From the NCBI GenBank assembly GCA_017509895.1, contig JAFWOH010000003.1:1-32536 (forward strand): DNA of 32,536 nt. The letters are read 5' to 3'. How positions within the stretch are numbered: position 1 is the first letter of the stretch; each line of letters starts with the position of its first letter. The notes beneath the pieces were generated by a model, which saw only the letters and a program-made list of their open reading frames with translations, did not search any database and had not been told where the DNA came from. Shown here piece after piece: positions 1 to 32,536 of this stretch. The stretch comes from Candidatus Saccharimonadota bacterium (GTDB lineage: Bacteria > Patescibacteriota > Saccharimonadia > Saccharimonadales > Saccharimonadaceae). The position numbers and the translations under genes are program-made.

Positions 1-20
1 AGCATATAAACTCTCAACTC
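1..20 (-). rRNA. possible 5' end of a 16S rRNA gene (partial)
   Basis: Read on the minus strand, the last bases before the window edge contain GAGAGTTTATATGCT, which resembles the start of bacterial 16S rRNA (GAGTTTGAT...GGCTCAG). Upstream lies a consensus -10 box. The leader between them carries a CTTTAAAACTGCGAAAC stretch reminiscent of the boxA-type antitermination sequences of rRNA leaders. Only about 15 informative bases are visible, so this is a suggestion; a short open frame or unrelated leader would look similar. Confidence 0.3.
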
Positions 21-82
21 TAATTATTGATTGTTCCTAGGCTTTGTTTCGCAGTTTTAAAGCTTTAATAAGAACTGTATTT

Positions 83-111
83 ATTATATATGTTTATGAT
101 TTAAAATGCAA
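83..111 (-). promoter_or_regulatory. outward-reading sigma-70 promoter
   Basis: On the minus strand there is a perfect TATAAT at 88-83 and a weak -35 TTGCAT at 111-106, 17 bp apart. It reads towards the left window edge, where the possible 16S rRNA start lies. The product is not in the window. Confidence 0.5.
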
Positions 112-122
112 GAGCTTTTTTC

Positions 123-141
123 AAAAAAGTGGAACTTTTTT
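123..141. terminator. A/T-rich hairpin, possible bidirectional terminator
   Basis: AAAAAAGT (123-130) pairs perfectly with ACTTTTTT (134-141) around a GGA loop. The stem is AT-rich and therefore weak. It lies between khpA and the outward promoter at 83-111, so it could end the rpsP-khpA transcript. Confidence 0.35.
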
Positions 142-156
142 ATTAAATCTCTAGAT

Positions 157-236
157 AAGCGCCTTCGGCGCTTTCCGAACTGCCTTGCTCAGAAACGAGA
201 GAGCAAGCTCTCTCGTTTCATCGCTTCGTTGTTCGG
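157..236. repeat. compound palindrome downstream of khpA
   Basis: An outer stem CCGAAC (175-180)/GTTCGG (231-236) encloses a perfect 13-bp hairpin, 192-204 with 207-219, whose arms are GAAACGAGAGAGC and its complement. A second hairpin, AAGCGCC (157-163)/GGCGCTT (167-173), lies beside it. CTTGCTC (184-190) can instead pair with GAGCAAG (201-207), which would exclude the 13-bp hairpin. No U-tract follows, so it does not look like a normal terminator. It does not share the linker or loop of the three-copy family described elsewhere in this window. Confidence 0.5.
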
Positions 237-248
237 TCATCTAAATCT

Positions 249-674
249 TTAAATCTCTAAATCGTCGAGATCTTCTAACTCGGCGCGGGTGCGCTCTGCG
301 AGAGCGGAAGTCTCGCTGTCTTCTTCTGGCTCATCCATTTCGTCATCCACAGCCGGGGCTGCATCATCTAAAGTCGGGGTCTCTTCTACAGTGGCCTCTT
401 CGTGACGGTGGCTAGGGCGGCCCTCATCATCAGTATTGACGATTTTAAGATTATAACGGGCATCATTCTTTGTACCAAGGGCGCGTAAGAGATAGCGGAT
501 AGATTGGGCAGTAATACCCTTTCTACCAATGACGCGGCCGACATCTTCAGGATCAACGGTCAAAGCGAGTAAAACGCCTTTTTCGTCAATAGTACGCTCG
601 ACAGAGACTTTGTCGGGATTGTTTACTAGGGTCTTTACAATGTATTCTACAAATTGCTGATCGATAGTTGACAT
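249..674 (-). CDS. khpA: KH-domain RNA-binding protein (KhpA family)
   Basis: This is a small single-KH RNA-binding protein of the KhpA/YlqC type. Residues 1-80 form the KH domain, with the GxxG loop GRKG at residues 50-53 inside the motif GRVIGRKGITAQ. KhpA proteins are usually about 75-80 residues. This one is 141 because of an acidic, Glu/Asp-rich and probably disordered tail from residue 81. It lies 40 nt downstream of rpsP, the classical rpsP-khpA pairing, and is probably co-transcribed from the promoter at 1122-1150. An AAGGAAA Shine-Dalgarno sequence sits just upstream of the ATG. In other bacteria KhpA binds many RNAs, often with KhpB, and affects cell division; that role here is inferred from the family. 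The acidic tail is unusual and has no assigned function. Confidence 0.9.
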   Translation of the reverse strand: MSTIDQQFVEYIVKTLVNNPDKVSVERTIDEKGVLLALTVDPEDVGRVIGRKGITAQSIRYLLRALGTKNDARYNLKIVNTDDEGRPSHRHEEATVEETPTLDDAAPAVDDEMDEPEEDSETSALAERTRAELEDLDDLEI

Positions 675-714
675 AAGATTTTCCTTCGTTTACTGTAATT
701 TAATTATATCATAC

Positions 715-1089
715 TTAAGCTTCTGTGGCTTCAGTTTCTTCAGCAACTGGGGCTTCTTCGGCAGGAGCCGCTTCCTTTGGCTGGTTCTTGCGAAGCTTGT
801 CGGCGTGTTTGGCGACGGAATGCTTCGCTGGGGCATCCTTGTACCAATCTGGAAGTTTAATTTTATTCGCCCTTAAAATCCGGGCGACACGAGTGCTGGG
901 ACGCGCCCCGTTCTTAAGATAAAACTCAATCTTCTCTTTATCGAGAGTGGTTTGTTTAGTGTTTGGGTTGTAATTGCCGACCTCGGCAACAACGCGACCC
1001 GAAAGGGGATGGCGCTGCGCTTCTTGGACGATTATCCGATACACAGGATAGTGTGCTCGGCCGTTACGCTGCATACGAATCGCTAGCAT
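715..1089 (-). CDS. rpsP: 30S ribosomal protein S16
   Basis: S16 is a structural protein of the small ribosomal subunit. The N-terminal 80 residues match the family, with the start LAIRMQRNGR, the VYRIIVQEAQ strand and the YNPN segment. From about residue 85 the protein adds a Lys-rich, then Ala/Glu-rich tail, giving 124 residues against about 80-90 in most bacteria; such tails are common in S16. A GGAG Shine-Dalgarno lies just upstream of the ATG. A good promoter (1122-1150) precedes it, and khpA follows after 40 nt. Confidence 0.97.
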   Translation of the reverse strand: MLAIRMQRNGRAHYPVYRIIVQEAQRHPLSGRVVAEVGNYNPNTKQTTLDKEKIEFYLKNGARPSTRVARILRANKIKLPDWYKDAPAKHSVAKHADKLRKNQPKEAAPAEEAPVAEETEATEA

Positions 1090-1121
1090 AATTTCTCCTT
1101 GTTAACTTTATAATGTTTTAT

Positions 1122-1150
1122 ATTATACCCTAGGCTTTAAAATAATTCAA
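1122..1150 (-). promoter_or_regulatory. promoter of rpsP-khpA
   Basis: The -35 TTGAAT is at 1150-1145 and the -10 TATAAT at 1127-1122, with a 17-bp spacer. The -35 box overlaps the stop codon of rnc, so rpsP-khpA can be transcribed independently of the rnc-nusB block. Confidence 0.75.
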
Positions 1151-1944
1151 GACTTTACTAGATCTAGCCAATTTGGGCAGAGGCGCTCTGGGTTTTCGTG
1201 CGGGGGGATTTCATTTTTATATTTCTCTTTATACTTCCGAATGGCCGTCTGAGCGCAGATAGTCTGGGCCTCTTGTTTAGAATGTCCAGAGGCCGTAGCA
1301 AGAATCTGGCCATTGACATAGGCCGCGACGGTAAAGGTCTTATCATGGTCTGGACCTTCCTCGCGGATAGTCCGATACTGAGGAGGCACGCCATCAAAGC
1401 GCTGGGCGAGCTCTTGGAAATAAGACTTTGGGTCGCGCCATGTTTCTTCTTCGATGACTTCATCAATCTTAACTAGAATATGGTCATAGATAAACTTGCG
1501 AGCGACTTTAAAACCCTGATCTATATAAATAGCTCCGATGACCGCCTCAAAACAATCGGCGATAATGGCCTCATGGGAGCGCGCAGGGCCATTGGCCTCA
1601 CCCTTAGAGAGGCGGACGAGCGGACCATAGCCGAGCTTTGTCCCGGCCTCGGCGATAGACTCGGTGCGGACGAGGGTGGAGCGCCAAGCGGTCATTACGC
1701 CCTCGGGCTCGTTAAAATTGCGAAAGAGAAAATCTGAACTGACCACCTCTAAAATGGCATCACCGAGAAACTCAAGGCGCTCGTTATGCTCGACACAGGT
1801 TTTTAGATGTTCGTTGACATAACTGCGATGAGTCAAGGCAGTCACTAATAGGTTAATATCGTGGAATTTAAACCCTAGCTTGTCGGTGGCAAATTTTTCA
1901 TATTCGTCTAGCTCTGCTTTGGTCATAAAATCAACATTTTTCAT
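1147..1944 (-). CDS. rnc: ribonuclease III
   Basis: RNase III cleaves double-stranded RNA, including rRNA precursors. The signature NERLEFLGDA lies at residues 54-63. The metal-binding acids correspond to E55, E58 and D62, with D130 and E133 in the second motif (DCFEAVIGA). Residues from about 170 form a double-stranded-RNA-binding domain. The length of 265 exceeds the 226 of E. coli because of a longer N-terminus and a short C-terminal tail. The ATG directly follows the stop codon of the Nudix gene, and its Shine-Dalgarno (GGAG) lies inside that gene's last codons, so the two are probably translationally coupled. Confidence 0.96.
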   Translation of the reverse strand: MKNVDFMTKAELDEYEKFATDKLGFKFHDINLLVTALTHRSYVNEHLKTCVEHNERLEFLGDAILEVVSSDFLFRNFNEPEGVMTAWRSTLVRTESIAEAGTKLGYGPLVRLSKGEANGPARSHEAIIADCFEAVIGAIYIDQGFKVARKFIYDHILVKIDEVIEEETWRDPKSYFQELAQRFDGVPPQYRTIREEGPDHDKTFTVAAYVNGQILATASGHSKQEAQTICAQTAIRKYKEKYKNEIPPHENPERLCPNWLDLVKS

Positions 1945-2547
1945 TTAAATTTCTCCAGCGCGAATTTTCTTTTTAGCGATTAACATTAATTTTTCAATAT
2001 CTTCATATTCGATAGCATCTAGTGCATCATTAAATTTAAACCATTTAATCCCGTTCATCCATTTTTCCTTGGTGGGGATTTCATGAGAATCGAGAGCTCG
2101 CACGAGGTAAATCTGGGTGGTCATGAGGACGAGCTTGTCCATGCGGCGATACTTAAAATGAATCTTGCCGAGCCAAGTCAGAACCTCTACATGATGGAGA
2201 CCAGCCTCCTCGCCAATCTCGCGGACGGCGGTAGTTTTAGCGGTTTCTCCCGGCTCAATGTGGCCCTTGGGGATGGTCCAGCGATTTTTAGAGTCCTGAA
2301 TTAAGAGGATCTCAATATCCTTGCGATCGCGACTGAGACGAAAAACTATGCCACCGGAGGTCGGCTCACGCACAATTTCCTTGATGGTGGGCTTTTTCCG
2401 AAAAACTGAATTTTTGAGCTTCGAGAAGGGAGATTCTCTGTAAGATTTAGTCGGCAGAGCCTCCGGAATCTTTCGGCGTACCATGGGCTTTTGGTTTTTC
2501 CCCAGAGGACGCTTTGTCGCTTCTCTCATTCTGGTTTGGTTGTTCAT
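1945..2547 (-). CDS. Nudix hydrolase
   Basis: The Nudix box runs from G95 to L117 ([16 protein letters not shown] followed by IGEEAGL) and fits GX5EX7REUXEEXGU, so a Mg-dependent pyrophosphohydrolase of the MutT/Nudix fold is expected. The substrate (nucleotide, NpnN or RNA cap) cannot be told from sequence. Residues 1-60 are basic and low in complexity, and precede the fold, which starts near SGGIVFR (64-70). The ATG at 2547 has a good AAGGAAAA Shine-Dalgarno 5 nt upstream but lies 101 nt inside nusB. An ATG at 2484 (residue 22) would shorten the overlap but has no equally placed ribosome-binding site, so 2547 is kept. Confidence 0.9.
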
Positions 2548-2992
2548 CTTTTTCCTTAAAATCAGGATGCAGCTTTTTTAGAGCTGTTCCTAAAACTCCA
2601 TTGATAAATTTAGAAGAGTTGTCCGAGCCGAAAGCCTTTGCAAGCTCTACGGCCTCGTTAATGGCAACTTTGGGCGGTACGGTATCGCTGCAAGATTCGA
2701 GCTCATAGTAGCCGATTCTCAAAGTATTGCGATCTATGGCCGCGATGGTATTGATGGGCCACTCGGGCGCAATAGGCTGAAGCGCTTGGTCGAGATGTTT
2801 AATATTCTTTGCCACACCTCTTGTCAAGGCATAAACAAATTCGGTATCTCCTAGCGCTTTTTCATAAGGCACGATATTTTTTGCGATAATCGTATCAATG
2901 TCGGCCGTAGTATCGCCCGCCATACTCCGGAACTCATATTCATAGAGACTCTGGAGAGATATTATTCTACCTAAATGCCGATTACTTGCCAT
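2447..2992 (-). CDS. nusB: transcription antitermination protein NusB
   Basis: NusB binds boxA RNA with S10 (NusE) during rRNA antitermination. The first 145 residues form the all-helical NusB fold; the diagnostic stretch [20 protein letters not shown] and then NGVLG lies near residues 110-135. After residue 145 comes a hydrophilic, low-complexity tail (Lys, Glu, Asn, Ser) that extends it to 181 residues, against about 140 usual. This tail is encoded by the DNA that also encodes the start of the Nudix protein in another frame. rpmF ends 3 nt before the start. rpsJ (NusE), its usual partner, is also in this window. Confidence 0.92.
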
Positions 2993-2995
2993 AGA

Positions 2996-3172
2996 CTATT
3001 TCTTCTTTGCCTTTGTTTTATTCGTTTTAACCTTTAAATTAGGGGTCTTTTTTGCGGTCTCAAAAGCTTTGACCGGGGATTTCTTGTTAACACTACGAGC
3101 AAGCTTTAAACGGAGGTGGCTCCGGCGTAAACCGGTCTTCCGAGGGCTGCTCTGTTTTTTAGGTTCTGGCAT
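2996..3172 (-). CDS. rpmF: 50S ribosomal protein L32
   Basis: A 58-residue, strongly basic open frame begins MPEPKKQSSPRKTGLRRSH, which matches the L32 N-terminal pattern (x-PKxxxSxxRxxxRRSH). It continues with a Lys-rich tail and lacks the zinc-binding cysteines seen in some L32 proteins. An AGGAGC Shine-Dalgarno lies just upstream, and a consensus promoter (3206-3234) precedes it. It ends 3 nt before nusB, so rpmF-nusB-Nudix-rnc looks like one operon. The short length and low complexity leave some doubt about the exact name, but the start motif, position and size fit L32. Confidence 0.8.
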   Translation of the reverse strand: MPEPKKQSSPRKTGLRRSHLRLKLARSVNKKSPVKAFETAKKTPNLKVKTNKTKAKKK

Positions 3173-3205
3173 TTTATGCTCCTATTATTCTATAACTTGT
3201 TAAAT

Positions 3206-3234
3206 ATAATAGCATAGATGATTTATGTTTTCAA
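3206..3234 (-). promoter_or_regulatory. promoter of rpmF-nusB-Nudix-rnc
   Basis: The -35 TTGAAA is at 3234-3229 and the extended -10 TGCTATTAT ends at 3206, with a 17-bp spacer. It overlaps the 3' end of the upstream methyltransferase gene. Confidence 0.7.
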
Positions 3235-3723
3235 GAGTGAAATTGTATATAATGCTATTCCGGCGGCGACGGAAACGTTGAAAGATTCTTTTTGGCCCTT
3301 CATGGGGATTTCTAAAAATGTGTCAATTTCTGGATAAAGTTCTTTCGGGATGCCATGCACTTCTTCACCGAGGATTAAGACTATCTTCTCTGTATCAGCT
3401 TTAAAATTATCTAGCAAAATGCTTTTTTGCTCTAAATTATTCTCTAGACCAATAATCTGAAAACCCTGTTTCTTTAAATCTATAAGAGTTTTTATGATGT
3501 CTTCTGACCAAGTGACCTTAACCATCTCTTCGGCCCCAAGGGCGGACTTTGTGAGCTGATGTTTTAATTTAGTAGATAGATGCGGGAGTAAACCCGGTTT
3601 TTTGAACCATGGCGTATAGCCAGAACAGACTACTTCGGAAATCCCTAGACCTTCCGCTGTCCGCAAGATTGCTCCAACATTATAGGTGGAGCGGATGTTA
3701 TGCAATACTACAATGATTTCCAT
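3223..3723 (-). CDS. TrmH/SpoU-family RNA 2'-O-methyltransferase
   Basis: This 166-residue protein is a minimal SPOUT (alpha/beta-knot) methyltransferase that would methylate a ribose 2'-OH in tRNA or rRNA using S-adenosylmethionine. All three SpoU motifs are visible: NIRSTYNVGAILRTAEGLG near the N-terminus, LILGEEVHGIP in the middle, and ESFNVSVAAGIALY near the C-terminus. No extra RNA-binding domain is present, which fits TrmL- or TrmH-like single-domain enzymes; the target nucleotide cannot be assigned. The ATG follows the leuS stop with 1 nt between and no clear Shine-Dalgarno sequence, so translation is probably coupled to leuS. Confidence 0.88.
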   Translation of the reverse strand: MEIIVVLHNIRSTYNVGAILRTAEGLGISEVVCSGYTPWFKKPGLLPHLSTKLKHQLTKSALGAEEMVKVTWSEDIIKTLIDLKKQGFQIIGLENNLEQKSILLDNFKADTEKIVLILGEEVHGIPKELYPEIDTFLEIPMKGQKESFNVSVAAGIALYTISLLKT

Positions 3724-3724
3724 T

Positions 3725-6202
3725 TTAAGCGACGATGTTTAAGAGTTTGGCACGCTCGACATAGATGGTCTTTTTAGGAGTACTTTTCACGAATTTTTGG
3801 ACGTTTTCATCTTCTAGAGCCTTGCTCTCGACGGCGGCTTGGTTTTTGGCACCTTCGGCACTGATTTTGATTTTAGCGCGAAGTTTGCCATTGACCTGAA
3901 CGACAATCTCGATTTCATCTTCTATTAATGCGGCCTCGTCCCAAGTTGGCCAGACATCATCCGCCCCTAGAGATTCAAGCATCTCGGCGGAAAGATGGGG
4001 AGCGAAGGGGCCAAGGAGCTTGGCAAGGGCAATGACGTCCTCTTTTTCGGGTCCGGCCTTGTAGAGCTCGTTGACATATTCCATGAGGGCGGCGACAGCG
4101 GTGTTAAAGCTCCTTCTATGCAAATCCTGTGTGACGCGCTTAATCGTTTTATTTCTAATTAAATTATTATCATTTTTACTAAAATTATTATTAAAACAGA
4201 GGGTCCAGCAGCGGCTGAGGAAGCGATAGACGCCGCCGATGCTATTAGTGTCCCAAGAAGCATCCTGATCGTAAGGGCCGATGAACATTTCGTAGGTGCG
4301 GAGGGTATCGGCGCCATAGCCGGAATTGATAACATCAAGAGGATCGATGACATTGCCCTTGCTCTTGCTCATTTTGCGACCATCTGGGGCATTGATGTAG
4401 CCATTATAAAGCAAAGTTTTTACCGGCTCGCGGAAGGGGAGATAGCCCTCGTCGGCAAAGAATTTGCACCAAAAACGGATGTAAAGTAGATGGGCGACGG
4501 CATGGTCTGCGCCGACATAGATGTCGGTCGGGGCCCAATATTTAATTGCATCTTTATTCCAAGCACTTTGATTATCATGAGGTGAAACATAACGCCAGAG
4601 ATACCAAGAAGAACAGGCATAGCCGTCCAAGGTATCGGTCTCGCGGGTCATTTCCTCTCCGTCAATAGTGACCTTTAGCCAATCCTTGGCTTTGGCAAGA
4701 GCGGAGCGGCCGGAATTATCGGGTTTATAATCTTCTACCTCTGGGATTAAGACCGGGAGCTGATCCTCTGGGATAGGATGAGGGTCACCATTTTTATCAT
4801 AGGCAATCGGAATCGGGCAGCCCCAATAGCGCTGGCGAGAGATTAGCCAGTCGCGCATTTTATAAGTCACTTTGCCCTTACCGATTCCCTGTTCTTCGAG
4901 CCAAGCAACGATTTGCTCGCGGGCATCAGAAGCATCGCGACCATTGAATTCGCCGGAATTGACGAGTTTACCCTCGCCGCCATAACATTCACTGTCGTCA
5001 TCTGAGTTTTCAGGTTTTTCGATAACAGTTTTAATGGGCAGGTCAAATTTTTTGGCGAACTCATAATCTCGCTCGTCGTGAGCAGGGACAGCCATAATGG
5101 CACCTTCGCCGTAGCCAATCAAAACATAGTCGGCGATCCAAATCGGGATTTTTTCGCCGGTGGCGGGGTTAATTGCATAAGAACCCGTAAAGACACCGGT
5201 TTTTTCCTTGTTTTCTTGTCTTTCGATGTCGGATTTCTTTTGAGTTTCCTTAATATAGGCCTCGACCTTTTCGCGGGTTTCATCGGTGACGAGCGAGGCG
5301 ACCAGAGGGTGTTCGGGGGCCAAAACTAGGAAAGTCGCGCCAAACAATGTGTCTGGCCTAGTTGTAAAGACACATATCTGGGACTCTTCTTCGGAAGAAG
5401 AGTCCCAACGAGAAGAACCTAGTTCGGCAGAAAAGTCACGCACATGTCGCGACTTTTCTGCTGTATCTGAAAAGATGATTTGGAATCTGATTTCAGCGCC
5501 CTCGGAGCGGCCAATCCAATTCTTCTGCATGACCTTAATTTTCTCGGGCCAATCGAGAGAGCTGAGGTCATCTAATAACTCATCAGCATAATCGGTGATT
5601 TTGAAGAACCATTGTTTCATCTTTTTCTTTTCGACTTCATGGCCACAGCGCCAGCATTTACCGCCTTCAACCTGCTCGTTGGCGAGGACGGTCTGATCAA
5701 CCGGACACCACCATTGTTCGGACTCTTTACGATAGGCAAGACCTTTTTTATAAAGCTGGAGGAAGCACCACTGAGTCCAGCGGTAATACTCTGGGTCAGA
5801 GGTGTTAATTTCGCGGGACCAATCAATGGCGAGGCCTAGGCGTTTAGCCTGTTTTCTGAAATTATCAATGTTGGTCTTTGTAGCCTCTTTCGGGGAAATG
5901 CCGGTCTTGATGGCATAATTTTCAGCCGGAAGGCCAAAGGTATCATAGCCAAAAGGACGGAGGACATTCATTTCCTGTTGGCGATAAAAGCGAGCAAGGA
6001 CATCAACGATGGTAAAATTGCGAACATGACCGACATGGAGACCGGCGCCAGAGGGATAAGGAAACATCTCCGCTAGATACATCTTTGCCCGGGGGCGGCC
6101 ATCTGCCGTCTTTAGATTATCTTCGCTGGCCTTAAAAGCCTGCTCCTTTTCCCAGATTTTTTGCCATTTTTCTTCAATTTTAATTGGGTCATATTTGTCC
6201 AT
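3725..6202 (-). CDS. leuS: leucyl-tRNA synthetase with an in-frame palindromic insertion
   Basis: This class I enzyme charges tRNA-Leu. The HIGH motif appears as HVGH (residues 56-59) after PYPSGAG. Zinc-type cysteines C166, C183 and C186 follow. The CP1 editing domain carries TTRPDTLFGATF (about 280-291), and KMSKS lies near residue 610. The total of 825 residues is in the usual range. Between the first editing-domain strand (GRSEGAEIRFQI) and ICVFTTRPDT there are about 30 extra residues (about 245-275), rich in Ser, Glu and Arg. They coincide exactly with a two-hairpin DNA element at 5379-5464 that also occurs in non-coding DNA in this window. GAGGA precedes the ATG, and an extended -10 lies at 6231-6236. 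Confidence 0.97.
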   Translation of the reverse strand: MDKYDPIKIEEKWQKIWEKEQAFKASEDNLKTADGRPRAKMYLAEMFPYPSGAGLHVGHVRNFTIVDVLARFYRQQEMNVLRPFGYDTFGLPAENYAIKTGISPKEATKTNIDNFRKQAKRLGLAIDWSREINTSDPEYYRWTQWCFLQLYKKGLAYRKESEQWWCPVDQTVLANEQVEGGKCWRCGHEVEKKKMKQWFFKITDYADELLDDLSSLDWPEKIKVMQKNWIGRSEGAEIRFQIIFSDTAEKSRHVRDFSAELGSSRWDSSSEEESQICVFTTRPDTLFGATFLVLAPEHPLVASLVTDETREKVEAYIKETQKKSDIERQENKEKTGVFTGSYAINPATGEKIPIWIADYVLIGYGEGAIMAVPAHDERDYEFAKKFDLPIKTVIEKPENSDDDSECYGGEGKLVNSGEFNGRDASDAREQIVAWLEEQGIGKGKVTYKMRDWLISRQRYWGCPIPIAYDKNGDPHPIPEDQLPVLIPEVEDYKPDNSGRSALAKAKDWLKVTIDGEEMTRETDTLDGYACSSWYLWRYVSPHDNQSAWNKDAIKYWAPTDIYVGADHAVAHLLYIRFWCKFFADEGYLPFREPVKTLLYNGYINAPDGRKMSKSKGNVIDPLDVINSGYGADTLRTYEMFIGPYDQDASWDTNSIGGVYRFLSRCWTLCFNNNFSKNDNNLIRNKTIKRVTQDLHRRSFNTAVAALMEYVNELYKAGPEKEDVIALAKLLGPFAPHLSAEMLESLGADDVWPTWDEAALIEDEIEIVVQVNGKLRAKIKISAEGAKNQAAVESKALEDENVQKFVKSTPKKTIYVERAKLLNIVA
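5379..5464. repeat. two-hairpin palindromic element, copy A (inside leuS)
   Basis: Hairpin 1 has 14-bp arms TGGGACTCTTCTTC (5379-5392) and its complement (5394-5407). The linker AACGAGAAGAACCTAGT follows. Hairpin 2 has 11-bp arms GCAGAAAAGTC (5427-5437) and its complement (5451-5461), plus an inner CG/CG pair and the 7-nt loop CACATGT (5441-5447). The linker and loop match the copies at 10104-10183 and 17831-17914, while the stems differ. It is open in the leuS frame and encodes the extra segment of the editing domain. Confidence 0.85.
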
Positions 6203-6230
6203 AAAAATATCCTCGCATGTTTATTCTATG

Positions 6231-6236
6231 ATTATA
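6231..6236 (-). promoter_or_regulatory. extended -10 promoter of leuS
   Basis: Minus-strand TGTTATAAT gives a perfect -10 with an extended TG. No good -35 is seen at the expected distance, which overlaps the dnaE stop codon. It lies about 28 nt upstream of the leuS ATG. Confidence 0.6.
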
Positions 6237-6251
6237 ACATAATGGGGAATT

Positions 6252-9200
6252 TTATGCCACTTTCACAGCCTCTTCACCGAGAAGGGCCTTGAGTGGCTTT
6301 AGTAGCTCATCATCAATTTCGACCCTAAATGGCATGCGGAGTGGCTTCTTCTCGCCGTTTCGGTCTAGGACGAGGATGATTTCTTCTAGGCCCGGCTGGG
6401 CATCGCAAAGCTGTTTGATATTATTTAGTAGTTCCGTATTGTCAGGCTCTTTGATAAGGCACCAGAGGCGTTTTTTAGGAGCGGGCTTCCCGGCCGGAGT
6501 GGGAGTAGGCTCAGCGACCGAAGATGAGCCAGAAGAAACAGACGCGCTAGGGCTTTTCCGAATAGTCTCGGAAGAGGTCTTTCCCCTAAAATTACCCCGG
6601 GACGGAGCCGCCTTCGGCGCGGGGAGCTTCTCGCCGGTCGGCTGGTAATTATCAAGCACCTCATCTGAAATTACTTCAATAGATTCGGCGAGAACCTTGA
6701 TGTCCGTCGTGGGGCGACCATCCTTATCAGAGGCGTTAACCCGGCCGGTGCATTTTATTACATTATCTAAAACGAGCTTTCCGCCAAATTCTTCATAAAT
6801 CCTTGGAAAGACCACGATTTCTTGCTCGCCATTTTTATCTTCGAGCTTCACAAACGCCATCTTCTGACCAGATTTAGTTAAGATAGTGCGGATATTAGTG
6901 ATAATCCCCCCGATGGAAATAATTTTATTGTCATATTCCTGACTAACCATGGAGAACGGATGACACTGCTCCTCAAAGAAAGTGTCATACTTATCGAGCG
7001 GATGAGCGGAGAGATAAAGACCCATGAGGTCGCGTTCCCAAAAGAGCTGTTCCTTTTCGCTAGTTTGGACGGGAGAGGGCTTGATTTCTGGCTCTGGGAT
7101 TACGCCTTCTCCGCCAAAGGCGGCAAAGAGGTCTACGCGCCCCTCTGCCCGGTCTTTCTGGACCTTGGCGGCATAACCTTGGATGGCCTCGAGATTAAAA
7201 AGTAAATCCGACCGAGTATTAAAGCGGTCGAAAGCACCGGTTTTAATAGCGGCTTCCCAAGAGCGCTTATTAAATTTTGTAGAATTTACTCTGGCGGCAA
7301 AATCACAGACGGACTTAAACTCCCCTCCTCGCTCTCTTTCGGGGATGACGATTTCCTCGACTAAGGCTTGGCCCATAGATTTAATGCCGGAGAGCCCAAA
7401 GCGGATAGTTTTTTCTCCTTTGACAATACCAAAATCGCTAAAAGATTGGTTAATATCTGGGCCGAGGACCTTTAGCCCCATGTGCTTACACTCGGCAATC
7501 TCAATCGCGAGGCGCTCCGTCCGGTTCATATCCGAGGTCATCAAAGCGGCCATAAAAGCATCTGGATAGTGCGCCTTTAGATAGGCTGTCCAATAGGCGA
7601 TCAAAGCATAACACGCGGCATGGGACTTATTAAAACAATAGTTCGCAAAATCGAGTAGCTGAGACCAAAAAGTCTCGGCAATTTCCTCGGTCGCACCACC
7701 AATCTCGACCGCACCCTTGATAAACTGTGGCTTTACCTCCTCCATCAATTTTACTTTCTTTTTACCGACTGCCTTTCTTAAAGTATCGGCCTGACCACCA
7801 GTAAATCCGCACCAAGAGCGAGAAATCTGCATGAACTGCTCTTGATAAATCAAAATACCATAAGTATCCTTCAGCGCACCTTCTAGACCGGGGTGGAGAT
7901 AGGTGATTTTTTCTTGGCCATGCTTGCGACGGATAAAGCTGTCAATAAACTGCATCGGGCCGGGACGATAGAGCGCAACCATCGCGATAATATCCTCAAA
8001 ACGAGAGGCCTTTAAATCTCTTAAGTAGCGCTTCATGCCGGCAGATTCTAGCTGGAAGACGCCGGTGGTCTCACCCCTCTGTAAAAGCGCGTAGGTTTCT
8101 GGGTCATCGAGCGGGAGCTGATACATATCAATATCTTCGCCATAAACCTTACGAATCATCCGAAGGGCATTATTAATCACAGTTAAGTTTGACAGGCCGA
8201 GGAAGTCCATTTTAAGTAGCCCGAGTTCCTCAATCTGGGTCATCGGGAATTGCGCCGCGAGTGTCTGCTCACCATTAGTCTGCTTACGAGAAACTTCTAG
8301 CGGGAGGAATTTGACGAGGTCGTCCGGGGCAATCACCACCCCACAGGCATGCACACCATGTGAACGAATCGTCCCCTCTAGGCGCATCGCAAAATCTATT
8401 ACCTCTTTAGCGGTAGGGTTATTTTCGTATTCATTTTTAAGGTCCGGATTTTCCTTGATAGCATCTTTCAAGGGGACATGATGACCCATCACCGGGTCTG
8501 GGACGAGCTTTGCGATGCGGTCTGATTCAGCATAGGGGACTTCAAGGACGCGCGCGACATCCCGGACGGCCATTTTCCCCATCATCTTACCAAAGGTGAC
8601 AATATTAGAGACGCGGCCGCGGCCGTATTTCTCGGTACAATATTGAATCACCTCGTCTCGCCGAGTATCCTGAATATCGGTATCGATATCTGGCATAGAG
8701 ATACGGTCGGGATTTAAAAAGCGCTCAAAAAGCAAATCGTATTTTAGCGGGTCAAGCTCTGTAATTCTAAGAGCGTAGGCGAGGAGAGAGCCAGCGGCAG
8801 AGCCACGACCCGGCCCATAGACAATCCCTTTTTTCTTGCCCCAGTTAATAAAATCTTGGACAATCAAGAAATAGCCGTTATAATTCATCTTATCGACGAC
8901 CGAGAGCTCATAATCAATCCGCTCGAGCTGCTCCTTAGAGAGGAGCTTTCGGCATTCCTCGACAGTCAGTTTCTCGGCCTCCTCCTCGGTCTTTCCGCCA
9001 TAGCGAAAGGCGAGACCCCGAAAGACTAATTGGTCTAGATATTGTTTTTCGTTTAAACCATCGGGGATGCCCGGGAATTTTGGAATTAAAATCCGCCCGA
9101 GCTGAAGGTCGACATTACATCTCTCGGCAATCCGCTTAGTATTTCTAATCGCCTCTGGAAAATCCTTGCTCCAACGGTCAATAATCTCCTTTGGCGGGAT

Positions 9201-10004
9201 AACATGGAGCTGAAAATCTTTTAAGGTCATACGATTTGGGTCGCTAAGATTTGAGGCGGTGCCGATACAAAGCAAGACTTCATGAGCCTCGGAATCTTCA
9301 TGTTTTAGATAGTGGCCATCACAAGTCACGACCAGCGGCAGGCCGGTTTCTTTAGCGATTTTTTGTAGCCCCTCATTAATCTTAGTCTGGACGGCCCAAT
9401 GCGTAGGGGAATCTGGGTGACCATGGTCCTGCATCTCGAGATAAAAACGGTCTTTAAAAACCTTAGCATGCCATTCAACCAATTTTTTCGCGCCCGCATA
9501 ATCGTCATTTTTCAGCTTTTCGGAAATCTCTGAGGAGGCACAACCAGAGAGACAGATAATGCCCTCATTATACTTTTCCATTAAATCATGGTCAATCCGC
9601 GGTTTATAATACATGCCGTTTAACTCGGCCTCGGTCATTAGCCGGCAAAGATTTTCATAACCCTTTTCGTTCATAGCAAGAAGAGTTAGGTGAAAACGCT
9701 CCTTGTCATGAGCTGGGTCTTTATCGGTATACTTTCGGGCAGCTACATAGGCCTCTAGGCCGAGGATAGGCTTTATCCCCGCGTCATTAGCGGTCTTATA
9801 AAGTTCTATCAGGCCGGTCATTGTCCCGTGGTCCGTCACAGCGACGGCCTCCATGCCCTCGGATTTAACAAAATCAATCAGGTCTGGGATTTTCGTCAGA
9901 CCGTCTAGTAAAGAATAATGGGTGTGGTTATGGAGGTGCACAAAATCAGAGGGGATACAAGTCGCTCCTGTTGAAATTGGCGTAAACTTAACCTCCTGGC
10001 TCAT
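6252..10004 (-). CDS. dnaE: DNA polymerase III alpha subunit
   Basis: This is the replicative polymerase catalytic subunit, 1250 residues from the chosen start. The PHP domain begins with HLHNHTHYS (about 22-30). The palm domain holds the catalytic aspartates in PDIDTD (438-443). A helix-hairpin-helix region and an OB fold (IISIGGIITNIRT, near 1025-1105) follow. A Pro/Ala/Ser linker (about 1115-1175) separates these from a short C-terminal domain. The reading frame stays open 57 nt further upstream, but those codons give a hydrophobic run translated from the promoter. The ATG at 10004 is preferred because a -10 box ends 6 nt before it, which predicts a leaderless mRNA, and no Shine-Dalgarno is present. 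Confidence 0.96.
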   Translation of the reverse strand: MSQEVKFTPISTGATCIPSDFVHLHNHTHYSLLDGLTKIPDLIDFVKSEGMEAVAVTDHGTMTGLIELYKTANDAGIKPILGLEAYVAARKYTDKDPAHDKERFHLTLLAMNEKGYENLCRLMTEAELNGMYYKPRIDHDLMEKYNEGIICLSGCASSEISEKLKNDDYAGAKKLVEWHAKVFKDRFYLEMQDHGHPDSPTHWAVQTKINEGLQKIAKETGLPLVVTCDGHYLKHEDSEAHEVLLCIGTASNLSDPNRMTLKDFQLHVIPPKEIIDRWSKDFPEAIRNTKRIAERCNVDLQLGRILIPKFPGIPDGLNEKQYLDQLVFRGLAFRYGGKTEEEAEKLTVEECRKLLSKEQLERIDYELSVVDKMNYNGYFLIVQDFINWGKKKGIVYGPGRGSAAGSLLAYALRITELDPLKYDLLFERFLNPDRISMPDIDTDIQDTRRDEVIQYCTEKYGRGRVSNIVTFGKMMGKMAVRDVARVLEVPYAESDRIAKLVPDPVMGHHVPLKDAIKENPDLKNEYENNPTAKEVIDFAMRLEGTIRSHGVHACGVVIAPDDLVKFLPLEVSRKQTNGEQTLAAQFPMTQIEELGLLKMDFLGLSNLTVINNALRMIRKVYGEDIDMYQLPLDDPETYALLQRGETTGVFQLESAGMKRYLRDLKASRFEDIIAMVALYRPGPMQFIDSFIRRKHGQEKITYLHPGLEGALKDTYGILIYQEQFMQISRSWCGFTGGQADTLRKAVGKKKVKLMEEVKPQFIKGAVEIGGATEEIAETFWSQLLDFANYCFNKSHAACYALIAYWTAYLKAHYPDAFMAALMTSDMNRTERLAIEIAECKHMGLKVLGPDINQSFSDFGIVKGEKTIRFGLSGIKSMGQALVEEIVIPERERGGEFKSVCDFAARVNSTKFNKRSWEAAIKTGAFDRFNTRSDLLFNLEAIQGYAAKVQKDRAEGRVDLFAAFGGEGVIPEPEIKPSPVQTSEKEQLFWERDLMGLYLSAHPLDKYDTFFEEQCHPFSMVSQEYDNKIISIGGIITNIRTILTKSGQKMAFVKLEDKNGEQEIVVFPRIYEEFGGKLVLDNVIKCTGRVNASDKDGRPTTDIKVLAESIEVISDEVLDNYQPTGEKLPAPKAAPSRGNFRGKTSSETIRKSPSASVSSGSSSVAEPTPTPAGKPAPKKRLWCLIKEPDNTELLNNIKQLCDAQPGLEEIILVLDRNGEKKPLRMPFRVEIDDELLKPLKALLGEEAVKVA

Positions 10005-10010
10005 GTAATA

Positions 10011-10016
10011 ATTATA
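10011..10016 (-). promoter_or_regulatory. -10 box of dnaE (leaderless geometry)
   Basis: Minus-strand TGTGCTATAAT is an extended -10. Exactly 6 nt (TATTAC-type spacer) separate it from the dnaE ATG, so transcription should start at or next to the A of the start codon. Confidence 0.65.
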
Positions 10017-10054
10017 GCACAGGAGGAGTAGGAAAAATAGAAATGTGAGAAAAA

Positions 10055-10204
10055 GTAGCAAAGGGGGCTACGCCGAACGCTACCCGCCGCCTGCTACCTT
10101 AGTGGGACTCTCTTTTTAAAAGAGAGTCCCAACGAGAGAAACTAATTATTAAAATCAAGCCGGGCAAAGCTCGGCTTGATTTTGGCTAATAGCCCCTTTA
10201 CTAC
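10055..10204 (-). terminator. long stem around a palindromic element, likely terminator
   Basis: GTAGCAAAGGGGGCTA (10055-10070) pairs with TAGCCCCTTTACTAC (10190-10204) with one bulge and one mismatch. On the minus strand the structure ends in CTTTGCTACTTTTT, a GC stem followed by a U-tract, as expected for an intrinsic terminator after the YtxH-like gene. The two-hairpin element (copy B) lies within it, as if inserted into the terminator loop. The right arm overlaps the stop codon of the YtxH-like gene. Confidence 0.55.
10104..10183. repeat. two-hairpin palindromic element, copy B
   Basis: Hairpin 1 has 13-bp arms GGGACTCTCTTTT (10104-10116) and its complement (10118-10130). The linker AACGAGAGAAACTAATTATT follows. 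Hairpin 2 has 15-bp arms at 10151-10165 and 10169-10183 with one G-T pair and an AAA loop. Hairpin 1 and the linker match copies A and C, but hairpin 2 is unrelated in sequence and lacks the CACATGT loop. Confidence 0.8.
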
Positions 10205-10443
10205 TTTTTCTTTACACCGACGGACTTAGCGGCTTTTTTAGCGTCGCGCTCGACGGTGCGCTTAACCTTTTTTGCCTGAGAGACGGTCTTAGCGCCGGTG
10301 GCGCGGGCCTTTTTATAGGCCTTTTTACCGCCTTTTTTAATATCGTTTCTGGTTTCTTTGCCAGACTTTGGTGCAAGCAAGATACCGGCGGCAGCACCGA
10401 CTAGCGCTCCGAGGAGAAAACGACTTTTTTTCTTGGTAACCAT
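10201..10443 (-). CDS. YtxH-like small membrane-associated protein
   Basis: An 80-residue protein whose Gly/Ala-rich hydrophobic segment GALVGAAAGILLAPKSGKETR (about residues 12-32; the APKSGKETR part is typical) matches the YtxH/DUF3618-like family. The remainder is strongly basic (Lys/Arg/Ala) and probably helical. YtxH proteins are general-stress envelope proteins of unknown biochemical role. A GGTGG sequence lies about 9 nt upstream of the ATG. It follows the next gene upstream by 25 nt and probably belongs to its operon, ending at the terminator at 10055-10204. Confidence 0.75.
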   Translation of the reverse strand: MVTKKKSRFLLGALVGAAAGILLAPKSGKETRNDIKKGGKKAYKKARATGAKTVSQAKKVKRTVERDAKKAAKSVGVKKK

Positions 10444-10468
10444 GGTTTATCCACCTTTCTTTTATTAT

Positions 10469-10729
10469 TTATTCTTCATCTTCTTTATATTTATTATACT
10501 TCTTACGGATTTTTTTGACAAGCCCAGTCAAACTACCCATTAAGGTCATGTCATAAAGATTGCTTGCTACACCGCTTGCCTTATCAGCGAGCTCTTGACC
10601 GGTCTCAATAAAGTTTCTGGCTTCTTTAATCAGCTTTAAGATTTTTATTAGGACGATAATCGAGAGAATTAGAAAGATAAAAAGCGTGACGGCCAAGATA
10701 ACCATGATAATCCAAGATGCGGTGTCCAC
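10469..10729 (-). CDS. small single-pass membrane protein
   Basis: An 86-residue protein with one strong transmembrane helix (about residues 6-30, Ile/Leu/Val/Phe-rich) followed by an amphipathic, charged helix and a basic, then acidic C-terminus. No family is recognised with confidence; the layout resembles short DUF948-type proteins. The start is GTG at 10729, overlapping the stop of the GalU-like gene by one base (TAGTG), with AAGGAG 8 nt upstream. Its pairing with a YtxH-like protein suggests an envelope role, by context only. Confidence 0.7.
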   Translation of the reverse strand: MDTASWIIMVILAVTLFIFLILSIIVLIKILKLIKEARNFIETGQELADKASGVASNLYDMTLMGSLTGLVKKIRKKYNKYKEDEE

Positions 10730-11571
10730 TATAGAATCTCCTTATTATAATATTCAGAGGCCTTGGCGTAATTTTTCGGATCGCCGGTGGTCATCCATGT
10801 GCCTTTAGTTTTTTCGACATAGACTGGGCCAATCTTAGTTAAATCGGTAATGGCATCGACGGTCCAGAGCTCTCCGTCTAGGCCGGTATTATCGGGATTT
10901 AGATACTCAAAAATCTCTGGGGTCAAGAGATAGCGGCCATAGCTCGTAAGGTTGCTCGGGGCATCCTCTATCTCTGGCTTTTCAACGATGTGGTCGAGGG
11001 TCATGTCTTCCGCATCTTTAAGCTGGATAACGCCATATTTATTTAGGACTTCGCGCGGCATCTCCTGAGAGATGATAATTGCCTTGGCATCCTCGTGCAT
11101 CTCATAAGACTCAATTAAGGTCTTAACATCGGAAGAGCCAAAGACGACATCATCCGAATAGAGGACGACAAAGGCCTCGTCATCATTGATATAGGGGCGA
11201 GCGGAGGCTATCGGAGAGCCATTGCCATAAGGCATCTCTGGATCCTGCTCGATGACGGTGATTTTCGGAAAGTTCTCAAGTAATTCCCTCACCGGCTCAA
11301 AGCGGTCTGATTTTCCCTGTTTCTCAAGCAATGCCTCAATTTTCGGGACAGGCTCGTGGAAATAATTATCATAAATCGGGCGGCCAGAGGGGGTAGCCAC
11401 GATGATGATTTCCTCGATACCGGCGGCCATACACTCCTCGACGCAGAGCTGCATAATCGGCTTCGCGCCGAGAGGCAACATCGCCTTGGGAATAGTTTTA
11501 GTGATAGGTAGATACCGGCTAGCAAAACCAGCATCCGTAATGATAGCTTTTTTTGGTAGTTGATATTTCAT
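10729..11571 (-). CDS. galU: UTP-glucose-1-phosphate uridylyltransferase-like protein
   Basis: This 280-residue nucleotidyltransferase matches GalU: KAIITDAG..SRYLPITK.IPKAMLPLG near the N-terminus, then EECMAAGIEEIIIV. It would make UDP-glucose from UTP and glucose-1-phosphate for surface glycans. The usual GxGTR nucleotide-binding loop reads GFASR here, so one Gly and Thr are replaced; activity or substrate may differ. The frame is open for 204 nt upstream, but the family homology begins at the ATG at 11571, which has AAGGAG 6 nt upstream and an extended -10 at 11590-11595. Confidence 0.85.
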   Translation of the reverse strand: MKYQLPKKAIITDAGFASRYLPITKTIPKAMLPLGAKPIMQLCVEECMAAGIEEIIIVATPSGRPIYDNYFHEPVPKIEALLEKQGKSDRFEPVRELLENFPKITVIEQDPEMPYGNGSPIASARPYINDDEAFVVLYSDDVVFGSSDVKTLIESYEMHEDAKAIIISQEMPREVLNKYGVIQLKDAEDMTLDHIVEKPEIEDAPSNLTSYGRYLLTPEIFEYLNPDNTGLDGELWTVDAITDLTKIGPVYVEKTKGTWMTTGDPKNYAKASEYYNKEIL

Positions 11572-11589
11572 AAAACTCCTTGAGATTTT

Positions 11590-11595
11590 ATTATA
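11590..11595 (-). promoter_or_regulatory. extended -10 promoter of galU
   Basis: Minus-strand TGCTATAAT, with a perfect -10, lies 18 nt upstream of the GalU-like ATG and just downstream of the stop of the HdeD-like gene. Confidence 0.55.
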
Positions 11596-11605
11596 GCATA
11601 CTCCA

Positions 11606-12277
11606 CTATTTTTTAGTAGATTTCTTGCCCTTGAAGAGCTTTGAAAGAGGATTTCTAGACCGCTCGGCAGCCGCTTTCTCAGCCTTACGCTTTTCGCGAG
11701 CGAGACGGCGCTCTTCCTTTTGCTCGGCCAACTCGTTTTTATTGTGGACGGCATAGATAAGAGTGGTGATACCATAAATCATCATGTAGGTACCAAAGAA
11801 TTTGATGAAGGTAGTCGGGTTTTCAAAGTGGCCGGAATTAAGGACGACAAAGCCGAGGATACAGCCACAAATCCCACAAACTATCCACATGAAGCGGTCG
11901 GTCGGATCTGAGAGAGATTTAAAGCCCTGGAGAATCTCAAAGACACCACAAAAGATGGTATAGCCGGCGAGCAGACCGAGGGCCCATGCGATGTTGAGGT
12001 CCTTCGTAAAGAGGAGAGCGAGGCCGACGCTAAGGTTTAAGAGCATCAGTACGAGGGCGAGGCCCCAGTTTTGCTGGCGGCGCTTCCGATAGATTAAATT
12101 GGCCGCGTCAATCACGCCGAGGGCGAGGAGGGTCGAGCCAGAGATGATGACGAGCGTGCTTACTTCTTGAATGTTTGTAAACATCACAAACCAACCGAAG
12201 AGAAGGCCGACGATGCCTTGCAGAGCGAAGACAAGCCAATGGGACTCAATATATTTTTTTACTTTACGACTGCTCAT
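11606..12277 (-). CDS. HdeD-family (DUF308) membrane protein
   Basis: A 223-residue integral membrane protein with about six hydrophobic helices in three hairpins between residues 12 and 180. It ends in a strongly basic cytoplasmic tail (Arg/Lys/Ala, about residues 185-223). The spacing and the motif-like starts of each hairpin match HdeD/DUF308 proteins, linked to acid stress in enterobacteria but of unknown function elsewhere. GGAG precedes the ATG and an extended -10 lies at 12307-12312. It is upstream of and co-directional with the GalU-like gene, which also has its own -10. Confidence 0.75.
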   Translation of the reverse strand: MSSRKVKKYIESHWLVFALQGIVGLLFGWFVMFTNIQEVSTLVIISGSTLLALGVIDAANLIYRKRRQQNWGLALVLMLLNLSVGLALLFTKDLNIAWALGLLAGYTIFCGVFEILQGFKSLSDPTDRFMWIVCGICGCILGFVVLNSGHFENPTTFIKFFGTYMMIYGITTLIYAVHNKNELAEQKEERRLAREKRKAEKAAAERSRNPLSKLFKGKKSTKK

Positions 12278-12306
12278 ATAAAATTTTCTCCACTTATGTT
12301 TAATAT

Positions 12307-12312
12307 ATTATA
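12307..12312 (-). promoter_or_regulatory. extended -10 promoter of the HdeD-like gene
   Basis: Minus-strand TGTGCTATAAT, with a perfect extended -10, lies 29 nt upstream of the ATG. It gives this gene its own start downstream of the strong hairpin at 12367-12403. Confidence 0.6.
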
Positions 12313-12361
12313 GCACAGATTTCACTAGTTTTAATATAAAAGTCTAGTGGTTTTTACCAAG

Positions 12362-12425
12362 AAAAAGGGCGTCCTCTTGATACCGTCAGTATCGCATACG
12401 CCCCGAAAAGATTGCTCTTTTCGTT
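12362..12425 (-). ncRNA. candidate small structured RNA
   Basis: A promoter (12432-12459) would start RNA near 12425. The predicted transcript has hairpin 1 (7-bp arms, 12404-12410 with 12417-12423). Hairpin 2 has an outer GGGCGT/ACGCCC stem (12367-12372 with 12398-12403) and an inner GATAC/GTATC stem (12379-12383 with 12389-12393). A U5 run (12366-12362) follows. The last stem and U-run form a good intrinsic terminator, giving an RNA of about 64 nt. No known RNA family is recognised. It may simply be the terminator of the nuclease gene, but the dedicated promoter argues for a separate transcript. Confidence 0.45.
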
Positions 12426-12431
12426 ATTTTT

Positions 12432-12459
12432 ATTATAGCATATTTTTATTTGATTACAA
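12432..12459 (-). promoter_or_regulatory. promoter for the candidate small RNA
   Basis: The extended -10 TGCTATAAT has its hexamer at 12437-12432, and TTGTAA lies at 12459-12454, with a 16-bp spacer. It overlaps the last codons of the nuclease gene and points into the hairpins at 12362-12423. Confidence 0.5.
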
Positions 12460-12832
12460 TGATTTTTTTAGAATTTGTAATTAAAACTAATCGCTTTATG
12501 CGGGTAGCCTTTTTTAGATGGATTATTATCTCTGAATAGGCTTTTCTAGCTCGCATTTTTGTTCTAAACAAGGTGATGACTACATTTTCAGATTGGCGGT
12601 CTATACTTTTAAGATTATTATGAATTGTATTAGATGAATTGCCAACAATATTTTTTATTTCCCAAAATTGATTTAAACGAATAGCCATTATATCTGGCGT
12701 GGTCGAGCTTTTACGAACAACAAATTCAATATCACTTTTTAGATACTCCGCCATGAGACGAGCCGTTATGCGCTCCCATTCATCGGGTTTAGGCTTAAGA
12801 TTGGTTGGTTCATGTATCTGATATTGTTTCAT
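12446..12832 (-). CDS. stand-alone CdiA-C-terminus-like tRNA nuclease
   Basis: The 128-residue protein resembles the C-terminal tRNase domain of CdiA toxins and related phage- or element-encoded nucleases (PD-(D/E)xK-like). Key matches are TPDIM (D47), then FWEIK (E58, K60), followed by the GNSSNTI, NNL and KRLVLIT blocks that characterise the family. No delivery domain, signal peptide or membrane segment is present, so it is an orphan toxin-like domain. No small immunity gene is visible beside it. It is clearly more AT-rich than its neighbours, which suggests recent acquisition. A -10 (TATACT) ends 6 nt before the ATG and there is no Shine-Dalgarno, so a leaderless mRNA is expected. The family call is from pattern memory, not a search. 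Confidence 0.65.
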   Translation of the reverse strand: MKQYQIHEPTNLKPKPDEWERITARLMAEYLKSDIEFVVRKSSTTPDIMAIRLNQFWEIKNIVGNSSNTIHNNLKSIDRQSENVVITLFRTKMRARKAYSEIIIHLKKATRIKRLVLITNSKKIIVIK

Positions 12833-12838
12833 TCAATT

Positions 12839-12868
12839 AGTATAAGCCCAAACCGAAAAATCATACAA
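12839..12868 (-). promoter_or_regulatory. promoter of the nuclease gene (leaderless geometry)
   Basis: The -10 TATACT is at 12844-12839 and a possible -35 TTGTAT at 12868-12863, with an 18-bp spacer. Exactly 6 nt separate the -10 from the ATG. Confidence 0.5.
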
Positions 12869-12938
12869 GCATAACCTTGATAATATAAGCATTTTCACCT
12901 CTGAAAAAGTGTTGATTATATTACAAAGTTAGGGGAGT

Positions 12939-13961
12939 CTAGACATGGCGGGACTTGCGGCGGAGGGTCTCGATGACCCAAGTCTTTTTATAGGCGAAGG
13001 GTTTTAAAATTAAATCGTGGGCTGGGACGTATTTTAGCTCCTCAACACCAAAGCCACGCTTAAAACAGGAGACGCCATAAAACCGATGGTCTGTCTCGTC
13101 CTCGCCGACGATGCCCCAGAAATTATAGCGTCCGATTCCCCGTTCTTTGCTATCGCGCATAGCGGTGAGATGGAGCAGGGGTGCGCCGGAGAGCTTTGTG
13201 CCGAGCTCTGAGGAGACACCATAATGGTATGAGGCCTCATTGCCATAAAAAATCATGAAATTCTGGGCTAAAATTTCGCCATTATACTTCGCGGTATAGA
13301 GCACCGCCTCGCCATTCGGGGCGAAGGCCTCGAATTGCTTAGTTAGAAAATCCTCAGAGAAGGCGAAAAAGTCATGGCGCTTTGCAGTCTGGAGCTGGAT
13401 GTCATAAAAAGTTTTAATATCCTTTGGATTAGTAGACTTTTCGACGGTGATGTTGTTTTTCTCGGCCTTCCTAAGAGCGCGGCGGAGGCGCTGGCGCATC
13501 CCGGCGAGGAGCTCTTCCTCGGACTTTTCAAGATTTAAAATACCGGCAAACTCAACAGAGAGATACATCGGGGCCTTTTTAAGCCCTAATTCTTTTTCAA
13601 AGAGATTCAAAGATTTTTCAGACAATTCGAGCTGGGGGCGGACGCGGACAAAGACGCAATTATTCTCCTCGCCAGATTTTTTAATGTCCTGAAACACAGC
13701 CTTTACCAAGCGTTTATCAGACCAATCGAGAATCGGCCCGCCGGCGATGGCGAGATGACGGCCACGCTTTGCGTGTTCCACTACACCCCCATAGGCGGCG
13801 ACGATTTTATCGCCGTCCTTCGCGATGCGGCGGACAATCTCATTGCCGCGGCTTTTATGAAATTCGTAAAAATCAAAAGACTGGAGGAAATTAGCCTCCT
13901 TATGGCTAGTTACAAAATCATCCCAGATGTTTTTATCTTCGCAGTTTTCAAAAGTAAACAT
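12939..13961 (-). CDS. FemAB-family peptidyltransferase
   Basis: A 340-residue member of the FemAB/FemX group, a double-GNAT fold that adds amino acids from aminoacyl-tRNA to peptidoglycan precursors. Family features include WDDFVTSHKEANFLQSFDF at the N-terminus, the central LRRALRKAEKN basic segment, and YHYGVSSE followed by GIGRYNFWGI in the second GNAT half. The start at 13961 is preferred over one 27 nt upstream, which would translate the promoter; a -10 ends 6 nt before this ATG. Its neighbours (DegT, MurF-like ligase) support a role in building cross-bridges or cell-surface precursors. Confidence 0.85.
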   Translation of the reverse strand: MFTFENCEDKNIWDDFVTSHKEANFLQSFDFYEFHKSRGNEIVRRIAKDGDKIVAAYGGVVEHAKRGRHLAIAGGPILDWSDKRLVKAVFQDIKKSGEENNCVFVRVRPQLELSEKSLNLFEKELGLKKAPMYLSVEFAGILNLEKSEEELLAGMRQRLRRALRKAEKNNITVEKSTNPKDIKTFYDIQLQTAKRHDFFAFSEDFLTKQFEAFAPNGEAVLYTAKYNGEILAQNFMIFYGNEASYHYGVSSELGTKLSGAPLLHLTAMRDSKERGIGRYNFWGIVGEDETDHRFYGVSCFKRGFGVEELKYVPAHDLILKPFAYKKTWVIETLRRKSRHV

Positions 13962-13967
13962 ACATTT

Positions 13968-13973
13968 ATTATA
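13968..13973 (-). promoter_or_regulatory. -10 box of femAB-like gene (leaderless geometry)
   Basis: The extended -10 TGTGCTATAAT ends 6 nt before the ATG. It lies between the DegT stop codon and the FemAB start, so FemAB can be transcribed separately from the wall operon upstream. Confidence 0.6.
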
Positions 13974-13981
13974 GCACAGTT

Positions 13982-15571
13982 CTACCAAACTTTGCCTTCT
14001 GTAGTCTCTGGGCCCCTTTCGGGCTTTTTGTACTGGCGAATTTTGGGCAAATTATTTTTAATCGGCTCTTTTTTTGGCATACGTTCTTCTTTGGTGGGGG
14101 TGACAGAAGTGCCGTCCGAATTGACATTTTTGTCAATGATGTTAGTACGATTGAGATGGAGATGGTCAAATTTGTCCTCGACGAGCTCAGAGTAATTAAT
14201 CGTGCCAGAGAGTGTTGGCTCCTCATCCGGCGTTTCCCTTTCTATAATCTCCACAGACTCTTCGTCATATTCGTCTGGTTCCTCATACACCCGCTTGGGC
14301 TCGTTATCGTGTTCCTTTTCGGGCTCGCCGTAGTAACCATCCGACAATTCCGAAATAGCAAAGTCAAGGTCAGTCCCTCTGGACTGTTTGGACGGAGCTG
14401 GGCGAGATTTGGCGGAAGGTTCCCTAGCGACTGACTTAGCGGGCTTTGTTGCAGACTTTTCGCCAAATTTAACTTCAAAACGTTCGATTAGATTGAGCGC
14501 CGGGCGGAGAGCCTTTTTAGAATACCAAGTGGGGACATTAACAAGATGCTCGGCGGCCCAGACCGCTTTTTTACACTCCTCCTCTGGGAAATTTAGACGC
14601 TTATAATAGCGCTCTGGCGCGACCGGGCAACTGTACCAGATGTCATCAAAGATGAAACCGGCGCTCCCGAGCTTTCTTAAGACCTCGGCACGATTCCTTA
14701 CAAAATAAAAATCTCTAATTGGCTTTTTACCAGAGCGGGGGAACTTTTTCATCTGTTTTAAGGCTAATTTAGCCTGCCAATAAGTGAGCCGGTCCCCCGG
14801 GTCTAAATCGGCATCGGCGGAACGCTCGATGAAATGGATTTTTAGAAGAAGGCTGGTAAAGAGACGGCCAAGATTGCCAAGGTGATAGAAACCACGGATG
14901 AGAAGACCAAAGAACGGATACCAGCGGTCTCTCAAGCGGTCGCTAAGCCTTGGGCGACGCTCTGGCTGGCCGACGGTCGGGGCATCCTCACCGGTAAAAA
15001 CTACTGCGCCACCAGAGATAGTATCGATAGCCTTGCCTTTGCCAAAAGAGAGGATGGCGGCATCACCGACGGTGCCAGCCTCGCGGCCATCCGTATAGTG
15101 CATCCCGGCCGAATGGGCCAAATCCTCAATTAAAACTAGTCCATACTGCCGACAAATCTTCTCGATACCCTTAATATCACAGGGGTGGCCAAGATTATTC
15201 TGGACGACGACGGCCGAGACATTCGGATGGCGGGCGAGAGCGAGTTTTAATTCTTTTACCCCAAAATGAAGTGTCTCTGGGTCAATATCGGCAAAAACTG
15301 GGGTACAGCCGACCTCAGAAACTGCCTCATAGACAGCATAACAAGTAAGGCTGGTGACAATTACCTCCGAGCCTTCCTCGACAAGTTTTTCAAGGGCGAT
15401 AGCGAGGGCGGTGCGGCCGGTATGATAGAGCGCGACGCGATCCTTGGTCGTGCCATAATGAGCCGCGAGATAGGCGCGGAGCTCATTTAGATTACTTCTC
15501 GTACCGAAGGAAAAAGTATGGCGAAGGACATCGCGAAACTTATAATTCGAGGCTTGGCCGAGGAAATACAC
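13982..15571 (-). CDS. DegT/DnrJ/EryC1-family aminotransferase with disordered tail
   Basis: Residues 1-360 form a PLP-dependent sugar-aminotransferase-like domain. The cofactor Asp is D150 in LIEDLAHS, and the Schiff-base Lys is most likely K180 in SFGKGKAIDTISGG, at the family's S+5 spacing. Such enzymes make amino sugars for surface polysaccharides. From about residue 365 to 529 the protein is low in complexity (Lys/Ser/Pro, then Glu/Asp/Tyr), with no recognisable domain and probably disordered. Normal family members are about 370-400 residues. The GTG start at 15571 directly follows the upstream stop codon, with GGGAGG 9 nt before it. Confidence 0.82.
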   Translation of the reverse strand: MYFLGQASNYKFRDVLRHTFSFGTRSNLNELRAYLAAHYGTTKDRVALYHTGRTALAIALEKLVEEGSEVIVTSLTCYAVYEAVSEVGCTPVFADIDPETLHFGVKELKLALARHPNVSAVVVQNNLGHPCDIKGIEKICRQYGLVLIEDLAHSAGMHYTDGREAGTVGDAAILSFGKGKAIDTISGGAVVFTGEDAPTVGQPERRPRLSDRLRDRWYPFFGLLIRGFYHLGNLGRLFTSLLLKIHFIERSADADLDPGDRLTYWQAKLALKQMKKFPRSGKKPIRDFYFVRNRAEVLRKLGSAGFIFDDIWYSCPVAPERYYKRLNFPEEECKKAVWAAEHLVNVPTWYSKKALRPALNLIERFEVKFGEKSATKPAKSVAREPSAKSRPAPSKQSRGTDLDFAISELSDGYYGEPEKEHDNEPKRVYEEPDEYDEESVEIIERETPDEEPTLSGTINYSELVEDKFDHLHLNRTNIIDKNVNSDGTSVTPTKEERMPKKEPIKNNLPKIRQYKKPERGPETTEGKVW

Positions 15572-16297
15572 CTAGACAACCCTCCCGGTTTGACTAGCCA
15601 AAGAGCGGGAAGTATCTACCCCGGTAATATTTTTGACGGTCTTTGTGAGAGCGCGGGCAAAACCGCTGGGGTCAGAAATATAGGGAGCATGGCTCCAATT
15701 CGCATAGAAATTTAAAGTCGAATTTGGTAAAAGCTCATGCATTTTTTCGGCCTGAGAGGGCGGGGTAATCGTATCTTTTTTACCCCAGAGGATGGTCGTC
15801 GGGGTGGTGACCTTTTTAATATCGAGACTTTTATCCGATTCAAGCATGTTGCTTAAAGTCTTTTTCATATTCTCTGGGGCGCGGTCATAATCAGAGGCGC
15901 CGAGGAGCTTATGATAGACCTTCCGAAAGGGCTTTATCTTCTTTAGGGGTGCAAAAGTTTTGGAGACCTTCCTTGACAAATCACGCTTTTTATTATCTTC
16001 ATAAATACCGGCGGCATCCACTAAAATGAGGTGTTTAACCTTATCCGGTTTTTTAGAAAGTAAATTCAAAAGGATGCGGCCGCCATTGCTATGACCGAGG
16101 ACGATAGCGTCTTTAGGAATGTTTTTATCAGCCCATTTGACATAATCTTCGATTGTCCAGACCTTATTCGACGGCGCAGTCAGACCCGGGACATGGAGCA
16201 TCTCGACTTTAATGCCGTTTGCCTTCAATTCTTTTATGGTGCGGTCCCAAGGGTCCACCGTATAAGTCCAGCCATGTATGATATAAATCGTGGTCAT
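15572..16297 (-). CDS. alpha/beta hydrolase
   Basis: A 241-residue alpha/beta-hydrolase fold protein with a complete catalytic triad: nucleophile S70 in GHSNGG, D175 in LWGKKDTITPP and H203 in WSHAPY. The oxyanion-side motif IIHGW is at residues 6-10. The substrate is unknown; an esterase or lipase-like activity is expected. AAGGAAAAT precedes the ATG. It lies 10 nt downstream of the MurF-like gene and touches the DegT gene, in one operon. Confidence 0.85.
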   Translation of the reverse strand: MTTIYIIHGWTYTVDPWDRTIKELKANGIKVEMLHVPGLTAPSNKVWTIEDYVKWADKNIPKDAIVLGHSNGGRILLNLLSKKPDKVKHLILVDAAGIYEDNKKRDLSRKVSKTFAPLKKIKPFRKVYHKLLGASDYDRAPENMKKTLSNMLESDKSLDIKKVTTPTTILWGKKDTITPPSQAEKMHELLPNSTLNFYANWSHAPYISDPSGFARALTKTVKNITGVDTSRSLASQTGRVV

Positions 16298-16307
16298 ATT
16301 TTCCTTT

Positions 16308-17600
16308 CTAGTTTAACCCCCGTTTTTCGCGACGCTTTTTGGCCGCCTTCTCGCGGCGCGGCAATTTCTCCGCATCCTCAGGGTTTTTTAATAATTTTTC
16401 GATAATCCATTCAAGATACTGAGAGCCCTTAAAAATCAGAACCTCGCCGCCCTTGGTATTTTTCTCGATGTATGCGAGCGCTGGTTTAACATCCGCAAAA
16501 GTTTCGGCCTCAATATTTAATTCTTTAAGACGCGGGTAAGTGTATTTTTTAGTACGGCGGCCGACGAGAATGACTTTTTCCGGCTTGGCATCTTTAATGA
16601 GGTCGGCGAGCTTGGCATGCTCATCACCCTCGATGAAGCCCTGCTCAACCATATCGCCGATGATGAGCCACTTTTCTTTCTCGGGGAGGGCCTTACTCAT
16701 CTCAAGAATGGATTTTACAGAGATAAGATGGGCGTTATAAGAGCTGTCGATAATCTTTAGGCCATTTTTGCCCTCAAAGAAACTACTACGACCCGGGGCG
16801 ACCGTCATATCGGTAAGGTCGGTATTAATCTTAACCTTGAGATAGTCCATTAGGCCCTCGAGCATTAAGAGCTGGATAGCCATATCTTTCGGCATAGGTT
16901 GAGCGAATTTAAACCTTAGGCCGCTTTTTAGCTCAAAGACGGTGCCATCCGGGGCAACCTCGTATTTTTTGAGATCCTTTTTATAATATTTAATGACGTC
17001 GGCTTTGGTTTTACCCTTTTGGAGGATTTTCTCGGTCGCCTTGACCATCAGCGGAACGTCGCCGTCGATATAAATGACTTTTTTGGTGTTTTCGGGGAGA
17101 GTGGCGAACTCGTGAGTAATCGCCTTGTCGAGATTTTCAAAAATGCCGTCTCTGATTTGCTGCTCGTATTGGACAGCATGGGAACGGCCGAGCGAGACCC
17201 AAAGAGTGATTTCGGGTTTTAGCCAACTCGCTAAAAACTCTGTCTCATGGGGGCGCTCGCCGTCTATCTCGACGATATAATATTTTTCATCGTGCTTGAC
17301 AAAGAGAGATTTAATCGGGACGGCAAAAATCAGATAGAGCCAACGGAGTTTAGAGCCGGTAATGCCCCTTAAATTCACGAGGTCAAAAGCGATGCCAAAG
17401 GCGGAATTGGCATCATGAGAATAATGGGCCTTATCTTTTAGCTGGGTCTCGATTAGATGTAGCATCGTGGTCTTACCGACGGAGCCGGTAATCGCGATAA
17501 TCTGAGGATGCCAACGCTTTAGGGCATGGTTGGCAAAAAAACGGAAATACCCCGCCGCGATGAAGTAAAACTTTTTCTTGAACTTCGCAGTTAAAGTCAT
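16308..17600 (-). CDS. MurF-like Mur ligase
   Basis: A 430-residue ATP-dependent ligase of the Mur family. The P-loop GSVGKTT is at residues 39-45, and a conserved MurF-type motif IIDSSYNAHLISVKS lies near 277-291, followed by IIGDMVEQG. MurF adds D-Ala-D-Ala to the UDP-muramyl peptide. The N-terminal substrate-binding domain of typical MurF is missing. Instead a short basic and hydrophobic segment (residues 1-35) leads straight into the ATPase domain. The C-terminus is strongly basic. It could therefore be a MurF or a related amide ligase. A -10 box ends 6 nt before the ATG, so it probably starts a leaderless operon with the hydrolase and DegT genes. Confidence 0.78.
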   Translation of the reverse strand: MTLTAKFKKKFYFIAAGYFRFFANHALKRWHPQIIAITGSVGKTTMLHLIETQLKDKAHYSHDANSAFGIAFDLVNLRGITGSKLRWLYLIFAVPIKSLFVKHDEKYYIVEIDGERPHETEFLASWLKPEITLWVSLGRSHAVQYEQQIRDGIFENLDKAITHEFATLPENTKKVIYIDGDVPLMVKATEKILQKGKTKADVIKYYKKDLKKYEVAPDGTVFELKSGLRFKFAQPMPKDMAIQLLMLEGLMDYLKVKINTDLTDMTVAPGRSSFFEGKNGLKIIDSSYNAHLISVKSILEMSKALPEKEKWLIIGDMVEQGFIEGDEHAKLADLIKDAKPEKVILVGRRTKKYTYPRLKELNIEAETFADVKPALAYIEKNTKGGEVLIFKGSQYLEWIIEKLLKNPEDAEKLPRREKAAKKRREKRGLN

Positions 17601-17606
17601 ATAACT

Positions 17607-17612
17607 ATTATA
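17607..17612 (-). promoter_or_regulatory. -10 box of the MurF-like gene (leaderless geometry)
   Basis: The extended -10 TGATATAAT ends 6 nt before the ATG at 17600. It faces away from the plus-strand promoter at 17639-17667. Confidence 0.6.
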
Positions 17613-17638
17613 TCATAGTTTATGTCTAAATTTTCGTG

Positions 17639-17667
17639 TTGACATTCCGCTTATCCTATGATATAAT
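17639..17667 (+). promoter_or_regulatory. consensus promoter of the small ORF
   Basis: TTGACA (17639-17644), a 17-bp spacer and TATAAT (17662-17667) make a perfect sigma-70 promoter, with an extended TG as well. It is the strongest promoter by sequence in the window. Confidence 0.85.
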
Positions 17668-17710
17668 GTATGTAACAGTAGTTCTTTAAGAAAAGAAGGG
17701 GGGCATTAGC

Positions 17711-17791
17711 ATGTTACTAATAGAATTCATGAGTACATTGTTTGCTGCAATATTTTTACTTTTAGGAGCGGTATTTCTTTTATCGCTCTAA
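17711..17791 (+). CDS. 26-residue hydrophobic small protein
   Basis: An ATG-TAA frame encodes 26 residues: MLLIEFMSTL, then a run of Phe, Ala, Ile, Leu, Gly and Val to the C-terminus, which makes one transmembrane helix. A purine-rich GAAGGGGGG Shine-Dalgarno lies 8 nt upstream. The gene has a perfect promoter and its own terminator (17799-17825), so this is a complete one-gene unit rather than a chance frame. No family is recognised. Size and composition resemble both small membrane regulators and type I toxin peptides such as Ibs or Fst, but no antisense RNA promoter was identified. Confidence 0.65.
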   Translation: MLLIEFMSTLFAAIFLLLGAVFLLSL

Positions 17792-17798
17792 TAAAAAA

Positions 17799-17825
17799 TC
17801 TCCCCGTTTTAGGGGAGAATTTTTT
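17799..17825. terminator. bidirectional intrinsic terminator
   Basis: TCTCCCC (17799-17805) pairs with GGGGAGA (17812-17818) around GTTTTA. A T-run follows on the plus strand and an A-run precedes it, so it can end both the small ORF and the tuf transcript. Confidence 0.85.
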
Positions 17826-17830
17826 AATAA

Positions 17831-17914
17831 TTGGGGCTTTCTTTCGGAAAGAAAGCCCCAACGAAAGAAACCTAGTACTAAACCAAAGCTAGGCACATGT
17901 CCTAGCTTTGGTTT
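17831..17914. repeat. two-hairpin palindromic element, copy C
   Basis: Hairpin 1 has 15-bp arms TTGGGGCTTTCTTTC (17831-17845) and its complement (17847-17861). The linker CGAAAGAAACCTAGTACT follows. Hairpin 2 has 14-bp arms AAACCAAAGCTAGG (17880-17893) and its complement (17901-17914) around the loop CACATGT (17894-17900). It lies 20 nt past the tuf stop codon. The linker and loop match copy A inside leuS. Confidence 0.87.
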
Positions 17915-17934
17915 GATATTTGATATTATATATT

Positions 17935-19119
17935 TTATTTGATGATTTTAGTGATGACGCCAGAACCGACGGTCTTACCACCTTCGCGGATAGCAAAGCG
18001 ATCATTATTGTTCATAGCGATTGGGGCAAGAAGCTTGACCTTGAAGGTAACGGTATCGCCAGGCATGACGATTTCCTTGTCGGCCGGAAGCTCAACTTCG
18101 CCGGTAACATCGGTAGTTCTGAAGTAGAACTGTGGCTTGTAACCCTTGGAGAACGGAGTGTGGCGGCCGCCTTCTTCTTTCTTAAGGATGTAAACCTCGC
18201 CCTCAAACTCAGTATGTGGGGTGATAGTACCCGGCTTTGCGATGACCTGACCGCGCTCAATCTGATCGCGCTCAATACCGCGAAGAAGGAGACCAGCGTT
18301 GTCGCCAGCTTGACCCTGATCGAGAGTCTTGTGGAAGGCCTCGATACCGGTGACGACGGACTTCTGAGTATCGCGAAGACCGACAATTTCAACTTCATCG
18401 TTAAGCTTTACAACACCCTGCTCGATACGACCGGTGGCAACAGTACCACGACCTTTAATCGAGAAGACATCCTCAATAGGCATGAGGAACGGCTTGTCAA
18501 GATCGTGCTCAGGAATGTCAAAGTATTCGTCCATAGCCTTGACGAGATCCATGATAGCCTGTTCATTTTCAGGATCGCCCTCGAGAGCCTTGGTAGCGGA
18601 ACCCTTGATAATCGGGGCATTATCACCATCAAAGCCATATTTATTGAGAAGCTCACGAACATCCATCTCGACGAGCTCGACGAGCTCAGGATCAGCAAGG
18701 TCCATCTTGTTTAGGAAGACGATGATCTTCGGAACGTTTACCTGGTGGGCAAGAAGGACATGCTCGCGGGTCTGCGGAAGCGGACCATCATTCGCCGCGA
18801 CGACGAGGATAGCACCATCAATCTGGGCAGCACCGGTAATCATGTTCTTAATGTAGTCAGCGTGGCCCGGCATATCGACATGGGCGTAGTGACGCTTTTC
18901 TGATTCATACTCCTGGTGAGAAGTGGCGATGGTAATACCACGAGCCTTTTCCTCAGGGGCATTATCGATTTGGTCGTAAGCGACCGGTTTGTTTACGTCG
19001 CTCGGAAGTTTCTTCGCGAGTACCGCAGTAATTGCAGCGGTAAGGGTAGTTTTACCATGGTCGACGTGGCCCATGGTGCCGACATTAATGTGCGGCTTGG
19101 AACGGTCAAATTCTGCCAT
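17935..19119 (-). CDS. tuf: translation elongation factor Tu
   Basis: EF-Tu delivers aminoacyl-tRNA to the ribosome. The G1 motif GHVDHGKTT begins at residue 17. The G3 DMPGH and G4 NKMD motifs, and the C-terminal barrel ending [10 protein letters not shown], are all present at the normal length (394). AAAGGAG precedes the ATG after a leader of about 60 nt, and a good promoter lies at 19186-19214. tuf is usually next to fusA; here it is separated from fusA and rpsJ by plus-strand genes. Confidence 0.98.
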
Positions 19120-19185
19120 TCTTTTATTCTCCTTTATTTACCGCCTGGTAGCACTAATAATAACCAGCTCCAGACTCTTACATCT

Positions 19186-19214
19186 ATTTTAGCGTACTTC
19201 TTTCGGTTTTTCAA
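19186..19214 (-). promoter_or_regulatory. promoter of tuf
   Basis: TTGAAA (19214-19209), a 17-bp spacer and TAAAAT (19191-19186). It is back-to-back with the promoter of the orphan gene, the two -35 boxes being 12 bp apart. Confidence 0.7.
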
Positions 19215-19226
19215 GAGGAAAAACGC

Positions 19227-19255
19227 TTGATTTTTAAGGATTTTGGTGTTATAAT
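19227..19255 (+). promoter_or_regulatory. promoter of the orphan 211-residue gene
   Basis: TTGATT (19227-19232), a 17-bp spacer and an extended TGTTATAAT whose hexamer is at 19250-19255. Confidence 0.75.
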
Positions 19256-19294
19256 GGTTAAGTTGTCATACAAAAAATGAAGGGAGGGTAAATT

Positions 19295-19930
19295 ATGTAT
19301 GATAAGGTAGTTTTAGTGAACGATGAAGCCCATAAACTCTACCGCGAGGATTTAATCTTGGGTGAGGACGGCCGAATCGTCTTTCGGAAGCGGAGGAGAT
19401 TTCAAGAGTTTTTAGGAGCATCTTCATTTGAGGATTCTTCGTGCATAATAACGAAAGGGCCTTGGGTGAAGTTCGGACTTGAACTCCCGGGATATATTCC
19501 GGTACGTGAGCCACTTCAAAATTGGTTTCAGGTGGCGATGCATAGCGGTGTTGATTTCCGAGACCCGCTGGGGCTCGAAGCTCGCTATAAAGGCTTCTTG
19601 CCGGTGAGACTAACACTCGATGCACCACGATTACTCCAAGAGCGTACCGGAATGATCGTAATGGAAGACGACCCTTGCTTTGAGTTTACCGATTATTTGC
19701 TTCTCATCTATGACCGAGCAAATTATAACTCGTTCATTTATGAGGTACAGTCGTTGCTCGAAAGGCGGCTCAGGACAAGTTTTGGTCGCGTAGTGAGAGA
19801 CATAGAAGGCAACACTATCATGGTATCGGACTCTGTAACTGACCAAGCCATGATGTTGATGCCGATTGATCTCCTTCCGGGAGGCAAAGACTATGTATCT
19901 CAAAAATGGAAGGAGGTGATAGAGATATAG
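19295..19930 (+). CDS. hypothetical protein
   Basis: A 211-residue soluble protein with no family I recognise. It has mixed alpha/beta composition, no signal peptide and no transmembrane segment. A basic patch (KRRRFQEF) lies near residues 32-39, and a central region holds several hydrophobic strands (MIVMEDDPCFEFTDYLLLIY). It has a consensus promoter, a strong GGGAGGG Shine-Dalgarno and a shared terminator downstream, so it is a complete one-gene unit. It is divergent from tuf and is one of three plus-strand genes placed around the fusA-rpsJ-tuf set. Confidence 0.8.
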   Translation: MYDKVVLVNDEAHKLYREDLILGEDGRIVFRKRRRFQEFLGASSFEDSSCIITKGPWVKFGLELPGYIPVREPLQNWFQVAMHSGVDFRDPLGLEARYKGFLPVRLTLDAPRLLQERTGMIVMEDDPCFEFTDYLLLIYDRANYNSFIYEVQSLLERRLRTSFGRVVRDIEGNTIMVSDSVTDQAMMLMPIDLLPGGKDYVSQKWKEVIEI

Positions 19931-20014
19931 AGCTCCACTGCGCCCCACATACCCAACACACCCCAAACAAAATAACGCAAAGCGGGCGCAACATCGTAGC
20001 ACTTTATAAAAAAG

Positions 20015-20038
20015 CCGGGGCTTTTGCCCCGGTCTTTT
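20015..20038. terminator. bidirectional intrinsic terminator
   Basis: CCGGGGC (20015-20021) and GCCCCGG (20026-20032) enclose TTTT. TCTTTTT follows on the plus strand and CTTTTTT on the minus strand. It separates the convergent orphan gene and rpsJ. Confidence 0.9.
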
Positions 20039-20046
20039 TATTGTAA

Positions 20047-20370
20047 TTACATCCGGATTTCTGCATCGACGCCGGCCGGAAGAGAGAGATTCTGGAGAGA
20101 ATCGATGGTCTTCGGAGTGGCATTGGTGATGTCAATCAAGCGCTTGTGAACCTTCATCTCAAAGGCTTCACCGCCGGTCTTATAGACATGCGGGCTTTTT
20201 ACGACCGTAAAGGTAGAGCGCTTAGTCGGGAGCGGAACCGGGCCGCTAACATTGGCGCCGGTACGGATAGCGGTATCGACGATTTGCTTTGCGCTCTGGT
20301 CAATGACGCGGTGATCATAGGCCTTGAGGCGGATACGGATTTTTAGACCTTCATTTTTGGCTTCTGCCAT
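20047..20370 (-). CDS. rpsJ: 30S ribosomal protein S10 (NusE)
   Basis: S10 is a small-subunit protein and, as NusE, the partner of NusB in antitermination. The sequence covers the whole family (107 residues), with [30 protein letters not shown] and the [19 protein letters not shown] segment. AAAGGA precedes the ATG. S10 usually opens a long ribosomal operon; here it is alone between two plus-strand genes, with its own promoter and terminator. Confidence 0.97.
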
Positions 20371-20447
20371 AATGTATATTCCTTTCTTGCTAGATAACCT
20401 CGGAAGAATGGAGTTTTTCTAGCTTGATGTTAGTTAATATTGTTTAT

Positions 20448-20476
20448 ATTATAGCGCTATTTTACAGATTTAGCAA
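20448..20476 (-). promoter_or_regulatory. promoter of rpsJ
   Basis: TTGCTA (20476-20471), a 17-bp spacer and TATAAT (20453-20448). It leaves a leader of about 70 nt before the ATG. Confidence 0.65.
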
Positions 20477-20480
20477 GTAA

Positions 20481-20504
20481 AAATCTCCCTATTAGTGGAG
20501 ATTT
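20481..20504. terminator. hairpin between divergent promoters
   Basis: AAATCTCC (20481-20488) pairs with GGAGATTT (20497-20504), with T-runs on both sides. It lies between the divergent promoters of rpsJ and the helicase gene and has no obvious transcript to end. It may insulate the two genes. Confidence 0.5.
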
Positions 20505-20534
20505 TTAATGTAGTATTTTTCTAGCTTTAGCAAT

Positions 20535-20563
20535 TTGACTTTTTGGGCGTAAAGTGGTATAAT
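20535..20563 (+). promoter_or_regulatory. promoter of the helicase gene
   Basis: TTGACT (20535-20540), a 17-bp spacer and TATAAT (20558-20563) with an extended TG. GGAAGGGGG serves as ribosome-binding site before the ATG at 20617. Confidence 0.8.
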
Positions 20564-20616
20564 TATAGGGAGATTTGATTTTTCTAGCAGGTTAACAATG
20601 GAAGGGGGATGTATTT

Positions 20617-22737
20617 ATGGCAAAAATACCTAGGAAGTACCAGATAGAGTGTTTAGAGGCTTTAACAAAAGCACGTAAGGAAGGCAAGAAAAAAGCTCTG
20701 GTCGTCATGGCATCTGGTCTCGGAAAAACCTTGACCGCAGTCTTTGACGTGAAGGAGTTTTTGAAAGACAACCCGAACGCGCGAGTGCTAGTCTTATGCC
20801 ACTCGGCCGATATTCTCGGCCAGATCAAGGAAGTTTTCAGGGGAGAATTCGGCGATGAATATAGCTACGGGATGTATAATACAAACGAGAAGGCGACTCA
20901 TCGGACTGATTTTCTGTTTGCTAATTTACAATCTGTATATTTACATCGTAAAGAATTCGATCCAAAAGAGTTCGACTACGTTATCGTAGACGAAGCTCAC
21001 CATTCGCAGGCGGTAACCTACCGTAGGGCGGTTACTTATTTTAAGCCGGAGTTTTTACTCGGATTAACAGCAACACCAGGGCGGATGGACGGACTGGACA
21101 TCGAGGATATCTTCGAGGAGACAGTGTACAGCTATTCACTCTACGAAGCAATTCTTGATGGATGGCTCGCAAGAGTTAACCACGTTATAGAGCTTGACGA
21201 TTTAGAGGAAAGGCTCGATGAGCTGAAGAAGGTCTCGGAGAGCGGAGAAACTTTATCGGTAGCTCGGCTTAACCGCGAGTTCTTTGTTCCAAAGCGGGAC
21301 GAAGAGATTGCAAAGGTAATCAAAGAAAAGCTTAGCTTTCGCCCTAATGCGACGACGGTAATCTTCTGCCAGACGATTGAGCATGCTGAGCGTTTCGCGA
21401 AGCTGATGGACGCAGTAGTAATTCATTCATCGCTAAGTGTAGAAAAACGAACCGCTAGACTTGATTCGTTCCGCAACAGGGTCGTAAAGTCGATTTGTGC
21501 TGTAGATCTTCTCAATGAAGGTATCGACGTTCCTAGCACGGACGTCATAGTATTCTTGAGGACTACCCAGTCAACAAGGATTATCCTTCAACAGCTTGGT
21601 CGAGGACTGAGACGGGCAGATAATAAAGATGAAGTTTTAGTATTAGACTTCGTCGGCAACGTCGAAAGATTAAGACAGATTAAGAGAATGAAACAGGAGT
21701 TCGAAGACTGCCTGAAAAAGTATGGTAACAGTACCATCAAGGAGCCTTACAAGCTTAATATCAACACCTCAAAATTTAAAGAGAGGCAGGTTGATATACT
21801 GCAGATTTTAGAAAATGCAGGGTTTTGCCGTTACTCGGACGAGGAGCTAATAGAGCTCTTACAGACGAAGGCCAAGAGTTTAGGCCGGACGCCAACAAAG
21901 AAAGATGTTGATTCTGACAACGGCATGCCTAGTAGCGACACATATGCCAACAGGTTTGGCTCTTGGAATAAGGCGTTAGAAGCAGCAAGGCTTTCACCCA
22001 GCCAGTATAGACGCACAGATAAGGAGCTAATTGACTTGTTAAAGGCAAAGGCCGAAAGTTTAGGCCGGACACCAATGAAGAACGATATTAGACTCGACAG
22101 CAATATGCCTAATGTCTCTATATACGCTCGTAGGTTTGGTTCTTGGAAAAAGGCATTGAGAATGGCTGGGCTTCTGATTAATCGGTATCGTATTAGCGAT
22201 GAGAAGTTAATTGAGCTATTGAAAGCAAAGGCCAAAAGTTTGGGTCGGACACCAACGGAGAAAGATATAAAGCTCGACAGTAGCATGCCTAGTAGCACCA
22301 CATATGCCAAGAGGTTTGATTCTTGGAACCAGGCCTTAGAGGCAGCTGGACTCTTAGTCAATCATCGATTCAATTGTGCAGATGAGAAATTAATTACTCT
22401 TTTAAGAGCAAAGGCTGAAAGTTTAGGCCGGACACCAACGAAGAGGGATATCAAATCCGACAGTAGCATGCCTAGTTATCATACATATATTAGCAAATTT
22501 GGTTCTTGGAATAAAGTCTTGGAAGCAGCGAGTCTTTCTAGTAAATCCAAGAGCGATGAGGAGTTAATCGAAATATTAAAAGCAAAGGCTAGAAGTCTAG
22601 GTCGGACACCAACGTCGAAAGATATCAGATTCGACAGTAGCATGCCTAGTAGTACCACATACGCCACAAGGTTTGGTTCTTGGAATCAGGCCTTAGAGGC
22701 GGCGGGGCTTTCGCCTAACCGTTTATGGCGTAAATAA
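20617..22737 (+). CDS. SF2 DEAH-box helicase with five HNH-associated repeats
   Basis: A 706-residue protein. Residues 1-400 form a superfamily-2 helicase: Walker A MASGLGKT (31-38), DEAHH (125-129), TATPGRMDG (151 on), then NEGIDVP and QQLGRGLRR as motifs V and VI. Residues from about 408 to the end are five tandem units of about 60 residues with the pattern LGRTPT..DI..DS.MPS..TY..RFGSWN.ALEAAGL. This is the repeat associated with homing endonucleases (HNH_repeat type), probably DNA-binding. No nuclease domain is visible. It is a single plus-strand gene between fusA and rpsJ, flanked by a 10-bp inverted repeat. A mobile or defence-related role is possible but unproven. Confidence 0.85.
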   Translation: MAKIPRKYQIECLEALTKARKEGKKKALVVMASGLGKTLTAVFDVKEFLKDNPNARVLVLCHSADILGQIKEVFRGEFGDEYSYGMYNTNEKATHRTDFLFANLQSVYLHRKEFDPKEFDYVIVDEAHHSQAVTYRRAVTYFKPEFLLGLTATPGRMDGLDIEDIFEETVYSYSLYEAILDGWLARVNHVIELDDLEERLDELKKVSESGETLSVARLNREFFVPKRDEEIAKVIKEKLSFRPNATTVIFCQTIEHAERFAKLMDAVVIHSSLSVEKRTARLDSFRNRVVKSICAVDLLNEGIDVPSTDVIVFLRTTQSTRIILQQLGRGLRRADNKDEVLVLDFVGNVERLRQIKRMKQEFEDCLKKYGNSTIKEPYKLNINTSKFKERQVDILQILENAGFCRYSDEELIELLQTKAKSLGRTPTKKDVDSDNGMPSSDTYANRFGSWNKALEAARLSPSQYRRTDKELIDLLKAKAESLGRTPMKNDIRLDSNMPNVSIYARRFGSWKKALRMAGLLINRYRISDEKLIELLKAKAKSLGRTPTEKDIKLDSSMPSSTTYAKRFDSWNQALEAAGLLVNHRFNCADEKLITLLRAKAESLGRTPTKRDIKSDSSMPSYHTYISKFGSWNKVLEAASLSSKSKSDEELIEILKAKARSLGRTPTSKDIRFDSSMPSSTTYATRFGSWNQALEAAGLSPNRLWRK
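21838..22737 (+). repeat. five tandem repeats within the helicase gene
   Basis: Units begin at 21838, 22018, 22198, 22381 and 22555, with spacings of 180, 180, 183 and 174 bp. All keep the frame. The AGTTTAGGCCGGAC-type segment and the TTTGGTTCTTGGAA-type segment recur nearly unchanged in DNA, so the array grew by recent duplication. Confidence 0.9.
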
Positions 22738-22758
22738 GCTAGAAAAACAATCTCAAAA

Positions 22759-22787
22759 AATCCTCGGGAATTATCCCGGGGATTTTT
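22759..22787. terminator. bidirectional intrinsic terminator
   Basis: AATCCTCGGGA (22759-22769) pairs with TCCCGGGGATT (22774-22784) around ATTA, with one G-T pair. A T-run follows on the plus strand and an A-run precedes it. It separates the convergent helicase gene and fusA. Confidence 0.88.
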
Positions 22788-22794
22788 CATGGTT

Positions 22795-24891
22795 TTATTT
22801 GCTATTTCTTTCTTCTATGATTTCCTGTGCGACATTGGGCGGGACTTCCTCGTAGGCGAAGAGCTCCATGCTGCTCGCAGCGCGGCCCTGAGACATCGAG
22901 CGAAGGTCGCTAGTATAGCCAAAGAGATTGGCGAGCGGGCAGAAGGCCTTGATGAGCTTTGCGCCGCCGGCGAGATCCTCCATGGCATCGATGCGGCCAC
23001 GACGAGAGTTGATATCGCCAATCACATCACCCATGAACTCCTCAGGAGTGGTGACTTCGAGCTTCATAACAGGCTCAAGCAGGACCGGAGAGGCTTTCTT
23101 GATTCCCTCGCGGGTAGCTAGAGAGCCGGCGAGCTTAAAGGCAAGCTCGGAGGAGTCGACATCATGGTAAGAACCGTCATAGAGTGTAGCCTTGACATCA
23201 ACGACCGGATAGCCGGCGATAACACCGCCGTTTAAGGTCTCCTCGACACCCTGCTGGACAGGCTTTCGATATTCCTGAGGGACGACACCGCCCTTAATCA
23301 TATCGATAAACTCGAAGCCCTTGCCCGGCTCATTTGGCTCAAACTTAATCCAGACATCACCATATTGACCGCGACCGCCAGACTGCTTGATGTGCTTACC
23401 CTGAGCCTCGGCGGTGGAGCGGATAGTTTCACGGTAGGCGACCTGCGGAGCGCCGGTATTGGCCTCGACGCCATGCTCCTTGTTGAGACGATCGATAATA
23501 ATTTCAAGATGGAGTTCACCCATGCCGGAGATGATAGTCTGGCCGGTTTCCTCGTCGGTATGGACGCGGAAAGTCGGGTCTTCCTCGGCGAGCTTAGAGA
23601 GGCCAAGGGCCATTTTTTCCTGATCGGACTTAGTCTTTGGCTCAACGGCGATAGAGACCGGTGGTTCTGGGAATTCGATACTTTCAAGGTGAATCGGGTG
23701 GGCCGGGTCACAAAGGGTAGTACCGGTAGTAGTATCCTTGAGACCAACGACAGCGGCGATATCACCGGCGGTAACCTCATTAATTTCCTCGCGCTTATCG
23801 GCGAACATGCGGACGATACGGCCGACACGCTCTTTATTGCCGGTAGTGGCATTTAAGATGTAAGAACCAGATTTAAGTACGCCAGCATAGACGCGGATGA
23901 AGATGAGCTTGCCAACGAAGGGGTCGGTAGCAATCTTGAAGGCGAGAGCAGTCAAAGGCTCGGAATCATCGGCCTTTCTGATGACTTCATCGCCGGTCTT
24001 TGGATCGGTACCGACGATTTGGCCCTGATCACGATCAAGCGGGCTTGGGAGATAATCAGCGCAGAGGTCGAGAACCTTCTCAACAATCACGCCGCGGCCA
24101 TCGCCACCGGTGACGAGGAAGAAATCGCCATCAAGAACGCGCTTTCTCAAGGCCTTCTTTAATTCATCAACGGTAATGGCATCCTCGCCCTCGGAGAAGA
24201 ATTTTTCCATCAAGGCTTCATCGGCCTGAACCGCCTCTTCGACAAGCATGGAGCGGGCGTTTTTAGCCTTCTCGAGCATATCTTCTGGGATTTCACCGAC
24301 GGTCAATTCATGGTCGGCATAATCTTTATAGGTGTAGGCCTTCATATCAATAAGATCGACGACACCGCAGATGGTCTTTTCAAAACCAATCGGGAGATGA
24401 ATCGCGACGGCATTCTTAGAAAGGCGCTTGTGAATAGAGTCAAGGGATTTGTAAAAATCACCACCAATCTGGTTGATTTTGTTAACGAAACAGATGCGTG
24501 GGACGCCGTATTTAGTAGCCTGGCGCCAGACCGTCTCGCTCTGAGCCTCGACGCCCATCTTGCCGTCGAAAACGACGATGGCGCCATCGAGCACTCTCAA
24601 GCTACGCTCTACCTCGGCGGTGAAATCGATGTGGCCCGGGGTATCGATAATATTAATCTGATGGCCCTTCCAATAGGCGGTAACAGCAGCGGAGGTAATG
24701 GTAATACCGCGCTCCTTTTCCTGTTCCATCCAGTCGGTCGTGGCACCGCCGGTGTCGCCTTTGACGAGGTCAATTTTATGTTTTAAACCGGTGCGATAAA
24801 GAATCGCCTCGCTAGTGGTGGTCTTGCCCGCATCAATATGGGCAATAATACCAATATTTCTAAATTTTGATAAATCTTTTACTTCAGCCAT
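22795..24891 (-). CDS. fusA: translation elongation factor G
   Basis: EF-G drives ribosomal translocation. The G1 motif AHIDAGKTT is at residues 17-24 (start of the match), with DTPGH and NKIN following. The domain IV start GGRGQYGDVWI and the C-terminal EEVPPNVAQEII are present. The length of 698 is typical. AAGGAG precedes the ATG, and an extended -10 lies at 24940-24945. Next in the minus direction would normally be tuf; here the helicase gene interrupts. Confidence 0.98.
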   Translation of the reverse strand: MAEVKDLSKFRNIGIIAHIDAGKTTTSEAILYRTGLKHKIDLVKGDTGGATTDWMEQEKERGITITSAAVTAYWKGHQINIIDTPGHIDFTAEVERSLRVLDGAIVVFDGKMGVEAQSETVWRQATKYGVPRICFVNKINQIGGDFYKSLDSIHKRLSKNAVAIHLPIGFEKTICGVVDLIDMKAYTYKDYADHELTVGEIPEDMLEKAKNARSMLVEEAVQADEALMEKFFSEGEDAITVDELKKALRKRVLDGDFFLVTGGDGRGVIVEKVLDLCADYLPSPLDRDQGQIVGTDPKTGDEVIRKADDSEPLTALAFKIATDPFVGKLIFIRVYAGVLKSGSYILNATTGNKERVGRIVRMFADKREEINEVTAGDIAAVVGLKDTTTGTTLCDPAHPIHLESIEFPEPPVSIAVEPKTKSDQEKMALGLSKLAEEDPTFRVHTDEETGQTIISGMGELHLEIIIDRLNKEHGVEANTGAPQVAYRETIRSTAEAQGKHIKQSGGRGQYGDVWIKFEPNEPGKGFEFIDMIKGGVVPQEYRKPVQQGVEETLNGGVIAGYPVVDVKATLYDGSYHDVDSSELAFKLAGSLATREGIKKASPVLLEPVMKLEVTTPEEFMGDVIGDINSRRGRIDAMEDLAGGAKLIKAFCPLANLFGYTSDLRSMSQGRAASSMELFAYEEVPPNVAQEIIEERNSK

Positions 24892-24939
24892 AAACTCCTT
24901 AGCTCTTTCTTACATTAAAAATATTTTTAGACTTATTTC

Positions 24940-24945
24940 ATTATA
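24940..24945 (-). promoter_or_regulatory. extended -10 promoter of fusA
   Basis: Minus-strand TGTTATAAT lies about 48 nt upstream of the fusA ATG, in the gap after gatB. No convincing -35 is seen. Confidence 0.55.
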
Positions 24946-24961
24946 ACATAGTTTTTTCAAA

Positions 24962-26368
24962 TTATGCTAACTTTTCTTTAAGAATCTGTCCGGCGGTGCC
25001 CGGATTGGCCTTGCCTTTACTTGCTTTCATGACTTGGCCGACGAGGAAACCGAGGACTTTTTCTTGGCCAGATTTATAGTCAGCAATAGCCTTGGCACAG
25101 GCCGGGTCGCTCAAAACCTCATCAACAATCTTCTCGAGAGCGCCGGTATCATTTTCCTGAATAACATTTAATTCTTTAGCAATATCCCTCGTGGCTTTAT
25201 TTTTCATCTGGGGGTCAAAGAGCTTCATGAAGACTTCTTTCATGCCGGTACTTGAGAGCTCCTGTTTTTCGGCCATCTCGGCGAGGTCGTCTAGCTGTTT
25301 CGCGCTAGGCAAATCATTTAGCATCTCATAAGATTTTTCCTCGGCGAGGAGGACGCTGGCGTATAAATTGCTAATTCTTTTGACATCTTTTACTTTTGAC
25401 AATGAATCCATCAAGGGCTGATAGTCAAGTAGAACCTCTAGCGTATCCTCCGGGAGCTTGCCCTTGAAAGACTTGCGGTAATCACGCGGGAGGAGAGGAA
25501 CCTTATCCTGCTCCTCTTTGACAAAATCTTCGGTGAGGCGGAGCGGGGGGAGGTCCGGCTCGGGCATGTAGCGATAATCCTGTGCCTCCTCTTTAGAGCG
25601 CTGGGAAGTCGTCTTGCCGCTGGCGTCGCTCCAGCCACGAGTCTCCTGTTTAACGGTCCCGCCCTCGTCTAGAATTTTACTTTGGCGGTCGTATTCATAT
25701 TCGACGGCGCGCTCGACAGAGCGGAAAGAATTGAGATTTTTGATCTCGGCGCGGCGGCCAAGCTCTTTTGCCCCGGGCTTTGCCAGAGAGATGTTGACAT
25801 CAAAACGCATATTGCCATTATAAAGGTCGCCATAGGTCACGCCGGCATAGGTCATCGCGCGCCAGAGCTCCTTACAATAATCACGCGCATCGGCGGCGGA
25901 ATGGATGTCTGGCATGGAGACGATTTCAATCAGCGGGGTGCCGGCGCGGTTTAAATCTACTAGAGAATAGCTGCCAAAATGGGTGAGTTTACCGGCGTCT
26001 TCCTCCATGTGGGCATGCTCGATGCGGACCTTTGTGCCATTCGGAAGCTCCATATATCCCTCGCCGATAATCGGATGATAAAATTGAGAAATCTGATAGC
26101 CCTTTGGCAAATCTGGATAGAAATAATGCTTGCGGTCAAAACGGGAATAGAGATTTATTTTAGAATTTAGAGCATAACCAGCTCTGATGGCCAGCTTTAC
26201 AGCCTCTTTATTTAGACGCGGGAGCATGCCGGGGAGAGCATAGTCGACCGGAGAGACACAAGAGTTTGGCTCCTTGTCCCGCGCGTCGTTATCGACCTCG
26301 GAAAAGAGCTTAGTCTTAGTTTTTAATTGGACATGGCATTCGATGCCAATGGTAATTTCATATTTCAT
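24962..26368 (-). CDS. gatB: aspartyl/glutamyl-tRNA amidotransferase subunit B
   Basis: GatB recognises misacylated Glu-tRNA-Gln or Asp-tRNA-Asn and supplies the kinase and tRNA-binding part of GatCAB. The signature GIECHVQLKTKTKLFS is at the N-terminus, and the YFYPDLPKGYQISQF block and the C-terminal YqeY-like tail domain follow. The length of 468 is normal. The ATG overlaps the previous stop as ATGA, with GGAGC just upstream, so translation is coupled. Confidence 0.97.
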   Translation of the reverse strand: MKYEITIGIECHVQLKTKTKLFSEVDNDARDKEPNSCVSPVDYALPGMLPRLNKEAVKLAIRAGYALNSKINLYSRFDRKHYFYPDLPKGYQISQFYHPIIGEGYMELPNGTKVRIEHAHMEEDAGKLTHFGSYSLVDLNRAGTPLIEIVSMPDIHSAADARDYCKELWRAMTYAGVTYGDLYNGNMRFDVNISLAKPGAKELGRRAEIKNLNSFRSVERAVEYEYDRQSKILDEGGTVKQETRGWSDASGKTTSQRSKEEAQDYRYMPEPDLPPLRLTEDFVKEEQDKVPLLPRDYRKSFKGKLPEDTLEVLLDYQPLMDSLSKVKDVKRISNLYASVLLAEEKSYEMLNDLPSAKQLDDLAEMAEKQELSSTGMKEVFMKLFDPQMKNKATRDIAKELNVIQENDTGALEKIVDEVLSDPACAKAIADYKSGQEKVLGFLVGQVMKASKGKANPGTAGQILKEKLA

Positions 26369-26784
26369 ACTGCTCCTAAATCTTTTAATGCACTTTTATA
26401 GGCGGCGAGGGCGCGGCGGGCATCATTATAGCTCGCGCTATAATTAGTCTCGTGGGCGATTTGATTTCTCATTTTATGCGCAGCCCAGACACCATTTTCA
26501 TCTGAGAGACGGCCATGAAGCTTTTTTAAGCGCTCGCCCATGGTCTTTCCGGGGATGCCGGTTTCGATAAGGGCCTGATCTAATAACTTATCTGCCTTGA
26601 CGATGGCCATATTGGCCGAATCGGGAGATTCCTTTTTAAGGCTACTCGTAATGGCGAGGAAGCTGGACTGATATTCCTCCCTGTTAAAACCGTGATGACG
26701 ATTTTGGCTCAAAGTAATCGCCACGAAGATAAAAATCCCGACGACGAGAATGGCAATCACGAGAGCGAGAATAGTTCCGTTCAT
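26365..26784 (-). CDS. membrane-anchored HEPN-like protein
   Basis: A 139-residue protein with one N-terminal transmembrane helix (about 5-26), then a helical domain. The segment KMRNQIAHETNYS contains R106-N-x-x-x-H111, an Rx4H motif as in HEPN ribonuclease-like domains, with the usual flanking helices (LLDQALIETG and the C-terminal ALAAYKSAL). The HEPN assignment rests on this motif and helix pattern and needs a profile search. It overlaps gatA by 4 nt (ATGA) and gatB by 4 nt, so it is made together with GatCAB. No known GatCAB subunit looks like this. Confidence 0.6.
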   Translation of the reverse strand: MNGTILALVIAILVVGIFIFVAITLSQNRHHGFNREEYQSSFLAITSSLKKESPDSANMAIVKADKLLDQALIETGIPGKTMGERLKKLHGRLSDENGVWAAHKMRNQIAHETNYSASYNDARRALAAYKSALKDLGAV

Positions 26785-28283
26785 TTTTGCTCCTTTAATT
26801 CTTTAGCAAAGGTTAAGAGTCTTTTATCACTCCTCCGGGGGCCGACGAGCTGAAGCCCGAGGTCTAGGCCATCCGCTGTCTTTCCGACTGGGAAGGCAAG
26901 GCCGGGGAGGCCGGCGAGGTTAAGCGGGACAGAGAGGACATCTTCCATATACATCGAAAGTGGGTCGCTCACCTTTTCGCCAAGCTTAAAGGCGGGATTT
27001 GGAGAAACAGGGGTGAGGATAAAATCGCATTTTTCAAAGGCCTCGTCATATTCTTTGATAATCAGAGTCCGGGCTTTTGCGGCCTTTAAGAAATAAGCAT
27101 CATAAAAACCACTAGAAAGCACGAAGTTACCAATCATAATTCTACGCTTATTCTCTGGCATAAAGCCCTCAGAGCGAGATTTGCCATAAATGTCCTCTAG
27201 GCTCTCGATATTCTCGGCGCGAAAGCCGTATCTGATGCCGTCGTGGCGAGAGAGATTAGAGGCGACCTCGGCGGGCTGGATAATATAATAGACCGGGAGG
27301 GCATATTTTAGCGTCGGCATGTCTAGCTCGACAATCTCATAGCCCTGTTCTTTTAGGGTCTCAATTTCCTGTTCGTAGGCCTGTTTGATTTCGGGCGAAA
27401 GGCCCTTATCGAAGTCTTTGACGATGCCAATCTTTTGAGCTGCAAATTGGCTCGTCGCTGGGGTATTCGGGTCCTGCTGCGTGCTTCCCCATGAATCGTC
27501 GCTTGGGGCCCCTTCCCCAAGCTCCGCTCCCGGGGACCCCGCACGCATCACCCGAATAGCCCTCCGCGGGTCACCAATTTGCTGGTCGTAGAAATCTGGC
27601 AAAGTCGTCTGATCCTTTGGGTCTTGCCCGGAGCAGATGGTCATTAAGAGGTCAATGTCCTCTGGGTCGCTCGCGAAGAAACCGACGCAGTCGAGGCTAC
27701 TCGCCATCGCGACGACGCCATAGCGGCTGATTGTGCCATAGGTGGGCTTAAAGCCATAGACGCCGTTAAACGAGGCAGGCTGGCGGATGGAGCCGCCGGT
27801 GTCTGTACCGGTGGCGAACTGGACGATATCAAGAGCGACAGAGACGGCGGAGCCACCGCTAGAGCCGCCAGCCACGCGGGTCTTATCCTTAGAATTTTTA
27901 GTCGGGCCGAAATAAGAATTTTCCGTCGAGGAGCCATGAGCAAAACTATCAAGATTAACCCGGCCGAGCATAATCGCGCCCTCTTTTTCTAGCTTTTCGA
28001 CCGCGGTCGCGGTGATAGGGGCATGAAAGGGCTCGAGGATTTTACTAGAGGCGGTGGTATTTCCCTCCTCACTTAAGAAGTTGTCCTTCAGGGCATAGGG
28101 GACGCCGGCGAGAAGGCCGGGGTTTTCGCCGCGAGCGATTTTTTCATCAATCTCCTTGGCCTTTTTCAGGGCATTTTCTTCATTCAAACTGACGAAGATA
28201 TGATAATCTTCATATTGCTTGGCTTTTTCTAGGGCCTCTTTAACCATGGAGACCGCCGAAGTGGTTTTATCTGCAATCTTCAT
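26781..28283 (-). CDS. gatA: glutamyl-tRNA amidotransferase subunit A with an in-frame palindromic insertion
   Basis: GatA is the glutaminase of GatCAB. The amidase triad is intact: K66 in PYALKDNF, S141 in GGSSGGS and S165 in TDTGGSIRQP, with the same 75- and 24-residue spacing as in known GatA. Residues about 234-283 (Arg/Gly/Pro/Asp/Ser-rich) are extra relative to the family. They sit between TTLPDFYD and KIGIVKDFDKGLSPE, which normally lie close together. That segment is encoded by a long imperfect palindrome at 27442-27582. The total of 500 residues is about 15-20 above the common length. An AAGG site precedes the ATG, 1 nt after gatC. Confidence 0.95.
   Translation of the reverse strand: MKIADKTTSAVSMVKEALEKAKQYEDYHIFVSLNEENALKKAKEIDEKIARGENPGLLAGVPYALKDNFLSEEGNTTASSKILEPFHAPITATAVEKLEKEGAIMLGRVNLDSFAHGSSTENSYFGPTKNSKDKTRVAGGSSGGSAVSVALDIVQFATGTDTGGSIRQPASFNGVYGFKPTYGTISRYGVVAMASSLDCVGFFASDPEDIDLLMTICSGQDPKDQTTLPDFYDQQIGDPRRAIRVMRAGSPGAELGEGAPSDDSWGSTQQDPNTPATSQFAAQKIGIVKDFDKGLSPEIKQAYEQEIETLKEQGYEIVELDMPTLKYALPVYYIIQPAEVASNLSRHDGIRYGFRAENIESLEDIYGKSRSEGFMPENKRRIMIGNFVLSSGFYDAYFLKAAKARTLIIKEYDEAFEKCDFILTPVSPNPAFKLGEKVSDPLSMYMEDVLSVPLNLAGLPGLAFPVGKTADGLDLGLQLVGPRRSDKRLLTFAKELKEQK
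27442..27582. repeat. large imperfect palindrome inserted in gatA
   Basis: Nested inverted arms from outside in are: GCAAATTGG (27442-27450) with 27574-27582; GGGGTATTCGGGT (27460-27472) with 27550-27562, one mismatch; TGCGTGC (27478-27484) with 27541-27547; TCCCC (27486-27490) with 27532-27536; and a central 8-bp hairpin GCTTGGGG (27501-27508) with 27515-27522. The total of 141 bp equals 47 codons and keeps the gatA frame. It shares no sequence with copies A-C. Confidence 0.8.
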
Positions 28284-28284
28284 C

Positions 28285-28590
28285 TTATAATACCTTTGGA
28301 ACTTTTAATTGATAATCTTCTACGCCGGGCTTATTATGAAGCTCTGGGGCGGTTTTTAGTAGCGCGGCGCGGTCTGCATCCTGTGCTTTTATTTCATCTT
28401 CGCGCCAGATATTTTCCATTTCAAAGACCTGATAAGTCGGCTCGACACCTTCCGTATCGAGGCTGTCTAGCTCCGAGATGTATTTAATAATGTTTTCTAA
28501 ATCACCACTCAGAGCCTCTTTTTCCTGACTTTCTAGGTCAAAATTAGACAGCTCAGCAAGATGATTGATTTCCTCGCGTGTAATATTCAT
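28285..28590 (-). CDS. gatC: glutamyl-tRNA amidotransferase subunit C
   Basis: GatC is the small linker subunit of GatCAB. The 101-residue sequence has the family pattern ITREEINHLAELSNFDL, then LENIIKYISELDSLDTEGVEP. The start at 28590 is chosen over one 36 nt upstream because the family begins here and a -10 box ends 7 nt before it; no Shine-Dalgarno is present. It heads the gatC-gatA-HEPN-gatB operon. Confidence 0.93.
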   Translation of the reverse strand: MNITREEINHLAELSNFDLESQEKEALSGDLENIIKYISELDSLDTEGVEPTYQVFEMENIWREDEIKAQDADRAALLKTAPELHNKPGVEDYQLKVPKVL

Positions 28591-28597
28591 CCATTTA

Positions 28598-28626
28598 ATT
28601 ATAGGTAATTTTTGGGAAAAATACAA
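28598..28626 (-). promoter_or_regulatory. promoter of the gatCAB operon
   Basis: TTGTAT (28626-28621), a 17-bp spacer and TATAAT (28603-28598). The -10 ends 7 nt before the gatC ATG, near-leaderless geometry. Confidence 0.65.
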
Positions 28627-28632
28627 GTCTTC

Positions 28633-29346
28633 CTATTTATGGACGGTGAGGATGTCATAAAGGTTTTCGCCAACTTTAGAATGGCCGATTTTATTGGCGG
28701 CATTGGCGATGTCCCGGATGTTATCGGTCATTTTATAGATATTGAGGTCGTTGTACTGAATCATTTTATCCTTATAGAGACGGGTGCGGAAAAACTTATC
28801 AAGGCCGCGCCAATAGGACTTGCCAAAGAGGAAAACCGGCATCTTCGGCATCTTTCCCTCCTGCATCAGGACGAGAATCTCGGAAAGCTCATCGAGCGTG
28901 CCGAAGCCGCCCGGGAAAAAGACATAGACCTTCCCGCTCATGGCAAGCATGACCTTGCGGGCGAAAAAGTATTTAAACTCTAGTTGGTCTGTTACATAGG
29001 GGTTGATGTGTTGTTCATGGGGAAGCTCGATATTGAGGCCGATGGTGCGACCGCCATATTCAAAGGCGCCATGATGGGCCGCCTCCATAATGCCGGGGCC
29101 ACCGCCGGTGATGACGGCATGGCCGTTCCTAGCGAGCAGACCGCCCAGCTCGCGGGCCTTTACTGCGTATTTTTCATTCGGCTTAGTGCGGGCAGAACCA
29201 TAAATCACCACGCCCTGAGGGTATGTCCGAAAAGTCTTGAGGCCATGAAGGAGGTCGTCCGCATAGTCCATCGCCCGTTCGACATCGGCGGAGGGGAGCT
29301 CGCTCTCGAGCTGTTTTAAAACCCAGTCTTTAAATTTATCTTCCAT
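28633..29346 (-). CDS. LOG-family (TIGR00730-type) Rossmann-fold protein
   Basis: A 237-residue member of the LOG/YgdH lysine-decarboxylase-like family, with VVIYGSAR near the N-terminus, TGGGPGIMEAAHHGA, and the diagnostic PGGFGTLDE motif. Many members are nucleotide 5'-monophosphate phosphoribohydrolases (cytokinin-activating type), but bacterial roles vary and the substrate cannot be set here. A -10 box ends 6 nt before the ATG, with no Shine-Dalgarno, so a leaderless mRNA is expected. The neighbouring gatC has its own promoter. Confidence 0.88.
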   Translation of the reverse strand: MEDKFKDWVLKQLESELPSADVERAMDYADDLLHGLKTFRTYPQGVVIYGSARTKPNEKYAVKARELGGLLARNGHAVITGGGPGIMEAAHHGAFEYGGRTIGLNIELPHEQHINPYVTDQLEFKYFFARKVMLAMSGKVYVFFPGGFGTLDELSEILVLMQEGKMPKMPVFLFGKSYWRGLDKFFRTRLYKDKMIQYNDLNIYKMTDNIRDIANAANKIGHSKVGENLYDILTVHK

Positions 29347-29352
29347 GATTAT

Positions 29353-29358
29353 ATTATA
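29353..29358 (-). promoter_or_regulatory. -10 box of the LOG-family gene (leaderless geometry)
   Basis: The extended -10 TGATATAAT ends 6 nt before the ATG. Confidence 0.6.
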
Positions 29359-29428
29359 TCATAAGCGGTGTCTACTTCTAAGGTATACTTGAAAATTAGT
29401 GTCTGCTTTCAAGGGGGGGAGTTCATTA

Positions 29429-32400
29429 CTACTTAGCTATGCAGCGTACAGCGTACCCGCTGAACTTGTAGTCGTTGCTCTGGGGGCGGACATACGACGA
29501 ATTGAAGTATAGGTAGTAACCGCGGTCGGTACCGTATACTGAGGAGGACCAGTAGAACCCGGCGGAACCAACGCCGCTCGCGCTAGTATCCTTACCACTC
29601 CAGACGCCTGCGTAAGAGAAACCGGCATAGCTGTTTCCGTTTGCGGCTGCTCCGGTGTGGATGCCGGTAAGAGCCGTACTATTTTTCGTATTATAATCAT
29701 AGTTCGTAGCCGTACCACTCCAGTTAGCGGTACTATATTGGCGAGTAAGATAAGTAAAGTCGTTTGCAGAAGTGATTACGGAAACGGTCGTGCCGGCATC
29801 AGTGGTTTTTGGTAATCTCCATCCTTTCGGACAGATGTCTCTTGTGGAGGAGCCTTGAGATATACCAGCTCCACTACCGCTTGTCTGATAGTATGAATAG
29901 CCTAAAGTAGCAGTATAGAAGTTATAATAACCAGTATCGGAGTCGTTGGTAATGCTAGAGTCCTTTGTCCTAAATTGAGTCTTGGCTTGGTTATCGTCGC
30001 TCGTACTAAAGTTTGCTGCAGTATTACTTGTCAAGGTGGAGCTACTGGTGATGTCTCCTTGCATGCCAGCTGGGGGGAGGTAATAGGTGGTATTGTTGTC
30101 GATGTTGGTATCTGCCGAGGTTAGGGTTTTTGCGCCGTCTGAGCCAATAGTCAGATTCTGTGTCATCCAGACCTTCCCATCCGGCAGTTTCTTGACCGTG
30201 TATTCTTTGCCGTCTCTTGCGTCTATTAGGGTCTTAGAGTCCCCGACGCTCGTGAGCTCGCTGGACTGGAATTCCTGCATGGTCTCTTTAGCTATGCAGC
30301 GTACAGCGACCCCGAAGTACTTGCCTTGGTTGAACTGGGGGTACACACCCGACGAATCGAAGTATAGGAGGTAACCGTAGTAGGTACTGTATACCGAGGA
30401 GGACCAGTAGCGCCCGTCGGAACCAACATTGCTTGCGCTAGTATTCGTACCATCCCAGAGGCCTGAGTAAGAGAAACCGGCATAGTTGTTTCCATTTGCA
30501 GCTACACTCGTATACATCGGGCCTTTTACTGCGTTAGTATTATTATAATAACCAGAGCCACTAGTACCCGTCGCCGAACCGCTCCAACCACTAGTACTAT
30601 ACTGACGGGCTAGATAGGTAAAGTCGTTTGCGGAGCCTGTAGTCGTAACATTTGTACCGCTATCTGTAGTCTTTGGCAGTCTCCAGCCAGATGGGCAAAT
30701 GTCACGAGTGGAGGAACCTTGGGATACACCAGCTCCGCTACCACTTGTTTGATAATATGAGTAGCCTAGCGTAGCAGTATAGAAGTTATAATAGCCAGTA
30801 TCGCTGTCGTTAATGATGCTACTGTTTTTTGTTCTAAATTGAGTCTTGGCTTGGTTGTCATTGCTCGTGCCAAAGTTTGCTGCAGTATTACTTGTCAAGG
30901 TGGAGCTGCTGGTGATGCTGCCTTGTTTGCCGGCGGGCGGGAGGTAGTAGGTGGTGTTGTTGTCGATATTGGTATTGGCGCTGGTGAGGGTGCGTTGGGC
31001 GGCGGTGGAGTTACTATCGCCGAGAGTTAGATTCTGGACCATCCAGCATTTACCATCGGGGAGTTTCTTCACGGCATAGACTTTATTGTCCCGGGTATCA
31101 CGGAGTTTTACCTCTTGCCCTTCAGAGAGAGCGGCACAGCTAGTCCAAGTTTGCATATCGCCATCGGGAGCTTTTTCCCAAACGGCATAAAGGGTGATGG
31201 TGCTGCCGGAGGCGGGGGAGCCGGCGGCGGAGATGAGGGTTTGGACATCTATGGACGAATTAGCGGCGTAGGTGGCCGAGGTGGCATTTTTATCAAGGCT
31301 CCAGCCGAGGAAGTTATAGCCTTCTCTTGCTAGCGTCCCCTGCCCTGCCGTAGTAATCTCACCGGTTTCATAAATACTATCACTCGCCTTGCTCGCCACC
31401 CCGGTGCCACCATTAGCATTATAGCTCACCGTATAATTATTCTGCGCCACACAACGCGTAGCAAATCCATAGTATTTGCTAGTGCTGAGTTGCGGATAGA
31501 CATTGCCATTCGAGTCCAAGTACAATTGATAACCGTTGTAAGCGGTACTGATAGTAGAAGACCACCAAGCACCATTTGAATTAACACCGTGTAGCTGAAA
31601 ATCTTGGTAGTATCCAGAGTACAAGAATGAGGCATTGTTAATCATATTTGAAAGAGAGCCACCGTTCAAAGTGTCGTAGAAGTACTGCCAAGATTTCGAG
31701 CCAGCATCACTAGTTGGCATTCGCCAACCCTTTGGGCAAATGTCTCTTGTTGAAGTGCCAGAGGACTTGCCATCGTTGAAATATGAAAAGCCAAGAGTAA
31801 CTGCGTAGAAGCTATAATAGCCTGTACTTTGCTCGAGGGTGCCAGAGCTACCTACATCACCACTTGAACCTTGGGCGCGATATTGGACATGAGCTTGATT
31901 TAATCTGGTATTACCGTCAAAAGTTGCTGAGCCAGTCGTAGAAGGACTATTTAAAGCTCCACTGTAACCCGCTTGCGGAAGATAATAAGTACCGTTATCA
32001 CTAAGCGTCCCGTCATCATTGTTTGGAATATTAGTAAGTTCAGAGGTTAAGGCGTAGCCTTTGTCATAACCAAGAATAAGATTATCGGTCATCCAACATT
32101 CATCACCGAACTTCTTGACATTATAAATGGTGCCGTCTCTTAAGTCTTTAAGTTTTACTGTATCTCCAGAGTTTAAGGAAGAACATCCTGTCCATGTCTG
32201 CATATCACCATCTGCGGTAACTTCCCAAATAGCATAAAGAGTCTTAGTAGTATTAAAGCCTGATATGTCAGTAACGGAGGCTTCATCTTCATAGTCTACA
32301 TCATCTACTGTTCCGATACCATCTACTGCAGTACCTGTCTTACCATCTGCGGTATTAGACCAACCAAGGAAGGTATAGCCTTCTCGCGTGAAAGCGTTTT

Positions 32401-32536
32401 CACTTAGAGTAGTAGCTTGTCCTACATTAATAGTCTGGTTATCCATTTCTCCTGTACCACCATTAGCATTATAGACGATAGTATAGGTAGAACAACTAGG
32501 ATTAGATAGGACAGTATATAGGACATCTCCAGAATA
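29429..32536 (-). CDS. large FISUMP / InlB-repeat surface protein, 5'-partial
   Basis: The frame is open to the right edge, so only the last 1035 residues are visible. An internal Met at 32446 is not the real start, because the sequence before it (TIVYNANGGTGE) is already part of a repeat. Order seen: an InlB B-type repeat (YNANGGTG ... REGYTFLGWS ... LYAIWE), FISUMP domain 1 (about 32215-31437), a second InlB repeat (YNANGGTG ... LYAVWE), FISUMP domain 2 (about 31160-30288) and FISUMP domain 3 (to the stop). FISUMP units carry RDGK.Y.VKKL.DG..WM.QNL, DICP.GWRLP and the end WSSS..GY.LYF ... VRCIA. Cell-surface adhesion is expected from the family. Domains 2 and 3 end in DGR-like variable regions. 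No LPXTG anchor is seen at the C-terminus. Confidence 0.88.
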   Translation of the reverse strand, partial: YSGDVLYTVLSNPSCSTYTIVYNANGGTGEMDNQTINVGQATTLSENAFTREGYTFLGWSNTADGKTGTAVDGIGTVDDVDYEDEASVTDISGFNTTKTLYAIWEVTADGDMQTWTGCSSLNSGDTVKLKDLRDGTIYNVKKFGDECWMTDNLILGYDKGYALTSELTNIPNNDDGTLSDNGTYYLPQAGYSGALNSPSTTGSATFDGNTRLNQAHVQYRAQGSSGDVGSSGTLEQSTGYYSFYAVTLGFSYFNDGKSSGTSTRDICPKGWRMPTSDAGSKSWQYFYDTLNGGSLSNMINNASFLYSGYYQDFQLHGVNSNGAWWSSTISTAYNGYQLYLDSNGNVYPQLSTSKYYGFATRCVAQNNYTVSYNANGGTGVASKASDSIYETGEITTAGQGTLAREGYNFLGWSLDKNATSATYAANSSIDVQTLISAAGSPASGSTITLYAVWEKAPDGDMQTWTSCAALSEGQEVKLRDTRDNKVYAVKKLPDGKCWMVQNLTLGDSNSTAAQRTLTSANTNIDNNTTYYLPPAGKQGSITSSSTLTSNTAANFGTSNDNQAKTQFRTKNSSIINDSDTGYYNFYTATLGYSYYQTSGSGAGVSQGSSTRDICPSGWRLPKTTDSGTNVTTTGSANDFTYLARQYSTSGWSGSATGTSGSGYYNNTNAVKGPMYTSVAANGNNYAGFSYSGLWDGTNTSASNVGSDGRYWSSSVYSTYYGYLLYFDSSGVYPQFNQGKYFGVAVRCIAKETMQEFQSSELTSVGDSKTLIDARDGKEYTVKKLPDGKVWMTQNLTIGSDGAKTLTSADTNIDNNTTYYLPPAGMQGDITSSSTLTSNTAANFSTSDDNQAKTQFRTKDSSITNDSDTGYYNFYTATLGYSYYQTSGSGAGISQGSSTRDICPKGWRLPKTTDAGTTVSVITSANDFTYLTRQYSTANWSGTATNYDYNTKNSTALTGIHTGAAANGNSYAGFSYAGVWSGKDTSASGVGSAGFYWSSSVYGTDRGYYLYFNSSYVRPQSNDYKFSGYAVRCIAK
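29432..29629 (-). other. candidate DGR variable region (FISUMP domain 3)
   Basis: These 66 codons align without gaps to 30287-30484. By hand I count 25 differing codons and 38 differing bases, 32 of them at codon positions 1 or 2. Examples of paired codons are TTC/CGC, AGC/TTC, CGC/TAC, TAC/CTC and TAC/GGC; all fit mutation of AAC or AAT template codons. The intervening codons, including their third bases, are nearly all identical. Confidence 0.7.
30287..30484 (-). other. candidate DGR variable region (FISUMP domain 2)
   Basis: This is the partner of 29432-29629. The four purely silent differences between the two (AAG/AAA, TCA/TCG, GCG/GCA, GTC/GTG) can all be explained by an adenine at that place in a shared template. 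Upstream of this segment the two domains differ by many ordinary synonymous changes; for example, six of fourteen codons in the NIDNNTTYYLPPAG stretch differ silently. Confidence 0.7.

Follow-up and report, generated by a model that had tools for sequence, protein, structure and literature searches.

The window, the whole 32,536-nucleotide stretch that was analysed and that constitutes contig C16 of its genome assembly (723,673 bp, 41 contigs, estimated completeness 92%), codes for a FISUMP surface-type protein that, with a probability of about 0.93 as judged from sequence comparison, holds two variable regions of a diversity-generating retroelement (DGR) in one polypeptide, at the ends of domains 2 and 3. 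In the proposed mechanism, a template repeat would be transcribed, a DGR reverse transcriptase and an Avd-type partner would copy the template RNA with errors opposite the template adenines, and the cDNA would replace the window variable regions, one internal and one C-terminal; this replacement would take place in trans, because no reverse transcriptase lies nearby. The bacterium would have, or would recently have had, several cassettes (families A to D), of which A is assembled on contig C19 and B is missing from the assembly. Enzyme and template RNA probably act today, cassette B presumably still exists in this strain, and the FISUMP domains may bind variable surface ligands. The features of the window are the following:

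29429-32536, minus strand: gene of the FISUMP surface-type protein, incomplete at the contig end, with 1035 visible codons and the first ATG at 32446
31436-32197, minus strand: FISUMP domain 1
31436-31651, minus strand: end of domain 1, a decayed family-D variable region with ordinary changes
30287-31165, minus strand: FISUMP domain 2, from the profile match and the codon alignment
30287-30475, minus strand: family-B variable region of domain 2, internal, as domain 3 follows in frame
29432-30253, minus strand: FISUMP domain 3, from the profile match and the codon alignment
29432-29620, minus strand: family-B variable region of domain 3, C-terminal, differing from domain 2 and from further family-B copies at positions where the sister-species template has an adenine

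The protein matches TIGR02145 (E=2e-41) in three stretches and also carries List_Bact repeats (PF09479); its N-terminus is not seen because the gene runs off the contig end. The AlphaFold model of FISUMP domain 3 is only moderate (pLDDT 68). It was examined for a fold of the C-type-lectin kind: a Foldseek search with this model gave no match below E=1, and its comparison with the C-terminal domain of Legionella Lcl (8q4e) gave a VIA-align Z of 6.1. In an incomplete coverage of the literature, no paper was found that joins FISUMP domains and retroelements.

On codon re-alignment, the last 66 codons of domains 2 (ending at 30287) and 3 (ending at 29432) align without gaps and differ in 25 codons, exactly as the sequence-only reading had described them. 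Both of the first two bases are changed in 11 codons, 10 of which retain the third base, the ten codons of that earlier count. The reported preference for the first two codon positions is a real skew, with 18, 14 and 6 differences at positions 1, 2 and 3, although the accompanying statement that third positions are otherwise fixed was too strong, because six of them differ (GCG/GCA, GGC/AAT, TCA/TCG, GTC/GTG, GAC/CAA, AAG/AAA); an adenine of the template at the site would account for several of these six. The contrast with the upstream part is nonetheless real: the 206 aligned upstream codons differ 45, 37 and 95 times at the three positions (Fisher p=2.3e-5 against the last 66 codons), and the ordinary silent change that had been reported there is found again, with 62 of 156 same-residue codon pairs differing silently, against 4 of 45 in the last 66 codons.

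The DGR-type reverse transcriptase that the sequence-only reading expected elsewhere in the genome is present on contig C19, where it belongs to an assembled cassette of family A:

C19:6204-6389, opposite the strand of the reverse transcriptase and at its 3' end: family-A template, about 185 bp, an A-rich copy of a FISUMP domain end (...NNNNKRNGFAVRCIAD)
C19:6530-7774, minus strand: DGR reverse transcriptase, the only reverse transcriptase found in the genome
C19:7725-8669: accessory open reading frame of 314 aa, between the target and the reverse transcriptase

The enzyme contains the motifs YVDD and VIGNLTSQ, the latter of which matches the SQ motif described for such enzymes (PMC3521204), and YVDD together with VIGNLTSQ (or VIGNLSSQ) occurs in all 15 aligned relatives, in agreement with the DGR patterns Y.DD and (I/V/L)GxxxSQ. 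Its closest solved relative is the Bordetella DGR reverse transcriptase 8ub7 (E=6e-22). The names assigned by Pfam, NCBIfam and PADLOC (group II intron, DRT) scored below the curated cut-offs where these exist, and such an identity is outweighed by the DGR motif and the PDB match.

The family-A template explains six full-length variable regions (two on C39 and one each on C10, C22, C20 and C23), and one further variable region that matches it, truncated by the end of C19, lies beside the cassette on the strand of the reverse transcriptase. Each family-A variable region has 16-24 changes at template adenines and 0-7 elsewhere (P from 5e-5 to 2e-11), and in the C23 copy all 19 of 19 changes fall at a template A. 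Four of the six (both C39 copies, C10, C22) have an internal position in their polypeptides. At C19 and C23, where the copies are C-terminal, they include the 3' flank of the template with GGGCC-TCC-GGCCC, whereas the internal copies and those of the window have only the coding end in common with the template; downstream of the two window variable regions, unlike at the C19 and C23 copies, no GC-rich inverted repeat was seen. The surroundings of the cassette (locus L042) hold further elements: the stretch TCTACTTCTATTCCAGCCACGACCATTTTACTTT is present twice upstream of the template leader (at about 5670-5710 and 5898-5936), an inverted repeat AAAATACCGCC...GGCGGTATTTT lies between the template and the stop codon of the reverse transcriptase (about 6484-6525), and a RelB-like antitoxin gene (PF04221) with a small neighbour resembling a toxin partner adjoins the cassette (4848-5586). 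The inverted repeat could serve as a bidirectional transcription end; a terminator scan did not list it.

An A-rich template, the other element sought, thus lies beside the reverse transcriptase, but it is not that of the window, whose own template is missing from the assembly. Specifically, the C19 template was rejected as the source of the window variable regions since the constant sites differ, for example GCA GTT versus GCT GTA before CGCTGC. The window copies form a second family (B), other copies of which are found on C25 and C39 and, decayed, on C10; the C39 copy (locus L044, 3559-3744) has one extra codon in the variable loop. A template B was predicted from the family-B copies of this genome by writing A at the varying sites. 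Neither such a template nor a second reverse transcriptase was found in the 92% complete assembly; an 18-base match at C18:207-224 is attributed to chance, as it follows a GC-rich hairpin and has no upstream similarity. When 174 genomes of the genus were compared with the prediction, two sites matched it best (G074:C74:3536-3724 and G150:C4:125887-126069), at 89% identity, more than any copy in the window's own genome, and each lies in a sister species just 3' of a DGR reverse transcriptase, on the opposite strand. The G074 contig that carries the template also holds a variable region with 22 differences from it, all of them at A. In the window, domains 2 and 3 differ at 38 sites, 29 of which coincide with an A shared by both sister templates (such sites number 52 of 189; P=1.2e-12), a count that uses the letters of the sister templates, the prediction having served only to locate them; the other 9 fall at sites that are not A in both. 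The adenines of a sister-species template hence cover most of the pattern and support the DGR origin that the sequence-only reading had proposed for it.

One of these sister genomes, G150, contains three cassettes, each with a reverse transcriptase and a template, and these templates are the counterparts of families B, C and D in the window's genome. In the latter, some pairs of copies in families C and D have an excess of changes at template A (C28-C30b, P=5e-10; C10-C35, P=6e-11), and other copies are decayed. The decayed copies include the end of window domain 1, which has 82 mismatches to the sister-species family-D template, 26 of them at A, with no excess at A (P=0.3). The families are mixed within proteins: the C39 protein has variable regions A, A and B, the C10 protein D, A and a decayed B, and the window protein a decayed D followed by B and B. 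From these assignments, single polypeptides appear to hold variable regions of different cassettes, an arrangement for which no description was found in an incomplete coverage of the literature. Several FISUMP genes of this genome sit at contig ends, and cassettes could for this reason be missing from the assembly.

The accessory protein encoded between the target and the reverse transcriptase has relatives at about 60 loci, mostly with 20-30% identity. A sequence profile of it searched against the PDB returned only coiled and calmodulin-like noise, and its structural model is good (pLDDT 88). Residues 186-304 of the model superpose on Bordetella Avd (4dwl) with a Z of 13.2 and an rmsd of 2.0 over 109 residues, and on the protein 2gsc with a Z of 16.2; Avd structures as a group stand near the top of the match list, where high Z values are easily reached by helical bundles and a match tests the fold, not descent. 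As modelled, the Avd fold makes up the C-terminal half of this protein. Such a fusion, with a predicted Avd fold inside a larger protein, was not found described in the literature, as far as its incomplete coverage goes.

The C19 cassette does not have the prototypical order, with the template upstream of the reverse transcriptase on the same strand, and its relatives share this feature. Relatives of the reverse transcriptase are present in 57 of 99 genomes of the genus, and the same loci are found in named Saccharibacteria genomes, including Candidatus Nanosyncoccus alces, most of them from herbivore guts. Among the best 80 related loci, which were picked by similarity of the reverse transcriptase and are no census of the phylum, a template-target pair was detected in 67, and in 64 of these the template is 3' of the reverse transcriptase on the opposite strand; in viral control loci (80 DGR loci, same script), 62 of 64 are in the prototypical order. 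The best-matching target of the 64 inverted-template loci lies on the strand of the reverse transcriptase in 52 cases and on that of the template in 12. The cassette of the clade accordingly reads target, fused Avd-type protein and reverse transcriptase in one direction, with the template converging on them from the other. Two loci are rearranged. In L208 (CAMYWN010000046, 1790-4531), the inner part is apparently flipped, with the template on the plus strand 5' of the accessory gene and the reverse transcriptase, and a variable region on the minus strand 3' of the reverse transcriptase, in which 30 of 30 changes are at A; recombination could have produced the flip, template and target being inverted repeats around the reverse transcriptase, or it could be an assembly artefact. 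In L168 (285-2681), a match to the leader RNA described below and the reverse transcriptase are on the same strand and the accessory gene is convergent.

Upstream of the inverted templates, promoter-like sites and a structured leader are found. In template sense, 43 of 64 loci have a TATAAT in the 400 bp that precede the template; on the other strand 20 loci have one, and in first-order shuffles 10.5 on average (maximum 18); on C19 the promoter-like site is TTGACA-17-TAAAAT at 5810-5838, with 11 of 12 matches. The leader between these sites and the template contains a long-range helix (P1), the left arm of which is rich in purines, and a hairpin (P2) that P1 directly encloses. When 15 leaders are aligned with MAFFT, 96% of the P1 cells are paired and 6 of its 7 pairs show double changes. 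No shuffle and no slide reaches the covariation score of P1, although the seed counts taken alone lean towards P1, because the seed stretches were picked with P1 in view. A covariance model applied to loci outside the seed is the fairer test: in 605 kb of such loci it has 24 matches (E up to 1), 18 of which lie directly upstream of a template, on its strand and within about 215 bp, while 3 more lie on the expected side of a reverse transcriptase whose template was not called. The model has no match in 577 kb of viral DGR loci and finds only the C19 leader in the window's own genome, and an Rfam search at the leader gave nothing near a gathering score. Two matches that do not adjoin a called template (L183, 6272-6362, and L190, 2523-2608) are possibly further template genes and possibly chance. 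Some loci (e.g., L143, L137, L144) have a short pyrimidine-rich element, (C)CCCCAGC, after the template stop, a candidate spacer or priming element. In view of its inversion and of the promoter-like sites and structured leader that belong to it, the template is most likely an independent RNA gene, transcribed from the opposite strand to the reverse transcriptase. In the incomplete literature coverage, no description was found of what appears from the sequences to be a clade-wide inverted template with its own leader RNA.

The pattern of domains 2 and 3 could in principle have arisen by ordinary domain duplication, after which gene conversion would have homogenised the last 200 bp and positive selection would have altered the binding residues; the domains are indeed tandem paralogues, and the variable residues could sit in a binding face. 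Selection, however, does not pick sites that are A in the template of another species (P=1e-12) and does not give 19 of 19 changes at template A as in the C23 copy, and silent change is normal in the upstream codons of these domains, so that this explanation, contradicted already by the template match, is highly improbable. A different question is whether cassette B wrote domains 2 and 3 and was then lost, leaving a fossil pattern with no diversification now, which is a variant of the best explanation as regards the present state and not the origin. The absence of template B and of a second reverse transcriptase from the assembly speaks for such a loss, as does the clear decay of older copies in this genome, where non-A differences amount to 19-24% in the C10 family-B copy and about 33% in window domain 1. 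Conversely, the non-A divergence between domains 2 and 3 is 7%, inside the 2-9% of the family-A copies, whose template is present; moreover, the assembly is 92% complete, several contigs end within such repeats, where assemblers fail, and the sister species have retained cassette B. A loss is on balance rather doubtful.

The single reverse transcriptase of C19 might also act in trans for more than one template, among them an unassembled template B that lacks a reverse transcriptase of its own. One such enzyme only was found in the genome and, if active, it must work in trans on six distant genes; against this sharing, G150 has a separate reverse transcriptase and template for each of families B, C and D, and the window's genome has one leader-RNA copy only, which makes it unlikely. 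The reading of the window as two DGR variable regions written in trans by a cassette B, present or recently lost, is preferred. Saccharibacteria have very small genomes, and many of them live attached to other bacteria. Tandem hypervariable domains that are kept in a 0.7-Mb genome and written in trans would point to a targeted diversification of surface contact. On a broader level, the cassettes probably represent a distinct Saccharibacteria-clade type of DGR, in which an independent template-RNA gene converges with the reverse transcriptase, a conserved three-way-junction leader 5' of the template replaces, or stands besides, a 3' spacer, and surface proteins of tandem variable domains answer to different cassettes, with separately tunable diversity.

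The DGR of the Bordetella phage BPP-1 (bRT, Avd, TR, spacer, and VR of mtd) has in common with these cassettes the DGR reverse transcriptase, the Avd fold, the A-specific changes from template to target and the rewriting of the end of the target domain. In contrast to BPP-1, the template here lies at the 3' end of the reverse transcriptase gene and on the other strand, a larger protein contains Avd as its C-terminal half, and the targets are remote, several and partly internal. The conserved RNA structure is here 5' of the template, whereas the known one of BPP-1 is the 3' spacer, the recruiting structure in Bordetella being located 3' of the template (PMC12875486); the inverted template with its covarying leader is thus a natural test of the RNA parts that a DGR needs, 5' here and 3' in Bordetella (PMC12875486). 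The group 4 "inverted" DGRs of Shewanella, Vibrio and Photobacterium (PMC3521204) likewise have the reverse transcriptase and the template on different strands, but in these the template, variable region and target are together opposite the reverse transcriptase, whereas here the template alone is inverted, the best variable region being on the strand of the reverse transcriptase in 52 of 64 loci.

Patescibacteria DGR clade 2 of Roux et al. 2021 (PMC8144416) comprises cellular DGRs of the same phylum group as the present ones; a term search of the main text of that survey found no mention of inverted or opposite-strand templates. Variable regions are near-universally C-terminal in the survey (PMC8144416), in contrast to the internal ones described here, which put to the test the idea that a C-terminal position is preferred since homing signals have to be intergenic (PMC8144416). 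Lastly, two targets in one polypeptide were rightly called unusual in the sequence-only reading, yet precedents exist (PMC3521204, PMC10907252): Marichromatium purpuratum has three tandem FGE domains in one ORF (PMC3521204), and DGR 4 of Thiohalocapsa PB-PSB1 has three VRs in one gene, with VRs served in trans (PMC10907252). Several variable regions per polypeptide and action in trans are common to these systems and the present one, which differs from them in its FISUMP domains and in single polypeptides that would answer to different templates (A, A and B in the C39 protein; D, A and B in the C10 protein).
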